Assembly (NCBI RefSeq): GCF_007997285.1
Contig: NZ_VORX01000003.1
Coordinates: 186,001-250,000, forward strand
Direction of reading: 5' to 3'
DNA: 64,000 nucleotides
Origin: Gelidibacter salicanalis
GTDB lineage: Bacteria > Bacteroidota > Bacteroidia > Flavobacteriales > Flavobacteriaceae
Below, piece after piece: positions 1-64,000 of the stretch (its first letter is position 1; the number at the start of each line of letters is the position of its first letter). The position numbers were made by a program, and so were the translations under genes. The notes beneath the pieces were generated by a model that searched no databases, was not told where the DNA came from, and saw nothing but the letters and a program-made list of their open reading frames with translations.

Positions 1-61
1 TTTTTAATAACATGTTTCCTGTGAGTCCCGTTGCACCCAAAACAATCGCTGTTTTTGCCAT
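1..61 (-). CDS. NAD(P)-binding Rossmann protein, N-terminal fragment
   Basis: Only the first 20 codons lie in the window; the gene continues past the left edge. The start ATG is at 61-59 on the minus strand and the peptide begins MAKTAIVLGATGLTGNMLLK. A short beta strand followed by GATGLTGN is the glycine-rich dinucleotide loop of short-chain epimerase/reductase-like Rossmann proteins (atypical SDR, NmrA or NAD-dependent epimerase type). The gene is divergent from dinB, with about 43 bp between the starts. The exact substrate cannot be told from this fragment. Confidence 0.7.
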   Translation of the reverse strand, partial: MAKTAIVLGATGLTGNMLLK

Positions 62-104
62 CTTTTATAATTTCTGTTCCGCTTAGATGTTATAAATTTA
101 CGGC

Positions 105-1214
105 ATGCCAAACGATTTACCAATAAGAAAGATCATTCATGTAGATATGGATGCATTTTATGCGTCTGTTGAGCAAATGGACCATCCTGAACTAAAAGGT
201 AAGGCTTTGGCGGTTGGTGGAAGTGAGAAGCGTGGCGTTGTGGCAGCAGCAAGTTATGAAGCCCGAAAATTTGGAGTGTGCAGTGCGATGAGCGGCATGC
301 AAGCCAAACGCAATTGCCCTGAACTGATTTTTGTAAAGCCTAGGTTTGATCGATACAAAGAGATTTCAAAACAGGTGAAGTCTATTTTTTATGAGTATAC
401 TGATTTGGTGGAACCGCTTTCTCTAGATGAAGCCTATTTAGACGTCACCGAAAATAAAATGGGCAATCCGAGCGCGTCCCTAATTGCTCAGGAAATTAGA
501 GCCAGAATTCTGGCAGAAGTTGGTATTTCCGCTTCTGCCGGGATTTCCGTGAATAAATTTGTAGCCAAAATTGCCAGCGATTACAACAAACCCAACGGAC
601 AGAAAACGGTCAATCCAGAAGATGTCTTAGCATTTTTAGAGGTTTTGGACATTCGGAAATTTCACGGCGTAGGCAAGGTCACCGCCGATAAAATGTACCA
701 ATTAGGAATTTTTACCGGACGCGATTTAAAATTAAAATCATTAGAGTATCTCGAAGATCATTTTGGAAAATCAGGAAGCTATTACTTCAATTTGGTAAGG
801 GGCATTCACGATAGTGAAGTAAAACCAAACCGCATTAGGAAATCCTTAGCTGCGGAGCGCACTTTCAACGAAAATTTATCCAGTGAAATATTTATGCTCC
901 AGCGGTTGGACAAAATTGCTACCGAAGTGTCAAAACGTTTACAATATAGCAAAGTAGCGGGTAAAACGGTGACTTTAAAAATAAAATATAGCGATTTTAC
1001 ACTGCAGACCCGAAGTAAAACCCTGCCCTATTTTATCAGTGATAAAGACGTCATACTGGAAACTGCCAAAGATTTATTGTATCAAGAAAAAATGAGTAAT
1101 TCCGTACGTTTATTGGGCATCTCATTATCCAATTTAAATACGGAAGACCACACTATAAAACCAACAGATCTTCAGGAAAAAAGCGTGAGTGTGCAGTTGA
1201 AATTCGGTTTTTAA
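105..1214 (+). CDS. dinB: DNA polymerase IV (Y-family)
   Basis: Error-prone translesion polymerase that acts in the cytoplasm at stalled forks. The product has 369 residues, a normal length for bacterial DinB. The palm motif HVDMDAFYAS near residue 12 supplies the first metal-binding Asp (D14), and SLDEAYLD near residue 106 supplies the catalytic Asp-Glu pair. A helix-hairpin-helix region (FHGVGKVTADKM) follows around residue 190, then the little finger domain. The C-terminus ends QLKFGF, which fits a sliding-clamp-binding peptide. The start is the only good ATG near the conserved N-terminus. It stands alone, divergent from the Rossmann gene at the left edge. I saw no clear LexA-type operator. 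Confidence 0.96.
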   Translation: MPNDLPIRKIIHVDMDAFYASVEQMDHPELKGKALAVGGSEKRGVVAAASYEARKFGVCSAMSGMQAKRNCPELIFVKPRFDRYKEISKQVKSIFYEYTDLVEPLSLDEAYLDVTENKMGNPSASLIAQEIRARILAEVGISASAGISVNKFVAKIASDYNKPNGQKTVNPEDVLAFLEVLDIRKFHGVGKVTADKMYQLGIFTGRDLKLKSLEYLEDHFGKSGSYYFNLVRGIHDSEVKPNRIRKSLAAERTFNENLSSEIFMLQRLDKIATEVSKRLQYSKVAGKTVTLKIKYSDFTLQTRSKTLPYFISDKDVILETAKDLLYQEKMSNSVRLLGISLSNLNTEDHTIKPTDLQEKSVSVQLKFGF

Positions 1215-1242
1215 AGGACGGATCCTACCATACTAAATATCA

Positions 1243-1637
1243 TTATGGTCCGGTCACCCGAATCCCCACTCTGTATTCTGAAGCTTTAATGGAGTCCTGA
1301 GCGCGAGGATATGGGGCAATTTCTAATAGTGCAATGACCATCCCATCAATAAGTGTATCCATTTGAAACTTACTATTGGTATGCAGATTAAACTGGCACA
1401 ACGCGTAATCGTTTTTAATGTAAATGCGGCAGTAGCATCACTCTCCCAAACACATTGCAGCCCCGTTGGACATCTGGAATCGTTAACAACGGAATCCAAA
1501 CATATCTGAACATCCTTTTCAGACGTCCCAAAACACTCGGAAGACTGTAACATCACGGACGATAAGGGGGGCACCTCATTGCTACCACAACCAAAAATTA
1601 ATAAAATCATGACTAGCATTATGCCTTTAGAAACCAT
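1243..1637 (-). pseudogene. Small lipoprotein gene with a -1 frameshift
   Basis: The reading frame starts at 1637 with a lipoprotein signal (MILLIFGCGSNE) and runs through a cysteine-bearing segment (DSRCPTGLQCVWESDATAAF) of the kind seen in small Bacteroidota lipoproteins. In frame it ends at 1323 with an implausible tail. One base removed from the T5 tract at 1412-1416 (A5 on the coding strand) explains this. With a sixth A the frame continues NDYALCQFNLHT... to EYRVGIRVTGP and stops at 1243. The whole span is 395 nt, one short of 132 codons, as expected for a single-base deletion. Either a real pseudogene or a homopolymer sequencing error. The function is unknown. The product would be an exported lipoprotein. 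Confidence 0.75.
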
Positions 1638-1712
1638 TTAAAACTTGTTTTGTGAGATCAACATTCAGCACCTATTGATCGCGCCATGCAAGTAAAACCT
1701 TTATTAAAATAA

Positions 1713-1744
1713 GAAACCCCAAAGCATTAACTGCTTTGAGGTTC
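1713..1744 (-). terminator. Rho-independent terminator after pyk
   Basis: On the minus strand AACCTCAAAGCA pairs with TGCTTTGGGGTT around a five-base loop (one G-T wobble), followed by a T-rich run. It lies just downstream of the pyruvate kinase stop at 1772. Confidence 0.8.
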
Positions 1745-1771
1745 AATTTATTTTGATTTAGTATTACTATA

Positions 1772-3214
1772 TTAAAAACTACAACTGGTAATTTCTGTGA
1801 CCCTTAAGGTATTAACCATACCTTTTTCCTGAATCGGCATTGCAGCTAAACTAACCAACATATCTCCAGGTTCTAGATAGCCTTTTTTACAAGCAATGGC
1901 ATTAACGTCCTCAATCGTTTCATCAGTACTTACAAATTTATCGTAGAAAAACGCTTTTACGCCCCACAATAGATTGAGTTGGGTTAAAATTCGTTTGTTA
2001 GACGTGAATACTAAAATATGCGAACTTGGTCGCCACGCTGAAATTTGGAAGGCCGTATACCCACTATTGGTTAAAGTAGAGATGGCTCTCGCATTAATTT
2101 CATTGGCCATATTGGCCGCATGGTAACAAATGGATTTGGTGATATAACGTTTGGTACGAATATGTGGTGGTGATTGCGGCACTTTAATTAATGGCGAATC
2201 TTCCACACTTTTAATGATGTTACTCATTTGTCTGATTACCTGTACAGGATACTGTCCTACTGAAGTTTCTCCAGAAAGCATTACCGCATCAGCACCGTCC
2301 ATGACCGAGTTGGCCACGTCATTTACTTCCGCACGAGTTGGCGTGAGACTAGAAATCATAGTTTCCATCATTTGAGTTGCAATGATGACCGGGATTCGTG
2401 CTCGCTTAGCGCGCAACACCAGTTGCTTTTGGATTAAAGGAACTTCCTCTGCAGGAATTTCCACACCCAAATCGCCACGTGCCACCATCAATCCGTCACA
2501 ATAGGCCACAATTTTATCAATGTTTTCTACGGCTTCTGGCTTCTCAATTTTTGCAATAATTGGAATTTTATGATCGCTGTGTTCTTCAATTAATTCTTTC
2601 AGTTGCATCAAATCCTCAGCATGACGCACAAAGGACAAGGCCATCCAATCCACTTTCATTTTAATTGCAAAAATGGCATCTTCAATATCCTTTTCAGTCA
2701 ACGCAGGTTGTGAAATATTGGTATTTGGAAGGTTCACCCCTTTTTTAGACTTCAAAGGGCCACCTTGAATGACGCGAGCGGTAACTTCTGATTTTTGATC
2801 TGTGGAAACCACTTCAAAAATTAATTTCCCATCATCAAGCAGGATGCGTTCTCCTGGTTTTGCATCTTGGGGAAATCGATCATATGTCATATAGACACGC
2901 TCTTTTGTGCCTTCAAATTTCTTTCCGGTTGCAAAGATGATTTCATCACCTGCATTTACAACAACTTCACCCTTCATCACACCAACGCGTAATTTCGGAC
3001 CTTGCAAATCGCCTAAAATGGCTGCATTATATCCAAACTCTTCATTGAGTTCACGGATCATTTGGATGCGTTCTTCAACATCAGCATAATCAGCATGTGA
3101 AAAATTGATTCTGAACACATCTACCCCTTCATCAAGCATTGCTTTTAATACGGCTTTAGTACTTGTTGCTGGCCCTAAAGTGGCTACTATTTTAGTTTTT
3201 TTACGTTTCTGCAT
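1772..3214 (-). CDS. pyk: Pyruvate kinase
   Basis: Converts phosphoenolpyruvate and ADP to pyruvate and ATP, the last step of glycolysis, in the cytoplasm. The product has 480 residues, full length for the short bacterial type. The N-terminus KKTKIVATLGPATSTK and FRINFSHADYADVEERI is typical. The TIM-barrel metal/substrate segment reads IIAKIEKPEAVENID, then MVARGDLGVEIP and the signature IPVIIATQMMETMI. The conserved SGETSVGQYPV opens the C-terminal domain. Four bases separate it from the IPExxxVDY-type gene upstream, so the two are probably co-transcribed, and a terminator follows. Confidence 0.98.
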   Translation of the reverse strand: MQKRKKTKIVATLGPATSTKAVLKAMLDEGVDVFRINFSHADYADVEERIQMIRELNEEFGYNAAILGDLQGPKLRVGVMKGEVVVNAGDEIIFATGKKFEGTKERVYMTYDRFPQDAKPGERILLDDGKLIFEVVSTDQKSEVTARVIQGGPLKSKKGVNLPNTNISQPALTEKDIEDAIFAIKMKVDWMALSFVRHAEDLMQLKELIEEHSDHKIPIIAKIEKPEAVENIDKIVAYCDGLMVARGDLGVEIPAEEVPLIQKQLVLRAKRARIPVIIATQMMETMISSLTPTRAEVNDVANSVMDGADAVMLSGETSVGQYPVQVIRQMSNIIKSVEDSPLIKVPQSPPHIRTKRYITKSICYHAANMANEINARAISTLTNSGYTAFQISAWRPSSHILVFTSNKRILTQLNLLWGVKAFFYDKFVSTDETIEDVNAIACKKGYLEPGDMLVSLAAMPIQEKGMVNTLRVTEITSCSF

Positions 3215-3217
3215 TAA

Positions 3218-3697
3218 TCAAAAAATTAAGTTGTCTTTAGACTTTAATTGGTCTACATCTATAGTGTACGTTGTTATGACTTGAGGTATGGCTTGTATCT
3301 TTTCTAAAATGTCCTTTTCGTCGAGGTACCGGTCTTCATTAGTGATTTTTATTAAAAAATCGACGTTTTTAAGCTCGGGTAAAAAATGATAGGTTTTTAG
3401 GACTTTCTCACTGGTAGAAAACAAGGAACCAGAACTTTGTAGGCTATCTTCTTCCTTTTTACAAACATTGGACACCATGTGCCAAGTTGTAAATAACTTT
3501 TCATCAAACCACTCGTAAATTGGATAAGTTGCGGCAAAATACTTATAGTCTAAATCCTGAGGCTGACGTTCTAAATTCAGATTCAAATATTTATTAAGAA
3601 GATAGGCTAATCTGTAATCTTCCAACCTACAATGTACGGCCAAAAGCGAGTAGGAAGCGTCATAGAAATCATCTACAAGTAGTTTGTGTAACGCCAT
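3218..3697 (-). CDS. IPExxxVDY family protein
   Basis: A 159-residue cytoplasmic protein of a Bacteroidota-specific family named after a C-terminal motif; here the corresponding stretch reads IPQVITTYTIDVDQ (residues about 135-148), a loose version of it. The N-terminus MALHKLLVDDFYDASYSLLAVHCRLEDYRLAYLLN is also typical as far as I recall. No enzyme motif, signal peptide or membrane segment is visible. Its constant position between rnc and pyk in related genomes is from memory. The gene ends four bases before pyk. The function is not known. Confidence 0.75.
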   Translation of the reverse strand: MALHKLLVDDFYDASYSLLAVHCRLEDYRLAYLLNKYLNLNLERQPQDLDYKYFAATYPIYEWFDEKLFTTWHMVSNVCKKEEDSLQSSGSLFSTSEKVLKTYHFLPELKNVDFLIKITNEDRYLDEKDILEKIQAIPQVITTYTIDVDQLKSKDNLIF

Positions 3698-3823
3698 AGT
3701 AATAACAACATCAGCCGTAAAGATAGCACTTTATCTCTACTGTTATGTGATGTTTTGTTAATTCTTAACAGCGCTGTTGCTCGAAATCGTTGTAGTTAGT
3801 AACTTTTGTCCAAAATTAAAAAA

Positions 3824-4570
3824 CTACTCCTTAAAGGACTGATTAATTCGGTTCTGAAAAGCGAAAAAAGCGCGTTTGGAAGCTTTTTCTTCTGCTTTCT
3901 TTTTGGAAGTCGCTCTGGCTTTAGCCACAATCTTACCGGCAATGGAAAGTTTTACGGAGAAATGTTTGATGTTATCATTGCCAGTATCTTCATAAACGTT
4001 GTAGTCGAAAGTTTTCTTTTCCTTTTGACACCATTCAATCAACAAGCTTTTATAACTGATCACCTTCCCCTCTAGAGTTTCAATATCAATATGCTTATCA
4101 ATGACGTTTTTAAAGATGAATTTTTCACATTGCTTATAACCCTTATCTAGGAAAATCGCGCCCACTAAAGCTTCAAAAAGATTACCGTGGATATTACTGC
4201 CAAAATTATTCTTTGGGATTTTAGATTCCACAAAGTCGATGAGCTTTAATTCTTTACCCAATTCATTCAGGTGCTCTCTACTAACTACTTTAGAACGCAT
4301 TTTGGTTAAATACCCCTCATCTCCATCTGGCACTTCGCTGTACAGATAAGAAGCGATGACGGCACCGAGCATAGCATCGCCCACAAATTCCAGGCGTTCA
4401 TAATTAAGTGCCATACCTTTTTCGTCCTTCACATTCATGGAGCGATGTGTAAACGCCTTCACGTAAAGCGTCTTGTTTTTTGGCTTATATCCTATGATTT
4501 TTTGGATTTGCAAAAAAAAATTCCCGTCATTTTTAGAACGGGAATTTAATATGTTACGAATGTAGTTCAT
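3824..4570 (-). CDS. rnc: Ribonuclease III
   Basis: Endoribonuclease that cuts double-stranded RNA in rRNA precursors and mRNAs. The 248-residue product has the catalytic domain with the signature LNYERLEFVGDAMLGAVIASYL (around residues 55-75, the acidic metal ligands in ERLEFVGD) and the second acidic cluster in GNLFEALVGAIFLDKG near residue 135. A C-terminal double-stranded-RNA-binding domain spans about residues 163-235 (YKSLLIEWCQKEKKTFDYNV, then KKKAEEKASKRAF). It follows fabF by seven bases on the same strand, so it probably belongs to the acpP-fabF operon. Confidence 0.96.
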   Translation of the reverse strand: MNYIRNILNSRSKNDGNFFLQIQKIIGYKPKNKTLYVKAFTHRSMNVKDEKGMALNYERLEFVGDAMLGAVIASYLYSEVPDGDEGYLTKMRSKVVSREHLNELGKELKLIDFVESKIPKNNFGSNIHGNLFEALVGAIFLDKGYKQCEKFIFKNVIDKHIDIETLEGKVISYKSLLIEWCQKEKKTFDYNVYEDTGNDNIKHFSVKLSIAGKIVAKARATSKKKAEEKASKRAFFAFQNRINQSFKE

Positions 4571-4577
4571 TCGGGAT

Positions 4578-5828
4578 TTAATCTAATTTTTTAAATAATA
4601 CGCAGGCGTTATGACCGCCAAATCCAAAGGTATTACTCATAGCCACTCTAACATCCCTCTTTTGAGCTTTGTTAAGTGTTAAGTTTAATTGCGGATCAAT
4701 ATTTTCATCAACCACCGTATGGTTAATTGTTGGTGGTACAATGCCGTGTTCCATTGCTAAAATAGCAGCAATAGACTCTACAGCTCCTGCAGCACCCAAC
4801 AAGTGTCCTGTCATGGACTTGGTTGAATTGATATTGATATTCTTGGCGTGTTCTCCAAAGACTTCCGTAATTGCTTTTAGTTCAGCAACATCACCTAAAG
4901 GTGTGGATGTACCGTGCGTGTTGATATGATCAACATCTTCCGGTTTCAATCCAGCATTCTCCAAACAGTTTTTCATTACGGCTATAACTCCTATTCCTTC
5001 AGGATGTGGTGCAGTCATGTGGTAAGCATCTGAAGACAAACCGCCCCCAAGTACTTCCGCATAAATCTTAGCGCCTCTCGCCTTTGCGTGCTCATAATCT
5101 TCTAGAATAATTGCCCCAGCACCTTCACCCAAAACAAAACCATCTCTGGTAGCGTCAAATGGTCTAGAAGCTGTTTCTGGACTTTCATTTCTAGTTGATA
5201 AAGCATGCATGGCATTAAAGCCACCCATTCCTGCCTTGGTAACAGCTGCTTCACTTCCTCCAGTTACAATAACATCACAATACCCTAAACGTATATAGTT
5301 TAAAGCATCAATCATTGCGTTGGCAGAAGATGCACAGGCCGAAACCGTGGTATAGTTAGGACCCATAAATCCATGTTTAATGGAAATGTTTCCTGGAGCT
5401 ATATCAGCAATCATTTTAGGAATAAAGAAAGGGTTGAAACGCGGAGTTCCATCGCCAGCGGCAAAGTTAAGAACTTCGTCCTGAAAAGTCTCTAACCCTC
5501 CAATACCAGCACCCCAAATAACACCAACACGTAGTTTATCAACAACATTAAGATCCAGTTTCGCATCTAAAATTGCTTCATCAGAAGCAACCATAGCGTA
5601 TTGTGTAAACCGGTCCATCCTGTTGACGAGCTTCCTGTCAATAAATTTGGTTGGTTCAAAGTTTTTTAATTCGCAAGCGAATTTAGTCTTGAACTTTTCA
5701 GCATCAAAATAAGTTATTGGTCCAGCACCACTCTTACCACTTATCAAGGCTTCCCAATATTCATCTTTGGTATTCCCGATTGGTGTAAGCGCACCTAAAC
5801 CCGTAACTACAACTCGCCTTAATTCCAT
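4578..5828 (-). CDS. fabF: Beta-ketoacyl-ACP synthase II
   Basis: Elongating condensing enzyme of type II fatty acid synthesis: it joins acyl groups to malonyl-ACP. The product has 416 residues, full length. The thiolase-fold catalytic triad is visible: the nucleophilic Cys in TVSACASSANAM, the first His in THGTSTPLGD, and the second His in KSMTGHLLGAAGAVES. The C-terminal NTFGFGGHNACVLF is typical. It follows acpP by 12 bases, the usual acpP-fabF pairing, and precedes rnc. A second, more divergent synthase lies at 59530-60798; this one is the housekeeping copy. Confidence 0.98.
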   Translation of the reverse strand: MELRRVVVTGLGALTPIGNTKDEYWEALISGKSGAGPITYFDAEKFKTKFACELKNFEPTKFIDRKLVNRMDRFTQYAMVASDEAILDAKLDLNVVDKLRVGVIWGAGIGGLETFQDEVLNFAAGDGTPRFNPFFIPKMIADIAPGNISIKHGFMGPNYTTVSACASSANAMIDALNYIRLGYCDVIVTGGSEAAVTKAGMGGFNAMHALSTRNESPETASRPFDATRDGFVLGEGAGAIILEDYEHAKARGAKIYAEVLGGGLSSDAYHMTAPHPEGIGVIAVMKNCLENAGLKPEDVDHINTHGTSTPLGDVAELKAITEVFGEHAKNININSTKSMTGHLLGAAGAVESIAAILAMEHGIVPPTINHTVVDENIDPQLNLTLNKAQKRDVRVAMSNTFGFGGHNACVLFKKLD

Positions 5829-5840
5829 AAAGTTTGTTGC

Positions 5841-6074
5841 TTATTTTGCTGCTTCTATATAAGAGATAGCTTGACCTACGGTTGCAATGTTTTCTGCTTG
5901 GTCATCTGGAATTTGAATATCGAATTCCTTTTCGAATTCCATGATCAATTCTACAGTATCCAATGAATCTGCTCCTAAGTCATTTGTGAAGCTTGCTTCA
6001 GTGACAACTTCGTTCTCGTCTACACCTAATTTGTCTACTATAATCGCTTTTACTCTTGATGCAATGTCTGACAT
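5841..6074 (-). CDS. acpP: Acyl carrier protein
   Basis: Carries growing acyl chains on a 4'-phosphopantetheine arm. The product has 77 residues and is acidic, with the attachment Ser37 in the canonical [12 protein letters not shown]. It is the first gene of the fabF-rnc block. A -7 element lies upstream on the minus strand (6104-6111). It differs from the second ACP at 59247-59498, which has NSA in place of DSL. Confidence 0.98.
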
Positions 6075-6103
6075 AATCTTTAATTTTAAGTTTTATTAAT
6101 TGG

Positions 6104-6111
6104 CAAAAATA
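6104..6111 (-). promoter_or_regulatory. -7 element of the acpP promoter
   Basis: The minus strand reads TATTTTTG, an exact TAnnTTTG match, about 30 bp upstream of the acpP ATG. No clear TTG was found at the -33 position (TGGG lies near it). Confidence 0.6.
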
Positions 6112-6342
6112 AAAAACTTTACTTTAAAACCCATTTTTATTTCTACAATGTGTTTGTAATTTAGTAAATATACAGTGAAGTATTTCTATTTTACCTACCA
6201 ATTGTTATTATTTATTCTTTTTTTTGTTCCGAATTCTAGAGCGAATATCTGTAAATGAAATGAGATTATGGAATTTTGCTGAACATTTTTTAATTTGATA
6301 GCGACTAGCATCTGACAATAACATAAATAGAGATCGTAGCAG

Positions 6343-6921
6343 ATGAAACGTATTGTAATTTTTGCGTCCGGAAGTGGTACTAATGCTGAAAATTTAATCA
6401 AGTATTTTCACAACAGAGAAACTGGTTCTGTCATTCAGGTACTCACTAACAATCCTTATGCCAAAGTTTTGGATCGATGTAAGGCTTTAAAAGTAAGCGC
6501 ACTTTCTTTTAATAGAATTGCCTTTAACCTAACTGACGATGTCTTGAATATCCTTAAAGCTTCCCAACCTGACTTAATTGTCTTGGCCGGTTTCTTGTGG
6601 AAATTCCCAGATTTTATTCTACATGCTTTCCCTGATAAGGTCATCAATATCCACCCGGCATTACTCCCAAAGTATGGCGGCAAAGGCATGTATGGCAGTT
6701 TTGTGCACGAAGCTGTAGTGACCAATAAAGAGACCGAAACCGGGATCACCATTCACTATGTGAATGAACATTATGACGAAGGTGCTATTATTTTTCAAGA
6801 AAAATGTGAGGTCAGTCCAACAGATACCGCAGAAACGGTAGCAGCCAAAATACATGATCTGGAAATGGAACATTTTCCAAAAGTGGTAGAGAAATTGCTT
6901 TTAAAAAAAGACCCTAACTAA
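6343..6921 (+). CDS. purN: Phosphoribosylglycinamide formyltransferase
   Basis: Transfers a formyl group from 10-formyl-THF to GAR in purine synthesis. The product has 192 residues, the usual size for PurN. The phosphate-binding N-terminus reads IVIFASGSGTNAENLI, the active-site stretch NIHPALLPKYGGKGMYG holds the catalytic His, and HYVNEHYDEGAIIFQEK holds the catalytic Asp. The gene is divergent from acpP across 268 bp. The RNase H gene follows 36 bases downstream, separated by a short palindromic repeat. Confidence 0.96.
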   Translation: MKRIVIFASGSGTNAENLIKYFHNRETGSVIQVLTNNPYAKVLDRCKALKVSALSFNRIAFNLTDDVLNILKASQPDLIVLAGFLWKFPDFILHAFPDKVINIHPALLPKYGGKGMYGSFVHEAVVTNKETETGITIHYVNEHYDEGAIIFQEKCEVSPTDTAETVAAKIHDLEMEHFPKVVEKLLLKKDPN

Positions 6922-6930
6922 TTTTGAGAG

Positions 6931-6950
6931 ATTCCCGCTTTCGCGAGAAT
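6931..6950. repeat. Short REP-like palindrome
   Basis: ATTCCCGCTTTCGCGAGAAT folds into an eight-pair stem with one mismatch around TTTC. The sequence resembles short dispersed palindromes (ATTCCCGC...GCGGGAAT) known from many bacterial intergenic regions. Only one copy occurs in this window. It abuts the first possible start of the next gene, which argues for the ATG at 6958 instead. Confidence 0.5.
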
Positions 6951-6957
6951 GATAAAA

Positions 6958-7596
6958 ATGTCTAAGAAAAAAAAATATTATACCGTCTGGAAAGGCCATA
7001 AAACGGGCATCTTTGAGAAGTGGAATGACTGCAAGGCGCAAATTAAAGATTACCAAGGCGCCCAGTACAAATCTTTTGAAACGTTTGAGGCGGCAAAAAA
7101 AGCATTGGACGGAAACTATCACGATTATATTGGGAAGTCTAAAAGCTTTAAAAGCGGCTTATCGGGAGTAGAATTGCAAAAAATCGGACAACCCAATTTA
7201 AATTCTATTTCGGTAGATGCTGCTTCTAGCGGCAATCCTGGCATTATGGAGTATCGCGGTGTGGATACCAAAACCAAGAAGCAATTGTTCATTCAAGGAC
7301 CTTTCCCGGAAGGCACTAATAATATTGGCGAATTTTTAGCCATTGTTCACGGCTTGGCATTTCTGAAGAAAATGGAGAGCAAACGCATCATCTATACCGA
7401 CTCAAGAACCGCTATGAGTTGGGTCCGAAAAAAAACCTGCAATACCAAATTGCCTCGCAACTCTAAAAACGAAGCTCTTTTTGTATTGGTAGACCGAGCG
7501 GTAAATTGGCTTAAATACAACACTTACACCACCACTGTAGTGAAATGGGAAACCAAAGCCTGGGGTGAGATTCCTGCCGATTTTGGAAGGAAATAA
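6958..7596 (+). CDS. Viroplasmin-domain ribonuclease H
   Basis: Cleaves RNA in RNA-DNA hybrids. With the start at 6958 the product has 212 residues. An ATG at 6949 also exists but overlaps the palindromic repeat. The N-terminal 45 residues (KKYYTVWKGHKTGIFEKWNDC, then YKSFETFEAAKKAL) are a caulimovirus-viroplasmin-type hybrid-binding domain, as in eukaryotic RNase H1. The RNase H fold follows from about residue 70 with the acidic residues in SVDAASSGNPG, NIGEFLAIVHGLAFL, IIYTDSRTAMSWV and the final Asp near the C-terminus (EIPADFGRK). It is probably co-transcribed with purN. Confidence 0.9.
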   Translation: MSKKKKYYTVWKGHKTGIFEKWNDCKAQIKDYQGAQYKSFETFEAAKKALDGNYHDYIGKSKSFKSGLSGVELQKIGQPNLNSISVDAASSGNPGIMEYRGVDTKTKKQLFIQGPFPEGTNNIGEFLAIVHGLAFLKKMESKRIIYTDSRTAMSWVRKKTCNTKLPRNSKNEALFVLVDRAVNWLKYNTYTTTVVKWETKAWGEIPADFGRK

Positions 7597-7654
7597 TTCA
7601 TTATTTAGGAATATTTTATCAAAAGATAGTGCTTATGACGTGCCTAAAAAACCT

Positions 7655-7662
7655 TATATTTG
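7655..7662 (+). promoter_or_regulatory. -7 element; fixes the start of the PfkB gene
   Basis: TATATTTG is an exact TAnnTTTG match. Transcription would begin around 7668-7670, after the upstream TTG codon at 7660, which therefore cannot be the start. The ATG at 7684 is the first usable one. Confidence 0.7.
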
Positions 7663-7683
7663 CAGCAAATTTTAAACCTCACT

Positions 7684-8616
7684 ATGGGCAAATTAGTTAT
7701 CGTAGGTACCGTTGCTTTTGACGCTATCGAAACCCCTTTCGGAAAAACGGATAAAATTCTAGGCGGCGCCGCAACTTTTATAGGCTTGGCAGCCTCTCAA
7801 TTTAACGTTGAAAGCGCTGTAGTGTCAGTTGTTGGTGGCGATTTTCCTCAAGACTATTTAAATTTATTAGCAGACAGAAATGTAGATATTTCTGGGATTG
7901 AGATCGTAAAAGAAGGCAAAACGTTCTTTTGGAGCGGAAAATATCATAACGATATGAACACTCGCGATACCCTAGTAACAGAGCTTAACGTACTTGCTGA
8001 TTTTAGTCCGGTAGTTCCAGAAAACTATAAAGATGCTAATGTAGTTATGTTGGGGAATTTGCATCCCTTAGTACAGATGAGTGTTTTGGAGCAGATGCAC
8101 AAAAAACCAAAATTGGTGATTTTAGATACCATGAATTTTTGGATGGATTGCGCTCTTGATGAATTAAAGGCTGTGATTAAAAAAGTGGATGTCCTTACCA
8201 TCAATGATGAGGAAGCCCGTCAATTAACAGGAGAATATTCATTAGTAGTAGCGGCACGTAAGATTCAGGAAATGGGTCCAAAATACGTGGTGATAAAAAA
8301 AGGAGAACACGGTGCGCTTTTATTCCAAAAAGAAAATGTGTTTTTTGCCCCTGCCCTTCCGTTAGAGGAAGTATTTGACCCTACAGGTGCTGGAGACACT
8401 TTTGCTGGAGGCTTTGCCGGATTCTTGGCGAAAACAGAAGACTATTCTTTTGAGAATATGAAGAATGCCGTTATTTACGGTTCTACATTAGCCTCATTTT
8501 GTGTAGAGAAATTTGGGACTGAGCGCATGCTAACCCTTGACGACCAAGAAATTTATCAACGATTGAATCAATTCAAGCAATTGACCCAATTTGAAATTGT
8601 TCTAGAAAACAATTAA
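7684..8616 (+). CDS. PfkB-family sugar kinase
   Basis: ATP-dependent kinase of the ribokinase fold, cytoplasmic. With the ATG at 7684 the product has 310 residues. The N-terminus MGKLVIVGTVAFDAIETPFG and the glycine-rich GGAATFIGLAASQF match the first PfkB signature region. The second signature, DPTGAGDTFAGGFAGFLA (about residue 235), carries the catalytic Asp of GAGD. The substrate is unclear: ribose, adenosine and fructose-type kinases share these motifs. It has its own promoter and is followed by a strong terminator at 8783. Confidence 0.9.
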   Translation: MGKLVIVGTVAFDAIETPFGKTDKILGGAATFIGLAASQFNVESAVVSVVGGDFPQDYLNLLADRNVDISGIEIVKEGKTFFWSGKYHNDMNTRDTLVTELNVLADFSPVVPENYKDANVVMLGNLHPLVQMSVLEQMHKKPKLVILDTMNFWMDCALDELKAVIKKVDVLTINDEEARQLTGEYSLVVAARKIQEMGPKYVVIKKGEHGALLFQKENVFFAPALPLEEVFDPTGAGDTFAGGFAGFLAKTEDYSFENMKNAVIYGSTLASFCVEKFGTERMLTLDDQEIYQRLNQFKQLTQFEIVLENN

Positions 8617-8636
8617 AAACAACTTCTTTAGAAACC

Positions 8637-8679
8637 GCGCTAAGACTTTTATCCAAATTATTTTGTAAGTCCGTAGCGC
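8637..8679 (+). other. Hairpin between the PfkB gene and the PurF-like gene
   Basis: GCGCTA at 8637-8642 pairs with TAGCGC at 8674-8679, and GACTT with AAGTC inside it, across a small asymmetric bulge. It has no T-run, so it is not a simple terminator. Downstream lie a 35-codon frame (ATG at 8707) and a strong terminator. The role is unknown. Confidence 0.4.
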
Positions 8680-8782
8680 ATACTCCAAGAGAACGATTAA
8701 AAATTATGACCTTAAACCTATTCAATATGACCTTTGAACAACATCAATCTGAAGGAGTGACAATTGAATTGCTATATACTGA

Positions 8783-8811
8783 CGCGCTCCAAATGGAGCG
8801 CGTTTTTTTTT
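8783..8811 (+). terminator. Strong Rho-independent terminator
   Basis: CGCGCTCC and GGAGCGCG form a perfect eight-pair stem around AAAT, followed by nine T. It ends transcription from the PfkB gene before the PurF-like gene. Confidence 0.9.
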
Positions 8812-8889
8812 AACCATGGTTTGTAATATTGAAAGCCAAATGACGACAAAGTTTTACTATTTACAGAAATCTAAAATTAAAATAACCCA

Positions 8890-10788
8890 ATGAGTGATGC
8901 GTTAAAACATGAGTGCGGTATAGCCCTCATCAGACTTTTAAAACCTTTAGATTACTATAAGCAAAAATATGGTAGTGCATTTTATGGCGTCAACAAGATG
9001 TACTTGATGATGGAAAAGCAACACAATCGCGGCCAAGACGGCGCAGGTTTTGCAAGTATAAAATTGGACACAGCTCCTGGCGAACGCTACATTAGCCGAG
9101 TACGCTCTATAGCACAACAACCTATTCAGGATATTTTTGCGCAAATAAACGAGCGCATCAATAAAGAATTGACGGAGCATCCTGAATACGCTGATGATGT
9201 TGACTTACAAAAAAAGAACATCCCCTATATAGGAGAATTACTTTTAGGCCACGTGCGATACGGAACTTTTGGTAAAAATAGTGTTGAAAATGTACACCCA
9301 TTTTTAAGACAGAATAACTGGATGCACAGAAACCTCATTTTGGCCGGAAACTTCAACATGACTAACGTGAACAAGTTATTTGAAGGCTTGGTCAAAATAG
9401 GACAACACCCGAAAGAAAAAGCAGATACCGTGACCATCATGGAGAAGATTGGGCATTTTTTGGATGATGCCGTAGCCAAAAAATACAAGCAGCTTAAAAA
9501 TGAAGGGTATAATAAAAACGAATGCTCACCATTAATCGCTGACCGATTAAATGTTGCTAAAATACTAAAACGCTCTGCAAAAGACTGGGATGGCGGTTAT
9601 GCTATGGCGGGACTTTTGGGTCATGGCGATTCTTTTGTACTTCGTGATCCTTCCGGGATTCGTCCGGCTTATTATTATCAGGATGATGAAATTGTAGTGG
9701 TAGCTTCTGAGAGACCAGTTATTCAAACCGTTTTTAACGTAGAGTTTGATGATGTTCAAGAACTTCCACCAGGACATGCCATCATTACCAAGAAATCAGG
9801 TGAAACTTCTATTAAAAAAATTCTAGAGCCTTTAGAACGTAAAGCTTGTTCTTTTGAACGCATATACTTTTCTAGAGGAAGTGATGCTGAAATCTATCAA
9901 GAGCGTAAAAAATTAGGTAAACTTTTGATGCCAAAAGTTTTGGAAGCTATTGATTATGATACCAAGAACAGTGTGTTTTCATATATACCAAATACTGCGG
10001 AAACGTCGTTTTTTGGAATGATTGAAACGGTTGAAGATCATCTTAACAAAAAGAAAACTAAAGCCATTCTGGAAGGTAATGGCGGCTTATCCGCTGAAAA
10101 GGTCACACAGATTTTATCTGAGCGGCCGCGCATAGAGAAAATAGCCATTAAGGACGTTAAGCTCCGCACCTTTATTACTGAAGATAGCAGTCGGGATGAT
10201 TTAGTAGCCCACGTTTATGACGTTACCTACGGCGTAATCAAACCCACAGACAATTTAGTTATTATTGATGACAGTATTGTACGTGGTACAACTCTAAAAA
10301 AGAGTATCATTAAAATGATGGACAGACTTCATCCTAAGAAAATAATTGTAGTGTCATCAGCGCCACAAATTCGTTACCCGGATTGTTATGGTATTGACAT
10401 GGCGCGATTGGAAGATTTAATCGCCTTTAGAGCAATGCTCGAATTGTTAAAGGAAAACGATAAATACCATCTTATTGAAGAGGTCTATCACAAATGTGTC
10501 GCTCAAGTGGAATTGGACGATAAAGACGTGCGTAATTTTGTGAAAGAGCTGTACAGTCAATTTACCGCGGAACAAATTTCGGACAAGATTGCAGAACTCA
10601 TTTGTGATTCCAGCGTGAAAACAGAGGTAAAAACCATATTTCAGACCATCGAAAATTTACATCTGGCCTGTCCTAAAAATTTAGGCGATTGGTATTTTAC
10701 GGGCAATTATCCAACAGCAGGAGGAAACCGTGTGGTAAACAAGGCATTTATCAATTTTTATGAAGGAAATAGCGCCCGTGCCTACTAA
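8890..10788 (+). CDS. PurF-like amidophosphoribosyltransferase, long form
   Basis: Two-domain enzyme predicted to release ammonia from glutamine and place it on PRPP. The product has 632 residues, well above the roughly 450-510 of standard PurF. The class II glutaminase domain begins HECGIALIRLL; the likely nucleophile is Cys9, so an eight-residue leader would have to be removed. NRGQDGAGF and GHVRYGTFG follow. The phosphoribosyltransferase loop VIIDDSIVRGTTLKKS starts at residue 457. Flavobacteria tend to have this long form besides a normal PurF (from memory), so the biochemical role is uncertain. It stands alone, with no purine genes beside it. Confidence 0.85.
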   Translation: MSDALKHECGIALIRLLKPLDYYKQKYGSAFYGVNKMYLMMEKQHNRGQDGAGFASIKLDTAPGERYISRVRSIAQQPIQDIFAQINERINKELTEHPEYADDVDLQKKNIPYIGELLLGHVRYGTFGKNSVENVHPFLRQNNWMHRNLILAGNFNMTNVNKLFEGLVKIGQHPKEKADTVTIMEKIGHFLDDAVAKKYKQLKNEGYNKNECSPLIADRLNVAKILKRSAKDWDGGYAMAGLLGHGDSFVLRDPSGIRPAYYYQDDEIVVVASERPVIQTVFNVEFDDVQELPPGHAIITKKSGETSIKKILEPLERKACSFERIYFSRGSDAEIYQERKKLGKLLMPKVLEAIDYDTKNSVFSYIPNTAETSFFGMIETVEDHLNKKKTKAILEGNGGLSAEKVTQILSERPRIEKIAIKDVKLRTFITEDSSRDDLVAHVYDVTYGVIKPTDNLVIIDDSIVRGTTLKKSIIKMMDRLHPKKIIVVSSAPQIRYPDCYGIDMARLEDLIAFRAMLELLKENDKYHLIEEVYHKCVAQVELDDKDVRNFVKELYSQFTAEQISDKIAELICDSSVKTEVKTIFQTIENLHLACPKNLGDWYFTGNYPTAGGNRVVNKAFINFYEGNSARAY

Positions 10789-10901
10789 GCTGGAAACTAG
10801 CTAAATATGCTGATCATCCGAAAAAAAACCGTTTAATCGGATAATTAAGCACTTCATCTAAAAATTAATTGACTTATTAAATTTCACTCTACATTAGCAA
10901 T
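10789..10901. other. Intergenic region before the first small RNA
   Basis: Holds a weak five-pair hairpin just after the PurF-like stop (ATCCG...CGGAT near 10817-10844) without a T-run, and the promoter of the first small RNA. No open frame is supportable. Confidence 0.5.
10869..10897 (+). promoter_or_regulatory. Promoter of small RNA copy 1
   Basis: TTG at 10869-10871, an 18-bp spacer, then TACATTAG at 10890-10897 (one mismatch to TAnnTTTG). The conserved RNA begins five bases after the -7 element, the same distance as in copy 2. Confidence 0.6.
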
Positions 10902-10974
10902 ACCATAACATAAGTAGGTTAAGTTCATGGTAGATTTGGGGCAAAAAAAGGTAAACTTCGGTTTGCCTTTTTTT
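10902..10974 (+). ncRNA. Tandem small RNA, copy 1
   Basis: About 73 nt. It starts ACCATAAC and contains ATGGT, which can pair with the 5' ACCAT to close a loop of about 17-20 nt. Then come a conserved single-stranded-looking stretch (AGATTTGGGGCAAAAAAA) and a terminator hairpin GGTAAAC-TTCG-GTTTGCC followed by seven T. Copy 2, exactly 250 bp downstream, is identical over the first 44 nt but for one base. Its terminator stem differs by two compensatory A-U to G-C changes, so the RNA structure is conserved. A coding explanation fails because the A-run differs by one base and shifts any frame. It may belong to the flavobacterial Flavo-1 RNA class (Rfam RF01705); I could not check this. Confidence 0.8.
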
Positions 10975-11139
10975 ATGCACTTCTATTTTGCAACATTGCC
11001 TGAACTTCAGAATTCGCATCTCGCAATCAAGTGCTTAGCACGATAAAATTTTAAATTCCTGTTTCTTACTTATTATTTCATTCAGCCCAATTTATACGCC
11101 GTTTAACTAATAAATTAAAGTATTGCTAAACTATGCACG

Positions 11140-11147
11140 TATATTTG
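11140..11147 (+). promoter_or_regulatory. -7 element of small RNA copy 2
   Basis: TATATTTG, an exact TAnnTTTG match, ends five bases before the conserved RNA start at 11152. A -33 TTG at the best spacing is not present (TTG at 11123 is too close at 14 bp). Confidence 0.65.
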
Positions 11148-11151
11148 CTTC

Positions 11152-11222
11152 ACCATAACATAAGTAGGTTAAGTTTATGGTAGATTTGGGGCAAAAAAGG
11201 TGGACATTCGTCCGCCTTTTTT
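11152..11222 (+). ncRNA. Tandem small RNA, copy 2
   Basis: About 71 nt, with the same 5' block as copy 1 (one C to T change at 11176 and one A fewer in the A-run). The terminator stem GGTGGAC-ATTC-GTCCGCC is followed by six T. The stem keeps all seven pairs while two pairs and the loop sequence differ from copy 1. Expressed from its own promoter. Downstream to sodA (11223-11364) I see only a degenerate repeat of GGTATCT-containing segments and no gene. Confidence 0.8.
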
Positions 11223-11361
11223 CATGCCTACCTTCGAAGGCCGGTATCTCAAATTTAAGAGGACTTCCTTCGGTGTAAATGGGAATCTTTTAAATTACCA
11301 CTTTCAAGTTTCTTCAGAAGACAGGTATCTCTAGTTTTTTAACTCTAATTATTTAGAATCA

Positions 11362-11398
11362 GAAGCAAAAAAAAAGCAAACCCTTTCGAGTTTGCTTT
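11362..11398 (-). terminator. Terminator after sodA
   Basis: On the minus strand AAAGCAAAC pairs with GTTTGCTTT around an eight-base loop and runs into a T9 tract. Confidence 0.85.
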
Positions 11399-11420
11399 TC
11401 TAAAATGATAGCTCTAAAAC

Positions 11421-12029
11421 TTATTTCGCTTCTGCGTAACGTCGCTCAACTTCACTCCAGTTGATCACATTGAAGAAAGCGCTAATATAATCAGGTCTTT
11501 TATTCTGATATTTTAAATAGTAAGCGTGTTCCCAAACATCCAATCCTAAAATTGGTGTTCCACCACATCCTACACCTGGCATTAATGGATTATCTTGGTT
11601 TGGAGTTGAACAAATTTCAACTTTTCCACCTTTTTGTACGCACAACCAAGCCCATCCTGAACCAAATTGAGTGGCAGCAGCTTTGCTAAATTCATCCTTA
11701 AATGCATCTACTGATTTATAGGCAGACTCTATGGCTGCCTTAAGATCTCCAGACAATTCTTTCTTACCCTCGGGATTCATCACTTCCCAGAAAAGAGAGT
11801 GGTTATAGAATCCACCGCCATTATTTCTAACAGCCTTATTATCCATTTCTAAATTGATCAAAATATTTTCGATAGTTTTTCCAGCCATATCAGTTCCTTC
11901 AATAGCGCTGTTCAATTTATCTGTATACCCTTGATGGTGTTTAGTATGATGTATTTCCATTGTTTTTGCATCAATATGAGGCTCTAAAGCGTCATATGCA
12001 TATTTTAATTTCGGTAATTCGAAAGCCAT
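11421..12029 (-). CDS. sodA: Superoxide dismutase (Fe/Mn family)
   Basis: Disproportionates superoxide to hydrogen peroxide and oxygen. The product has 202 residues, full length, with no signal peptide, hence cytoplasmic. Metal ligands are visible: His27 in [12 protein letters not shown], the His of YNHSLFW, and the Asp and His of [17 protein letters not shown]. The segment [14 protein letters not shown] is typical of the family. I cannot decide between Fe and Mn from the motif alone; sodA and sodB are both used in Flavobacteriaceae. A -7 element lies at 12068-12075 and a terminator follows. Confidence 0.95.
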
Positions 12030-12067
12030 AATGTATATGTTTTTAAGTGTTAATATTTTATTCTACT

Positions 12068-12075
12068 CAAATTTA
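12068..12075 (-). promoter_or_regulatory. -7 element of the sodA promoter
   Basis: The minus strand reads TAAATTTG, an exact TAnnTTTG match, 39 bp upstream of the sodA ATG. Confidence 0.6.
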
Positions 12076-12241
12076 CACATAATAGTGTGTATTTAAAAAT
12101 ATAACCTGCTTCGTATCTAAGTGTTAAGAAAAGTTTAACGTTGATGAACGGTAGAGGCGTGCGCAGTATCGCAAATTGAATTCCTTAAAAATTGAACAGA
12201 TAAATCAGCTTAAGTTTTTATCTTGTCTCAAAATAAAAACC

Positions 12242-15200
12242 ATGGAACTTCAACATCCTTTTTCAATATATAATGCTTCAGCGGGAAGTGGTAAGACGTT
12301 TACCCTTGTAAAAATGTATTTGAAGATCTTAATGACTTCCAACCAAAAAAATGCCTTTAAAAACATCTTGGCGCTCACTTTTACCAATAAAGCAGTAGCC
12401 GAAATGAAAGCTCGGGTGGTAGATATGCTTATGGCATTTTCTGAGCCATCCATTCTAGAAACGCCCACACCCATGTTCAGTCTCCTTGTTGAAGAACTTG
12501 AAATTGAACCTGATACCCTGCATGAAAAGTCCAAAATCATTTTAAATACCATTGCCCATAATTACGCGGCATTCGATATTTCAACCATTGACAAATTCAA
12601 TCACCGCTTAATCAGAACATTTGCCCACGATTTAAAATTGCCACTAAACTTTGAAGTAGAGTTAGATACAAAAACTATTCTTGCCAAAGCTGTAGATCAG
12701 CTGATTGATAAGGCAGGTACGGATAAAGAACTCACAAAAATATTAGTGGAATTTGCCATTGAAAAAGCTGATGATGATAAGAGTTGGGACGTGGCGTTTG
12801 ATTTTAATCAAATTGCCCAATTATTGACCAACGAAAATGACATGCCCTATATTGAATTGTTAAAAGATAAAACATTATCAGACTTTAAAACTCTTAAAAC
12901 CCAACTCCTATCTCAAGTTTCCCACCTAGAAGTCGCTATAAGTCAATCTGCCCAAGAGGTACTCAACAGTTTTGAGTCTCATGGGATTCAATTCTCAGAT
13001 TTCTCTGGCAGCTACCTCCCCAAGCATTTCTTAAAGTTGTCAGAAGCAAATTTCGAGGTTAATTTTGGTTCTAAATGGCAGCAAGATATAGCTGAAGGCA
13101 AACCAATGTATCCAAAAAAAAAATTGGACGCCTCCAAGATGTCGGCTATGGACGGACTTCAACCGGGCCTATACAATGCTCTAGAAGAAACAAAGAAAGC
13201 CATAATTCAACTGAAGTTTTTAAAAAATGTTCTTAAAAACATCACCCCACTTTCAGTACTGAACGCCATTTATAACAGTTTGCAGGACATCAAAAAAGAT
13301 GAGGATTTAGTATTGATTTCTGAATTCAACTCGTTGATCAGCAATGAAATTAAATCGCAACCCGCGCCATTTATCTATGAACGGATGGGCGAAAAATTTA
13401 AACATTATTTTATTGATGAATTTCAAGACACTTCAGTAAAGCAATGGGAAAACCTAATTCCTCTCATTGACAATGCCTTGTCGGGGCAGAATTTAAAAGG
13501 CGAAACTGGCTCTGTCATGTTGGTTGGCGATGCCAAACAGGCCATCTACCGATGGCGCGGTGGAAAAGCAGAACAGTTTATAGACTTATACTCGAAAAAG
13601 CAACAGCCCTTTCAGATCCTACAGGAGGTTAAAAACCTGCCGGCCAATTTTAGGAGTCTTAAAAATATTGTCGACTTTAACAATAATTTTTTTAAGCATT
13701 TGTCCTCTTTTGTGGTGACTAACCCTTCGCATAGGGAAATTTACGAAGCAAGCCATCAGGAGCAATCGCTGAGTGGAGAAGGCTATGTGGAAATTTCTTT
13801 ATTGGAATTTGAAGCTGAGGAAAAAGACGAAGCCTACGGGTTTAAAGTGATGGAAGCCATTACAAACGCCAAAAAAAATTCATTCGATTATCGTGATATG
13901 TGCATCATCACACGAAAAAGAAAAGAAGGGATTGCCTTGGCTGAATATTTAAGTATTGAGGGTGTACCAATTATTTCATCTGAATCCTTGCTATTAAAAA
14001 ACTCGCCGGAAGTCCAATTTTTAACCAGCATTATCGCCCTGGCTTCACAGCCTCATAATGACATGCTAAAAATTGAAATTCTCAGCTATCTGGCAAAACA
14101 TCAATTGCAACTTGAGGACAACCATTTGTTTTTTCAAAATTTAGTGCATTTGGACACGGCGGAGATGTTCAAAAACTTGAAAGAGTACGATTTTGATTTT
14201 GATCACTTTTTACAGCTTCCTTTTTATGAAGCCATAGAAAGTATTGTACGTCAATTCAAACTGAATAGCACATCCAATGCTTACATTCAGTTTTTTCTGG
14301 ATGAGGTGTTGGATTTTTCGCAAAAATATAATGCAGGGTTCTCGAGTTTCACCGTGCATTGGGAAATTAAACAAGATACATTGTCCATCACTTCGCCCCA
14401 AGGAAATAATGCGGTGCAGATTATGACCATCCACAAATCGAAAGGATTGGAATTCCCTGTAGTCATTTTCCCTTATGCCAATCAAGATGTTTATGATGAC
14501 CGTTCTCCAAAAACTTGGTTTCCGGTGATGCCCAAAGCCTTTAACGGCTTTTCAAATGTATTCATCAATATCAATAAAGAGTTGGAAGAGCTAGGCACAA
14601 CGGGTGCAGAGATGTATGCGGAGTATAAAACCCAACTGGAATTGGATAGTATGAACCTCTTATATGTGGTTCTCACTAGGGCAGTAGAACAACTTTATAT
14701 CATTTCAGAATATGACGTTGATAAAGCCCAAAATGAAAAACTAGGTAAATACTCGGGTCTATTTATAAGCTATCTAAAACATGTAGGTCTTTGGGATAGC
14801 TCAAAAAAAACTTTTAATATTGGTACAGCAGAACGTGTCCTTAGGCCTAAAAGGATACAAGCCTCATCAATTCAGGAGCAATTTATATCTGTAGCCAAAG
14901 AACACCACGATTTAAAAATTGTTACCAATGCAGGTTATTTGTGGGATACCGAGCAAGAAGCAGCCATTGAAAAGGGGAATCTTGTGCATCTCATTATGTC
15001 CAAAATAGAATATGACCACGACCTAGATGGGGTATTTGAAACTTTAGAAAGCAGCGGCAGTATTAATGCGCAACAAAGTATAGAACTCAGGTCAGTAGTC
15101 AACACGCTTATACAACATCAAAAATTAAATGCGTATTTTAAACCTGAATTAAAAGTTTACAATGAAAAGGATATATTAGCCTCTGGTGGTTTAATTTTAA

Positions 15201-15388
15201 GACCTGACCGCATTGTCGTCAATGAAAACCGAGAAGCAGTGATTATAGATTACAAAACGGGTGCGGCACATCTCAACCATCACAATCAGCTCTTGGAGTA
15301 CGCGGCCATTTTAGAAGAGATGGGCTTTAATGTGGCAAAAAAAATACTTGTTTACATTAATGAGGACATTCAGATAAAAGAATTTTAA
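12242..15388 (+). CDS. AddA-like UvrD helicase / PD-(D/E)XK nuclease
   Basis: Helicase-nuclease for double-strand break end processing (AddAB/RecBCD type). I chose the ATG at 12242, giving 1048 residues; a TTG 66 bases upstream is in frame but lies outside the conserved start. Walker A is NASAGSGKT (residues 11-19). Then come LALTFTNKAVAEMK, Walker B IDEFQDTS near residue 392, VGDAKQAIYRWRGG, LPANFRS, TIHKSKGLEFPVV and LYVVLTRA. The nuclease domain is at the C-terminus: EKGNLVHLIMSKIE, LRPDRIVV and AVIIDYKTG. The partner is the AddB-like gene at 18161, separated by kbl and an ompA-like gene. Confidence 0.9.
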   Translation: MELQHPFSIYNASAGSGKTFTLVKMYLKILMTSNQKNAFKNILALTFTNKAVAEMKARVVDMLMAFSEPSILETPTPMFSLLVEELEIEPDTLHEKSKIILNTIAHNYAAFDISTIDKFNHRLIRTFAHDLKLPLNFEVELDTKTILAKAVDQLIDKAGTDKELTKILVEFAIEKADDDKSWDVAFDFNQIAQLLTNENDMPYIELLKDKTLSDFKTLKTQLLSQVSHLEVAISQSAQEVLNSFESHGIQFSDFSGSYLPKHFLKLSEANFEVNFGSKWQQDIAEGKPMYPKKKLDASKMSAMDGLQPGLYNALEETKKAIIQLKFLKNVLKNITPLSVLNAIYNSLQDIKKDEDLVLISEFNSLISNEIKSQPAPFIYERMGEKFKHYFIDEFQDTSVKQWENLIPLIDNALSGQNLKGETGSVMLVGDAKQAIYRWRGGKAEQFIDLYSKKQQPFQILQEVKNLPANFRSLKNIVDFNNNFFKHLSSFVVTNPSHREIYEASHQEQSLSGEGYVEISLLEFEAEEKDEAYGFKVMEAITNAKKNSFDYRDMCIITRKRKEGIALAEYLSIEGVPIISSESLLLKNSPEVQFLTSIIALASQPHNDMLKIEILSYLAKHQLQLEDNHLFFQNLVHLDTAEMFKNLKEYDFDFDHFLQLPFYEAIESIVRQFKLNSTSNAYIQFFLDEVLDFSQKYNAGFSSFTVHWEIKQDTLSITSPQGNNAVQIMTIHKSKGLEFPVVIFPYANQDVYDDRSPKTWFPVMPKAFNGFSNVFININKELEELGTTGAEMYAEYKTQLELDSMNLLYVVLTRAVEQLYIISEYDVDKAQNEKLGKYSGLFISYLKHVGLWDSSKKTFNIGTAERVLRPKRIQASSIQEQFISVAKEHHDLKIVTNAGYLWDTEQEAAIEKGNLVHLIMSKIEYDHDLDGVFETLESSGSINAQQSIELRSVVNTLIQHQKLNAYFKPELKVYNEKDILASGGLILRPDRIVVNENREAVIIDYKTGAAHLNHHNQLLEYAAILEEMGFNVAKKILVYINEDIQIKEF

Positions 15389-15393
15389 CTTTG
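15386..15393 (+). promoter_or_regulatory. -7 element of kbl, overlapping the addA-like stop codon
   Basis: TAACTTTG, an exact TAnnTTTG match; its first three bases are the stop codon of the upstream gene. A -33 TTG at normal spacing is absent. Confidence 0.5.
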
Positions 15394-15410
15394 CATAAAA
15401 TCAAATAATC

Positions 15411-16607
15411 ATGTACGGTAACAAACTACAACAACACTTACAAAAAGAAATTAAAGACATACGTGAGGCTGGGCTATATAAAGAAGAGCGCATCATCACG
15501 TCACCTCAAGGTGCAGAGATCACTCTGGATACTGGTGAAACTGTTTTAAATTTTTGTGCTAACAATTATTTAGGCTTGTCTTCTCACCCAGATGTGGTAA
15601 AAGCTGCTAAAGACACTTTAGACTCACACGGTTTTGGGATGTCGTCAGTACGCTTTATTTGTGGGACACAGGACATTCATAAAACTTTAGAGAAAAAGAT
15701 TGCAGAATTTTACGGTACTGAAGACACCATTCTTTACGCGGCAGCTTTTGACGCAAATGGAGGGGTTTTTGAACCACTATTGGATGCCAATGACGCAATT
15801 ATCTCTGATTCATTAAATCACGCTTCTATTATTGATGGTGTACGCTTGTGTAAAGCGGCCCGTTACCGCTATGAAAATAGCAATATGGAAGATCTGGAAC
15901 AACAACTTATCGCGGCCAATGAAAAGGGAGCACGTTTCAAAATTATAGTGACAGATGGTGTGTTCTCTATGGACGGTATCGTGGCACCATTGGATAAAAT
16001 TTGCGATTTGGCCGACAAATACGACGCCATGGTTATGATTGACGAATGTCATGCCACTGGATTTATTGGCGAGTCCGGTCGTGGCACTTTAGAAGAAAAA
16101 GGTGTGATGGACCGCATTGATATCATTACCGGAACTTTAGGCAAAGCGATGGGTGGTGCTATGGGCGGCTATACAACTGGCAAAAAAGAAATTATTGAAA
16201 TATTACGACAACGTTCTAGACCTTACTTATTCTCCAATTCCCTTGCGCCTGCAATTGTTGGGGCCTCCATAAAGGTTTTTGAGATGTTGGCTACGGATAC
16301 AACCCTCAGAGACACTTTAGCTGAGAACACGGCCTATTTTAAAGAAGGTATGAAAAAGGCAGGATTTGACATCATCGATGGCGATTCTGCAATTGTACCA
16401 GTGATGTTATATGACGCAAAACTGTCCCAAACCATGGCTAATATGCTCCTTAAAGAAGGTATTTATGTGATCGGATTCTTCTTTCCTGTAGTTCCAAAAG
16501 ACAAAGCAAGAATAAGAGTACAACTTTCAGCGGCCCATACAAAAGCACATTTAGACAAGGCAATCGCTGCATTTATCAAGGTCGGAAAAAGTTTAGAAAT
16601 TATTTAA
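15411..16607 (+). CDS. kbl: Glycine C-acetyltransferase (2-amino-3-ketobutyrate CoA ligase)
   Basis: PLP enzyme that converts 2-amino-3-ketobutyrate and CoA to glycine and acetyl-CoA in threonine breakdown. The product has 398 residues, standard for Kbl. [36 protein letters not shown] and the PLP lysine (K245) in [15 protein letters not shown] are all present. Related alpha-oxoamine synthases (BioF, serine palmitoyltransferase) share the fold, but the sequence is closest to Kbl. No threonine dehydrogenase gene lies alongside. It follows the AddA-like gene by 22 bases but has its own -7 element. Confidence 0.93.
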
Positions 16608-16654
16608 AATCAGTCCAAACACTGATAAGTTAAGGCAATTACTATATAATTTTA

Positions 16655-16662
16655 TATATTTG
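16655..16662 (+). promoter_or_regulatory. -7 element of the ompA-like gene
   Basis: TATATTTG, an exact TAnnTTTG match, 70 bp upstream of the start. This leaves a 5' leader of roughly 60 nt. Confidence 0.6.
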
Positions 16663-16732
16663 TCTTTGTTAATAATATTTTACAACTTACTTTTGTTCAT
16701 TAATTAACACTTAAAAATTAAATTATTAGAAT

Positions 16733-18094
16733 ATGAAAAATCTTAGCAGATTATTTTTCGCTATGTTGCTTTTATTTAGCTTTAGCAACGTCAACGCGCA
16801 GGACGAAAACAACCCTTGGGCAATTGGGGTTGGTGTGAATGCAGTTGACTTTTACCCAACTGGTGAAGACGGACAAGGTGGAACTTTTGATGAATACTTC
16901 AATTATGGAGATCATTACAACGTATTACCTTCTTTATCTTCAATCTCTGTTTCTAGATACTTATCTGACGGATTTACATTGACTGCAGCTGGTACTATTA
17001 ATGAAATCAGTAAAATTGGAGATAGTTCAGCTGATGATTTATCTTACTATGGCTTAGATGGTACAGTTAAATACAGCTTTGGTCATTTGTTAAACACTTC
17101 AGTGTTTGACCCTTACCTAGGAGTAGGTGGTGGTTACACTTGGGTTGATGACATTGGAGCAGGAACTGCAAATGGAACTTTAGGTTTCAACTTATGGTTT
17201 TCTGAAAACATTGGTGTGACTGTACAGTCAGCTTACAAGCATTCATTTGAAGATTACTTAGCTACACATTTCCAACACACTGTTGGTTTAGCTCTTAAAT
17301 TCGGTGGAAAAGATACTGATGGAGACGGTGTATATGATAAAGATGACGCTTGTCCAGATGTTCCTGGTTTAGCAGCATTCAACGGTTGTCCAGATTCTGA
17401 CAACGATGGTATTGAAGATTCAAAAGATGATTGTCCTAACGAAGCTGGTTTAGCTGAGTTTAACGGTTGTCCTGATACTGACGGTGATGGTGTTCCAGAT
17501 AACAAAGACGAATGTCCTACAGTTGCTGGCTTGAAAGCATTAAACGGTTGTCCTGATGCTGATGGCGATGGTGTAGCTGATAAAGATGACGAATGTCCTA
17601 ATGAAGCTGGTCCTGCTGCAAACAAAGGATGTCCTTGGAAAGACACAGACGGTGACGGTGTATTAGACAAAGATGACAAATGTCCTAACGAAGCTGGTAC
17701 TGTTGCAAACAACGGATGTCCAGAAGTTAAGCCAACTGTTGAAGAAATGAAAACTCTTAACGAGTACGCTAGAACTATCTTATTTGATACAGGTAAATCT
17801 ACCTTCAAAAAAGAATCTATTCAAACATTAGAGTCTATGCATGCAATCTTCCACAAATATCCAGAAGCTACTTTCGCTTTAGAAGGATATACTGATAGTG
17901 TTGGATCAGAAAGATCTAATCAATTATTGTCTGAAAGAAGAGCTAACGCAGTAAGAGATTGGTTGATTGCTAACGGCATCAAACAAGAACGTTTAACTGC
18001 TAAAGGTTTTGGTGAAGACAATCCAATTGATTCTAACAAAACTGCTGCTGGTAGAACTAACAACAGACGTGTAGAAGTAAAACTTACAAACTAA
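16733..18094 (+). CDS. OmpA-family outer membrane protein with TSP type 3 repeats
   Basis: Predicted major outer membrane protein that anchors the membrane to peptidoglycan. The 453-residue product starts with a signal peptide (cut after VNAQ, residue about 23). Residues 25-190 form a beta-barrel-like domain rich in Gly and aromatic residues. About five calcium-binding thrombospondin type 3 repeats follow (DTDGDGVYDKDDACPDVPG and variants, about residues 193-330). The OmpA peptidoglycan-binding domain is at the C-terminus with GYTDSVGSERSNQLLSERRA and NRRVEVKL. Codon use is markedly biased, consistent with high expression. It has its own promoter and terminator. Confidence 0.95.
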   Translation: MKNLSRLFFAMLLLFSFSNVNAQDENNPWAIGVGVNAVDFYPTGEDGQGGTFDEYFNYGDHYNVLPSLSSISVSRYLSDGFTLTAAGTINEISKIGDSSADDLSYYGLDGTVKYSFGHLLNTSVFDPYLGVGGGYTWVDDIGAGTANGTLGFNLWFSENIGVTVQSAYKHSFEDYLATHFQHTVGLALKFGGKDTDGDGVYDKDDACPDVPGLAAFNGCPDSDNDGIEDSKDDCPNEAGLAEFNGCPDTDGDGVPDNKDECPTVAGLKALNGCPDADGDGVADKDDECPNEAGPAANKGCPWKDTDGDGVLDKDDKCPNEAGTVANNGCPEVKPTVEEMKTLNEYARTILFDTGKSTFKKESIQTLESMHAIFHKYPEATFALEGYTDSVGSERSNQLLSERRANAVRDWLIANGIKQERLTAKGFGEDNPIDSNKTAAGRTNNRRVEVKLTN

Positions 18095-18118
18095 GTTTTA
18101 ACCCACATAAATTTTTTG

Positions 18119-18149
18119 AAAAAACGCTCCGATATTCGGGGCGTTTTTT
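18119..18149 (+). terminator. Terminator after the ompA-like gene
   Basis: AAAACGC-T-CCG and CGG-G-GCGTTTT pair around ATATT, followed by six T. An in-frame TTG at 18116 lies within this hairpin and so is not the start of the next gene. Confidence 0.85.
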
Positions 18150-18160
18150 ATATTTATAGC

Positions 18161-20920
18161 ATGACAAGTTTTCTAAAAGAAGTTATTGACCACATCCAAA
18201 AGGAAGAGCTAGACATAGCAAATCTTACCTTTATATTACCTAGCAAAAGAGCCGGTACATTCCTTAAAAACATTCTCTCCCAAAGTGTCGCAAAAACCAT
18301 ATTTGCACCAGAAATCCTGTCGATAGAAGAATTTGTCGAACAACTTTCTGAACTGAATTACGCCACAAATACAGAGCTCCTTTTTGAGTTCTATAAAGTC
18401 TATAAAGAACTCACTCCTGAAGCTGAACAAGAAACCTTTGATCAGTTTTCGAAATGGGGACAGTTACTCTTGCAAGATTTCAATGAGATTGACCGCTACC
18501 TCATTCCACCCGACCATATTTTTGAATACCTTAGCTCCATTAAGGAGCTTAACCATTGGTCCGTTGCCGATCCTCAAACGTCCTATATAAAAACATACCT
18601 AGCCTTTTGGCAACGCCTTAAAATTTACTACGCAAAATTTAAAACGGAACTGATAGCCAGCAAAAAAGGATACCAAGGTTTAGTGTATAGAAAAGCAGTA
18701 AAGGGCGTCCCTTCCTACAGGGCTTCGCATCCCGACAAGCACCATGTTTTTATTGGCTTTAACGCACTTAATACCGCTGAAGAACGCATCATTCAAGAGT
18801 TGTTGAAACACAATTTAGCGCGCATCTATTGGGATATTGATGCTGCTTTTCTAAACAACCCCATCCATGATGCCGGCATATTTATCAGGCAACATCTTAA
18901 AAGCTGGTCCCATTTCAGCCATAATAACTTTCAATGGATAGGCGACAATTACCGTTCTGAAAAAAACATACAAACCATTGCCATCCCTAAAAACATTGGG
19001 CAGGTAAAGTATATTGGAGAGTTGTTAGATGCATTACCAATGGAAGATTTGAAAAATACTGCGGTGGTATTAGGCGATGAAACCCTTTTAATGCCACTGC
19101 TCAATTCCATTCCAGAAAGAGTAAACTCCGTAAATATTACGATGGGACTACCTTTAAAATCGGTACCCTTAGCCTCTTTATTTGATGCGATCTTTAAAAT
19201 TCAAAAGAACCATACCAACGAGTTGTATTATAAAGATGTGGTGGCTCTATTATCGCATGCATTTATACAATCGGTGTTAAGCCACAATGGGATAAATTAC
19301 AGCAATCTCATCATCAATCACATTCAGAGCAATAATATTGTCAGTATTACTGTTGAAAAATTAATGAGTTTATCGGATTCAAAACAAGATATCATAAAAT
19401 TGATGTTCCAATCTTGGCAAAATGTTCCTGAAAAGGCACTTCAAAATTGCACGCAACTGATCCTCACTTTAAAGGCACAACTCGACCTTGACAAGTCGAA
19501 AAATGTCCTGGCGCTGGAATATTTATACCGATTTAATCAAGTATTTAACGAACTGCAACGCTACAATACGCAGTACAAACTAATAAGTAATAGCACCACG
19601 CTTTACTATCTCTACAAAGAATTGTTGAGCAGTGAAACTTTAGATTTTCAGGGAGAACCCTTGCAAGGGCTTCAAATTATGGGGATGCTGGAATCTCGTG
19701 TGCTCGACTTTGAAACGGTGATTATTTCTTCCGTCAATGAAGGCATTCTTCCTGCTGGGAAAAGCACAAATTCATTTATTCCTTTTGACGTCAAACTTGA
19801 AAACGGATTGCCCACCTTTAAAGAAAAAGATGCAGTATACACCTATCACTTCTACCGCCTTTTGCAACGCGCTAAAAACGTTTATATAATTTATAACACC
19901 GAGCCAGACGTATTAAACGGGGGCGAAAAAAGCCGATTTATTACCCAACTTCAAATAGAAAATATCCACAAGATCAAACACAGTATTGTGGTACCAAAGG
20001 TTGAAGTAGCTCAAAAATCGCCCATAATTATTGCCAAGACAGCGTCCGTTTCTGACCGCTTGCAGCAGATAGCGACCGACGGATTTTCGCCCTCATCGCT
20101 CACCAATTACATCAGAAACCCTATCGATTTCTACTATCAAAAGGTACTGAAGATTCAGAGTTTTGAAGATGTTGAAGAAACGGTTGCGGTAAATACGTTG
20201 GGCAGTGTTATTCATCAAACTTTAGAGGATTTTTATGTGCCTTACAAAGGACAAATCCTGACCCAAGACAATTTGAAGGACATGAAAACATTGATCAATG
20301 ATACGGTCGCGCTTCATTTCAAATCCTTGTATAAAGAAGGTGATATGACCAAAGGTAAAAACTTGATCATCCTTGAAGTTGCCAAACGCTATGTTTATAA
20401 TTTCATCAACAAGGAGCTGGAAACTTTAAAATCTGGCCATCAGATAAAAATAATCGATTTAGAGAAAGTGCTCCATATCAAATTAGATATTCCTGAATTA
20501 CCATTTCCGGTCCATTTAAAGGGCACGGTAGACCGTATTGACGAGTTTGATGGCACATTAAGGATTATTGATTATAAGTCCGGAAAAGTTCTCCAAGGCC
20601 AGGTAGAAATCGTCGAATGGGAAGATTTAAGTTTAGACTACACCAAATACAGTAAAAGTTTTCAGATTTTGGCTTATGCCTATATGCTCAATGCCACAGA
20701 ACCTTTTACCCAACCCATTGAAGCAGGGATTATTTCGTTTAAGAATCTACAAGGCGACTATTTTTTAAAGTTTGGAAAAAAACCTTCCACACGCAGTCAA
20801 ACTAAAGAGCAGCTCATTACGTCCGAAACTTTGGAGGCATTTCACATCGAATTAAAAAAACTGATTTTGGAAATCATGAATCCAGATATAGATTTTATAG
20901 AGAAAGATGTCAGTCATTAA
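18161..20920 (+). CDS. AddB-like PD-(D/E)XK nuclease
   Basis: Predicted nuclease partner of the AddA-like protein. With the ATG at 18161 the product has 919 residues. The N-terminus FILPSKRAGTFLK lacks the Walker A of B. subtilis AddB. GMLESRVLDFETVIISSVNEGILP resembles an inactive helicase core. The nuclease domain is at the C-terminus: SPSSLTNYIRNPIDFYYQ, LGSVIHQTLEDFY, GTVDRIDEF and RIIDYKSGK (near residue 804). The cysteine that usually begins the iron-sulfur staple (YxxCPF) is an Asn here (YIRNPI). It follows the ompA terminator closely. Confidence 0.85.
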   Translation: MTSFLKEVIDHIQKEELDIANLTFILPSKRAGTFLKNILSQSVAKTIFAPEILSIEEFVEQLSELNYATNTELLFEFYKVYKELTPEAEQETFDQFSKWGQLLLQDFNEIDRYLIPPDHIFEYLSSIKELNHWSVADPQTSYIKTYLAFWQRLKIYYAKFKTELIASKKGYQGLVYRKAVKGVPSYRASHPDKHHVFIGFNALNTAEERIIQELLKHNLARIYWDIDAAFLNNPIHDAGIFIRQHLKSWSHFSHNNFQWIGDNYRSEKNIQTIAIPKNIGQVKYIGELLDALPMEDLKNTAVVLGDETLLMPLLNSIPERVNSVNITMGLPLKSVPLASLFDAIFKIQKNHTNELYYKDVVALLSHAFIQSVLSHNGINYSNLIINHIQSNNIVSITVEKLMSLSDSKQDIIKLMFQSWQNVPEKALQNCTQLILTLKAQLDLDKSKNVLALEYLYRFNQVFNELQRYNTQYKLISNSTTLYYLYKELLSSETLDFQGEPLQGLQIMGMLESRVLDFETVIISSVNEGILPAGKSTNSFIPFDVKLENGLPTFKEKDAVYTYHFYRLLQRAKNVYIIYNTEPDVLNGGEKSRFITQLQIENIHKIKHSIVVPKVEVAQKSPIIIAKTASVSDRLQQIATDGFSPSSLTNYIRNPIDFYYQKVLKIQSFEDVEETVAVNTLGSVIHQTLEDFYVPYKGQILTQDNLKDMKTLINDTVALHFKSLYKEGDMTKGKNLIILEVAKRYVYNFINKELETLKSGHQIKIIDLEKVLHIKLDIPELPFPVHLKGTVDRIDEFDGTLRIIDYKSGKVLQGQVEIVEWEDLSLDYTKYSKSFQILAYAYMLNATEPFTQPIEAGIISFKNLQGDYFLKFGKKPSTRSQTKEQLITSETLEAFHIELKKLILEIMNPDIDFIEKDVSH

Positions 20921-20956
20921 TCTATGGACCAACTAAGTTATGACTTTTAGAAAACC

Positions 20957-20986
20957 AAAAAAGCAACGCTACCGCGTTGCTTTTTT
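20957..20986. terminator. Terminator between the AddB-like gene and attL
   Basis: AAAGCAACGC and GCGTTGCTTT pair around TACC and are flanked by A and T runs on both sides, so it can work in both directions. It probably ended the original tRNA-Ala transcript before the element inserted. Confidence 0.85.
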
Positions 20987-20988
20987 AT

Positions 20989-21036
20989 GTGGAGAAGATC
21001 GGGCTCGAACCGACGACCTCTTGGCTGCCAGTCAAG
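20989..21036 (-). repeat. attL: displaced 3' part of tRNA-Ala
   Basis: Positions 20989-21031 match 28484-28526 exactly over 43 bp, and the match runs to 21036 with one mismatch (21032). It is the 3' half of the tRNA-Ala gene from the anticodon stem to the discriminator base. This copy does not encode CCA. With the intact tRNA at 28482-28558 it bounds a 7,495-bp insertion. Confidence 0.92.
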
Positions 21037-21150
21037 AATTAAACTATCTGTTTCTTATACAAATTATACTCAATCATTGATTAACTCTAATGTTTACGGC
21101 TAATATACGAATTTCATTTAATATCTATTATTTGTTAGTTCATATCTATT

Positions 21151-21182
21151 GTGTGCAAATTGTATGCAAATAGTGTGCAAAT
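21151..21182 (+). repeat. Arm-type sites, left end (three copies)
   Basis: GTGTGCAAAT at 21151 and 21173 and GTATGCAAAT at 21162, each 11 bp apart. Two more exact copies with the same 11-bp spacing lie at the right end (28416, 28427). The position between att and int, and the helical phasing, fit binding sites for the N-terminal domain of the integrase. Confidence 0.75.
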
Positions 21183-21185
21183 GAT

Positions 21186-21193
21186 TATATTTG
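21186..21193 (+). promoter_or_regulatory. -7 element of the integrase promoter
   Basis: TATATTTG, an exact TAnnTTTG match, begins four bases after the last arm-type site. Integrase bound to the arm sites would cover the -33 region, so autoregulation is likely. Confidence 0.65.
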
Positions 21194-21208
21194 AGAAAAT
21201 GAAAGGCA

Positions 21209-22471
21209 ATGAGTTACATAATTTCAATAGTATTAGATACAAGACGTGAAAAAGAAAACGGCAAGTTTCCTGTTAAACTAAGAGTCTACAACAAAGCCAA
21301 TAATAAAAAGACCGTTAAACTTTATTCGTTGGATATTGATTTGACAGATAAAGAATTTGAAACGATTTGGATAAACCCCGAAAACAAAAGTTTAAGAGGT
21401 GCAAATAAAAAAATACGTTTACGATTATTAGAGTTTGAAACCAGAGCAAATGACGAAGCAGAAGCAATGACCGTTTTTGACATTGCTAAGTTTGAAACTA
21501 AATACTTTCGCAAATCTTCTGACAAAAACAATGTTAAGTATCATTTCGACTTAGCTATTCAAAAGAACATGAGTAATGATAAGATCGGAACGGCTGAAAG
21601 CTATAAATACACTCTAAACTCGTTAGCCGTTTTTATCGATAAAGACAATGCCAAAGAAGCACTTAGCAAAATTGACAAACTAACCTTTGATACTATTACG
21701 GCCGACTGGTTAAAAGAATATGAAAAATCTATGTTAGCCAAAGGTAGAAGCTACACCACAATAGGTATTTATACAAAGGCATTAAGAGCTATTTTTAATA
21801 ATGCTATTGAAGCCAATGACATAAGCATTGACATTTACCCTTTTACTAAAAACAAATACAGAATACCAAAATCCAAAAAAGTAAAAAAGGCTTTAAACGC
21901 AAAACAATTAAAAACTTTGTTTGGTGCTGATGCTGAAAATGAAAACGAGCAACAAGCAAAAGATTTTTGGTTCTTTAGTTATGCCAGTAACGGAATGAAT
22001 TTTAAAGACATTGCCCTTTTAAAATATTCAGATATTAAAGAAGATAAGTTTACTTATTACAGGGCTAAAACATTTGACAAGACAGCCGAAAAAACAGCAA
22101 TAACAATCTATTTAACAGACTTCACAAATAGCATCATTTCAAACTATGGCAATAAAGATAAAAGCGACTTTGTTTTTAATATTGTCAATTCAAAAGATAC
22201 AATCCAAACACAGTACAAGAAAATCAAAAACTTTACTCGTTTAGTTAATGATCACATAAAAAGAATAGCCAAAAGAAACGATTTACCAAACGACATAAGT
22301 ACCTATTGGGCTCGGCATAGCTTTGCCACAAATTCACTGCGCAAAGGTGCAAGTATGGAGTTTGTAAGCGAAGCTTTAAACCATAGCGACCTCAACGTTA
22401 CAAAAAATTACTTTGCAGGTTTTGAAGATGAAGCAAAAAAGGAGTTTGCTAATTCATTACTTGATTTTTAG
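21209..22471 (+). CDS. int: Tyrosine recombinase (integrase)
   Basis: Site-specific recombinase of the integrative element. The 420-residue product has an N-terminal arm-binding beta domain (residues 1-60, IVLDTRREKENGKFPVKLR), a SAM-like core-binding domain (about 105-215) and the catalytic domain. R369 and H370 lie in YWARHSFATN, the late His in LNHSDLNVT, and the nucleophile is Tyr401 in KNYFAGF. The first catalytic Arg is replaced by Asn264 (NGMNFKDIALLK), as in other Bacteroidota recombinases such as IntDOT, where the residue is also not Arg. It lies directly inside attL, reading inward. Confidence 0.95.
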   Translation: MSYIISIVLDTRREKENGKFPVKLRVYNKANNKKTVKLYSLDIDLTDKEFETIWINPENKSLRGANKKIRLRLLEFETRANDEAEAMTVFDIAKFETKYFRKSSDKNNVKYHFDLAIQKNMSNDKIGTAESYKYTLNSLAVFIDKDNAKEALSKIDKLTFDTITADWLKEYEKSMLAKGRSYTTIGIYTKALRAIFNNAIEANDISIDIYPFTKNKYRIPKSKKVKKALNAKQLKTLFGADAENENEQQAKDFWFFSYASNGMNFKDIALLKYSDIKEDKFTYYRAKTFDKTAEKTAITIYLTDFTNSIISNYGNKDKSDFVFNIVNSKDTIQTQYKKIKNFTRLVNDHIKRIAKRNDLPNDISTYWARHSFATNSLRKGASMEFVSEALNHSDLNVTKNYFAGFEDEAKKEFANSLLDF

Positions 22472-22496
22472 AACTGAAATATTTTTAATTTTTTAA

Positions 22497-22513
22497 GGTA
22501 CATTTAGTACATT
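22497..22513. repeat. 17-bp motif, copy A
   Basis: GGTACATTTAGTACATT, in the gap between int and the next gene. It recurs in inverted orientation at 25686-25702 with two differences. Its core GTAC-ATTTA-GTAC is an inverted repeat. It may be an operator. Confidence 0.4.
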
Positions 22514-22539
22514 AACTACATTACTCAGAATAAAAGACA

Positions 22540-23436
22540 ATGAATATAATTAGTACAATAGATTATCAAACATTACAAATTAGAAAATTGTTAATGGATG
22601 ATTTTGAAAAAGGTATGTTAATACAGCAATTCAAAGTATGTGAAGAAGAAACAAAATTCTTAGACTTCTATGCCTTACAATCTTACATTACTGAAACTAA
22701 TATCATAAACTTAATAGTATTGAAATCTATACAATATAATTGCACTAATATAATTAACCTATGGAATGAAAAGCTAATTAATTTACCTGATGATATGTTT
22801 GAAAAGTGCTTTTTTATTAAAGACGAACCACCAATTATAAGGTTTTCAACTTGGTTTAAATTTCACGCAATTTATTTGAAAGATTCTGAATTTCAATTTT
22901 ATGACACAATTTTTGAGAAAAAACAATTCATAAAAAAACACAATGACACAACAAAATCATTCATTATTCAAGACATCATAATTATCTGCAATAATATTTT
23001 AAATTTTATTACTTCAGCATACCCTGAAATATTACCACAGAGCCAAGCCGATTTTAAACAAATCAATAAGGATTTATCTAATGATAATGTTTTTGAAATG
23101 AAAAACCATCTAATTCCTAAAATTGATATTTATGATGTATTTAAACATTTTGAAGTTTTGACAAAAACCACAAACAAAAATGACGAGTTTTATTTGACTA
23201 ATGAACAACTTCTAATTTTTATAAAAACAACTTTTGCAGATAAAAAACCAATAAAACAAAATTTTAATTGTAAAGGCTTTCAAAAGAAAAAAGTGAGAAA
23301 AGTGTTTTATGATTTCTATTTTAATAACAAGAATAAAGAAACAAATCATACAAGATTAAAACGAAAATACTTTAATATTATGAATGATGCTTTTTATGGA
23401 TTTAATGAAAATGATTATACAGATTTTGCAAAGTAA
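22540..23436 (+). CDS. Hypothetical protein of the element
   Basis: I do not recognise this 298-residue protein. It is rich in Ile, Asn, Lys and Phe, matching the low GC of the element, and has no signal peptide or membrane segment. The C-terminal third (from FYLTNEQLLIFIKTTFADKKP to YFNIMNDAFYGFNENDYTDFAK) is basic and has the look of a conserved block, ending in KKKVRKVFYDFYFNN and TRLKRKYFNIMND. A DNA-associated role is possible from the position between int and the HTH genes but is only inferred. It is preceded by the 17-bp motif and followed by a 110-bp regulatory-looking gap. Confidence 0.75.
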   Translation: MNIISTIDYQTLQIRKLLMDDFEKGMLIQQFKVCEEETKFLDFYALQSYITETNIINLIVLKSIQYNCTNIINLWNEKLINLPDDMFEKCFFIKDEPPIIRFSTWFKFHAIYLKDSEFQFYDTIFEKKQFIKKHNDTTKSFIIQDIIIICNNILNFITSAYPEILPQSQADFKQINKDLSNDNVFEMKNHLIPKIDIYDVFKHFEVLTKTTNKNDEFYLTNEQLLIFIKTTFADKKPIKQNFNCKGFQKKKVRKVFYDFYFNNKNKETNHTRLKRKYFNIMNDAFYGFNENDYTDFAK

Positions 23437-23546
23437 ATACCTTAAAACAAACCTAACAGACCTAAAGTAATACCTATTAAACTCTAACTGTTTTCAGACC
23501 ATTAATAAACAGATACCATTACAGCAAACAATTAAAATTTACTGTA
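23437..23546. promoter_or_regulatory. Control region of the HTH/replication genes
   Basis: Contains ACCT(T/A) repeated at 23439, 23451, 23460 and 23472, and a perfect nine-base inverted repeat CCATTACAG (23516-23524) / CTGTAATGG (23542-23550) whose right arm covers the start codon of the next gene. Either an operator or an mRNA hairpin that hides the start. Confidence 0.5.
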
Positions 23547-23888
23547 ATGGAAGCATTAAAATTTGAGCAATTACCTAATGTAATTGCAACCCTTGCAAAC
23601 GAGGTAAAAGAATTAAAAGCCTTACTACTTCAGAAGGCTAAACCTCAACAAGAAATTGAAAACCCGATACAACTTGATGAGGTTGCACCTTTAACGGGTT
23701 TATCAAAACCAACCCTTTACGGTTACGTTCAACGTAACGAAATACCATACCATAAAAAGGGTAATCGACTTTATTTTTTCAAATCTGAAATTATAAACTG
23801 GATTAAGACTGGAAAGCAGAAAACTTCAAAAGAGATAGTAGCTGAAACAGATGAATTTTTGTCTAATCATAAAAACGGGTTGAGATAA
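23547..23888 (+). CDS. Excisionase/MerR-like HTH protein
   Basis: A 113-residue DNA-binding protein. A short coiled segment (LPNVIATLANEVKELKALLLQ) precedes a winged helix of the HTH_17 type at about residues 45-92 (LDEVAPLTGLSKPTLYGYVQ, then IPYHKKGNRLYFFKSEIINWI). Such proteins act as excisionases or as transcriptional controllers in Bacteroidota elements. Its last base overlaps the first of the next gene. The start codon sits in the right arm of a nine-base inverted repeat, which suggests autoregulation or translational control. Confidence 0.88.
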   Translation: MEALKFEQLPNVIATLANEVKELKALLLQKAKPQQEIENPIQLDEVAPLTGLSKPTLYGYVQRNEIPYHKKGNRLYFFKSEIINWIKTGKQKTSKEIVAETDEFLSNHKNGLR

Positions 23889-24181
23889 TGGAAAACCAAG
23901 ATAACAACCCGAATAAAAGACATAGGCAAGGTAACAATAAAAGTACCCAATTAAAAACCATATTTATCTATTTACAAAATCATATTGCGACCGCTACAAT
24001 GGTATTTGAAGCAACTGGTATATCTCAAAAATGCATCACTAGGTATAAGCGAGATTTAGAAAAACTAGGTCTTTTAGCTGAGGTAAAACGTCAAAGATGT
24101 AAGATAACAAATCATTGGGCGTGGTATATTACTACAAATCCGAAACACTTCCCAAAGTCGAACCAATTAAAACTGTTTTAA
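23888..24181 (+). CDS. Small winged-helix-like protein
   Basis: A basic 97-residue protein whose start overlaps the stop of the HTH gene (ATAATGG junction), so it is translationally coupled. The middle (LKTIFIYLQNHIATATMVFEATGISQKCITRYKRDLEKLGLL) looks like a helix-turn-helix with a recognition helix in QKCITRYKRDLEK, followed by a short wing (AEVKRQRCKITNHWAWY). It is found beside primase genes in Bacteroidota elements as far as I recall. A replication or regulatory accessory role is inferred. Confidence 0.75.
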   Translation: MENQDNNPNKRHRQGNNKSTQLKTIFIYLQNHIATATMVFEATGISQKCITRYKRDLEKLGLLAEVKRQRCKITNHWAWYITTNPKHFPKSNQLKLF

Positions 24182-24184
24182 GCT

Positions 24185-25678
24185 ATGAAAACAGAAAAAT
24201 CAAGTATTGGTATTGATGAGATACTAAGCGAAGCGAAAACCATATTAGAAGCGGTTAAAATGGATAAAGAACACCTAAAGCAAAATCAAGTTGATAATAT
24301 TTTAAATGAAATGCTAAAAGGTATCGAGCCAGTAAACTTTAGGGATTATTGCAAACTGGATAATGACAAAGACAAGTTACAAAAGAAACATTATTTAGTT
24401 GCCTGTATTGAATTGCTATTAAAGAATGTAAACGATAACGGGTTTAGTCTTTGCCGTAAAAGTGAATTTATTTATTTGTTTAATTCCGAATACTGGGAGA
24501 ATGTAAGCGATGATGTTTTTAAAGACTTTTTAGGAGAAGTTGCCCTAAAAATGGGTGTTGATAAATTTGATGCTAAACACCACCTTTTCAAAGATGAACT
24601 GTATAAACAGTTTATTGCAGATGCAGGATTAAAAGAGATTAAGCCGACTACTGGAACTACTTTAATAAACCTCAACAATGGCACTTTTGAAATAACGCCA
24701 AAGAAACAGTTTTTAAGAACGTTTAAGAAGTCCGATTTTTTAACCTATCAATTACCCTTTGCCCATAATAGCGAAGCAACAGCACCACAGTTTCAGAAGT
24801 TCTTAGATGAGGTATTGCCCGAATCCGAATTACAGAATATACTTGCAGAATATTTGGGTTACATATTTGTAAAGAACAGCGTTTTAAAGCTTGAAAAGGT
24901 TTTATTGTTATTTGGTACTGGTGCAAATGGTAAGAGTGTTTTATTTGAGGTGCTAATGGCTTTATTAGGTTGTCAAAACGTTGCAAACTATTCGCTGCAA
25001 TCCTTAACGGCAGAAAATGGCAATTCAAGGGCAATGTTAGTAAATAAGCTACTCAACTATGCAAGTGAAATAAACGGCAAACTAGAAAGCAATATTTTTA
25101 AACTTCTAATTTCGGGCGAACCAGTCGAAGCAAGATTACTTTATAAGAATACTCAAATCATTTCTGACTATGCAAGGTTTATGTTTAACTGTAACGAGTT
25201 GCCCAAAGAGGTTGAGAACACCAACGCATTTTTTAGGAGGTTTATAATCCTACCTTTTAGGGTTACCATAGCACCGAACAACCAAGACAAAGAACTTTCA
25301 CAACGAATCATCGAAACTGAATTATCGGGTGTGTTCAACTGGGTTTTGAATGGCTTAACTCGACTTCTAAAAAACAAAGACTTTTCACAAAGTAATATAG
25401 TTCAAAATGAAGTATTGCAATATCGAAAGGAAAGCGACAGCGTATTAATGTTTTTAGATGATAAGGGTTATGAAATTTCAATAAACCAAACAAGACCTTT
25501 AATAGACATTTATACGGAATATAAAACCTATTGTTTAGATAGTGGTTATGGAATATGTTCAAGTCGTACCTTTTCGAGTAGATTAAAGAAAAACGGATTT
25601 AAGTTGGGTATTAGGCAGAGTTTCGGTTATCCGATTTATATCGAAAGAGATACAAATGTTTCAGAAAACATATTTTAA
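24185..25678 (+). CDS. SF3 primase-helicase (P4/D5 type)
   Basis: Replication helicase of phage and plasmid type. The 497-residue product has an N-terminal alpha-helical region (about 1-180) resembling the D5-N domain and a superfamily 3 ATPase domain: Walker A FGTGANGKSVLFEVL near residue 243, acidic Walker B segment LNYASEINGKLE, sensor RFMFNCNELPKE and the arginine finger region AFFRRFIILPF. A C-terminal winged helix follows (SGYGICSSRTFSSRLKKNGF). It lacks the large N-terminal primase domain of phage P4 alpha; the next gene, with zinc ribbon and Toprim, may supply primase activity. It begins four bases after the previous stop. Confidence 0.88.
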   Translation: MKTEKSSIGIDEILSEAKTILEAVKMDKEHLKQNQVDNILNEMLKGIEPVNFRDYCKLDNDKDKLQKKHYLVACIELLLKNVNDNGFSLCRKSEFIYLFNSEYWENVSDDVFKDFLGEVALKMGVDKFDAKHHLFKDELYKQFIADAGLKEIKPTTGTTLINLNNGTFEITPKKQFLRTFKKSDFLTYQLPFAHNSEATAPQFQKFLDEVLPESELQNILAEYLGYIFVKNSVLKLEKVLLLFGTGANGKSVLFEVLMALLGCQNVANYSLQSLTAENGNSRAMLVNKLLNYASEINGKLESNIFKLLISGEPVEARLLYKNTQIISDYARFMFNCNELPKEVENTNAFFRRFIILPFRVTIAPNNQDKELSQRIIETELSGVFNWVLNGLTRLLKNKDFSQSNIVQNEVLQYRKESDSVLMFLDDKGYEISINQTRPLIDIYTEYKTYCLDSGYGICSSRTFSSRLKKNGFKLGIRQSFGYPIYIERDTNVSENIF

Positions 25679-26657
25679 TGTAGTAAGTGTACTAAATGCA
25701 CCTCTAAAAAAAAATATTAGCACATTGAAGGGTTACAGATACACATTAGAACCATACAACGGAATGAAAACCCGTTACCATTGCTCAAACTGTAATAAAA
25801 AAGGCGTGTTTACAAAGTACATTGATCTACAAGCTAACGAGTATTTGAATGCTGCCGTTGGCTACTGCAATAGGCTTGTAAAATGTGGTTATCACTATAA
25901 GCCAAAGCAGTATTTTAATGATAATAATATTTCATTTGATACCCCGATTAACCACAACGTTACAACAAGGGCAAAACCTAAACCAAAACCTAAAACCAGT
26001 TTTGTTAATGCTGAGGTTATGGATAAAAGCAAAGCCAGTAAAAGCCCTAATTACTTTATTGATTACTTAGCCAGTCTTTGGAGTTATGAAGTAGCTTATA
26101 ACTTAGCAGATAAATACAATATTGGTACTTCAAAGCATTGGCAAGGTGCAACCGTATTTTGGCAAGTCGATAGAAACAAAAATGTTAGAAGTGGTAAGAT
26201 TATGTTATACAATGCTTTAAATGGCAAAAGAGTAAAAGAACCTTATAATCATATTAACTGGGCACATAAGGCTTTAAAACTTGACAGTTTCAATTTGGAA
26301 CAATGCTATTTTGGTGAACACTTACTAAATGAAGATGCCAGTAAACCCGTTGCCATAGTTGAAAGCGAAAAAACCGCTATTATTTCAAGCGTTTATTTGC
26401 CCGAATTTATTTGGCTAGCGTGTGGAAGTGCCAACAACCTAAACGAAACCAGAACAAGATACTTAAAAGGGCGTAACGTGGTGCTTTTTCCCGACCTTAA
26501 ATGTTTTGATTTATGGAACGATAAAATTCCACAGCTTACCAGTTTAGCAACCTTTAGAACCTCAACACTTTTAAGAGATAAATCAACAGAATGTGAAAAA
26601 GAACAAGGTTTAGACATTGCAGACTACTTAATTATGATAAAACCTGACTTAAATTAA
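25656..26657 (+). CDS. Zinc-ribbon/Toprim protein (DUF6371-like, primase-type)
   Basis: A 333-residue protein whose start overlaps the helicase gene by 23 bases. A zinc ribbon comes first (C43 and C46 in YHCSNCNKKG, further Cys in GYCNRLVKCGYH). A KPKPKPK linker follows at about residue 110. A Toprim-like domain is seen at VAIVESEKTAIISSVYLP (about residue 228) and NVVLFPDL. This layout is that of DnaG-type primases, and together with the SF3 helicase it would make a split replication module. A later ATG (25764) exists but falls inside the conserved zinc-ribbon approach. The DUF number is from memory. Confidence 0.82.
   Translation: MFQKTYFNVVSVLNAPLKKNISTLKGYRYTLEPYNGMKTRYHCSNCNKKGVFTKYIDLQANEYLNAAVGYCNRLVKCGYHYKPKQYFNDNNISFDTPINHNVTTRAKPKPKPKTSFVNAEVMDKSKASKSPNYFIDYLASLWSYEVAYNLADKYNIGTSKHWQGATVFWQVDRNKNVRSGKIMLYNALNGKRVKEPYNHINWAHKALKLDSFNLEQCYFGEHLLNEDASKPVAIVESEKTAIISSVYLPEFIWLACGSANNLNETRTRYLKGRNVVLFPDLKCFDLWNDKIPQLTSLATFRTSTLLRDKSTECEKEQGLDIADYLIMIKPDLN
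25686..25702. repeat. 17-bp motif, copy B (inverted)
   Basis: AGTGTACTAAATGCACC, the reverse complement of the motif at 22497-22513 with two differences. It lies just after the start of the Toprim gene, next to the helicase stop. Confidence 0.35.
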
Positions 26658-27001
26658 ACTAACAAATAAAAGAGCACCCACCCACACCCCCCCAATGAAG
26701 AAGTATAAAAAGGCTTACAAGTGGATGTAAAAAATTTTCGGTAGTTTTTAAAGTATTTGGTAACATATTTCTTAATAAGATTTAAAAAACCAATAATCCC
26801 ATTGTCATATCTTTAATATATTAATAAACAATACCTTAATATTTAATTTTTAGAAATAACTAACAATTAAAAATAACTATCTTGTTGCAAAAAAGTACAA
26901 AAATTAATGATACACATACACAAAAGGATAAATCTCAAATTATTTGGTAGTGGAATTTGTAATATCTAAAAAAAAATAATTTCAATTAAATATCTGTTAT
27001 A
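26658..27001. other. AT-rich intergenic region of the element, possible origin
   Basis: About 340 bp with no credible gene. It opens with a C-rich tract (26677-26693) that is sharply unlike the surrounding AT-rich DNA. AAATAACTA occurs twice, 17 bp apart (26854 and 26871). An 11-codon frame (ATG at 26695) is too short to claim. The region follows the replication genes, so an origin is possible. Confidence 0.35.
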
Positions 27002-27415
27002 ATGAAAAAAATAATTCTTATTGCATTGATAGCAGTCTTAGCTATTACATGTTTTGAATCTACTAAAAATAATAGTTCTGACACTCAAAATAGTGAATAC
27101 GAAAACTCTAACAACAATAATTATGGAGAACCACCCATGTTTGTGCTAACAGAAATGAATGGTAGAGAATTGGAAGAAAAAGCATATTTTACTGTAAAAA
27201 GTGACAACACTTTAGAATTAAAAACGGGTGATGGTGCAATTTTCAGATATACTCCTACTCAACATTTTGGTGATGACCCTTTATGCAACATTTTAGCCAC
27301 CGATGATAGAGGTAGAAATACAGCTATTTGCATAAAACCTCAAAGTGGAATGGATGTAATAATTATGCTAGAAAACGATGAAATGAAAAGTAATTTTAAA
27401 GGATATAAGAGATAA
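27002..27415 (+). CDS. Exported small protein, element cargo
   Basis: A 137-residue protein with an N-terminal signal (MKKIILIALIAVLAITC). Cys17 could be a lipid anchor, but the lipobox AITC is atypical. A Ser/Asn-rich spacer follows (residues 22-42), then a compact domain with KAYFTVKSDNTLELKTGDGAIFRYTP and a cysteine pair (C98 and C111) that may form a disulfide. I do not recognise the family. It is monocistronic with a long AT-rich upstream region. It is cargo, not part of the replication module. Confidence 0.65.
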   Translation: MKKIILIALIAVLAITCFESTKNNSSDTQNSEYENSNNNNYGEPPMFVLTEMNGRELEEKAYFTVKSDNTLELKTGDGAIFRYTPTQHFGDDPLCNILATDDRGRNTAICIKPQSGMDVIIMLENDEMKSNFKGYKR

Positions 27416-27527
27416 GATAATCTTACAAAGAAATGTTTATATCCTATGCATACTAAAATAAAATACGTTAGAAGTTTAAGAAATATTATTTATTAGATAA
27501 ATACTCAACCAATTAAAATTTAAAATT

Positions 27528-27722
27528 ATGAAAAAATTTCTCGTACTTTTTATCTCAATTCTATTATTCAATTGCTCAAGTGATGATGCAAATGATGAGG
27601 AGTGTGCTGAGTTACATGCGCAATACATTAAGGCATTAAATTACACGGGTGGTAGTCAAGCTGCTCTCGATCAAGTTACTCAACAATATAATGAAAGAAA
27701 GAAAAGAGCAGGATGTAATTAA
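27528..27722 (+). CDS. Small lipoprotein, element cargo
   Basis: A 64-residue lipoprotein: signal MKKFLVLFISILLFNC with lipidated Cys16, followed by SSDDAND, the acidic tail that in Bacteroidota sends lipoproteins to the cell surface. The mature part has two further cysteines (C26 and C63) and a helix ending QQYNERKKRAGCN. Similar tiny lipoproteins with a YNxRK ending occur in flavobacteria as far as I recall; the function is unknown. Surface exclusion or phage-receptor masking would be a guess. Confidence 0.7.
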   Translation: MKKFLVLFISILLFNCSSDDANDEECAELHAQYIKALNYTGGSQAALDQVTQQYNERKKRAGCN

Positions 27723-27858
27723 TTAGATAATAAATTCATCCTTATCTGATGTTGTGTCTAATGTTAACAAACATTCCCCAATAAATAAAAACAAATTGTC
27801 CGAAATGACCATAGAGAACTAAATAAAAAGTTTAGAAAAATAGCAGAATCTAAATGAA

Positions 27859-28209
27859 ATGAAAAAAATAATTTATATTATTATAGGAATAGTTATAATA
27901 GCAATGTTTGTCTCAAATACTTCAGAAAACGAATTTCTAAATAAAATAGATAACAGCAAAGACCCTTTAAACAAACACTTTATGTTAAGATTATTCAAAA
28001 ACGCAAAACCAATTTTAGAAAGTAATGAATATTATTTTTCACCTGTTTTTGATATGAAATTTACAAATCTTGGCTTATTCTCTATTGCAAATATTGAATC
28101 TGGTTGGATGGGAACTCTGAGAATAGATGGCAAATATTTAGGCGAAAATGTCAACAAAGTTTCTAAAGAAAAATACCTTTTAATTTTTGGGAAGGAATTT
28201 AAAATGTAA
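27859..28209 (+). CDS. Small membrane-anchored protein, element cargo
   Basis: A 116-residue protein with one N-terminal hydrophobic segment (KIIYIIIGIVIIAMFVS, residues 3-19) that looks like an uncleaved anchor. The rest is outside or periplasmic, with FDMKFTNLGLFSIANIESGWMGTLRIDGKYLG around residues 65-95. No family recognised. It is the last gene before the right end of the element. The low-GC codon use is like that of its neighbours. Confidence 0.55.
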   Translation: MKKIIYIIIGIVIIAMFVSNTSENEFLNKIDNSKDPLNKHFMLRLFKNAKPILESNEYYFSPVFDMKFTNLGLFSIANIESGWMGTLRIDGKYLGENVNKVSKEKYLLIFGKEFKM

Positions 28210-28415
28210 TCTAAGCTATAGCGAACAGTAAAAAAAAACACCACACAGAACACAGTGTAAGCGATGGCTTGGACAGACGTCACTTGGAAAATCTTGCGGA
28301 TTTTTTAAAGCCTGTATTTATTTTGAGTGGTTCGTTCTAAAACATGCAACAGCTCATATGCGTAAACATTATATTACAAATTGATAGTCTTCCAAACTAG
28401 CCTAATTCTCAGTTA
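28210..28415. other. Right-end intergenic region of the element
   Basis: About 200 bp without a gene. A short palindrome ACACAGTGT lies near 28250. I see no promoter, frame or repeat beyond that. Confidence 0.4.
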
Positions 28416-28436
28416 GTGTGCAAATAGTGTGCAAAT
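28416..28436 (+). repeat. Arm-type sites, right end (two copies)
   Basis: GTGTGCAAAT at 28416 and 28427, 11 bp apart and in the same orientation as the three left-end copies. Confidence 0.75.
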
Positions 28437-28478
28437 AAAAAAACCAACACTTTCAAAAACGCTTGAAAGCATTGGTTT
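28437..28478 (-). terminator. Terminator of tRNA-Ala, supplied by the element
   Basis: On the minus strand AAACCAA-TG-CTTTCAA pairs with TTGAAAG-TG-TTGGTTT around a six-base loop, followed by seven T. It lies inside the element, so the insertion replaced both the 3' end of the tRNA and its terminator. Confidence 0.8.
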
Positions 28479-28481
28479 CAT

Positions 28482-28558
28482 TGGTGGAGAAGATCGGGCT
28501 CGAACCGACGACCTCTTGGCTGCCAGCCAAGCGCTCTAGCCAACTGAGCTACATCCCC
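28482..28558 (-). tRNA. tRNA-Ala (anticodon GGC)
   Basis: The minus strand folds as a complete cloverleaf. The acceptor GGGGATG pairs with CTTCTCC (one T-T mismatch) and has the G3-U70 wobble that marks alanine tRNAs. The anticodon stem CTTGG/CCAAG holds loop CTGGCAG, anticodon GGC. The T arm is GGTTCGAGCCC. The discriminator is A, and the DNA encodes CCA (28484-28482). The 3' 43 bp are repeated at 20989-21031: the gene is the integration site, and its 3' half comes from the element. Confidence 0.95.
28484..28526 (-). repeat. attR: 43-bp direct repeat inside tRNA-Ala
   Basis: Exact match to 20989-21031. The crossover lies somewhere within this block, from the anticodon loop to the 3' end. 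Confidence 0.92.
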
Positions 28559-28695
28559 AAATTATGTTTGCGCCACCTTCTCCCGGCGGCAGATTTTAAA
28601 TATTTTACTCGTGTTCTGGCTTCTATTTGCTTTCGCAAATTTCTACACCAAATAAGTCTTAGGCCTTTCTAATGACAAGCTTAAGTATTTCAACT

Positions 28696-29500
28696 TTATT
28701 TCAATCCACCTAAAACCAAAACTGGCAAGGACGAACTGTTAAAGTCTTTTTTAAGAATGGTATTATTCTCCCAAATCTTCGTAAAAAAACCTCGTTTTCG
28801 TCTTACCACACATAGCATATTTGGTTTACTATCCTTATAATTGTCCAAAACGCCCTGAAATGTTGTAGCATTCGTACTATATGTTGTGTGGCTTAACAAA
28901 TCTGCCAGCTCTTTATTTACAATAAAGTCGCCTTCATTATAGAACGGAGTCTGGACCAAAAGTAAATTAATTTTTGATTTGAACTGCTCTTTTATAGAAA
29001 ATTAATGGCGTAAAAACATCATCTTTTTTAAGGACTGCTGATTTTAAAGCAATTAAAATGTTCTCGATAGGTTGAAATTTAAATTCTTCAGGCACTATTA
29101 AAGCTGGAATATTAGTTTGTTTGATAATCTTACCAGAGGTTTTGCCTAAATACACTTCTTCTTTTATGGAATTCGTTCTCGGCTCTACCAAAATTAAATC
29201 AATATCTGCGGTCTGACAAACGAGTTCTAAGGTTGGAATCAACTTTCCTTTAAAGGTTTTTACAACTACGTTAACACCTGTAGAATCCACTTTAGCCACG
29301 TGAGCCTTCAAAAATTCCATACTTTCGCGTTCTAAGGTGCAATCACCTTTATCAACGGTTCCAGATTTTTTAGTGACGCTCAAAATTTGCACCACGTATA
29401 ATTTAGCCCCAAAGGTTCGGGCAAAATCAACGGCATACTGCAAATGACTTACGGCATTTTTTGAAGATCCTACTGGGACTAAAATATTTTTCATGTGCAT
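28696..29500 (-). pseudogene. Universal stress protein gene, frameshifted
   Basis: Two fragments of one two-domain UspA-like protein. The first part (29500 to 28967) starts MKNILVPVGSSKNAVSHLQYAVDFA and ends abnormally in FYKRAVQIKN. The second continues in another frame with INLLLVQTPFYNEGDF and ends FNSSSLPVLVLGG at 28696. The whole is 805 nt, one more than 268 codons. Removing one A from the A4 run (plus-strand T4 at 28990-28993) joins them as IFYKEQFKSKINLLLVQTP. Either a recent pseudogene or an assembly error. The product would be cytoplasmic, with about 267 residues. ATG at 29500 or 29494. Confidence 0.8.
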
Positions 29501-29536
29501 TATTAATACTAAATTTCGGCTAAAATAAACATTAAA

Positions 29537-30037
29537 ATGATTCGGAAAGCGACCTTTAAAGATATTGACGGGATTCTCTCAGTTACCACGGCTTGTGCAA
29601 GAGATATGGTAGCTAAGACTATTTACCAATGGAACGAACATTACCCCAATGCGGCGGCTTTTGAAAAGGATATTCAAAGAAATGAACTGTATGTTTTAAC
29701 CCAAGAAGAAACGATTATTGGCTCCATTGTCATTTCTACCTTGATGGATGCCGAATATCAACCCATATCTTGGTTAACCCCAAATGCAAATAATTTATAT
29801 ATCCACCGATTATCGGTACATCCCGATTATCAAGGCAATGGTTATGCCCAGCACCTGATGGAATTTGCAGAAACATACGGCAAGGATAATGATTTTGCTT
29901 CCATACGCTTGGATACATTTTCCCAAAACCCTAGAAATCAAAAATTTTACGAACTTCGCAATTACAAACGTTTAGGCTCTATTTATTTTCCTAAACAAAG
30001 CGAACATCCATTTTATTGTTACGAGTACGTCCTGTGA
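29537..30037 (+). CDS. GNAT-family N-acetyltransferase
   Basis: A 166-residue acyl-CoA-dependent transferase. The fold is seen from MIRKATFKDIDGILSV through IIGSIVIST to the acetyl-CoA-binding loop LSVHPDYQGNGYAQHLMEFA (about residues 94-113) and the C-terminal FYELRNYKRLGSIYF. The substrate is not predictable. Divergent from the stress protein gene. Its stop overlaps the GTG start of the MATE gene, so the two are co-translated. Confidence 0.9.
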   Translation: MIRKATFKDIDGILSVTTACARDMVAKTIYQWNEHYPNAAAFEKDIQRNELYVLTQEETIIGSIVISTLMDAEYQPISWLTPNANNLYIHRLSVHPDYQGNGYAQHLMEFAETYGKDNDFASIRLDTFSQNPRNQKFYELRNYKRLGSIYFPKQSEHPFYCYEYVL

Positions 30038-31368
30038 AATCTGCCATCAGTTTAAAAAATATCAACCGGATTGCCATACCTGCCCTCATTGCTGGCGTTT
30101 CAGAACCAATTTTATCTATAACGGATACCGCCATTGTGGGCAATATTAATGTGAACGCCACAGAGTCACTAGCCGCGGTGGGCATTGTAGGTGCTTTTAT
30201 TTCGATGTTGATCTGGGTCTTGGGGCAAACCCGTAGCGCGATTTCGTCCATTGTATCGCAATATGTCGGTTCAGACCGGTTGGACGATATTAAATCTTTA
30301 CCGGCACAAGCCATTTTTATCATTACATTATTAAGTGTTCTGATTATTTTAGGCACTTATCCGTTTGCACAATTTATCTTCAAACTCTACAATGCTTCAG
30401 ATTTGATATTGGAATATTGCGTCGCCTATTACAAAATTCGCGTCTTCGGATTTCCGTTTACCCTGTTTACCATAGCCGTATTTGGAGCGTTTAGAGGCTT
30501 ACAAAACACCTTCTATCCCATGATTATTGCCATCATTGGGGCTACAGCAAACATTGTTTTAGACATCATCCTTGTTTATGGTATTAACGGTTACATAACC
30601 CCTATGAATATTGAAGGCGCGGCGTACGCCAGTGTGGCAGCACAGTTTTTAATGGCTTTATGTTCGGCTTATTTTTTATTGACAAAAACGATCATTCCTC
30701 TTAAAATTACCTTCCCTTTCAATAAGGAGATCAACCGATTTTTATTAATGATTGCCAACCTGTTTATGAGAACTTTAGCTCTCAACTTCACCTTATACTT
30801 TGCCAACGCTTACGCTACCAGTTACGGGAAAGAATACATTGCAGCCTATACCATTGCCATTAATTTATGGTTTCTGGGTGCGTTTATGATTGATGGTTAT
30901 GCCAGTGCAGGAAATATTTTATCTGGTAAATTATTTGGTGCCAACCGACCGGATTTGCTTATAGCGCTGAGCAATAAACTCATAAAGTATGGCATTTTGG
31001 TTGGTGTTGCAATAGCGGGCGTTGGAGCACTTTTATACTATCCATTAGGCAATTTGTTTTCTAATGACCCTGCAGTTTTAAAAGCCTTTTACGACGTGTT
31101 TTGGATCGTGCTGTTGATGCAGCCTATTTGCGCCTTGGCGTTTATTTTTGACGGGATGTTTAAAGGCTTAGGCCGTATGAAATACCTCCGCAATGTATTA
31201 TTAGGCGCTACATTTCTTGTCTTTTTACCCGTCCTACTTTATTTGGATTATTTGGAATATCAGCTGTATGCCATTTTTATTGCCATGACCTTATGGATGG
31301 TGGCAAGAGGTTTACCATTGATCATAAAATTTAGAAAACTCTTTTTGCAAAGCCACCAAAACGATTAA
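30034..31368 (+). CDS. MATE-family efflux transporter
   Basis: Twelve-helix cation-coupled exporter in the inner membrane. I chose the GTG at 30034, which forms a GTGA overlap with the GNAT stop; a TTG at 30016 is in frame but less natural. The product is then 444 residues, normal for MATE. NRIAIPALIAGVSEPILSITDTAIVGNI is the typical first helix, and the second half repeats the pattern (FNKEINRFLLMIANLFMRTLALNF). It resembles the DinF branch. The substrate is unknown. Confidence 0.92.
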   Translation: MKSAISLKNINRIAIPALIAGVSEPILSITDTAIVGNINVNATESLAAVGIVGAFISMLIWVLGQTRSAISSIVSQYVGSDRLDDIKSLPAQAIFIITLLSVLIILGTYPFAQFIFKLYNASDLILEYCVAYYKIRVFGFPFTLFTIAVFGAFRGLQNTFYPMIIAIIGATANIVLDIILVYGINGYITPMNIEGAAYASVAAQFLMALCSAYFLLTKTIIPLKITFPFNKEINRFLLMIANLFMRTLALNFTLYFANAYATSYGKEYIAAYTIAINLWFLGAFMIDGYASAGNILSGKLFGANRPDLLIALSNKLIKYGILVGVAIAGVGALLYYPLGNLFSNDPAVLKAFYDVFWIVLLMQPICALAFIFDGMFKGLGRMKYLRNVLLGATFLVFLPVLLYLDYLEYQLYAIFIAMTLWMVARGLPLIIKFRKLFLQSHQND

Positions 31369-31373
31369 CTTTG
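31345..31373 (+). promoter_or_regulatory. Complete promoter for the 32-residue protein
   Basis: TTTTTG (TTG at 31345-31347), an 18-bp spacer, then TAACTTTG at 31366-31373: the best full match to the Bacteroidota consensus in the window. Its -7 overlaps the MATE stop codon. The predicted transcript starts about 15 nt before the ATG at 31396. Confidence 0.75.
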
Positions 31374-31395
31374 GCAACAAATAATTACAAAAACT

Positions 31396-31494
31396 ATGGA
31401 ATTTTTAAATTTTTTAGGCGGAAATGGTCTGTTTTTAATCTTAGCCATCGTGTTGATTGTGGTATATGTGTATAACCGCAGAAAAAACAGATAA
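31396..31494 (+). CDS. Small single-pass membrane protein, 32 residues
   Basis: MEFLNFLGGNG is followed by a hydrophobic helix (LFLILAIVLIVVYVYN, residues 12-27) and a positive tail RRKNR. The layout predicts one membrane segment with the basic end in the cytoplasm. An excellent promoter lies just upstream, and the frame ends two bases before the convergent oxygenase gene. No family recognised. The promoter, the clean start and the ordered charge pattern make it likely real despite its size. Confidence 0.65.
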   Translation: MEFLNFLGGNGLFLILAIVLIVVYVYNRRKNR

Positions 31495-31496
31495 TC

Positions 31497-32138
31497 TTAA
31501 CGGGTTTTTAACCATCCTGTAATACTCAGTCTTTGGGTATGGACTGGTTTTACTTCGTGTTCAAGGACTTGACTTTCAAAAATAACTACCCGACCAGGCA
31601 ACGGATAAATAATCTTTTCCACCTCTCGTCCATCATCATCTAAATACAATACTAATTCGCCACCATTCTCTGGCAACCAACCCGCTTCATTCAAATAACA
31701 TACAAACGACAGTTTTCGACGATCATCATTTTGAAATGTATCTAAATGACGTTTATAAAATGTGCCTTGTGGATAAATGGCATAATGAAATTCTTTACGA
31801 AGAATTCCTAAAAAACAAGTCTTATTTAAATAACCGACAAGATTATTTATTTTCGTAAAAAACAGACTTTCAGCAGCATTGGTATGTGCCTCATCAATCC
31901 ATAAAATAATATCACCTCTAATAGATTTTACGATAACTTCATTGACTCTATTGCCAATAGCCGCCTTTTTGAATACATCTTCTTCGTGTTTATCAAGTAA
32001 AGATTGCCGTAATACCTGAACCTCATCATCCGTAAAAAAGTCTTCAACAATGGCATACTTTTGTGAAATGATATCCGCGATGATTTGTTCGTACAACGGA
32101 TTTTCAACAAAATCAATCTCTTCAAAAAGTTGAGTCAT
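31497..32138 (-). CDS. 2OG-Fe(II) oxygenase (prolyl 4-hydroxylase type)
   Basis: Iron and 2-oxoglutarate dependent hydroxylase. I chose the ATG at 32138 (213 residues, MTQLFEEIDFVENP); the longest frame would begin at 32240, but that stretch overlaps the promoter of the divergent queD-like gene. The iron ligands are HxD in YKRHLDTFQNDDRRKLSFV and the distal His in ESQVLEHEVKPV. The 2-oxoglutarate Arg is in QRLSITGWLK. LNEAGWLPENGGELVLYL is typical of the family. The target (protein or small molecule) is unknown. Confidence 0.87.
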   Translation of the reverse strand: MTQLFEEIDFVENPLYEQIIADIISQKYAIVEDFFTDDEVQVLRQSLLDKHEEDVFKKAAIGNRVNEVIVKSIRGDIILWIDEAHTNAAESLFFTKINNLVGYLNKTCFLGILRKEFHYAIYPQGTFYKRHLDTFQNDDRRKLSFVCYLNEAGWLPENGGELVLYLDDDGREVEKIIYPLPGRVVIFESQVLEHEVKPVHTQRLSITGWLKTR

Positions 32139-32229
32139 TAAAAGCGATTTAAAAGGATAACCATCTATTAAATACATGATAATTATCGGCCAAATGTAAT
32201 CTAAAAACGGTTTCCTTTTACAATTTGAA

Positions 32230-32237
32230 TATCTTTG
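32230..32237 (+). promoter_or_regulatory. -7 element of the queD-like gene
   Basis: TATCTTTG, an exact TAnnTTTG match, 17 bp before the ATG. Its presence argues against a long N-terminus for the divergent oxygenase. Confidence 0.65.
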
Positions 32238-32254
32238 CAATAAATTGATGCTAA

Positions 32255-32704
32255 ATGAGCAAAATCAGAATTACCAAGCAATTTTCTTTTGAAACTGGCC
32301 ACGCCCTTTATGGTTATGATGGCAAGTGCAAAAATGTACATGGACACAGTTATAAATTATCAGTGACTGTCATTGGCACGCCTATTAGTGATCCCACTAA
32401 CGTAAAATACGGGATGGTTATTGACTTTTCTGATTTGAAAAAAATCGTCAAAACCGAAATCGTCGATGTCTTTGACCACGCCACAGTATTTAATAAAAAC
32501 ACACCACATGTTGAATTGGCAAAAGAATTATCAGATAGAGACCACAACGTGCTCTTAGTCGACTATCAACCTACAAGTGAAATGATGGTGATTGATTTTG
32601 CAGAAAAGATCAAAAAACATTTACCAGAAACCATTCAATTGTCTGCATTGAGACTTCAGGAAACGGATTCCAGTTTTGCAGAATGGTTTGCGAGTGATAA
32701 CTAG
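32255..32704 (+). CDS. queD: 6-carboxytetrahydropterin synthase / PTPS-family protein
   Basis: Zinc enzyme of the pterin synthase family, probably the second step of queuosine synthesis. The 149-residue product has FSFETGHALYGYDGKCKNVHGHSYKL, with the zinc histidines (H16, and the HGH pair) and the catalytic Cys in KCKNVHGH. The later VFDHATVFN and LRLQETDSSFAEW also match. A biopterin-type role (6-pyruvoyl-tetrahydropterin synthase) cannot be excluded from sequence alone, since no other queuosine gene is adjacent. Confidence 0.88.
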   Translation: MSKIRITKQFSFETGHALYGYDGKCKNVHGHSYKLSVTVIGTPISDPTNVKYGMVIDFSDLKKIVKTEIVDVFDHATVFNKNTPHVELAKELSDRDHNVLLVDYQPTSEMMVIDFAEKIKKHLPETIQLSALRLQETDSSFAEWFASDN

Positions 32705-32708
32705 TTTA

Positions 32709-32736
32709 CAGTTGGCAGTTTTCAGTCCACAGTCTG
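32709..32736. repeat. Four-copy CAGTnnn heptamer repeat
   Basis: CAGTTGG, CAGTTTT, CAGTCCA and CAGTCTG in exact 7-bp register, followed by ATTCGTGTATTCGTGGC. Both look like intergenic repeat debris seen in related genomes (from memory). Confidence 0.5.
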
Positions 32737-32782
32737 TTAAAAACATTCGTGTATTCGTGGCTATTATATTTATATTTACTAA

Positions 32783-33568
32783 ATGAATATTCCCAAAGGA
32801 AAAAAAATTTACTTTGCTTCTGACAATCATCTGGGAGCGCCTACGCATGAAGAGTCTTTTCCGCGTGAAAAGAAATTTGTGGCTTGGTTAGACGATATCA
32901 AAGCTGATGCGGCAGCAATTTTCCTTCTCGGCGATTTATTCGATTTTTGGTTTGAATATAAAACTGTGATTCCAAAAGGATTTACACGCACTTTGGGGAA
33001 GCTTGCAGAAATCAGCGATTCCGGTATTCCTATTTACTATTTTGTGGGTAACCATGATTTATGGATGCACGGGTATTTTGAGGAAGAACTCAATATTGAG
33101 GTGTTTCATAAGCCAAAGGAATTCATTTTTAATGACAAACTCTTTTTTATAGGTCATGGTGATGGTCTGGGCCCTCACGATAAAGGCTATAAACGGATGA
33201 AAAAGGTGTTTACTAACCCGTTTTTTAAATGGTGTTTTAGATGGCTACATCCTGATTTAGGTGTGAAAATAGCCCAGCATCTCTCCGTAAAAAACAAATT
33301 GATTTCTGGAGATGACGACGCCCAATTTTTGGGTGAAGACAAAGAATGGCTAGTTCAGTATTCAAAACGGAAACTGGAATCCAAACACCGCGACTATTTT
33401 GTGTTTGGCCACCGCCATTTGCCGATGGAAATTAAATTAAATGAACAGTCAACGTATATCAATTTAGGCGATTGGATTCAATATTATACCTATGCTGTTT
33501 TTGATGGAGAGGACTTGTTGTTAAAAACATTTAAAAATGAACATGAATTGAAACCGAATCAAAAATAA
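32783..33568 (+). CDS. lpxH: UDP-2,3-diacylglucosamine diphosphatase (LpxH type)
   Basis: Hydrolyses UDP-diacylglucosamine to lipid X in lipid A synthesis, at the inner face of the inner membrane. A calcineurin-like metallophosphoesterase of 261 residues. Motifs in order: YFASDNHLGAP, LLGDLFDFWFEY, YFVGNHDLWM, FIGHGDGLGPHDKGYK and FVFGHRHLPME. ASDNHLGAP has Asn where a standard D-x-H motif has D-x-N/H, acceptable in the family. The last bases and the downstream flank belong to an 85-bp repeat that recurs at 44580. Confidence 0.9.
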   Translation: MNIPKGKKIYFASDNHLGAPTHEESFPREKKFVAWLDDIKADAAAIFLLGDLFDFWFEYKTVIPKGFTRTLGKLAEISDSGIPIYYFVGNHDLWMHGYFEEELNIEVFHKPKEFIFNDKLFFIGHGDGLGPHDKGYKRMKKVFTNPFFKWCFRWLHPDLGVKIAQHLSVKNKLISGDDDAQFLGEDKEWLVQYSKRKLESKHRDYFVFGHRHLPMEIKLNEQSTYINLGDWIQYYTYAVFDGEDLLLKTFKNEHELKPNQK

Positions 33569-33633
33569 GAAAGCGCTGTTCTGATTTAAAAATGATCAAA
33601 GTCAGAAGATAAATTCTTTAAGGTTTTAATTCC
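33546..33633. repeat. Dispersed repeat, copy 1
   Basis: From the end of lpxH into the intergenic region. Roughly 80-85% identical to 44580-44665, starting AATTGAAAC and including TAAGAAAGC, TCTGATTTAAAAA, GATCAAAGTCAGA and TTCTTTAAG. It contains an imperfect hairpin around the CTGA...TCAG pair. Confidence 0.65.
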
Positions 33634-34057
33634 TTAACGGTCACTTTATCTTTGAGAAATGATATCAAAACCAAGCAAATTTTTTTTTTTTGGTTTTTCA
33701 GTTTTCATGTATTAATATGATATCCTCTAGATTAATATGGGAGCTTGACTAACATTTGAGTAGCATCTTTCAATATTGATTTAATTTCCTTTCGTCTTAG
33801 AAAATTAGTTTCCCTGAAAGAGGATGCATTTTGTACCACAGAAACAATCTTCTGTTCGATATTAGGTTGATGCTTAAAATGCGAAAAATAACTTAGCGTT
33901 AATTTATGCAAGTCGTACTGCAAATCAAACACGAATGAACTGAAGTCTTAAAAGACGACGACCTCTCTATTTTGGGATTTAAAATTCCTGGGACTGCGTG
34001 GCAAAACCGTAAATGCAAACATAAAAATCAGGATTCTCTAGAAGTAAAAACGCAACT
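33569..34057. other. Intergenic region with gene debris
   Basis: After the repeat comes a possible lpxH terminator (AAAACCAA...TTGGTTTT around a run of 12 T, 33667-33697). Two direct ATTAATATG copies follow near 33712. A plus-strand frame at about 33944-34061 (VLKDDDLSILGFKIPG...) has no start and looks like a fragment of a lost gene. Confidence 0.4.
33732..33932 (-). CDS. Doubtful 66-residue hypothetical protein or remnant
   Basis: Basic, helical peptide starting MFDLQYDLHKLTLSYFSHFK and ending KSILKDATQMLVKLPY. No family recognised, no promoter or RBS obvious. It lies among decayed sequence, so a remnant of a longer gene is at least as likely as a functional small gene. Confidence 0.25.
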   Translation of the reverse strand: MFDLQYDLHKLTLSYFSHFKHQPNIEQKIVSVVQNASSFRETNFLRRKEIKSILKDATQMLVKLPY

Positions 34058-35422
34058 TTAATGTTGAACATAAACCGTTTTCCGATTAACGAATTCCATC
34101 ATGCCATCTTTCGAAAGTTCTCTTCCGTATCCCGATTTTTTAGTCCCACCAAAAGGCAACCTCGGATCAGACTTTACTAATTCGTTAATAAAATAGGCGC
34201 CATCACTTACTTTATCCGCATAGCTAAGCGCCTTTTCTATGTTTTTTGTACAGACAGTAACACCTAGTCCGTATCTGGATTGTTCTGAAAGTGCAAAGGC
34301 ATGTTCAATGTCTTTTGCTTTGATCATCGCTGCCAAAGGTCCAAAAGTTTCTTCATCAAAAGCTGGCATTCCGGGTGCTACGTTCCCAAGAATCGTAGGC
34401 TCATGTAAGCACTCTTTTTGAGTGCCACCAAGTACTAACTGAGCGCCTTGTTTTACGGATTCTTTGACTTGTCTGTTCAGTTGATCTGCTAAATCCTTGC
34501 GTGCTAAGGGCCCTACTTGTGTAGTATCGTCTAAAGGATTCCCTGATTTTAAATCACTTACTATCTTTGTGAATTTTGCGACGAACTCATCATAAATAGC
34601 TTCCATTAAGATAAACCTTTTGGCAGCGATGCAACTTTGCCCGCAGTTGAGCATACGTGAAGTAATAGCTATTTTCACAGCATTATCGATATCGGCATCT
34701 TCCCAAACGATAAAGGCGTTGTTGCCACCAAGTTCCAAAACCGTTTTTTTGATGTGTCGTCCTGCAATTTCAGCAACAGCAGCGCCTGCGCTTTCACTTC
34801 CAGTTAAGGTAACCGCTTGAACGGCATCATGTGCGATGATGTTTTCTGTTTCGTCGTGATGAATAATCAGATTTTGAAAGACGCCGTCAGGAACGCCGGC
34901 TTTTGTAAACACTTCTTCAATAAATTGGGCACTGCCAAAGACATTTGGTGCATGTTTTAACAGGGCGGTATTGCCCGCAATTAATGTTGGTGCTGCAAAT
35001 CTGAACACTTGCCAAAATGGAAAATTCCAAGGCATTATGGCTAAAACTGCACCTATAGGATCATGCCTTACAAAACTTTGTGAAGCATCCGTAGAAATGA
35101 TTTCATGAGCCAAAAAGGTTTCCCCATTATCTGCGTAATAATCGCAAACCCAAGCACATTTGTTAACTTCAGCTCTCGATTCGAAAATGGGTTTCCCCAT
35201 TTCCAACGTGATCATTCTGGCGTATTGCTCGGCATTGTCACGCAATATTTGACCAGCATTTCTAATATGCTGGCAGCGCTCTGCAACAGATATCTTTCTC
35301 CAAGACTCAAATGCTATTTGACTTTTAGTCAGTTTTTCATTTAACTCCTCCTTTGTGAGCGCGGTGAATTTTCCAACAGGCTCGTTATTATAGGGATTAA
35401 TACTTTGAAATTCCATGGTCAA
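34058..35422 (-). CDS. NAD(P)-dependent succinate-semialdehyde dehydrogenase family
   Basis: Oxidises an omega-semialdehyde to the dicarboxylic acid. The 454-residue product matches the GabD/YneI type of aldehyde dehydrogenase: [17 protein letters not shown], the catalytic Glu in [12 protein letters not shown], the nucleophilic Cys in [12 protein letters not shown], and the C-terminal [16 protein letters not shown]. It is the last gene of a seven-gene minus-strand operon with an aminotransferase at the other end, an arrangement known from GABA and 5-aminovalerate breakdown. The substrate may thus be succinate or glutarate semialdehyde. 62 bp separate it from the gene before. Confidence 0.92.
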
Positions 35423-35484
35423 TTAGTTTGTTGGTTTGAAATGCGATGCTAATGATTGTATCTAAATTAAGAAGGCGGAGGAAT

Positions 35485-36729
35485 TTAATTCTGCCATTTT
35501 TCCCAATAACTTTTGCCCACATTGGCCCAATAATCAGCCACTATTTCCCATGAAATCTCTCCTCTATGAACTGTAGTATCACCGACTAATTCTGATCTTT
35601 TACGGTCTTTTGCATGAGATGCATTTGCTTTGGCACTCATAAAGCTTTTGTTGACGGTTTCCTGCCAATCGGGCACACCAGCTTCTTGTGATGTTATTTT
35701 AGGTGTTTCAGTTGGAGCGCTTGCCCAAGTAGTATCTTGTTTTGAACCAATGACAGCTTCATTAAATGTAATGAGTTTATATTGCTCCTGAAATCCTTCA
35801 AAGGTTTGAGTGACTTTTTCATTTGGCCAGCGCATTTCCACCACGCCATTGGCGGGTTGATATACCGCAGTAAATAAGGTTCCGAAACCTTCCTTAAATT
35901 TTGTGTTATAAAGTGGTTTCTGAAGAAAAGCATCAGCAATTGCCGAAGCCTTCAATCCTTTTTTTGCCAACAGCTTTTCAAGAAATGCAGAGCGTTCCAA
36001 TGTTTTATTGAACGCTGCATTTTCAGGCCAGTCTACAGTTCCCTGATAGTTGGTTGTAAATGCTGCATCGGTAACAACGGGTTTTTTATCGGGTGCGAGT
36101 TGCACCGTTTTAAAAGCGCCAGTTTTGTCCACAACGGTAACATTGTAGGACATGTGAGAAGGTATCCTTATCAATGCTGCGATGGCGTCTTCTGCATTGC
36201 TGCAGAATTCCAAAACGTATCTCAAGATAAAAGGAATTCCGAAACCAATACCTACTTCTTTTCTTCCTCCAAAAGTCAGAGAAATTGCAAGCCCATCTTC
36301 ATTCATGCCATCTACAGCTCCAATTAAACAATCACTTGTAGCAATTACTTTTTTGCCGTTCCAGGCACTCAATAACTGCGTGCCCTCCATTAAATTTGGG
36401 TGATAATCATAATTGCGCACTAGTTGTATTTCTTCCCCAGATAAAACAGCGTTAGAGCAGGCACTAATGTAGGCAGGGGGTTGAAACCCGGTTAAAAATT
36501 TTGCCGCGACCTCATCAGCATTGGCAAGTTTACATAGTCGCTCGTAAGTTGGCCACATTTCAGGCATGTATTTTTTTAAGGCGGCCTGAGAGGTTTTTAA
36601 ATCCGGAACTTGCGCATTGCCTTTTGAAATTAACCAGGCTTTATAAGCTTCCCAGTGCGTATTATATAGTTTTTGCCATTTCTTTCCTGGTACGCCAAGT
36701 TCAGAAACTGCGGTAAAATGTAGTTGCAT
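35485..36729 (-). CDS. C45-type N-terminal-nucleophile acyltransferase/hydrolase
   Basis: A 414-residue protein of the acyl-CoA:6-APA acyltransferase (peptidase C45) family. These proteins cleave themselves before a Cys, which becomes the nucleophile; here the likely residue is Cys91 in YISACSNAV. The conserved RNYDYHP follows, then SDCLIGAVDGMNEDGLAIS and a partner segment FTTNYQG. There is no signal peptide. In this operon it could add or remove an acyl or peptide group on an amine. This is inferred from context. It sits between the ATP-grasp gene (94 bp) and the dehydrogenase gene. Confidence 0.82.
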   Translation of the reverse strand: MQLHFTAVSELGVPGKKWQKLYNTHWEAYKAWLISKGNAQVPDLKTSQAALKKYMPEMWPTYERLCKLANADEVAAKFLTGFQPPAYISACSNAVLSGEEIQLVRNYDYHPNLMEGTQLLSAWNGKKVIATSDCLIGAVDGMNEDGLAISLTFGGRKEVGIGFGIPFILRYVLEFCSNAEDAIAALIRIPSHMSYNVTVVDKTGAFKTVQLAPDKKPVVTDAAFTTNYQGTVDWPENAAFNKTLERSAFLEKLLAKKGLKASAIADAFLQKPLYNTKFKEGFGTLFTAVYQPANGVVEMRWPNEKVTQTFEGFQEQYKLITFNEAVIGSKQDTTWASAPTETPKITSQEAGVPDWQETVNKSFMSAKANASHAKDRKRSELVGDTTVHRGEISWEIVADYWANVGKSYWEKWQN

Positions 36730-36823
36730 GTATTTAGTGTTTCTTTTTTAAAGCTGTTTTTTATTAAATAATTCAAGACGTAAAGTTCTCTGATTATTCA
36801 GATAAGCTTTTTAAATTAAATTT

Positions 36824-38542
36824 TTATTTCGTTAAAGTACCTGAAAGTTTTGGCTTCTTTTTGTCCTCAACCATTTCAGATTTGTATTGTGAACGGATGG
36901 CCTTAATCCAATGTTTGGCTCTATTGTTCAATTCAAACTCATCGGTCATCATACGCCCTCTGGTTACTAAAATACCCATATCTGCGCCTTCATAGAGATA
37001 ATCTCCCTTTTTGGATATTCTTAAAAAGAACGCTTCATTTTCATTTTCTACGGCCCTTCGGTGTGTATCCATGCGGTCATATTGAATATGTCCTGTATCA
37101 TACATTCTCCAAATACCTGATTTTGGCGAAGCGGTCACGTATTCTATCGTGTCTTCCGTGTGCTTCACAATGAGTTGGCTCCATCCATCGAGGTTATCCT
37201 GATTGGACCAACGCTCGTTGATCGCTTCAATGTCCAGTTCGTATTCAATATCCATCCATTCGAGAATATGGAACACAAATAAGGGGGCATCGGCAAGGGC
37301 AAAAACCGCGTGGTTTGTGATAGAACTCGCTCCTGTTACCCTAGGATTCAATTCTCCCAGATATATTTCGCCATTATCTTGATCGATGAGAAAATCGAGC
37401 TCAAAATAGCCCTTATAACCTTCTTCCCTTAACTGATTTCCGAAAAGTTGTGTATTCTCAATAGCTTTTTGTCTCAATTCTGGGGTAAAAGCATTCGGAT
37501 AAATCTCATTCCCACACCAGCCACCTTCATAAGGTGTAAGTTCTTTAAAACCTACCAATTCGGTCATTAATGGCGCTACAATTGTCCCGTGACGGGTGAC
37601 ACAGGCTTCAATTGCAGATCCTCTACAGCGAATGCGCTTCATGATTTTCACTTCATCTTCCGCTTCAATCTCTTCCGCGTATTTTTTATATTCTTTCTCA
37701 TTGGAAATGAAAAAGGTCGTATGTCCTGAATCACCAAAAGGCGTTTGGATGACCAATTTTGTGCCAAGTTCTTTAGAAATCTTAGTCAGGTGCTTATAAT
37801 CTTTTACGTTTGAAAGTACATAAGGAACACATGCCACACCTGCTCTTTCGGCAATTCTATTTGTATTGACTTTATTATCTAGAAAGGTTCGCATCTCTGC
37901 ACTTGGGAACATGATCTCCAGACCCAATTTTTCAGCGAGTCTTTCGGTTTCTTCATTAAACATTAAAAACATTGCCTTACCTGGCCTGCCATCCACAGAT
38001 CTTGTTTTAAGATAATCCTGAACTTCGGGATGTTGCAGCAAATAGTTATTGATGTCTTCAATGCCATCAAAATCATCATGCGGAATTTCTTGTTTTGGAG
38101 AGAACACATTGGGATGTAATCCATCAAAGCACTCAATATAAGTAATGAACTTGAAACCCTTAATCCATTCATCGGCTCCTAAAAGATTAAAATTGGTAGC
38201 GCTGATAAAATATAAGGGCTCCTCATTTTTATGAAAAGATCTACGGATATCAGAAACACCCTTTAATGCCTTATTTGAGGAGACAGAAGATGTACCAGAC
38301 TTTTTAGTGCCTGTAACCTTGTTAGACGATTTAGCAGGTTTAGCCTTGACTTTAGACGGTTTAGCCGCAAGTTTTGAGGTTGCTTTTTCTGTTTTCGAAT
38401 TTGATGCAGAATGATTGTTCTCTTTTTTGCTCTTTCCCCTAATCGGAATTTTTGTTCTATCGGTTCCTGTTTTTATTGGAGCTTTTGCTTTTTTATCTTC
38501 TGTCCCTTTTGATTTGGGCGTATTTGGTTTTTTATCATCCAT
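36824..38542 (-). CDS. ATP-grasp ligase with a Lys-rich N-terminal extension
   Basis: A 572-residue protein. Residues 1 to about 95 are a low-complexity Lys/Ser/Thr tail (KPNTPKSKGTEDKKAKAP and similar). An ATP-grasp domain follows: NTNRIAERAGVACVPYVLS, GTKLVIQTPFGDSGHTTFF, MKRIRCRGSAIEACV, and the metal-binding GYFELDFLID and YLGELNPRVTGASSIT. It is often annotated as biotin carboxylase, but no biotin carrier gene is near. An acid-amine ligase acting on the decarboxylase product is a better fit to the operon; this is inference. 11 bp downstream of the decarboxylase gene. Confidence 0.85.
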   Translation of the reverse strand: MDDKKPNTPKSKGTEDKKAKAPIKTGTDRTKIPIRGKSKKENNHSASNSKTEKATSKLAAKPSKVKAKPAKSSNKVTGTKKSGTSSVSSNKALKGVSDIRRSFHKNEEPLYFISATNFNLLGADEWIKGFKFITYIECFDGLHPNVFSPKQEIPHDDFDGIEDINNYLLQHPEVQDYLKTRSVDGRPGKAMFLMFNEETERLAEKLGLEIMFPSAEMRTFLDNKVNTNRIAERAGVACVPYVLSNVKDYKHLTKISKELGTKLVIQTPFGDSGHTTFFISNEKEYKKYAEEIEAEDEVKIMKRIRCRGSAIEACVTRHGTIVAPLMTELVGFKELTPYEGGWCGNEIYPNAFTPELRQKAIENTQLFGNQLREEGYKGYFELDFLIDQDNGEIYLGELNPRVTGASSITNHAVFALADAPLFVFHILEWMDIEYELDIEAINERWSNQDNLDGWSQLIVKHTEDTIEYVTASPKSGIWRMYDTGHIQYDRMDTHRRAVENENEAFFLRISKKGDYLYEGADMGILVTRGRMMTDEFELNNRAKHWIKAIRSQYKSEMVEDKKKPKLSGTLTK

Positions 38543-38553
38543 AATTGTTGATT

Positions 38554-41301
38554 TTATTTGATTAATTTCTTTTTATTATTATTTCCCATGGAGCCCATGG
38601 AGGTAACGGTCTTTTGCCTGTTCAATACATTATCTTTAAAAATTCGCAACCCTAAATCAGCACGGTACCCATGAATTTCTGACACATCTAATGCCGTTAA
38701 AAACTTGATAATTTCTTTACTGACCACTTGGCCGGGAACAAGTACAGGGAATCCTGGAGGATAAGGGATTATAAACGAAGAAGCGACCAAAGTTCTATTG
38801 TTTTCCATAGCAGGCAGGCATTCTAACAATGGCATATATTCGTAATTCTCTTCATTATAAGCCAAGAAAAAAGCTTCTCTGATATTACCTCCCGGAACGC
38901 CCGGAACCGCTTGGAATGACTCATGGAAATAACTAAAATCAGGTAATGGGGGAAAATCTTTGGTTAATGAATGAATCTTATCCTGGCGGATCTTGTTTTC
39001 TTTAGCGCTTAAGGAACGTAATTCCTTATCCAATTCATCTGCAATTTTCAGTAAGGCATTGGTGAGATAGGTCACGCTGCCTCTGGTAGTACCAATATTG
39101 GTCATAAATAAGACCGTGTTTCTGGAGGTTTTATTGATCTGGATATTAAATTTATCCATGAGGTATTTATTTTTGAACGTGTCTCCATCTACTCCGGTAC
39201 GACCTACATGCAGGGTTATTTTGGTTGGGTCTAGTACAAATTCATCTTTCTCCCAGGCAGTTTCCATTCTGTTCCAGCCTTCTTTAGGCGTGTAATATTC
39301 AGAAAGTCCTGATTTGCGCAGTTCCTTAGGGATAAAATCACTCACTGTTAATACATCAAAATATTTATTGAGTCGTGGATGATCGTTTATTTTTGCGCGG
39401 AGCACCATGGCCATTTCTATACTTTTTTCCACGAGTTCGTAACCTTCAAACTGCACTTGCCTTCTACCGACATCTAATGAAGCTAGCATTTGGTAGTTTG
39501 GCGAGGTTGAGGTATGTGTCATATAAGCTTCCATAAACGTATTTTCACTCTTTCGTCGGAAGTCTTCATCCCAAATATGAATCATTGAGCCTTGGCGGAA
39601 GCTGCTCAGTGTTTTGTGCGTACTTTGGGTGGAATACACTCTGATTCTAACTTTATCAGGATCTGGAAGACAAAGGATGTCATTCTTTTTAAGATTCTTG
39701 ATATGGGCATCATATTCTTCTCTATAGGCGCTGCTCCTGTATTTTTCATACAGTTTTTGAGCGACAAACATGCCTGTTCTTTGTTTATAATTATAGGTGA
39801 ATCCCGCAAAAGCAAACCAAGCTTCGTCCCACAAAAAGACCATGTCAGGTTTTATGGCGAGAATTTCCTGCATTACTTTTTCAACATTGTAAACCAGTCC
39901 GTCAAAAGTACAGTTGGTGAGCAGCAACATTTTTACAAGATCCAATCTTCCTGCGGCCTTCAAATGAAGTAATTTTTCTTTGATCTGTTCCAAAGGAACT
40001 GCACCGTACATTGAATATTCCTCAATAGGGTAAGAATCCAAATAAACAGGGTAGGCTCCTGCCAAAACCAATCCGTAATGATGTGATTTATGGCAGTCCC
40101 GATCAATGAGAATCACGTCGCCTGGTTTTACAAGCGCCTGCACTACAATCTTGTTGGCTGTTGACGTTCCGTTAGTTACAAAAAAAGTATTTAAAGATCC
40201 ATAAGCGTCACTGGCCATCTCCTGTGCTTTTTTTAAAGATCCCGTTGGCTGAAGTAAAGAATCCAAGCCACCAGTTGTAGAAGACGTTTCTGCCAAAAAC
40301 ATATTTCGGCCGTAGAAGCTCCCGAAATCATTGATCCATCTGGATTTAAAAACTGAATTCCCTCTAGAAATTGGCATGGCATGAAAGATACCGGTCGGTT
40401 TTTTACTATATTCCTTTAAGGCAGAAAAGAATGGCGTTTCATAGCGTTCGCTTATTCCCCTTAAAATAGTAAGGTGCAATTCTTGTAAATCTTCAGTTCT
40501 GTAAAAAATCCTTTTAAAACTTTTCAGGGTACTGTCTTTAAGATTTCCCAACGCAGTGTCTGTGACGTAATAGGTATCAAGTTCGGGTCTAAACTTCTTG
40601 ACAAGATTACTTAAAAGTGGCCCCAGCTCAGAGGATGGTTTGGCAGCCAGATCAAGTTTCAAGACATTTTGGATAAAAGGTTTTAAGGTGGGTGTTAGTT
40701 TTTTGGAATGATAGGGCGGGGCGTAACGCACCACCACGGCTTGGATATTATAATTAAAGTGCAAGGCAATCAGTGCATCCTCAAAAGACCGCTGCACCAC
40801 TATGTCGTAAGTAAATTGCTCGTTGGCACCACGAATATCCTTAAGATCGTTTCTCAGTTTATTTTCCTCCTGAACGGAAATATCTTCAACAAACAAAACT
40901 TCGAAATAATTTTTTTTCACCCCTTCTTGATGCTCTCCTTTTTCTGAAGTAGCAACTCCACTCTCATCATCTTCAAATAAATCTGGATTACTTCTGTATT
41001 TATCACTTACCAAATTTTTGGTGATCTCAGCTATTTTATGCGCCAGGGCTGTATGTTCCTGCCTATCCAACATGTCTTTTAGTACTTGTAAACACGATTT
41101 TCCGGGAAAAGCAAAATAACTTTCCACACCCTCAAGCTCCTTTATAATGTTGCGAAGGCTACTTTTTAGATCTTTTTCTTCTGAAGCTCCACGGTTGCAA
41201 TGGTCAAGTTTGATGGATTGACTTTTTAAGGTATTCCACGACTCCAATCGAAGCTGTGCAACATTATAATGATAGGAACGAAGCTGTTTTTTGTCTGGCA
41301 T
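38554..41301 (-). CDS. Orn/Lys/Arg decarboxylase (PLP fold type I)
   Basis: Decarboxylates a basic amino acid to a diamine or agmatine. The 915-residue product is longer than the roughly 710-760 of the E. coli enzymes. The N-terminal third contains a response-regulator-like wing (FEVLFVEDISVQEENKLRND, about residues 130-215). The PLP core has TFFVTNGTSTANKIVVQALV, DRDCHKSHHYGLVLAGA, FLWDEAWFAFAGF and the cofactor lysine K563 in STQSTHKTLSSFRQGSMIH. The substrate among Arg, Lys and Orn cannot be fixed by eye. It is co-transcribed with a VOC gene upstream (5 bp) and the ATP-grasp gene downstream. Confidence 0.93.
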   Translation of the reverse strand: MPDKKQLRSYHYNVAQLRLESWNTLKSQSIKLDHCNRGASEEKDLKSSLRNIIKELEGVESYFAFPGKSCLQVLKDMLDRQEHTALAHKIAEITKNLVSDKYRSNPDLFEDDESGVATSEKGEHQEGVKKNYFEVLFVEDISVQEENKLRNDLKDIRGANEQFTYDIVVQRSFEDALIALHFNYNIQAVVVRYAPPYHSKKLTPTLKPFIQNVLKLDLAAKPSSELGPLLSNLVKKFRPELDTYYVTDTALGNLKDSTLKSFKRIFYRTEDLQELHLTILRGISERYETPFFSALKEYSKKPTGIFHAMPISRGNSVFKSRWINDFGSFYGRNMFLAETSSTTGGLDSLLQPTGSLKKAQEMASDAYGSLNTFFVTNGTSTANKIVVQALVKPGDVILIDRDCHKSHHYGLVLAGAYPVYLDSYPIEEYSMYGAVPLEQIKEKLLHLKAAGRLDLVKMLLLTNCTFDGLVYNVEKVMQEILAIKPDMVFLWDEAWFAFAGFTYNYKQRTGMFVAQKLYEKYRSSAYREEYDAHIKNLKKNDILCLPDPDKVRIRVYSTQSTHKTLSSFRQGSMIHIWDEDFRRKSENTFMEAYMTHTSTSPNYQMLASLDVGRRQVQFEGYELVEKSIEMAMVLRAKINDHPRLNKYFDVLTVSDFIPKELRKSGLSEYYTPKEGWNRMETAWEKDEFVLDPTKITLHVGRTGVDGDTFKNKYLMDKFNIQINKTSRNTVLFMTNIGTTRGSVTYLTNALLKIADELDKELRSLSAKENKIRQDKIHSLTKDFPPLPDFSYFHESFQAVPGVPGGNIREAFFLAYNEENYEYMPLLECLPAMENNRTLVASSFIIPYPPGFPVLVPGQVVSKEIIKFLTALDVSEIHGYRADLGLRIFKDNVLNRQKTVTSMGSMGNNNKKKLIK

Positions 41302-41306
41302 AAATT

Positions 41307-41714
41307 TTATGTATTTGAGTGTAAGGCAAGTTTATTTCCTTCAGAATCGATGAAAATGGCAAAATAACCCGACTCTTTTTTAATGAGCGTTTTAGGCATT
41401 ATAATCCGTCCGCCTGCTGGTTCAACACGTTGCAGAACTTGGTATAAATCTTTACCGCCATTAAGATATATCAAAGTTCCCGTATCACTGGGTGTGGAAC
41501 CGGGCCCCGCAACTATGGCGCCTCCTATCCCTTTATCGGCAGGAAAAAAGGCCATAGCATAATTGCCTTCATGGTTTTTCTCCATCTCCATATTGAAAAT
41601 GTGATTGTAAAAATCTACCGCCTGCTGAAAATTAATGGCTGGGATTTCAAACCAGCTAATGAAATCCTTTACAGATTGTGCTTCTTTTTTTTTCTTTGGT
41701 GATATTCCTCCCAT
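41307..41714 (-). CDS. VOC-family (glyoxalase-like) protein
   Basis: A 135-residue protein with the paired beta-alpha-beta-beta-beta modules of the vicinal oxygen chelate fold: ISWFEIPAINFQQAVDFYNHIFNMEM in the first and VLQRVEPAGGRIIMPKTLIKKESGYFAIFIDSEGNKLALHS in the second. It resembles the common VOC proteins whose activity is unknown. Metal ligands are not certain. A short Lys-rich start (GGISPKKKKEAQ) precedes the domain. In the operon it might detoxify or isomerise an intermediate. Confidence 0.85.
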   Translation of the reverse strand: MGGISPKKKKEAQSVKDFISWFEIPAINFQQAVDFYNHIFNMEMEKNHEGNYAMAFFPADKGIGGAIVAGPGSTPSDTGTLIYLNGGKDLYQVLQRVEPAGGRIIMPKTLIKKESGYFAIFIDSEGNKLALHSNT

Positions 41715-41725
41715 ATTATTCAGTT

Positions 41726-42661
41726 TTATACCTCTCCAAATCCTTTGTAACCGGTTGGATTGGATGGTGGTTCATATTCGTTTTCCTGCATTTTTAATTT
41801 GGCCAAAGTATCAAGTTTGGTGTGCTTAATAAGTGGTCCCAGTGAATCTAAGTAGGGCAAATGCGCACCTTGTTGGTAAATCCCGAACTGGCCAATATGA
41901 TCCCGGAAACTTTTTAATGGTTGTCCCAATCTGAGTACGCCTAATTCCCTGCTACGTCTAACTCTCTCTATATTCAATTCTAGTGGGAAAATTTCTTCAT
42001 TCCCCTCTGCCTGATAAATGACACGCCCATCAGGCCCGCAAACCAATGATCGTCCGTTACCTCCAGATTCGAGTCCGTTGACATCAAAAAAGTAGCATTG
42101 ATTAACCGCTGCCATGGCACGAACAATAGATAATTCGATATCCCTATCAATAGTTCCGGTCATGGTGGGATGCAAAATAACTTCAGCGCCCATGACAGCA
42201 AGTGTTCGTACGGTTTCAGGAAACCACATGTCATAACATATGGAAATACCAAACCTGGCAACTCCTGGTACGTCAAAGACACAAAAATCTGATCCTGGAG
42301 TTACACCTATTTCGTATGGAAAAAAGGGAAACATTTTTCTATATCTAGTGACAATCTCCCCTTGAGGATTTATGACCGTAGTGGTGTTGAAAATATGTCC
42401 TTCACTTTTCTCAAAAATAGATCCTGGCAGAAGCCATATGCCATGTTTTTTCGCCATGGCCTGCATTTCCCGTTCAAAATTTCCTGGAACAACTTCTGCC
42501 GTGTGGGTCAGAGGTCCATAAGCGCACAATTCACTAAAAACGACCATCTCTACCCAAGGATAGAGACTCATTGTAATATTTAATTTCAGCTTCATCATCT
42601 CCACATTGGATGCGACAGCCGATACTTTCATTTGTATTCCTGCAATTGCAAATGGTTTCAT
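41726..42661 (-). CDS. Nitrilase-superfamily amidohydrolase
   Basis: A 311-residue carbon-nitrogen hydrolase. The Glu-Lys-Cys triad is visible: Glu in VVFSELCAYG (about residue 44), Lys in TRYRKMFPFFPYE, Cys in GISICYDMWFPET. Members include N-carbamoylputrescine amidase and 5-aminopentanamidase (DavA). In this operon it would cleave an amide of a diamine- or guanidine-derived acid, releasing the omega-amino acid used by the adjoining aminotransferase. This step is inferred. It follows the aminotransferase by three bases. Confidence 0.9.
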   Translation of the reverse strand: MKPFAIAGIQMKVSAVASNVEMMKLKLNITMSLYPWVEMVVFSELCAYGPLTHTAEVVPGNFEREMQAMAKKHGIWLLPGSIFEKSEGHIFNTTTVINPQGEIVTRYRKMFPFFPYEIGVTPGSDFCVFDVPGVARFGISICYDMWFPETVRTLAVMGAEVILHPTMTGTIDRDIELSIVRAMAAVNQCYFFDVNGLESGGNGRSLVCGPDGRVIYQAEGNEEIFPLELNIERVRRSRELGVLRLGQPLKSFRDHIGQFGIYQQGAHLPYLDSLGPLIKHTKLDTLAKLKMQENEYEPPSNPTGYKGFGEV

Positions 42662-42664
42662 ATA

Positions 42665-43978
42665 TTATTGTTGTATAGCTTTACTAATTTCGGTTTCCAA
42701 AATGGATAACCCTTTTTCTAATTCTTTGTCTGTTATGACCAAAGGCGAAAGAATCCGTATTATATTTTTATAGGTTCCTGCACTTAACACGATCAATCCA
42801 TTTTCCGCACAGCCTTTTACTATTTCTGAACATATTTCAGAATTAGGTTGTCGCTGATCATCGCTTTTCACAAATTCAATACCTATCATGGCGCCAACGC
42901 CTCTTACATCTCCAATTTCCGGATGTTGCTTCATTAAGCTTTGCAACCTATTCATAATGACTTGACCAATTTTTACTGCTTTTTCATTCAGATTGATCTC
43001 TTTCATGTATTTGATTGTAGCGGATGCCGCTACACAACATATGGGACTACCAATGTAGGTGCCTCCAATAGAGCCTACAGCGGCGGCGTCCATAACGTCT
43101 GCTTTACCAACAACGGCCGCAATGGGTAAGCCGGACCCTAAGGACTTAGCATAGGTACTTATGTCTGGCAGTACGCCATAATGTTGCCAACTTGCCCAAT
43201 GTCCTGTCCTACAAAATCCGCTTTGCACTTCGTCCATAATAAGCATAATGCCATGCGTATCACAAAATGCTCTAAGACCTTCCAAATATTTTTGAGGAAC
43301 TGGATTAAAGCCTCCTTCACCTTGGATCGGTTCTATAATGACTGCAGCAACGTTTTTAACGTCTACGAGATTAAGTGCACTTTCATGAAGTCTTTTCAAT
43401 TCGTCCTCCACAAATTCTTCCATAGTTCTTGTGCCATGATATCTATAAAAATTTGGAAAAGGAAGCCTATAGACCTCAGGTGCGAAAGGGCCACAATCAT
43501 ATTTATAACTTATTTTGCTGGTGAGTGTCATGGCCATCATGGTTCGACCATGATACGCGTCAGTATAGCAAAGAATTGCCGGCCTATTAGTAGCCTGACG
43601 TGCAATTTTTATGGCATTCTCTACAGCTTCTGCACCGGTACTAGCTAACATTACCTTTGTTTTTTCACCATGGGGTAGAATTTCTGCGAGTTCTTCGCAC
43701 AAGGTTATATATGGTTCATAGGTAACAACATTAAAACTTGTATGCAAATACTTTCCTGCTTGCTCCCGTATAGCTTCCACAACAGGTTCTGGGCAATGAC
43801 CGGCATTTACTACGCCAATACCTCCGGCAAAATCAATGAGTTCTCGACCATCAACATCAGTGATGATAGCTCCTTTTGCGTCCTTAACTGTAGCGGTATT
43901 AAACACGCCAACTCCATTTGCAACAATCTTTTTTCTTCTCTCAAAAAGATCTTGCGATTCTGTCATTTTTCTTGTCAT
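42665..43978 (-). CDS. Class III aminotransferase (GABA / 5-aminovalerate type)
   Basis: PLP enzyme that moves the omega-amino group of GABA or a homologue to 2-oxoglutarate. The 437-residue product has DVDGRELIDFAGGIGVVNAGHCP, LASTGAEAVENAIKIARQAT, YHGRTMMAMTLT, IIEPIQGEGGFNPVP, LIMDEVQSGFCRTG and the PLP lysine in TYAKSLGSGLPIAAV. It is close to GabT/PuuE/DavT. First gene of the operon; the perfect palindrome at 44053-44069 lies 75 bp upstream and is a good candidate for its operator. Confidence 0.94.
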   Translation of the reverse strand: MTRKMTESQDLFERRKKIVANGVGVFNTATVKDAKGAIITDVDGRELIDFAGGIGVVNAGHCPEPVVEAIREQAGKYLHTSFNVVTYEPYITLCEELAEILPHGEKTKVMLASTGAEAVENAIKIARQATNRPAILCYTDAYHGRTMMAMTLTSKISYKYDCGPFAPEVYRLPFPNFYRYHGTRTMEEFVEDELKRLHESALNLVDVKNVAAVIIEPIQGEGGFNPVPQKYLEGLRAFCDTHGIMLIMDEVQSGFCRTGHWASWQHYGVLPDISTYAKSLGSGLPIAAVVGKADVMDAAAVGSIGGTYIGSPICCVAASATIKYMKEINLNEKAVKIGQVIMNRLQSLMKQHPEIGDVRGVGAMIGIEFVKSDDQRQPNSEICSEIVKGCAENGLIVLSAGTYKNIIRILSPLVITDKELEKGLSILETEISKAIQQ

Positions 43979-44052
43979 ATATAAGTATCTGTGCTAAGAA
44001 TATAAGGTAAATTGAGGTTTTCTGCTATATTTATTGAGTTTAATTAGTTTTT

Positions 44053-44069
44053 TTAACATATTATGTTAA
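44053..44069. promoter_or_regulatory. Perfect 17-bp palindrome, candidate operator
   Basis: TTAACATA-T-TATGTTAA, eight perfect pairs about one central base, 75 bp upstream of the aminotransferase ATG. Too short a loop for a good RNA hairpin and no T-run, so a dimeric regulator site is more likely. No regulator gene lies next to it in the window. Confidence 0.5.
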
Positions 44070-44579
44070 TTTTACTCAAAGAATCAGTTTATGAATTTTT
44101 TTAGGTTCGTGTAGGATTTCTCTTAGGCAGAGTGTGATTTAGGAAGTGACCAGTGGTATCTTTAATGGTTCCTTCAAAAAGCTTGTAAAGGCTCTCATTT
44201 ACAGACTCATCAAAAAGCGGTTGAATGGAATAATTGCCATAACGTAGGAGATCGAAAAGACCCAGACCAATCGAACTGCCGCAATGATGGTTGCTTTATT
44301 TCAGACTATCGAACCCACAAAATAAGTTCCCTTAGCTAGAGTACAAATAAAACGCGATAAAGCTCAAGAAGAACTTAAAGCTTTATATGCAATTTCTGTA
44401 GTGTGAATGGATTAATTATATGGCGGTAAAATATGTGCATATCTAGTCCACCAATATTCAAGTGACTTGTTTGATATTAAATATTTCCTACCTTAAATTG
44501 GTCGATTGAATCCAATATTATACCTATACGGTTTTCAATAACGCGCACTTACTCTTGAAAGAATTGTAAAATTGGCGTC

Positions 44580-44665
44580 AATTGAAACTAAATTAAAAAT
44601 AAGAAAGCTTTGCTCTGATTTAAAAAGATCAAAGTCAGAGGATAAGTTCTTTAAGATTTCAATCC
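44580..44665. repeat. Dispersed repeat, copy 2
   Basis: Related to 33546-33633 over about 85 bp, with one single-base gap near 44625. In copy 1 the left part is the end of lpxH; here it is not coding. Confidence 0.65.
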
Positions 44666-44708
44666 AGACGCTTCGGGATTAAAAGGTGTGACATTATATA
44701 GTAAAATT

Positions 44709-45989
44709 TTAATCTTCCTTTTCGTGCTCCTCCAAATCTTTTCGTAAATCTAATCTTCTGAATGATGGAGACACAAGACCTGTGGTGACTACTGTCAATA
44801 TGGTCATTGTACCTCCAAAGACAACTGCAGTCACGGTGCCCATCAACTTTGCCGTCACGCCACTTTCAAAGGCTCCAAGCTCATTGGATGAGCCCACAAA
44901 CATAGAATTTACGGAGGCTACCCGCCCCCGCATATGATCTGGCGTTTTTAACTGCAAGATCGTTTGACGAATGACCATAGACACGCCATCCGTAACCCCA
45001 CTGAAAAATAAGGCAAGGACGGACACCCAAAAGATAGAAGATAATCCGAAGACAATGATGCACACTCCAAACCCAAAAATTGCCGCCAAAAGTTTCATTC
45101 CTGCATTTTTACTAATCGGGATATAAGCGGTAATTAGCATGGTTAAGAATGCTCCCACGGCTGGCGCGGCACGCAACACACCAAATCCTTCTGAACCCAC
45201 TTTAAGAATATCCTGTGCAAATATGGGCAACAAGGCTATGGCGCCTCCAAAAAGTACCGCAATCATATCTAAGGTCAAGGCCCCTAAAACGGCTTTTGTT
45301 TTGAATACAAACTTGACGCCTTCCTTCAAACTTTGCATGACAGGCTCGCCAATTTTAGGATTTAAAATCGGTTTTGTAGGAATACGCAGCAAATTGAGCA
45401 TCGCGATTAATGCGAAGGCTAAAATTAAACACATGGACCAATGCACACCAATCCAACTAATGCTGAAACCCGCCAAAGCTGGTCCTAAAACGGAGGCGAC
45501 TTGCCAGGTAGAACTGCTCCATGTGGCTGCATTGGGATATAGTTTTTTAGGAACAATTAAGGCGATTAGAGAAAACACCGTGGGACCAATAAACGCGCGC
45601 ACCAAACCTCCCATGAATACCAAGGCATAAATACTATAAAGCACCGCATTGGTGGACCAATTGCCCACCACCAAAGGCCAAGTCAATAAAAACAGTCCGA
45701 AACTGATTACTGAAAACCCGATTATACATTTCATCAGCAGTCCACGTTTTTCACTCTGATCTACAATATGTCCAGCAAACAGTGCCATAGAAAGGGCAGG
45801 GATAATTTCCATCAGTCCGATAAGGCCTAATGACAGCGGATCTTTAGTAATGGAATAGACTTGCCATTCGATCACAATAAATTGCATAGACCAGGCAAAG
45901 ACGAGTGCAAAACGAACTAATAGAAAAACATTGAATTCCTTGATGCGGAGTGCCGCGTACGGATCTTTTTTAGTTGGTTGCTGTTCCAT
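44709..45989 (-). CDS. MFS transporter
   Basis: Twelve-helix major facilitator in the inner membrane. I chose the ATG at 45989 (426 residues, MEQQPTKKDPYAALRIKEF); the longer frame from 46052 adds an unlikely polar stretch. The pattern FNVFLLVRFALVFAWSMQFIVIEWQVY, LGLIGLMEIIPALSMALFAGHIVDQSEKRGLL fits the EntS/TetA-like group. The C-terminus HMRGRVASVNSMFVGSSNELGAFESG is also typical of that group. The substrate is unknown. It is downstream of recJ on the same strand with a gap of about 110 bp. Confidence 0.92.
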   Translation of the reverse strand: MEQQPTKKDPYAALRIKEFNVFLLVRFALVFAWSMQFIVIEWQVYSITKDPLSLGLIGLMEIIPALSMALFAGHIVDQSEKRGLLMKCIIGFSVISFGLFLLTWPLVVGNWSTNAVLYSIYALVFMGGLVRAFIGPTVFSLIALIVPKKLYPNAATWSSSTWQVASVLGPALAGFSISWIGVHWSMCLILAFALIAMLNLLRIPTKPILNPKIGEPVMQSLKEGVKFVFKTKAVLGALTLDMIAVLFGGAIALLPIFAQDILKVGSEGFGVLRAAPAVGAFLTMLITAYIPISKNAGMKLLAAIFGFGVCIIVFGLSSIFWVSVLALFFSGVTDGVSMVIRQTILQLKTPDHMRGRVASVNSMFVGSSNELGAFESGVTAKLMGTVTAVVFGGTMTILTVVTTGLVSPSFRRLDLRKDLEEHEKED

Positions 45990-46103
45990 AAGTGCCTGTC
46001 CTTTCGCAATACAGCGTTGTACTACTTGAAAGGTGTTTGAAGTTTGACACAAAAATAAAACAAACTGCTAAGAAATTAATTTCTTGAAACTAAAAATTTA
46101 GGA

Positions 46104-47795
46104 TCAGGGTTTGATATCCCTTAATTTCAATTGTAAACTTACATTCCCTTGCCAATGGTTTTCATCAATGGAATAGACTGCCTTAAAGGGTTTCTTGTTA
46201 GTGATGAAATCACATTTATCCCCCAAATTAAAGCCAATCCCTACAATTTGTTGGGAATGCCCTTGCTTGGCCGTAAGTCTTAAATGTTTATCGTCACCAC
46301 CCACACATTTCCCGTAGCCGGTGTCCTGTAAATTTTCGGTCATAAAAATAGGAGCCATATTTCCTGGTCCAAACGGCGCGAATTGTTTGAGAATACGGTA
46401 AAATTTTGGACTGATGTCATTGAAATCGATGGTCATATCCACTCTGATTTCTGGAGTCAATAGCGCCCTATCGATAGTATTTGAAACCTCATCTTCAAAA
46501 GCCTGCTTAAAGGCCTCGTAGTTTTCAGACCTTAGGGTCAATCCCGCGGCATATTTATGGCCTCCAAATTGTTCAATATGTTGACTACAGGCTTCAAGCG
46601 CATTGTACACATCAAATCCGCTAACAGACCGTGCCGAAGCCGCTAATCTATCGCCACTTTTGGTAAATACTAAGGTCGGTCGGTAATAAGTTTCTATTAA
46701 TCGGGAAGCTACAATACCAATCACCCCTTTGTGCCAAGTTTCATGATACACCACAGAAGTCAGCCGTTCCTGCTCTTTAAATTCCTCTATTTGCAGTAAG
46801 GCTTCTTGGGTAATTTGCTGATCCGCTTCCTTTCGGTCAGAATTGAATTGCTCTATTTGTGCTGCATAAGTTTGGGCCAAATTTTCGTCTTCCTCTGTTA
46901 GTAAAGTAACCGCATAATTCCCATGCTTCATGCGTCCGGCAGCGTTAATTCTGGGGGCTACAATGAATACCACATCCGTAATGGTCATTTCGATTTTCTT
47001 GGTTTGATTGATGATGGCTTTAATACCTGCCCGCGGCTGCTCATTAATCACCTGCAATCCGAAATACGCCAAGGTCCGGTTCTCGCCAGTAATCGGAACA
47101 ATATCAGCCCCAATAGCCGTCGCCACCAAGTCAAGATATGCTGTTAAATCTTCAATAGATTTCCCATCGTTTGAAGCTAAGGCCTGAACCAGTTTAAATC
47201 CAACCCCGCAACCACACAACTCGTCATAAGGGTAATAGCAATCGTCGCGTTTCGGATCTAAAATAGCCACCGCATCTGGAAGTTGAGCACCGGGCCTGTG
47301 ATGGTCGCAAATAATAAAATCGATTCCTTTTTCTTTCGCGTAGGCGACTTTGTCAATGGCTTTAATCCCACAATCTAGCGCGATGATTAAAGAAAAATCA
47401 TTGTCGTGTGCAAAATCGATCCCCTTAATAGACACGCCGTAACCTTCTTCGTACCGATCAGGAATATAAGTGGCCACGGTATCGATTCGAGTTCTTAAAT
47501 AGGACGACATCAAAGCTACTGAAGTGGTACCATCCACATCATAATCGCCAAAAACCAAAATGTTTTCTCCCCTGGCAATGGCGTGCTCTATGCGCGCAAC
47601 GGCCTTGTCCATATCTTTCATTAAAAAAGGATCGTGCAGATCGTTCAGACTTGGTCTAAAAAACTGTTTGGCGGCCTCATAGGTTTCAATCCCCCGTTGC
47701 AATAATAACATAGCGATGGCATCCTCTACCTTGAGGGATTCAGCAAGATGCTTTATTTTGGAAAGCTCAGGTTTAGGTTTTAGAGTCCAGCGCAT
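46104..47795 (-). CDS. recJ: Single-stranded-DNA-specific exonuclease RecJ
   Basis: 5'-3' single-strand exonuclease in recombination and mismatch repair. With the ATG at 47795 (MRWTLKPKP) the product has 563 residues; a longer start at 47831 is less likely. DHH-family motifs are seen in order: VFGDYDVDGTTSVALM (about residue 76), IALDCGIKA, IICDHHRPGAQLPDA, and the DHHA1 motif VSGFDVYNALEACSQHIEQFGGHKYAAGLTL. The OB domain lies at the C-terminus. It stands between osmC and the MFS gene. Confidence 0.96.
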   Translation of the reverse strand: MRWTLKPKPELSKIKHLAESLKVEDAIAMLLLQRGIETYEAAKQFFRPSLNDLHDPFLMKDMDKAVARIEHAIARGENILVFGDYDVDGTTSVALMSSYLRTRIDTVATYIPDRYEEGYGVSIKGIDFAHDNDFSLIIALDCGIKAIDKVAYAKEKGIDFIICDHHRPGAQLPDAVAILDPKRDDCYYPYDELCGCGVGFKLVQALASNDGKSIEDLTAYLDLVATAIGADIVPITGENRTLAYFGLQVINEQPRAGIKAIINQTKKIEMTITDVVFIVAPRINAAGRMKHGNYAVTLLTEEDENLAQTYAAQIEQFNSDRKEADQQITQEALLQIEEFKEQERLTSVVYHETWHKGVIGIVASRLIETYYRPTLVFTKSGDRLAASARSVSGFDVYNALEACSQHIEQFGGHKYAAGLTLRSENYEAFKQAFEDEVSNTIDRALLTPEIRVDMTIDFNDISPKFYRILKQFAPFGPGNMAPIFMTENLQDTGYGKCVGGDDKHLRLTAKQGHSQQIVGIGFNLGDKCDFITNKKPFKAVYSIDENHWQGNVSLQLKLRDIKP

Positions 47796-47834
47796 GAGGA
47801 GAACATGGTTTATGGTTGGATGATAAGGCAAAAA

Positions 47835-47871
47835 TTAGACCTCACATGTTTTAAAAACCTGTGAGGTCTAT
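47835..47871 (-). terminator. Terminator after the OsmC-family gene
   Basis: AGACCTCACA and TGTGAGGTCT form a perfect ten-pair stem between the OsmC stop and recJ. The T-run is short on both sides, so its strength is uncertain. Confidence 0.7.
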
Positions 47872-47878
47872 GTATAAT

Positions 47879-48301
47879 TTAATTATTATGGTAATGAATC
47901 GATGTGTTCACCTTGGCAAACTTCTTAAACATTTCCATCACGCCACAATATTTTTCAATGGATAAGTCTACTGCCTTTTTAATTTTATCTTCATTTAAAT
48001 CTGTCCCATAAAAATGATATTCTACAGCGACGGTGTGGTATGTTTTGGGATGTTCTTCGGTTAATTCGCCATACGTATCCATTCTGAAATCTGAAATTTC
48101 AACTTTCATCTTTTTTAAAATAGAAACCACATCCAAACCAGAGCAACCTGCCAATGCTGAAAGCATCATTGCCTTAGGACGTAACCCGGAATTGTGACCG
48201 CCGTCTTCTTCTGAAGTGTCTATTAAGAGGGTTTTCCCGCTGGGATTATCAGATTCAAATTGCGAATTTCCTTTCCAATGGGTAATAACTTTATGATCCA
48301 T
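47879..48301 (-). CDS. OsmC-family protein
   Basis: A 140-residue member of the OsmC/Ohr fold, thiol-dependent peroxidase relatives. The family Cys is visible in MLSALAGCSGLDVVSIL (about residue 53) and a second in SIEKYCGVMEMFKKF (about residue 120), the spacing of the catalytic pair. It is of the YhfA-like type, not the Ohr type. Likely a cytoplasmic detoxification enzyme. Monocistronic with a hairpin terminator. Confidence 0.9.
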   Translation of the reverse strand: MDHKVITHWKGNSQFESDNPSGKTLLIDTSEEDGGHNSGLRPKAMMLSALAGCSGLDVVSILKKMKVEISDFRMDTYGELTEEHPKTYHTVAVEYHFYGTDLNEDKIKKAVDLSIEKYCGVMEMFKKFAKVNTSIHYHNN

Positions 48302-48491
48302 ATTTTGAGTTTTTAATGATTTTTAATAATGAAGTTTGAGTATTCAAAAATACCATTTAATATCAAGAGTTCGAGGTGGTATGATACAATATGTGCCATT
48401 TTTCGCAAAAACAAATCAAGGTATAAGCCCTGATGATACTTATGAATTTTAACCGCTATTTGTTCTCTAGAATATTCATTGCACCGCTAAA

Positions 48492-49067
48492 TTAAGCTCT
48501 CAATATCTCTTGAATTGATTTCTTCAACTCCGGCACAACCTCCATCTCAAACCATGGATTCCGCGCTAACCAAAACCGATTGCGCGGTGAAGGATGTGGT
48601 AACGGAAAAAACCTCGGCAAATAGTGTTGAAAATTATCAACCGTCTCTGTTAAGGTTTTTTTAGCGTCCTTCTTTAAATAATATCTCTGGGCGTACATCC
48701 CAATCAGCAACACCAATTTAACATTTGGCATCAGGTCCCATAATTGCTCATGCCATTGTGGTGCGCATTCGGGTCGCGGCGGTAAATCGCCACCTTTCCC
48801 GCGTCCTGGATAACAAAAGCCCATCGGGACAATGGCAAAATTTTGTTCGTTATAAAATTCTTCGTTGCTAACCCCTAACCAATTCCGCAGTTGTTTCCCG
48901 CTGGCATCATCCCACGGAATTCCAGAAGCGTGCACTTTAGTGCCCGGTGCCTGACCGATAATAACAATTTTAGAATTGGCATGAGCCGTCACCACAGGTC
49001 TTGGACCCAATGGTAAGTGAGCCTTACATAGCGTGCAGTTTTTTATGCGATGATGTAAATCTTGCAT
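48492..49067 (-). CDS. Uracil-DNA glycosylase-family protein
   Basis: A 191-residue protein of the uracil-DNA glycosylase superfamily. CTLCKAHLPLG at the start, IVIIGQAPGTKVHASGIPWDDASGKQLRNWLG (motif 1), PMGFCYPGRG, and the late HPSPRNRFWLARNPWF motif are visible. It may excise damaged bases; the real substrate of this subgroup is unclear, and the start lacks a full iron-sulfur Cys set. It overlaps nothing and follows the oxidoreductase gene by eight bases on the same strand. Confidence 0.87.
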   Translation of the reverse strand: MQDLHHRIKNCTLCKAHLPLGPRPVVTAHANSKIVIIGQAPGTKVHASGIPWDDASGKQLRNWLGVSNEEFYNEQNFAIVPMGFCYPGRGKGGDLPPRPECAPQWHEQLWDLMPNVKLVLLIGMYAQRYYLKKDAKKTLTETVDNFQHYLPRFFPLPHPSPRNRFWLARNPWFEMEVVPELKKSIQEILRA

Positions 49068-49075
49068 TTCAATAA

Positions 49076-50434
49076 TTACTTATTTTCCATCATTTTTTTC
49101 AGGTCCATTCCAAACGAGGGATAAGTCATCATCATGCGTTTGAAATTCTTGGTGGTCATTTTGTTATAAATCGCGGCGGCAAACACGTTGATGCTTTCAT
49201 TGGCTTCAGAACTCAAAATATGAGCCCCCACAATTTCATCCGTGCGTTCATTCACCACAATGGTAAAAGCGTAGGTGTCTTCGTTCTCTTTTTTGGCGTT
49301 ATACCAACCACTAGAATCGCCTTGGTATACTTTGACATTTTTATAACGTGCTTTGGCTTCAACTTCGCCATACCCTACTGAAGATAAATTAGGCGTGGTA
49401 AACACCGTAGAGGGCACACAGGGCACATCCAACGTCTTCGATTTTTCCTTTACCACATTGTTGCCAACAATATAACCTTGCAATCCTGAAAGTGGGGTTA
49501 AAGATGGCGATTTATTAGAAACATCGCCACAGGCATAAACTTTAGGATGAGATTTGCTCTGTAAATAGTCATTGACTACAATTCCATCTTTATCGGCATC
49601 AATACCAGCCTTATCTAATTCTAAAGCGGCAATCGCAGGAATTCTGCCGGTAGCATTGATGACCATTCGCGATTTTAAGGTTTTCGTTTCCCCTTTCATA
49701 CTATAAGAAACTTTCTTATTTTTCTTTAATTTTTTAACAGCAGTGACATCTGCATTAAAAATAAACTTCACGCCAAGACTTTCCAACTTCGCAATCAATT
49801 TTTTAACCAAAAACTGATCAAAGTCCCCCAATGCCGTTTCCGCGCGCTCTAAAATGGTCACCTTCGACCCTAAGGTTGCCAACATACAGGCGAATTCCAT
49901 GGTTATATAACCCGAACCAATAAAGGTTATGGATTTCGGAATTTTTTTCAAATTAAGAACATCTTCACTTATATTTAATAATGCCTTCCCATCAATATCA
50001 AGTGGTCTGGGAATGTTTCCGGTAGCAATCACAAAATAATCCGCAGAAATGACCTTCCCTTCAACTTCCACTTCTGTTTTACAGATAAATTTTGGCGATT
50101 GATGGTACATGGCAATCCCCAAACCTTTCATTTTCTCTTCAGTATTCGGCGGAATAGGATTGGAAAACGAACGTTTAAATTTTTGAACTTTTTTCCAATT
50201 GAGTTTGGGCATCTCTTCTACGCCAAAGCCTTTTAAATTGCGACTTTGGTACATCAGTTTTGAAAATTGCAGTAATATTCTTTTGGAATCACAGCCTCTA
50301 TTTGCACAGGTGCCTCCGTATTCTCTATTGTCCGCAATGGCCACACTCAAATTGTTTTCGACACATAGTTCTGCTGCGGTTTGCCCTGCAACCCCGCTAC
50401 CAATGACGAAAACGTCATAATGTTTATTCTTCAT
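49076..50434 (-). CDS. Pyridine nucleotide-disulfide oxidoreductase, FAD
   Basis: A 452-residue flavoprotein of the dihydrolipoamide dehydrogenase / mercuric reductase group. FAD-binding VIGSGVAGQTAAEL, the redox pair in GGTCANRGCDSKR (CxxxxC kept), the NAD site FIGSGYITMEFACMLATLGSKVTILER and the second FAD motif YACGDVSNKSP are seen. The C-terminal HPTxxE motif that supplies the active-site base is altered (YPSFGMDL), so it may not be a standard lipoamide dehydrogenase. Substrate unknown. Confidence 0.9.
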   Translation of the reverse strand: MKNKHYDVFVIGSGVAGQTAAELCVENNLSVAIADNREYGGTCANRGCDSKRILLQFSKLMYQSRNLKGFGVEEMPKLNWKKVQKFKRSFSNPIPPNTEEKMKGLGIAMYHQSPKFICKTEVEVEGKVISADYFVIATGNIPRPLDIDGKALLNISEDVLNLKKIPKSITFIGSGYITMEFACMLATLGSKVTILERAETALGDFDQFLVKKLIAKLESLGVKFIFNADVTAVKKLKKNKKVSYSMKGETKTLKSRMVINATGRIPAIAALELDKAGIDADKDGIVVNDYLQSKSHPKVYACGDVSNKSPSLTPLSGLQGYIVGNNVVKEKSKTLDVPCVPSTVFTTPNLSSVGYGEVEAKARYKNVKVYQGDSSGWYNAKKENEDTYAFTIVVNERTDEIVGAHILSSEANESINVFAAAIYNKMTTKNFKRMMMTYPSFGMDLKKMMENK

Positions 50435-50522
50435 AATCTTAGTATATGGCTAATAAGATACTGAAGTTTTTACCAGAATATGTTATGAAAAATCTAAATA
50501 TTTGAATGGGACTAAAAACGAA

Positions 50523-51200
50523 TTACTCTTTAGGTTTGCCGCCCACTACGATGACGATTTCGCCCTTGGGTGGTTTTTGAGTGTAATGTGCCAAGACTTC
50601 TTTGGCGCTACCTCTCACTGTTTCTTCATAGAGCTTGGTCAATTCGCGAGAAACGGAGACCGACCGATCTTCACCAAAATACTCACAAAAATGTGCTAAT
50701 GTTTTGATGAGTTTATGCGGACTTTCGTAAAAAATCATGGTTCGTGTTTCTTCCGCAAGTTGAAGAAAACGGGTCCGTCTGCCTTTTTTAACCGGTAGAA
50801 AACCTTCAAACACAAACTTGTCATTAGGCAAACCGCTATTCACCAAAGCGGGTACAAAGGCAGTGGCACCTGGGAGGCAATCCACTTCGATACCGTGTTC
50901 AATGCAGGCACGGGTCAATAAAAATCCAGGATCGGAAATGGCAGGGGTTCCCGCATCACTTATTAAAGCAACCGTTGTTCCTGATTTAATTTTTTCAATC
51001 AGATTTTGCACCGTCTTATGCTCATTGTGCATGTGATGCGATTGCGAACGGGTCGCAATTTCAAAATGTTTTAAGAGTTTCCCGGACGTACGGGTATCTT
51101 CAGCCAAAATCAAATCGACTTCCTTTAAAACTTCAACAGCTCTAAAGGTCATATCTTTAAGATTGCCAATAGGGGTTGGAACAATAAATAATTTACTCAT
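50523..51200 (-). CDS. rsmI: 16S rRNA (cytidine-1402 2'-O)-methyltransferase
   Basis: Methylates C1402 in the decoding centre of 16S rRNA using SAM. The product has 225 residues. LFIVPTPIGNLKDMTFRAVEVLKEVDLILAEDTRTSGKLL is the RsmI start, ISDAGTPAISDPGFLLTRAC and PGATAFVPALVNSGLPNDKFVFEGFLP match the tetrapyrrole-methylase fold. Shorter than the E. coli protein (286) because the C-terminal extension is lacking. Preceded three bases upstream by a hypothetical gene. Confidence 0.95.
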   Translation of the reverse strand: MSKLFIVPTPIGNLKDMTFRAVEVLKEVDLILAEDTRTSGKLLKHFEIATRSQSHHMHNEHKTVQNLIEKIKSGTTVALISDAGTPAISDPGFLLTRACIEHGIEVDCLPGATAFVPALVNSGLPNDKFVFEGFLPVKKGRRTRFLQLAEETRTMIFYESPHKLIKTLAHFCEYFGEDRSVSVSRELTKLYEETVRGSAKEVLAHYTQKPPKGEIVIVVGGKPKE

Positions 51201-51203
51201 GTA

Positions 51204-51947
51204 TTAATCAAACTTACCTTCAATGATCTGCATAAAACGCTCTTCAATCGCTTCTTTACCTTCCCAATTGTTATAATCAGGTTTCACGATATTTTGGATG
51301 AGATTACGAGCTTCTTCAAAAGAGCTGGAGGTATTTATTTGAGAGAGTACGCGCTCATAGTCTTCACGCTGCCCATCAAAAAGGTGTTTTATAAATGCAA
51401 TTTTATCGTTGAGACCAATGTTAATACGATTTTTTAATCTGTCGTTTAATGATTTTCTAAGCTGATCTTTAGAGGTAGATGTCGATACCGGATCAAAAAC
51501 GGGCATATTCTTAAAATCGGCGGTCAATTCTTCAAAATCATCCTTGGTTTCTTCAATAACTGGGGGTGTTGCGGGGTGCTCAAACATGGCATCCACTTCG
51601 TGGGTTTCGTGAGGCATCTGCGCTACTAAATCCTTAATTTTTTCCATAACAGGCTCCATGATCCCGTCATCTTCTACTTCATCAAGATTGACATAAATTC
51701 TGTCGCCACGTTCAATATTATCACTGACTTCATTATTAAAAGCGACATCCAACATATCGAAAAAAGAAGAATCCACGCCAATGGTTGGCAAGCCTTGTTC
51801 TAGGTTTTCATTAGCAAATTTTAAGACACACAATTTTTCGTATAAAAGACCTGTTTCGCGATGCAATTCTGCAACGTTTTCTTTACCCTTTAATTTAAGA
51901 ATTCTATGCGCAATACTCATCAATTCCGACTCCAACTTCTTCTTCAT
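51204..51947 (-). CDS. Conserved hypothetical protein
   Basis: A 247-residue cytoplasmic protein, strongly acidic in the middle. The N-terminus KKKLESELMSIAHRILKLKGKENVAELHRETGLLYEKLCVLKFANENLE is helical. A Pro/Glu-rich linker (about 115-150) joins it to a second helical domain, SKDQLRKSLNDRLKNRINIGLNDKIAFIKHLFDGQREDYERVLSQINTSSSFEEA. This layout is familiar from unnamed Bacteroidota proteins next to rsmI and tdk, but I know of no function. Three bases before rsmI, so one operon. Confidence 0.8.
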   Translation of the reverse strand: MKKKLESELMSIAHRILKLKGKENVAELHRETGLLYEKLCVLKFANENLEQGLPTIGVDSSFFDMLDVAFNNEVSDNIERGDRIYVNLDEVEDDGIMEPVMEKIKDLVAQMPHETHEVDAMFEHPATPPVIEETKDDFEELTADFKNMPVFDPVSTSTSKDQLRKSLNDRLKNRINIGLNDKIAFIKHLFDGQREDYERVLSQINTSSSFEEARNLIQNIVKPDYNNWEGKEAIEERFMQIIEGKFD

Positions 51948-52050
51948 AACTTTTAACTTTAATTCTAATTTATGCTTATGATTTTTAATAAATTTACGCC
52001 ACCTTTATGTAAAACGAAGATGAGCTTTGTTTTAGTGTTAAAATTACGAA

Positions 52051-52698
52051 ATGTTTCTTGAAAATACAGTAAATCCTAAAGAACAATTTGGGTGGATTGA
52101 GGTTATTTGTGGATCCATGTTTTCTGGAAAGACCGAAGAATTAATCAGGCGTCTTAAACGTGCACAGTTTGCCAAACAAAAAGTGGAAATTTTTAAACCT
52201 GCTATAGACGTGCGTTATGACGAAGGCATGGTTATGTCTCATGATGCTAACCAAATCCGTTCTACTTCTGTGCCTGCCGCAGCCAACATTCCTATTTTAG
52301 CAGATGGCTGTGAAGTTGTTGGCATTGACGAAGCGCAGTTTTTTGATGATGAAATTGTTCGTGTTTGCAATGACCTGGCCAACAAGGGTGTGAGAGTTAT
52401 CGTGGCTGGTTTAGACATGGATTTCAAAGGCAATCCGTTTGGCCCAATGCCCTACTTAATGGCCACTGCCGAATATGTCACCAAAGTGCACGCCATTTGT
52501 ACGCGCACCGGAAATTTGGCCCAATACAGTTACCGAAAATCTCAAAACGATGCTCTCGTAATGTTAGGCGAAGTGGATGAATATGAGCCCCTGAGTCGTG
52601 GTGCATTTTACAAAGCTATGGCACAAGACAAAGTAAATGCCGTGAAGGTCAAGACTGAAAAAGAACCTACTGATAAATTAAAAAATCCTCATGTCTAA
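52051..52698 (+). CDS. tdk: Thymidine kinase
   Basis: Salvage kinase converting thymidine to dTMP. The 215-residue product has Walker A in ICGSMFSGKTEELIRRLKRA, Walker B-like VVGIDEAQFFDDEIV with the catalytic Glu, and the lasso segment. The zinc-site cysteines common in type II thymidine kinases are incomplete: one Cys is in VHAICTRTGNLAQYSYR, and the later CxxC is not visible. It overlaps alr by eight bases, so the two are co-transcribed. Divergent from the hypothetical gene at 51947. Confidence 0.95.
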   Translation: MFLENTVNPKEQFGWIEVICGSMFSGKTEELIRRLKRAQFAKQKVEIFKPAIDVRYDEGMVMSHDANQIRSTSVPAAANIPILADGCEVVGIDEAQFFDDEIVRVCNDLANKGVRVIVAGLDMDFKGNPFGPMPYLMATAEYVTKVHAICTRTGNLAQYSYRKSQNDALVMLGEVDEYEPLSRGAFYKAMAQDKVNAVKVKTEKEPTDKLKNPHV

Positions 52699-53797
52699 AG
52701 CGCAAGAAACGGTACTCGAAATTGATCTTTCTGCCCTAAAACACAATTTTGATTATCTTAAATCCAAACTTCAAAAAAATACCAAATTTTTAGCTGTAGT
52801 AAAAGCCTTTGCTTACGGTAGTGATGCTGATGCTATTGCACTCTATTTGCAAGAATTAGGTGTTGATTATTTCGCGGTAGCGTATACTAGCGAAGGTGTT
52901 GTCCTAAGAGATGCAGGCGTTACAAAACCTATTTTAGTACTCCATCCTTTGCCGGTAAGTTTTGAGACTATTATTGAACGTTGTCTGGAGCCAAGCATCT
53001 ATAATTGGAAGGTTTTAGATGAGTTTTTACAAGTTGCATCGGATAAAAATCAGAAAAATTACCCCATCCATCTTAAATTCAATACGGGGTTAAATCGCTT
53101 AGGTTTTAATCTTGAAGATATTGAACCGATACATTCTATAACAAATGCTTCAGAAGCCATTTGTATAAAATCAATTTTTTCGCATTTGGCGGCTAGTGAA
53201 GACTTAACCGAAAAAGCGTTTACAGAACAGCAAATACGAGCATTTACAAGCATCACCGAAAAATTTATCACAGTTTTTGATTATAAGCCTGTGCTTCACC
53301 TCAGCAACACTTCAGGAATCTTAAACTATCCTGAAGCCCATCTGGATATGGTGAGAAGCGGCATCGGTCTTTATGGTTTTGGCAATTCTGAAAAAGAAAA
53401 TAAAAACTTCATTCCCGTAGCGAAACTGAAATCGGTCATTTCTCAAATTCATCATATCGAAAAAGGAGAAACAGTAGGTTATAACCGTGCCTACAAAAGT
53501 GAAGCCACTATGACTACTGCTACCATACCCATTGGACATGCAGATGGTGTTGGTAGGCAATACGGACAAGGTAAAGGCTTTGTGATTATTGAAGGACAAA
53601 AAGCACCTATTATAGGCAATGTTTGTATGGATATGATTATGGTTGACATTACAAGTATTGATTGCGAAGAAGGTGATGAAGTAATTATTTTTGACGCCTC
53701 GCATACTGCAGAACACTTAGCAAATACAGCACAAACCATTTCCTACGAATTGCTAACTGCCATTTCCCAACGGGTGAAACGGGTCATTAAAAAATAA
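52691..53797 (+). CDS. alr: Alanine racemase
   Basis: PLP enzyme that makes D-alanine for peptidoglycan. The 368-residue product has the cofactor lysine K38 in FLAVVKAFAYGSDA, HLKFNTGLNRLGF, MVRSGIGLYGFG and the catalytic Tyr segment GYNRAYKSEATMTTATIPIGHADG. VCMDMIMVDIT is also typical. It overlaps the end of tdk, an arrangement common in flavobacteria as far as I recall. Confidence 0.96.
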   Translation: MSKAQETVLEIDLSALKHNFDYLKSKLQKNTKFLAVVKAFAYGSDADAIALYLQELGVDYFAVAYTSEGVVLRDAGVTKPILVLHPLPVSFETIIERCLEPSIYNWKVLDEFLQVASDKNQKNYPIHLKFNTGLNRLGFNLEDIEPIHSITNASEAICIKSIFSHLAASEDLTEKAFTEQQIRAFTSITEKFITVFDYKPVLHLSNTSGILNYPEAHLDMVRSGIGLYGFGNSEKENKNFIPVAKLKSVISQIHHIEKGETVGYNRAYKSEATMTTATIPIGHADGVGRQYGQGKGFVIIEGQKAPIIGNVCMDMIMVDITSIDCEEGDEVIIFDASHTAEHLANTAQTISYELLTAISQRVKRVIKK

Positions 53798-53833
53798 TGT
53801 TTTCTTAAAAATTTAACATTTCTTAATTTTTCA

Positions 53834-53841
53834 TACTTTTG
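53834..53841 (+). promoter_or_regulatory. -7 element of mscL
   Basis: TACTTTTG, an exact TAnnTTTG match, with TTA at -33 spacing (18 bp). 31 bp before the ATG. Confidence 0.6.
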
Positions 53842-53872
53842 TAACTGAATAACTCATTTAAAACCAATAACT

Positions 53873-54274
53873 ATGTGGAAAGAATTTAAAAACTTTATTA
53901 TGACTGGCAACGTTATTGATTTAGCGGTAGCCGTTATTCTTGCAGGTGCCGTTGGCTTAGTTGTCAATGGATTTGTAACTGACATTATGATGCCTATTGT
54001 TGGTAATTTTGCCGGTGGCGTTGATTTTGCTGACCTGAAATATGTGTTATCACCAGCTGATATTGCTGCTGACGGTACGATCATTAAGCCAGAAAACGCA
54101 ATCATGTACGGGAAATGGGTAAATTCTATCATTAACTTATTAATTGTTGGTTTCGTATTATTTATAATTGTGAAAGCTTACAACAAAACTAAAAAACCAA
54201 AAGCCCCAGCAGCACCAGCAGGACCAACTGAACTGGACGTATTAAAAGAAATCAGAGACGCGTTAAAAAAATAA
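53873..54274 (+). CDS. mscL: Large-conductance mechanosensitive channel
   Basis: Homopentameric inner-membrane emergency valve against hypo-osmotic shock. The 133-residue product has FKNFIMTGNVIDLAVAVILAGAVGLVVNGFVTDIMMP as the gating first helix, a periplasmic loop and the second helix INLLIVGFVLFIIVKAYNK. The Ala/Pro-rich linker and C-terminal helix TELDVLKEIRDALKK complete the fold. Own promoter and a strong terminator downstream. Confidence 0.97.
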   Translation: MWKEFKNFIMTGNVIDLAVAVILAGAVGLVVNGFVTDIMMPIVGNFAGGVDFADLKYVLSPADIAADGTIIKPENAIMYGKWVNSIINLLIVGFVLFIIVKAYNKTKKPKAPAAPAGPTELDVLKEIRDALKK

Positions 54275-54301
54275 TTCCGCTACACTTCATATTCTAACTT
54301 A

Positions 54302-54338
54302 AACCCGATTCCTGAAAAGAATCGGGTTCTTTTTTTTT
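54302..54338 (+). terminator. Terminator after mscL
   Basis: AACCCGATTC and GAATCGGGTT pair perfectly over ten bases around CTGAAAA, followed by a C and nine T. Confidence 0.9.
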
Positions 54339-54396
54339 AACTTCTTCTTTAACCGCTTTCATTTAATGGTTACATTAGCTCCTTAAATTTTTTCTT

Positions 54397-55386
54397 ATGA
54401 AAGTAGCCGTTGTTGGTGCCACTGGAATGGTTGGCGAAGTGATGTTAAAAGTTCTTGAAGAACGTAATTTTCCATTTACCGAATTGATGCTCGTAGCCTC
54501 GGAAAGGTCTGTGGGTAAAGAAATCAAATTTAAGAATAAGACCTATAAGGTTATTGGCTTGGCAGATGCTGTGGCCAGTAAGCCAGACGTTGCGCTATTT
54601 TCTGCAGGAGGCGACACGTCTTTAGAATGGGCTCCTAAATTTGCTGAGGCTGGCACAACCGTTATCGACAATTCTTCAGCTTGGAGAATGGACGCTTCAA
54701 AAAAATTGGTTGTTCCAGAAATTAACGCTGATCAACTTACCAAAGACGATAAAATTATTGCGAATCCTAATTGTTCTACCATTCAATTGGTGATGATTTT
54801 GGCACCGCTTCATAAAAAATATGGTATTAAACGGATTATTGTGTCTACCTACCAATCCATCACCGGCACAGGTTTAAAAGCCGTAAAACAATTGGAAAAT
54901 GAGTTGGCAGGAATAAAAGGCGAAATGGCTTACCCTTATCCAATTCATAAGAATGCCATCCCGCATTGCGATGTGTTTGAGGAAAATGGCTACACTAAAG
55001 AGGAAATGAAATTGGTTAGAGAAACTCAAAAAATTCTCGATGACCGTTCTATCGCAGTTACTGCCACCGCCGTACGAATTCCAACCGAAGGCGGCCATAG
55101 CGAATCTGTAAATATCGAATTTGATAATGATTTTGATGTGACTAAAATTCGCAAGTTATTAAGTCAAACACCTGGCGTTGTCGTTCAAGACAATACAGAT
55201 GTCAACACCTATCCAATGCCGATTTATGCTAATGGAAAAGATGATGTTTTTGTAGGGCGTATCCGTAGAGATGGGTCGCAGCCCAATTCATTAAACTTAT
55301 GGATTGTCAGTGATAACTTAAGAAAGGGTGCGGCTACCAATACCATCCAGATTGCTGAATATTTAATTGCTAACAATCTGCTTTAA
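54397..55386 (+). CDS. asd: Aspartate-semialdehyde dehydrogenase
   Basis: NADPH-dependent reduction of aspartyl phosphate in Lys, Thr and Met synthesis. The 329-residue product has the nucleotide loop VVGATGMVGEVMLKVLEERNFP, the catalytic Cys in IANPNCSTIQLVM (about residue 128) and the substrate-binding stretch RIPTEGGHSESVNIEF with its His. No aspartokinase lies next to it. A strong terminator follows at 55449. Confidence 0.96.
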   Translation: MKVAVVGATGMVGEVMLKVLEERNFPFTELMLVASERSVGKEIKFKNKTYKVIGLADAVASKPDVALFSAGGDTSLEWAPKFAEAGTTVIDNSSAWRMDASKKLVVPEINADQLTKDDKIIANPNCSTIQLVMILAPLHKKYGIKRIIVSTYQSITGTGLKAVKQLENELAGIKGEMAYPYPIHKNAIPHCDVFEENGYTKEEMKLVRETQKILDDRSIAVTATAVRIPTEGGHSESVNIEFDNDFDVTKIRKLLSQTPGVVVQDNTDVNTYPMPIYANGKDDVFVGRIRRDGSQPNSLNLWIVSDNLRKGAATNTIQIAEYLIANNLL

Positions 55387-55448
55387 GCCAGAAATTATAT
55401 TTTAGAAATCATAAGATCTTAGAAACTATTTCTTAATAATATATTAAA

Positions 55449-55481
55449 AAGTCCCCTACACCATTTTGTAGGGGCTTTTTT
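55449..55481 (+). terminator. Terminator after asd
   Basis: AAGTCCCCTACA pairs with TGTAGGGGCTT around CCATTT (one G-T wobble), then six T. Confidence 0.9.
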
Positions 55482-55484
55482 GTT

Positions 55485-55492
55485 TATTTTTG
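55485..55492 (+). promoter_or_regulatory. -7 element of the prolyl oligopeptidase gene
   Basis: TATTTTTG, an exact TAnnTTTG match, directly after the asd terminator and 28 bp before the ATG. Confidence 0.6.
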
Positions 55493-55520
55493 AAACACAA
55501 CACCAAACACGTTTACTCCT

Positions 55521-57686
55521 ATGAAAAACTTAGCGCTGGCTGTGGTAATTTTAACTACAATTACCGCCTGCAAAACTGAAAATGAACTCAAAAACTCCAA
55601 TGCAATTGCTGTGACGTATCCTGAAACAAAAACAGTAGATTCTGTAGATACTTATTTTGGAAAAGAAGTTAAAGACCCTTACCGTTGGCTCGAAGACGAC
55701 AGAAGTGATGAAACTGGTGCTTGGGTAAAAGCCCAGAATAAAGTCACTGGCGATTATCTAGCACACATTCCCTACCGTCAAGCACTAAAAGAGCGTTTGG
55801 AAGAAATCTGGAATTATGAAAAAGTTGGCGCCCCATTTATAGAAGGTGACTATACCTATTTCTACAAAAATGACGGTCTTCAAAACCAATCCGTAATCTA
55901 CCGAAAGAAAAATGACGCTGATAAAGAAGAAGTTTTTCTAGACCCTAACACCTTCAGTAGCGATGGTACAGTTTCTTTAGGCGGGGTCAACTTTTCTAAA
56001 GATGGTAAAATTCTCGCTTATTCCATTTCAGAAGGCGGGAGCGATTGGCGAAAAGTCATTATTATGAATACTGAAACCAAAGAACAAATTGAAGACACCT
56101 TAGTTGATGTCAAGTTCAGCGGTATTTCCTGGAAAAATAACGATGGGTTTTACTACTCCAGTTACGACAAACCTAAGGGCAGTGAGCTTTCCGCGAAGAC
56201 CGATCAGCATAAACTCTTCTATCATAAATTAGGCACGGCTCAAAAGCAAGACCAATTGATTTATGGAGGAACACCTGAAGAGAAGCACCGTTATGTAGGT
56301 GGCAACGTTACTGAAGATGGAAAATACTTGTTTATCTATCCTAGAACCTCAACATCTGGATCAAAGTTATTGATGAAAGATCTGTCTAAGCCAAATAGCA
56401 AGATCGTAACTATTTTAGATGATTTTAATACGGATTCTGCGGTGATGGAAAATGTAGGCAGCACGCTCTATATCATCACCAATAAAGATGCACCCAATCA
56501 AAAGGTAGTCACTGTAGATGCTTCAAATCCGAGTCCAGAACATTGGAAGGATTTTATTCCTGAAACAGAAAATGTGTTAAGCGCCTCGACAAGTAGTGGG
56601 TATATTTTTGCAAGTTATATGGTGGATGCCGTATCTCAGGTAAAACAATACGATTACGATGGGAAATTGGTAAGAGAAATTGAATTGCCAGGCGTGGGTA
56701 GTGCTGGCGGATTTGGAGGCAAAAAAGATGATGAAACGGTTTATTTCTCGTTTTCTAATTACATCACCCCAAGTACAATTTATACTTTGAATCCTAAAAC
56801 TGGAGTTTCTAAAGTGTACAAAAAACCAGCAATTAAGTATAATCCTGACGATTTTGAAAGCAAGCAAGTGTTTTACACTTCAAAAGACGGCACCAAAATT
56901 CCGATGCTTATTTCCTATAAAAAAGGAACGGAGCTTAATGGTAAAAACCCTACTATTTTATACAGCTACGGTGGCTTCAACATTTCAATGACCCCATCAT
57001 TTAGCATTGCTAATGCTGTTTGGATGGAGCAAGGCGGTGTATATGCCGTTCCTAATATTCGCGGTGGTGGTGAGTATGGAAAGAAATGGCACGATGCCGG
57101 GACTCAGCTTAAAAAGCAAAATGTGTTTGACGATTTTATCGCTGCAGCAGAATATTTAATCGATAACAACTATACCTCATCAGACTATTTAGCCATTCGC
57201 GGTGGCTCTAACGGTGGATTGTTAGTTGGTGCCACCATGACGCAACGTCCAGACTTAGTAAAAGTTGCCATCCCGGCAGTTGGGGTGTTAGACATGTTAC
57301 GTTATCATACCTTTACCTCAGGTGCAGGTTGGGCTTATGATTACGGCACGTCTGAGGATAACAAAGAAATGTTTGATTATTTAAAAGGTTATTCACCAGT
57401 TCATAATGTTAAAGAAGGGGTAGAATATCCAGCAACGATGATCACTACTGGAGATCATGATGACCGTGTTGTTCCTGCGCATAGTTTTAAATTTGCAGCG
57501 GAATTACAGAGTAAGCAAACGGGTACGAATCCGACCTTGATCAGAATTGAAACGGATGCAGGTCATGGTGCCGGTACGCCTGTAAGCAAAACCATTGAGC
57601 AATACGCTGATATTTTCGGCTTTACGCTTTATAATATGGGTTATAAAGAATTGCCGAACAAAACCATGACAAAGGTTAAAGGCTAA
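55521..57686 (+). CDS. Prolyl oligopeptidase (S9) lipoprotein
   Basis: Serine peptidase cutting after proline in short peptides. The 721-residue product begins with a lipoprotein signal, lipobox TITAC with Cys17, so it sits in the periplasm or envelope; E. coli-type enzymes lack this. [28 protein letters not shown] is the usual N-terminal start, followed by a seven-bladed propeller. The hydrolase domain has [30 protein letters not shown], the nucleophile S563 in [11 protein letters not shown], the Asp in GDHDDRVVP and the His in DAGHGAG. Probably peptide scavenging. Confidence 0.95.
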
Positions 57687-57706
57687 AACACTAATTCTTA
57701 GACTAT

Positions 57707-57746
57707 AAAAACCTTTCAGTCTTTTCTATGGATTGAAAGGTTTTGT
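57707..57746 (+). terminator. Terminator after the prolyl oligopeptidase gene
   Basis: AAAACCTTTCA and TGAAAGGTTTT form an eleven-pair stem with a 16-base loop. The T-run after the stem is short. Confidence 0.75.
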
Positions 57747-57758
57747 TATATCTACACT

Positions 57759-58685
57759 ATGTTACACGTTAAAAACATCACTTTTTCTTACGATCCGAAA
57801 GCTATAGAAGCCTCTGTGTTGAAGGCTTTGGAATTCACTGTAGCCCAAGGGGAGCACCTCTCCATTATTGGGGAAAGTGGCTCTGGAAAATCGACCCTAT
57901 TAAAACTGATTTACGGCGAATATGATTTAAATAAAGGCCACATATTTTGGAAGGACAATGAAATTTTAGGTCCCAAATACAATCTAGTAGTGGGTTATGA
58001 GTTTATGAAATACGTAGCGCAGGAATTCGACTTGATGCCCTACATCACCGTTGAAGAAAATGTAGGAAAACACCTTTCCAATTTTTTTCCGGAAGAGAAA
58101 AAGGAACGTATAAAAGAGCTTCTAGAAGTTGTAGAATTAGAAGAATTTGCTAAAACGAAAGTCAAAACCTTAAGTGGTGGACAGAAGCAACGTGTCGCCT
58201 TGGCAAGAGCTTTGGCCAAACAACCGGAGATTATTCTCTTGGATGAACCCTTTAGCCATATTGATAATTTTCAGAAGCAATCCTTACGCCGAAGTGTATT
58301 TAAGTATTTGAAAGAAAAGCAAATCACTTGCCTTGTCGCCACGCACGACAAGGAAGATGTCTTAGGCTTCGCGGATAGAATGTTGGTGCTGCACGATTCA
58401 AACATCATCGCCAACAACTCGCCACTGGAGCTGTATCGCAATCCAGAAACACCCTTAATTGCCTCGTTCTTTGGTGAAGTGAATATGCTTAATGATCATA
58501 TTATTTACGCCCATCAATTAAAATATGTTGACGATTCGGAACTCAAAGCTCGCGTGTTGAAAAATTATTTTAAAGGGCCGTATTACTTAATTGAAGCGGA
58601 ACACGACGATACCATCCTCAGATTTGAACATCCCACGGCTTTAGAAGTAAATTCAGAAGTTTTCCTTAAGATTCTATCACGCTAA
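57759..58685 (+). CDS. ABC transporter ATP-binding protein
   Basis: Cytoplasmic ATPase of an importer-type ABC system, 308 residues. Walker A SIIGESGSGKSTLLKLIYGEY (about residues 36-50), Q-loop KYVAQEFDLMPYITVEENV, signature LSGGQKQRVALARALAKQPEIILLDEPF with Walker B, and H-loop CLVATHDKEDVLGFADRM. The domain after residue 235 resembles the OB-type extension of sugar, phosphonate or iron uptake ATPases. No permease gene is adjacent, so the substrate is unknown. Its last 20 bases overlap the convergent phosphopantetheinyl transferase gene. Confidence 0.92.
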   Translation: MLHVKNITFSYDPKAIEASVLKALEFTVAQGEHLSIIGESGSGKSTLLKLIYGEYDLNKGHIFWKDNEILGPKYNLVVGYEFMKYVAQEFDLMPYITVEENVGKHLSNFFPEEKKERIKELLEVVELEEFAKTKVKTLSGGQKQRVALARALAKQPEIILLDEPFSHIDNFQKQSLRRSVFKYLKEKQITCLVATHDKEDVLGFADRMLVLHDSNIIANNSPLELYRNPETPLIASFFGEVNMLNDHIIYAHQLKYVDDSELKARVLKNYFKGPYYLIEAEHDDTILRFEHPTALEVNSEVFLKILSR

Positions 58686-59247
58686 TAGCAAACGCCCCAT
58701 AAAGACCATGATGTGTAAGTGAAAGCTGTTCGGTTTGTAACTGCCCATAAATATAAAATTGTGGAATTCCTGTACGATTTTTGATAACTGCTACAGACGT
58801 GTCAACAACCTTTTTATAAGCAGCATAAGCTTTAATAGCCTGTTGCACACTTTCAGAATGTTGGGTAGGATAATCTAAACTTGAAAATTGAAATATTTTT
58901 GAAACCCACTGCGGATTTGAACTCGCAGTAGTCTGAACAAAATTCTGATTAATTATTGTAGAGGTTGCTATGGATTGGTTTTTATAAATGATCTTTCCTT
59001 GAGTAGCATCTAACACAGTACATTTAAAATTAGTTGGATTAAACCGAATGGTTCCCTCGGCTCTCGAGGTGATTTTATAAACGCTTTCCTTCATCGTCCA
59101 TAAACGCCAAATATTTTGAAATTGTTGGTCGCCAGAACGAATAAATTCCTGTTCTTCAGTGGTAAATAGCTTGTCTAAATAGCGTTGCTCTTGCCAACGT
59201 GAATTGCGTTTCGCAAGTTCTATATCGACAATATCATTACCAATCAT
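58666..59247 (-). CDS. 4'-phosphopantetheinyl transferase
   Basis: Attaches 4'-phosphopantetheine from CoA to an ACP. The 193-residue product has the signature GNDIVDIELAK at the start (Asp ligands for Mg) and RLWTMKESVYKITSRA (W-x-x-KES). It is larger than AcpS (about 120) and of the Sfp-like, pseudodimeric size class at the lower end. It overlaps the ACP gene by one base (TAATG), so it probably modifies that carrier protein. Last gene of the type III PKS-associated cluster; convergent with the ABC gene. Confidence 0.87.
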   Translation of the reverse strand: MIGNDIVDIELAKRNSRWQEQRYLDKLFTTEEQEFIRSGDQQFQNIWRLWTMKESVYKITSRAEGTIRFNPTNFKCTVLDATQGKIIYKNQSIATSTIINQNFVQTTASSNPQWVSKIFQFSSLDYPTQHSESVQQAIKAYAAYKKVVDTSVAVIKNRTGIPQFYIYGQLQTEQLSLTHHGLYGAFAISVIES

Positions 59248-59498
59248 TAGCTAGTAATTTTGGAATTAACAATGGCCATCGCTGCTTTTACCGAAAGCAT
59301 TTGTTCCATTTCCTCATTCTCAATGCGGATATCAAATTCGTCTTCCACATCTAAAATGATATCAACCAAATTGGCCGAATTTATTTTTAAATCCCCCACA
59401 AAAGTGGTTTCTTCTGACAAATTTTTGAATGCATCTTCATCCTGCACATAAGGTTGGACGATGGTTTTCAATTTGGCAATTAAATCTTCGTTTTTCAT
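59247..59498 (-). CDS. Acyl carrier protein, cluster-specific
   Basis: An 83-residue carrier protein. The attachment Ser is S41 in DLKINSANLVDIIL; the usual DSL is NSA, unlike the housekeeping AcpP at 5841-6074. The rest of the four-helix pattern is kept (DVEDEFDIRIENEEMEQMLSVKAAM). It is one of the cluster genes: synthase upstream (31 bp), transferase overlapping downstream. Confidence 0.92.
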   Translation of the reverse strand: MKNEDLIAKLKTIVQPYVQDEDAFKNLSEETTFVGDLKINSANLVDIILDVEDEFDIRIENEEMEQMLSVKAAMAIVNSKITS

Positions 59499-59529
59499 AA
59501 ATTGTAAGCTCTAGAATCCGTATAAAGAT

Positions 59530-60798
59530 TTAGTTATAAGTCTTAAAGATAATACATGCGTTAACATCACCAAAACCAAAACTCGCTTTTGCAGCGATGG
59601 TCAACGTTTTATTGAGCATTTGTTTCGGGATTTTGTCATCAGAAATAAGCTCTAGAATTTCAAGATGCACATCGTCACAATTGATGTTTGGGAACACAAA
59701 TTGATTTTTTAGTTGCAATACCGTCGCTACACTTTCAATGCTTCCCGCAGCTGCAAGACAATGACCCACCATCGATTTTAATGAGTTGACATATGGAAAA
59801 TTAGCACCATTCCGCCCCAAGGCATGGGTCCAATTTTCAATTTCGAGACTGTCTTTTGAAGTGGCGGTTAAGTGCCCGTTGATGGTGTCAATCGCGTTGG
59901 CTTCAATTCCTGAACTTTCAATAGCATTCATAATGCAACGTTGCACAGCCTCCGCATTAGGAGCTGTCAATGTGCCGCCGTTGCGTTGGCCTCCCGAGTT
60001 GACATGACCTCCCAACACTTCCGCATAAATGGTAGCACCACGTTTTAAAGCACTTTCTAATGATTCTAGAACCATGGCACCGGCGCCACTTCCGGGCACA
60101 AATCCGCTTGCCGAAGCGCTCATTGGTCGCGATCCTTCCTGCGGGGAATCATTATGCTTATAAGTCATGACCCGCATGGCATCAAATCCGCCCCAAATGT
60201 AAGGCCCATCATCACTACAACTGCCTACTAACATCCGTTTGGCCTGCCCAATCTTGATGCGTTCAAATCCCATCAAAATGGCTTCTGTTCCGGTGGTGCA
60301 GGCGGACGAATTGGTGGTCACCTGATTTCCCAATCCGAGAATCCCACCAAGGTATGCGCTGATGCCGCTGGCCATAGTCTGTAAGACCACCGTACTACCC
60401 ATGCGTTTCACTTCACCGGCATCTAATTTATAAATCGCTTCGCGGAATTTATCAACCCCCGACGTTCCAGTACCAAACACACATCCACTATCATAATCCA
60501 ATGCACTCTCCACATCAATTTCCAACCCAGCATCCTTCCATGCATCCATTCCTGCCATACACCCATATAAAATCCCAGAGCTATTAAATCCGCGGAGTTG
60601 TAATGGTGTGAGATATTCTAATTTTTTTTCTTCTGAAACCTGAGGAATCCCTCCAATGCAGCAGGAAAAATTCGCCGCTTTTAAATTCTCGTGATAGGCA
60701 ATGCCGGACGTCCCGAGCTTAATCGCTTTAGTAAACGCTTCCAAGCCTACACCATTTGGTGCTACAACACCCATGCCCGTAATAACAACTCTAGTCAT
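59530..60798 (-). CDS. Beta-ketoacyl-ACP synthase family protein
   Basis: A 422-residue condensing enzyme of the KAS I/II fold, diverged from FabF. The catalytic residues are kept: Cys167 in NSSACTTGTEA, the first His in INGHLTATSKDS (Gly after it replaced by Leu), and Lys-His in KSMVGHCLAAAGSIES. The C-terminal SFGFGDVNACIIF has DVN where FabF has GHN. It probably extends a special acyl starter on the cluster ACP. It overlaps the dehydratase gene by eight bases. Confidence 0.93.
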   Translation of the reverse strand: MTRVVITGMGVVAPNGVGLEAFTKAIKLGTSGIAYHENLKAANFSCCIGGIPQVSEEKKLEYLTPLQLRGFNSSGILYGCMAGMDAWKDAGLEIDVESALDYDSGCVFGTGTSGVDKFREAIYKLDAGEVKRMGSTVVLQTMASGISAYLGGILGLGNQVTTNSSACTTGTEAILMGFERIKIGQAKRMLVGSCSDDGPYIWGGFDAMRVMTYKHNDSPQEGSRPMSASASGFVPGSGAGAMVLESLESALKRGATIYAEVLGGHVNSGGQRNGGTLTAPNAEAVQRCIMNAIESSGIEANAIDTINGHLTATSKDSLEIENWTHALGRNGANFPYVNSLKSMVGHCLAAAGSIESVATVLQLKNQFVFPNINCDDVHLEILELISDDKIPKQMLNKTLTIAAKASFGFGDVNACIIFKTYN

Positions 60799-61240
60799 TT
60801 CCCTTTGGTTTTAACATTCCTGAAATGGTACCTCTGCAGACCAATTCCTCTTTTTGGTTAAAAAGCTTGACGTTGCATTTTAATTTATGAAATCGAAAGA
60901 CTGTTTTTTCTGAAATAACAGTAACGGTTTCGCCAGGAAAAACTGGGAGATAAAAATCTACAGCGCTTGAGGTTAAGGCAATTTCCGGCTTAAAATTCTC
61001 AGTAATTTCATCCTTAAGCAGATAGATTCCCAAGCAGACCACTCCAATTTGCGCCATGCACTCCGTTAAAATCACGCCCGGAGTGACGGGATGTGCTTTA
61101 AAATGCCCTTTATAAAAATATTCAGTTTCTTTAAAGGTATAATAGCCCGTCGCCCCTGCTTCTGAAATCTTGGAAAGTCCATCCACAAACAGAAAAGGCG
61201 CTTCATAAGGCAATAGAGAAATGATATCTTTTGAGGTCAT
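60791..61240 (-). CDS. 3-hydroxyacyl-ACP dehydratase, FabZ-like
   Basis: A 149-residue hotdog-fold protein. The catalytic segment FKAHPVTPGVILTECMAQIGVV contains the His (FxxHPxxPGV) and, 14 residues on, the acidic residue region (Glu in LTECMAQ) of FabZ. It removes water from 3-hydroxyacyl chains. The start codon overlaps the previous region cleanly; 65 bp separate it from the YdcF-hemopexin gene upstream. With the synthase, ACP and SDR it makes up a nearly complete elongation cycle. Confidence 0.9.
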   Translation of the reverse strand: MTSKDIISLLPYEAPFLFVDGLSKISEAGATGYYTFKETEYFYKGHFKAHPVTPGVILTECMAQIGVVCLGIYLLKDEITENFKPEIALTSSAVDFYLPVFPGETVTVISEKTVFRFHKLKCNVKLFNQKEELVCRGTISGMLKPKGND

Positions 61241-61305
61241 TTGTAATACTAATTTTTTGTGTTATAGATAATTTTATAAATGACCTACTTTTGATCATGA
61301 TAAAC

Positions 61306-62532
61306 TTAATTTCTATCTCCCCAGAATTCTGTCGGCCATGCCAAATTCACTTTTTGAGGCGATGTATTTAACATCATCAATTTGTCCCCTTCAAATTTCA
61401 ATCTGAGCATTTCTTGCCCGCGATAGAGCAAAACTTCATTGGTTGCTTCTGTAAAGAGAGCAGCATCAACGTCACCCGTTCCCCAATTAAAAGGCCAATT
61501 CTCAACCAAGTCAGTAATCATTTTTGGACTATCAACAATTTGTACTTTGTACTTTTTATATCGAAATTTAACATATTCCGCGCCTTTAAAAAGGTACATA
61601 TATTTGGTGGTGGAATCAAAAAAAGCGGCATCCAGATGTCCCGTCTGCCAATGATCTGGAAGTTCAGAAAATAAGGTCTGTATTGGCTTGGTATGTTCCC
61701 CAACCATGCTTAAAGTTCCCGGTTTCAGAGTGAGATAATCTGTGCCTTTAAATATATAAATAAGATCCTGGAATTTATTATAGAATGTGGCATCAATTCC
61801 TGAATTCCAATAGTTAGAAACTTCAGGAATGGTTTTGGCAATCTTAGAATAGGATGCACTAGAATCCGGACCGGTGATGTAAAGATCTTCAATAAATTTA
61901 TGTTGATTAGCAGGATCACCTTTCAAACTATAGGCGGCACCAATTTTTGGCCAAAGCACAGATTTACAATAATTTGGATTGTTCATACAGTTGTCGTACA
62001 TCGCGCCATAATCCGTTTTACTATCTGGTTTGGGAATGATGTTGCCTTCAATGATGTATTTTGAAATCGCCAAATCGTTATCATTAAAACATCCAGAAAC
62101 CGACATTGCGTGCCAATGGTTGGACACTACAAAAAGCTGATCGCCTTGGTTAATTAACTTAGTGCCATCTGAATGTTTAAGCTCGCGACTGTAACAATAG
62201 TTCTGAGCCGTACTTTTTGATTTTTCTTCCTTAAAGATGATCGTTTCAGGGACGCCCTTGGCAATTAAAACGTCAGCCATAATCGTTGCCTCGCAGATAC
62301 TGGAACTATGTGCTCCACACCCGCCCGACACGATAATATAGTCGATGTCTTTTTTGGAATTATACACATTAAACCCCATTTCTGCGCGTTCTATAGACGT
62401 GTTTAAATTTCCAGAACCCAATATGAGTAGAATTGTTTTCGAAGTGTCATTTTCAACGGATTGAGCAAGACCTGCGAAAGAACATAGCAGGGCCAACATC
62501 CAAACTTTCTCAATTAAAAACTTCATTATCAT
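61306..62532 (-). CDS. YdcF-domain (DUF218) protein fused to hemopexin-like repeats
   Basis: A 408-residue protein. Signal peptide to about residue 23 (FAGLAQS), so exported. Residues 30-190 form a DUF218/YdcF domain: ILLILGSGNLNTSIERAEMGF, YIIVSGGCGAHSSSICEATIM, KGVPETIIFKEEKSKSTAQN and VVSNHWHAMSV. The C-terminal 170 residues hold three hemopexin-type repeats starting IDATFYNKFQDLIYIFKG, LDAAFFDSTTKYMYLFKG and VDAALFTEATNEVLLYRG, each ending in a W near 50 residues later (DHW, FNW, EFW). I know no described protein with this pairing. The function is unknown. It sits within the fatty acid/PKS-like cluster. Start ATG chosen at 62532; 62526 is equally possible. Confidence 0.85.
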   Translation of the reverse strand: MIMKFLIEKVWMLALLCSFAGLAQSVENDTSKTILLILGSGNLNTSIERAEMGFNVYNSKKDIDYIIVSGGCGAHSSSICEATIMADVLIAKGVPETIIFKEEKSKSTAQNYCYSRELKHSDGTKLINQGDQLFVVSNHWHAMSVSGCFNDNDLAISKYIIEGNIIPKPDSKTDYGAMYDNCMNNPNYCKSVLWPKIGAAYSLKGDPANQHKFIEDLYITGPDSSASYSKIAKTIPEVSNYWNSGIDATFYNKFQDLIYIFKGTDYLTLKPGTLSMVGEHTKPIQTLFSELPDHWQTGHLDAAFFDSTTKYMYLFKGAEYVKFRYKKYKVQIVDSPKMITDLVENWPFNWGTGDVDAALFTEATNEVLLYRGQEMLRLKFEGDKLMMLNTSPQKVNLAWPTEFWGDRN

Positions 62533-62565
62533 AAGGCATTTTTTATTTAAGTCAGGAGGCTAAAC

Positions 62566-63369
62566 TTACGAGATATGTTCACCACCATCCACAGGAATCA
62601 CACAGCCATTAATCCAACGTGCCTCGTCTTTACTCAGCAGATACACCGCATTGGCTACATCCACTGGAGTGGTTAAGCGTTTAAACGGATTTCTCATTAA
62701 TGCATGTGCTTTCAGTGCTTCACTGCCGGGAATCATTCTCAAAGATGCCGTGTCTGTTATACCGGCTTGAAGGCAATTGGCTCGAATCCCGAAGGGTGCA
62801 AATTCTAAAGCAATATTTCTGGTAATCGCTTCTAAAGTCACTTTTGCTGCGGACACGGCGGCATAATTCTGTAAAGCTTTGGTATTGCCTTCACTGGTAA
62901 AACTGATGATTCTGGCATCTTCAGCAAATAATTTGGCTTCAAAAACGGCTTGCGTCCAGTCGTATAAACTAATGGCCATAGCGTTGATGGTCAAATTAAA
63001 ATCGTCAGTTTGTAACCTAGGTTGATCTTCTGAAAGCATCGGTTTTAAATTGCCTTTGGCTACGCTATGCACCAATGTCCGAATACGGCCTTCTGTACCA
63101 CAAAGCTTGCTTACTTCTAACACCAATTCGTTACGTTTTTCAACTTTAAAAGCATCGGCATTAAAGGCTTTAAACTGCACGCCAGTGTTGCGGATACTAT
63201 TAAATTCGGCTTTAATACTGTCTTCTTGGGCGCGTGAATTACGGTGGATGATACAAATATTCATGCCGTGTTGGGCTAAAGTCTTAGCCGTTGCTAAACC
63301 CAGTCCACTGGAGCCCCCCAAAATAAGCGCCCAATAATTTTTATCTTCAAAATCCTTTTTCATATCCAT
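62566..63369 (-). CDS. SDR, enoyl-ACP reductase (FabI/FabL)-like
   Basis: A 267-residue NAD(P)-dependent reductase. The nucleotide loop is ALILGGSSGLGLATAKTLA. The catalytic Tyr and Lys are spaced Y-x6-K in NYAAVSAAKVTLEA, as in enoyl reductases of the FabI and FabL type, whereas ketoreductases have Y-x3-K. The end INGCVIPVDGGEHIS is typical. It therefore probably reduces the enoyl chain, completing the elongation cycle with the FabZ-like and KAS-like proteins. The start is 63369 or 63363. Confidence 0.88.
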   Translation of the reverse strand: MDMKKDFEDKNYWALILGGSSGLGLATAKTLAQHGMNICIIHRNSRAQEDSIKAEFNSIRNTGVQFKAFNADAFKVEKRNELVLEVSKLCGTEGRIRTLVHSVAKGNLKPMLSEDQPRLQTDDFNLTINAMAISLYDWTQAVFEAKLFAEDARIISFTSEGNTKALQNYAAVSAAKVTLEAITRNIALEFAPFGIRANCLQAGITDTASLRMIPGSEALKAHALMRNPFKRLTTPVDVANAVYLLSKDEARWINGCVIPVDGGEHIS

Positions 63370-63402
63370 ACCTAATAGTCATGATAACGCTGCGATTGTC
63401 AT

Positions 63403-64000
63403 CTACCATTGTAATAAAATCCGTTGCGCTGAAAACCCTGGTCCAAAACTCAACATTAAGCCGATATCACCTTTCGGCAAGTCCCGTTCCATAAATCGTT
63501 CCAACACATAAAGCACCGTCGCGCTACTCATGTTGCCATACAATTTAAGGACTTCTTTGGTATCATCAATATTTTTTCCCAAACTACCGAAAAGTTCCTC
63601 TACCGTTTGTACTATTTTTTTACCTCCAGGGTGAAAAATGAGATGGTCCACATTCTCAATACGCATCTGATTACGCTCCAAGAACGGATGGACAATTTCT
63701 GGAAAATGGTTTGAAATGGTTTCAGGGACTGCTTTATCCAGAATCATCTGCAAGCCAGTATTGACAATTTTGAACCCCATCATTTGTTCTGCATCGTAGA
63801 AATGGTACATGGCTTCATCGAGAATTTCCGGACCTGAATCCGCTTCATAGGAAGACAAGATGACGCTCGCGGCACCATCACCAAAAATGGCGGCACTTAC
63901 AATATTTGCCATGGAATAATCGTCGAGTTGGAAAGTCGCGGTGGGCGATTCGACCGCGATGACCACAGCGCGTTTGTTGGGATTCGCCTTCAAAAAATTC
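63403..64000 (-). CDS. Type III polyketide synthase (chalcone synthase-like), C-terminal part
   Basis: At least 199 residues visible; the gene runs off the right edge with an open frame, so the catalytic Cys is outside the window. The C-terminal half has ANIVSAAIFGDGAASVIL, the catalytic His in DHLIFHPGGKKIVQTVE, the Asn in LKLYGNMSSATVLYVLE and the closing LMLSFGPGFSAQRILL, as in bacterial chalcone/stilbene-synthase-like enzymes. Such enzymes extend acyl starters with malonyl-CoA to alkylresorcinols or pyrones. The FAS-like genes downstream may provide the starter. Confidence 0.9.
   Translation of the reverse strand, partial: NFLKANPNKRAVVIAVESPTATFQLDDYSMANIVSAAIFGDGAASVILSSYEADSGPEILDEAMYHFYDAEQMMGFKIVNTGLQMILDKAVPETISNHFPEIVHPFLERNQMRIENVDHLIFHPGGKKIVQTVEELFGSLGKNIDDTKEVLKLYGNMSSATVLYVLERFMERDLPKGDIGLMLSFGPGFSAQRILLQW

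What the first reader, a model, noticed from the sequence alone, without database searches (positions are those of the whole stretch)
10869..11222. Two tandem small-RNA genes with a covarying terminator stem
Two copies about 72 nt long lie exactly 250 bp apart. Each has a -7 element ending five bases before the RNA. The first 44 nt differ by one base. The terminator stems (GGTAAAC/GTTTGCC and GGTGGAC/GTCCGCC) keep all pairs despite two compensatory A-U to G-C changes and a different loop. The intervening DNA is unrelated, so selection acts on the RNA. A coding role fails because the A-run (7 against 6) shifts the frame. Both RNAs keep the same single-stranded stretch (TAGATTTGGGGCA), a natural seed for target mRNAs. 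They may belong to a known flavobacterial motif such as Flavo-1 (RF01705) or to a new family.
Basis: partly seen in the sequence, partly recalled or inferred. Interest (0 to 1): 0.82.

Follow-up and report, generated by a model that had tools for sequence, protein, structure and literature searches.

The report
Tandem small RNAs, small-protein target
Two neighbouring small-RNA genes belong to an RNA family widespread in flavobacteria that I found in no library searched, and their most conserved stretch can pair with the start of a distant gene for a tiny uncharacterised protein, which they probably switch off.

Summary
In detail: two sRNA-like genes (10902-10974, 11152-11222) with TAnnTT[AT]G boxes, a 44-nt block differing at one base, and covarying terminators. 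They are not Flavo-1; no Rfam family reaches its cut-off. A covariance model finds strong matches in 40 of 50 listed genomes of the window's family, Flavobacteriaceae. Arrays of 1-6 copies lie between purF and a superoxide dismutase gene.

The best-supported target lies 287 kb away: an unnamed ~41-aa ORF after scoB, ending LTKK(I/L)FM(L/F). Its leader and AUG pair with the sRNA 5' domain: -38.0 kcal/mol, rank 1 of 1002 start regions. In 32 loci pairing beats 100 of 100 shuffles each. Transitions from perfect complementarity keep G-U pairing 43 times and break it 3 times, besides 42 transversions. dN/dS is about 0.38. I infer translational repression.

Limits: no expression data; most of the 32 loci were found through likeness to the sRNA; pairing is patchy in type-B lineages; 9 of 19 sRNA-bearing genomes checked by synteny lack the ORF after scoB, so other targets are likely. 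It works like Bacteroides FopS but fails that family's test.

The parts
8890..10788 (+). purF-like gene (amidophosphoribosyltransferase; name recalled), conserved upstream neighbour of the array
   Evidence: ORF of 632 aa; tblastn finds it beside the array in 91 of 103 loci, others often cut by contig or locus ends
10890..10897 (+). -7 box of copy 1, TACATTAG
   Evidence: sequence; TAnnTT[TA]G in this place in 111 of 152 non-redundant copies against 0 of 304 control windows
10902..10974 (+). sRNA copy 1 (predicted ends)
   Evidence: CM R1 86.2 bits, fold z -3.9
10902..10931 (+). 5' hairpin of copy 1 with conserved loop AUAAGUAGGUUAA
10932..10942 (+). open seed AGAUUUGGGGC of copy 1
   Evidence: unpaired in MFE and consensus folds
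10943..10974 (+). intrinsic terminator of copy 1
11140..11147 (+). -7 box of copy 2, TATATTTG
   Evidence: sequence
11152..11222 (+). sRNA copy 2 (predicted ends)
   Evidence: CM R1 96.4 bits (copy 2 is among the sequences R1 was built from), fold z -4.4
11152..11181 (+). 5' hairpin of copy 2
11182..11192 (+). open seed AGAUUUGGGGC of copy 2
   Evidence: unpaired in the MFE fold except its first A in one variant; pairs with the small-ORF leader
11193..11222 (+). intrinsic terminator of copy 2
11421..12029 (-). superoxide dismutase-like gene (name recalled), conserved convergent downstream neighbour
   Evidence: ORF of 202 aa; found in 82 of 103 loci

Best explanation
The two genes encode copies of a ~71-nt trans-acting base-pairing sRNA. 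The family is conserved in Flavobacteriaceae and absent from Rfam at its cut-offs. Each copy has its own promoter and terminator. The open AGAUUUGGGGC probably makes first contact with a CCCCAAAUCU site some 20-30 nt before the start codon of a small mRNA. Pairing then spreads through the 5' hairpin until the loop's CAUAAGU covers ACUUAUG. This should block translation of a conserved ~41-aa protein encoded after scoB. Shown by computation: the genes, conservation, synteny, promoter boxes, predicted pairing with its evolutionary signature, and coding constraint on the small ORF. Inferred: that both RNAs are made, that they meet, and that the outcome is repression. Further targets are likely.
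For: Duplex -38.0 kcal/mol ending on the AUG, rank 1 of 1002 start regions of G000; net co-fold -29.2 against -6.9 +/- 2.7, 0 of 199 other genes as low. 32 of 32 loci beat 100 of 100 shuffles; transitions keep G-U pairing 43 times, break it 3 times. Second site in the coding part: Asn AAT 32 of 32, Leu CTA 30 of 32. dN/dS about 0.38, pN<pS in 491 of 496 pairs. Loci beside scoB/oppDF/exonuclease in 30 of 30. [AT]ATGTTAA 67-68 nt before a NATnTT[AT] box upstream of the ORF in 23 of 32. Five genomes without a found sRNA have neither the ORF after scoB nor a duplex better than shuffles.
Against: No expression or binding data. Most of the 32 loci were found through likeness to the sRNA, so the energies are biased upward; the loci share ancestry. 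42 transversions also occur. 1 of 1001 sampled genes has an equally long helix. 9 of 19 sRNA-bearing genomes checked by scoB synteny lack the ORF there, among them 5 of 5 sampled g48 genomes, and only 7 of 19 have a duplex beating all 60 shuffles, one of them away from the ORF. Other Leu codons in these ORFs are CTA in 39 of 187, so CTA is less rare there than genome-wide. The ORF has no match in the libraries searched.
Confidence: 0.74

Rival explanations
1. The sRNA is a broad regulator of many mRNAs, for example outer-membrane transporters as FopS is in Bacteroides, and the small ORF is only its most visible target.
For: The sRNA persists where the ORF was not found after scoB (9 of 19). 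The second-ranked start region in G000, -35.8 kcal/mol in broken helices, belongs to a 970-aa TonB-receptor-like gene (likeness recalled, below the SusC cut-off). A 62-aa ORF in G000 starts in a -33.1 site. FopS acts on susC start regions (PMC11697453).
Against: No clear excess of seed complements in 1001 start regions: the best 7-mer, ACTTATG, 23 against 10.6 expected, is also a plausible start context. In 11 of 18 SusC loci where an ATG was found the first-ATG duplexes were -7.7 to -14.5 kcal/mol; 7 of 18 gave none.
Confidence: 0.35
2. The small-ORF mRNA is chiefly a sponge that titrates the sRNAs, its leader and coding sites serving as decoys.
For: Up to three sRNA-complementary units in some leaders; a conserved promoter-like region of its own.
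Against: The main site sits on the start codon; the ORF shows coding constraint.
Confidence: 0.12
3. The RNAs bind and titrate a protein rather than an mRNA (CsrB-like; recalled analogy).
For: The 5' block, loop included, is near-invariant, more than a seed alone would need.
Against: Extended complementarity to one start region with a wobble-keeping pattern of change is not expected.
Confidence: 0.05
4. The conserved block is a promoter or a peptide-coding repeat, not an sRNA.
For: TAGATTTG fits TAnnTTTG; an ATG lies in the block.
Against: 128 of 226 copies carry one extra A, which breaks box spacing and frame; tail lengths differ; every copy in the window has a box before it and a terminator after it.
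Confidence: 0.02

Closest known systems
FopS, family of paralogous sRNAs of Bacteroides (Rfam RF04319; PMC11697453: abstract, sections 7 and 8, and passages seen)
   Same: Multi-copy ~65-70-nt sRNAs, own promoters, intrinsic terminators, pairing at start codons; the Rfam consensus shares UUCAUGGU..AGAUUU with ours.
   Different: 20.0 bits against a cut-off of 56; predicted 5' hairpin instead of a single-stranded 5' end; fixed tandem array at purF; main predicted target is a small-protein mRNA, not susC.
Trans-acting type I antitoxin RNAs (OrzO, IstR and the like; recalled, listings only)
   Same: Small RNA with long complementarity to the leader of a mRNA for a very small protein.
   Different: RNA and ORF are 287 kb apart in G000, RNA genes are several, toxicity is unknown and the protein is amphipathic rather than clearly transmembrane.
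LhrC tandem sRNAs of Listeria (recalled)
   Same: Tandem sRNA copies with the same seed.
   Different: Unrelated phylum, sequence and targets as far as recalled.
Rfp sRNAs of Flavobacterium psychrophilum, such as Rfp18 (PMC9723704: passages seen, including most of the abstract)
   Same: Flavobacterial sRNAs, some conserved across species; this family may be among the 85 described.
   Different: Rfp18 pairs through a third stem-loop; ours has two. Sequences could not be compared; purF and superoxide do not occur in the main text.

Membership tests
FopS (RF04319) | Covariance-model score at or above 56 bits | tested here: not met
   19.5-20.0 bits for copy 1; no FopS match at E<=2 in six type-B copies; 0 of 148 phylum genomes above cut-off
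FopS (RF04319) | Single-stranded 5' stretch bearing the R1' seed | tested here: not met
   5' hairpin predicted
FopS (RF04319) | Multi-copy, ~65-70 nt, own promoter, terminator hairpin | tested here: met
FopS (RF04319) | Pairs with susC start regions | tested here: inconclusive
   No duplex below -14.5 kcal/mol at the first ATG in the 11 of 18 SusC loci with an ATG; a TonB-receptor-like gene ranks second
FopS (RF04319) | Binds RbpB | not testable with these tools
   needs protein binding data
Flavo-1 (RF01705) | Match to the Rfam model | tested here: not met
   absent at gathering and at E<=5
Type I toxin-antitoxin | RNA with extended complementarity to the mRNA of a very small protein | tested here: met
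   predicted duplexes
Type I toxin-antitoxin | RNA and toxin genes adjacent or overlapping (usual) | tested here: not met
   287 kb apart in G000
Type I toxin-antitoxin | Small hydrophobic, toxic protein | tested here: inconclusive
   best 18-aa mean hydropathy 0.67-1.14 in three proteins, amphipathic; toxicity not testable; no Pfam, NCBIfam or PADLOC match for the members tried
Rfp18 of F. psychrophilum | Sequence identity | not tested
   sequence not held; only passages of PMC9723704 seen

The most novel reading that the evidence does not exclude
A chromosomally split sRNA/small-protein switch running through much of a bacterial family: a tandem array of antitoxin-like RNAs beside purF keeps a membrane-active or regulatory ~41-aa protein, encoded far away after scoB, silent until the RNAs fall. 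Copy number and the separate promoters of the copies would set the dose. It would be a trans type-I-like module in Bacteroidota.
Probability: 0.2. Interest if true: 0.8.

Novelty: new member of a known kind. Interest (0 to 1): 0.62.

Why it matters
Base-pairing sRNAs with a traceable target are, to my knowledge, scarce in Bacteroidota outside Bacteroides. This gives a compact, nearly invariant sRNA family at a fixed genomic address in a large environmental family, a predicted target site on a start codon, and a conserved small protein matching no family searched. All of it is directly testable in one strain.

Tried and rejected
Rejected or negative: Flavo-1 and other Rfam families; the weak matches to STnc40, sraA and the like lean on the terminator. 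Exact anti-start complements AAATCTACCATGAA and AAATCTTACCATGAA hit mostly the sRNA genes themselves, plus a few other places (two in the small-ORF locus; G005:C56 and G002:C6 not followed). SusC leaders: nothing strong. No clear general excess of seed complements in start regions. Viral-contig scan with one exact 21-nt pattern: 0. Plasmid BLAST: no match. My first reading of the second locus as a forward-strand multi-seed RNA was dropped when the reverse strand showed an ORF, a promoter-like region and G-U-keeping changes. Sites with 12 or 13 of 13 seed-complement bases in nine genomes: 20 fetched stretches and three loci were looked at, mostly inside or between genes with no start codon nearby; a 62-aa ORF in G000 and two sites in G015 stay open, and the rest of that list was not followed.

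Replaced or failed: alignment A1 misaligned terminators and was replaced by A2. One search stopped with an error; one search did the count with a Markov expectation instead of shuffles. One search read minus-strand loci on the wrong strand and was replaced. The type count used a wrong pattern and was replaced.

Rows dropped: 2 truncated copies and all exact duplicates (hence 76 of 80 named loci); 2 of 226 copies without exact GATTTGGG; A2 holds 47 copies with a 32-nt tail, one misaligned copy left out. Target statistics use 32 of 41 loci; nine failed my ORF pattern, at least one by a different last residue run (L337) and one with an interrupted frame (L333), left as is.

Full report
What is there. 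Two copies of a ~71-nt element lie head to tail at 10902-10974 and 11152-11222, between a purF-like gene and a convergent superoxide dismutase-like gene (gene names recalled from the protein sequences). The first 44 nt differ at one base, the flanks are unrelated, and a TAnnTT[AT]G box ends five positions before each start. Each copy folds into a 5' hairpin, an open AGAUUUGGGGC and an intrinsic terminator (z -3.9 and -4.4).

How widespread. BLAST with copy 2 found matches at E<1e-5 in 29 of 36 same-family genomes (the window's own counted), often several in tandem. The named genera are Flavobacteriaceae such as Winogradskyella, Zobellia, Maribacter, Flagellimonas, Aquimarina, Lacinutrix, Flavobacterium and Salegentibacter; some records say only Flavobacteriia, Bacteroidetes or Bacteroidota. 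G009 shares its contig length with Zobellia uliginosa NZ_FTOB01000001.1, which places the window's family. I extracted 226 distinct copies. In 76 named loci there are 1, 2, 3, 4 and 5 copies in 33, 16, 14, 11 and 2 loci; G009 has six. Of 103 loci, 61 show purF, SOD and the next helicase-like gene, 13 purF and SOD, 17 purF alone, 8 SOD and helicase, 4 none; loci are short, so missing neighbours are not proof of absence. Two types differ by one A after ATGGT: 94 type A, 128 type B, 4 other.

Model R1 was built from 47 copies. In 296 genomes of the order, 50 same-family genomes are listed: 40 match at E<1e-12, 7 only weakly, 3 not at all; 145 further non-matching genomes are not listed. The best match elsewhere is 46.5 bits (E 1e-7, G262) and was not examined. 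In 296 phylum genomes nothing outside the family exceeds 35 bits; many weak hits fall on both strands, as terminators would.

Structure. In the 47-copy alignment 96.4% of cells pair against 92.1% in shuffles, and 8 of 13 terminator pairs change on both sides. The 5' helix is 99.2% paired but nearly invariant, with one pair changed on both sides. Covarying terminators are expected of any intrinsic terminator; the telling feature is the invariant 5' block.

Promoter. TAnnTT[TA]G stands in a fixed 14-nt window in 111 of 152 non-redundant copies, against 0 of 304 control windows. A weaker element, TT...C.AAAA..TTTT, lies between about -50 and -33 of the start; it may bind an activator (inference).

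Finding the target. Weak BLAST matches fell at a second locus between a scoB-like gene and an exonuclease- or oppDF-like gene. A sequence profile of it (R2) gave 30 fetched loci among 120 family genomes; the call's 71 matching genomes include matches to the sRNA arrays themselves. All 30 loci have scoB, oppDF or the exonuclease beside them. On the strand complementary to the sRNA-like units lies a small ORF, usually 40-42 aa; in the window's own genome MNIAQNLPKPTLSRNKFVEAFQETVHLLKSVFLLTKKLFMF, at about G000:C18:484043-484168, 287 kb from the array and outside the window. In 21 aligned proteins N6, L7, K36, K37, F39 and M40 are invariant. Four members have no Pfam or NCBIfam match and two no PADLOC match. 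Three of four PDB hits are helical proteins with designed-looking names, which suggests no more than an amphipathic helix. dN/dS is about 0.38 in 336 of 496 pairs with pS<0.7, after the NLP motif.

Pairing. In G000 this start region gives the best duplex among 1002 (1001 genes called in 1.25 Mb, plus itself): -38.0 kcal/mol, 18 pairs, two unpaired bases, 10 pairs, ending on the AUG; the next gene has -35.8 in broken helices. One of the 1001 genes has as long a helix. With whole molecules the net gain is -29.2 against -6.9 +/- 2.7 for 199 other genes, none as low. Over 32 loci the mean is -41.7, and all beat 100 of 100 shuffles. Because most of these loci were found by likeness to the sRNA, the direction of change is the better test: transitions from the perfect complement keep G-U pairing 43 times and break it 3 times (C>T 32 of 296, G>A 0 of 52, A>G 11 of 362, T>C 3 of 334), with 42 transversions besides. 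The loci share ancestry, so these are not independent events. A second site spans codons N-L-P: Asn is AAT in 32 of 32, Leu is CTA in 30 and CTG in 2; CTA is 7.9% of Leu codons in the genome sample and 39 of 187 of the other Leu codons in these ORFs. Upstream of the ORF, [AT]ATGTTAA stands 67-68 nt before a NATnTT[AT] box in 23 of 32 loci, far more often than at any other spacing, so the ORF probably has its own regulated promoter.

Results against. I looked after scoB in 24 further genomes, most chosen because they had failed earlier searches, and at five weak loci. Of 19 sRNA-bearing genomes 10 have an ORF with this kind of ending (one, G028, only loosely) and 9 do not, among them all five sampled genomes of the large genus g48, perhaps Flavobacterium. 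Duplexes beat all 60 shuffles in 7 of 19, one (G028) away from the ORF. Of the five genomes, all type B, three do; G190 is matched by 1 of 60 shuffles and G009 by 17. Of the five genomes in which I found no sRNA, none has the ORF and none has a duplex beyond its shuffles. So pairing is strong around the window's relatives, weaker or rearranged in type-B genomes, and absent at this site in some. Further targets must exist there. In G000 a 62-aa Cys-containing ORF starts in a -33.1 kcal/mol site, untested in relatives. No clear general excess of seed complements was seen near starts.

Mechanism. The simplest reading is translational repression: AGAUUUGGGGC contacts CCCCAAAUCU before the start codon, the 5' hairpin opens, and the loop covers the AUG. 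Several copies would set dose and allow separate control. What the small protein does is unknown; its amphipathic, Lys-containing end fits a membrane-active or a regulatory peptide.

Comparison. FopS of Bacteroides (PMC11697453; abstract, sections 7 and 8, passages) works alike: many copies, own promoters, start-codon pairing. As a family assignment it fails: 20 bits against 56 and a different 5' structure. Rfp18 (PMC9723704; passages) pairs through a third stem-loop; sequences could not be compared. Searches for an earlier description listed none that I recognised; they cover open-licence PMC papers only, and of the rest I saw listings alone.

Noticed in passing
window 28485-28558 (-): A tRNA gene is the only Rfam gathering-level match in the window.
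   Followed up: no
L425 around 1500-1706 (G000:C22:161096 onward): A 62-aa ORF (MATYKCRKCGIHKN...) starts right after an exact CCCAAATCTACCA; predicted sRNA duplex -33.1 kcal/mol. A possible second target.
   Followed up: partly
L408 at 1501 and L438 at 812 (G015): Two places with exact CCCAAATCTACCATAACTTACCT followed by a long inverted repeat, beside similar ORFs on the other strand; duplexes -37.1 and -41.5 kcal/mol. Possible mobile-element target or decoy.
   Followed up: partly
last copy of several type-B arrays, e.g. L023 2676, L155 1406: The copy next to SOD has its own conserved upstream sequence (CACAATACCAGTA.TTTAG) and GGGAC instead of GGGGC, hinting at separate regulation of that copy.
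   Followed up: no
L046 1997 and 10621 (G013:C13): Two further sRNA-like copies with GGGTA instead of GGGGC lie away from the purF array, about 8.6 kb apart.
   Followed up: no
L029 about 1515 (G022:C72): A divergent copy keeps the outer stem and AGATTTGGGGC but has a different loop.
   Followed up: no
G262:C26:4321-4387 (-): The best model match outside the window's family, 46.5 bits, E 1e-7.
   Followed up: no
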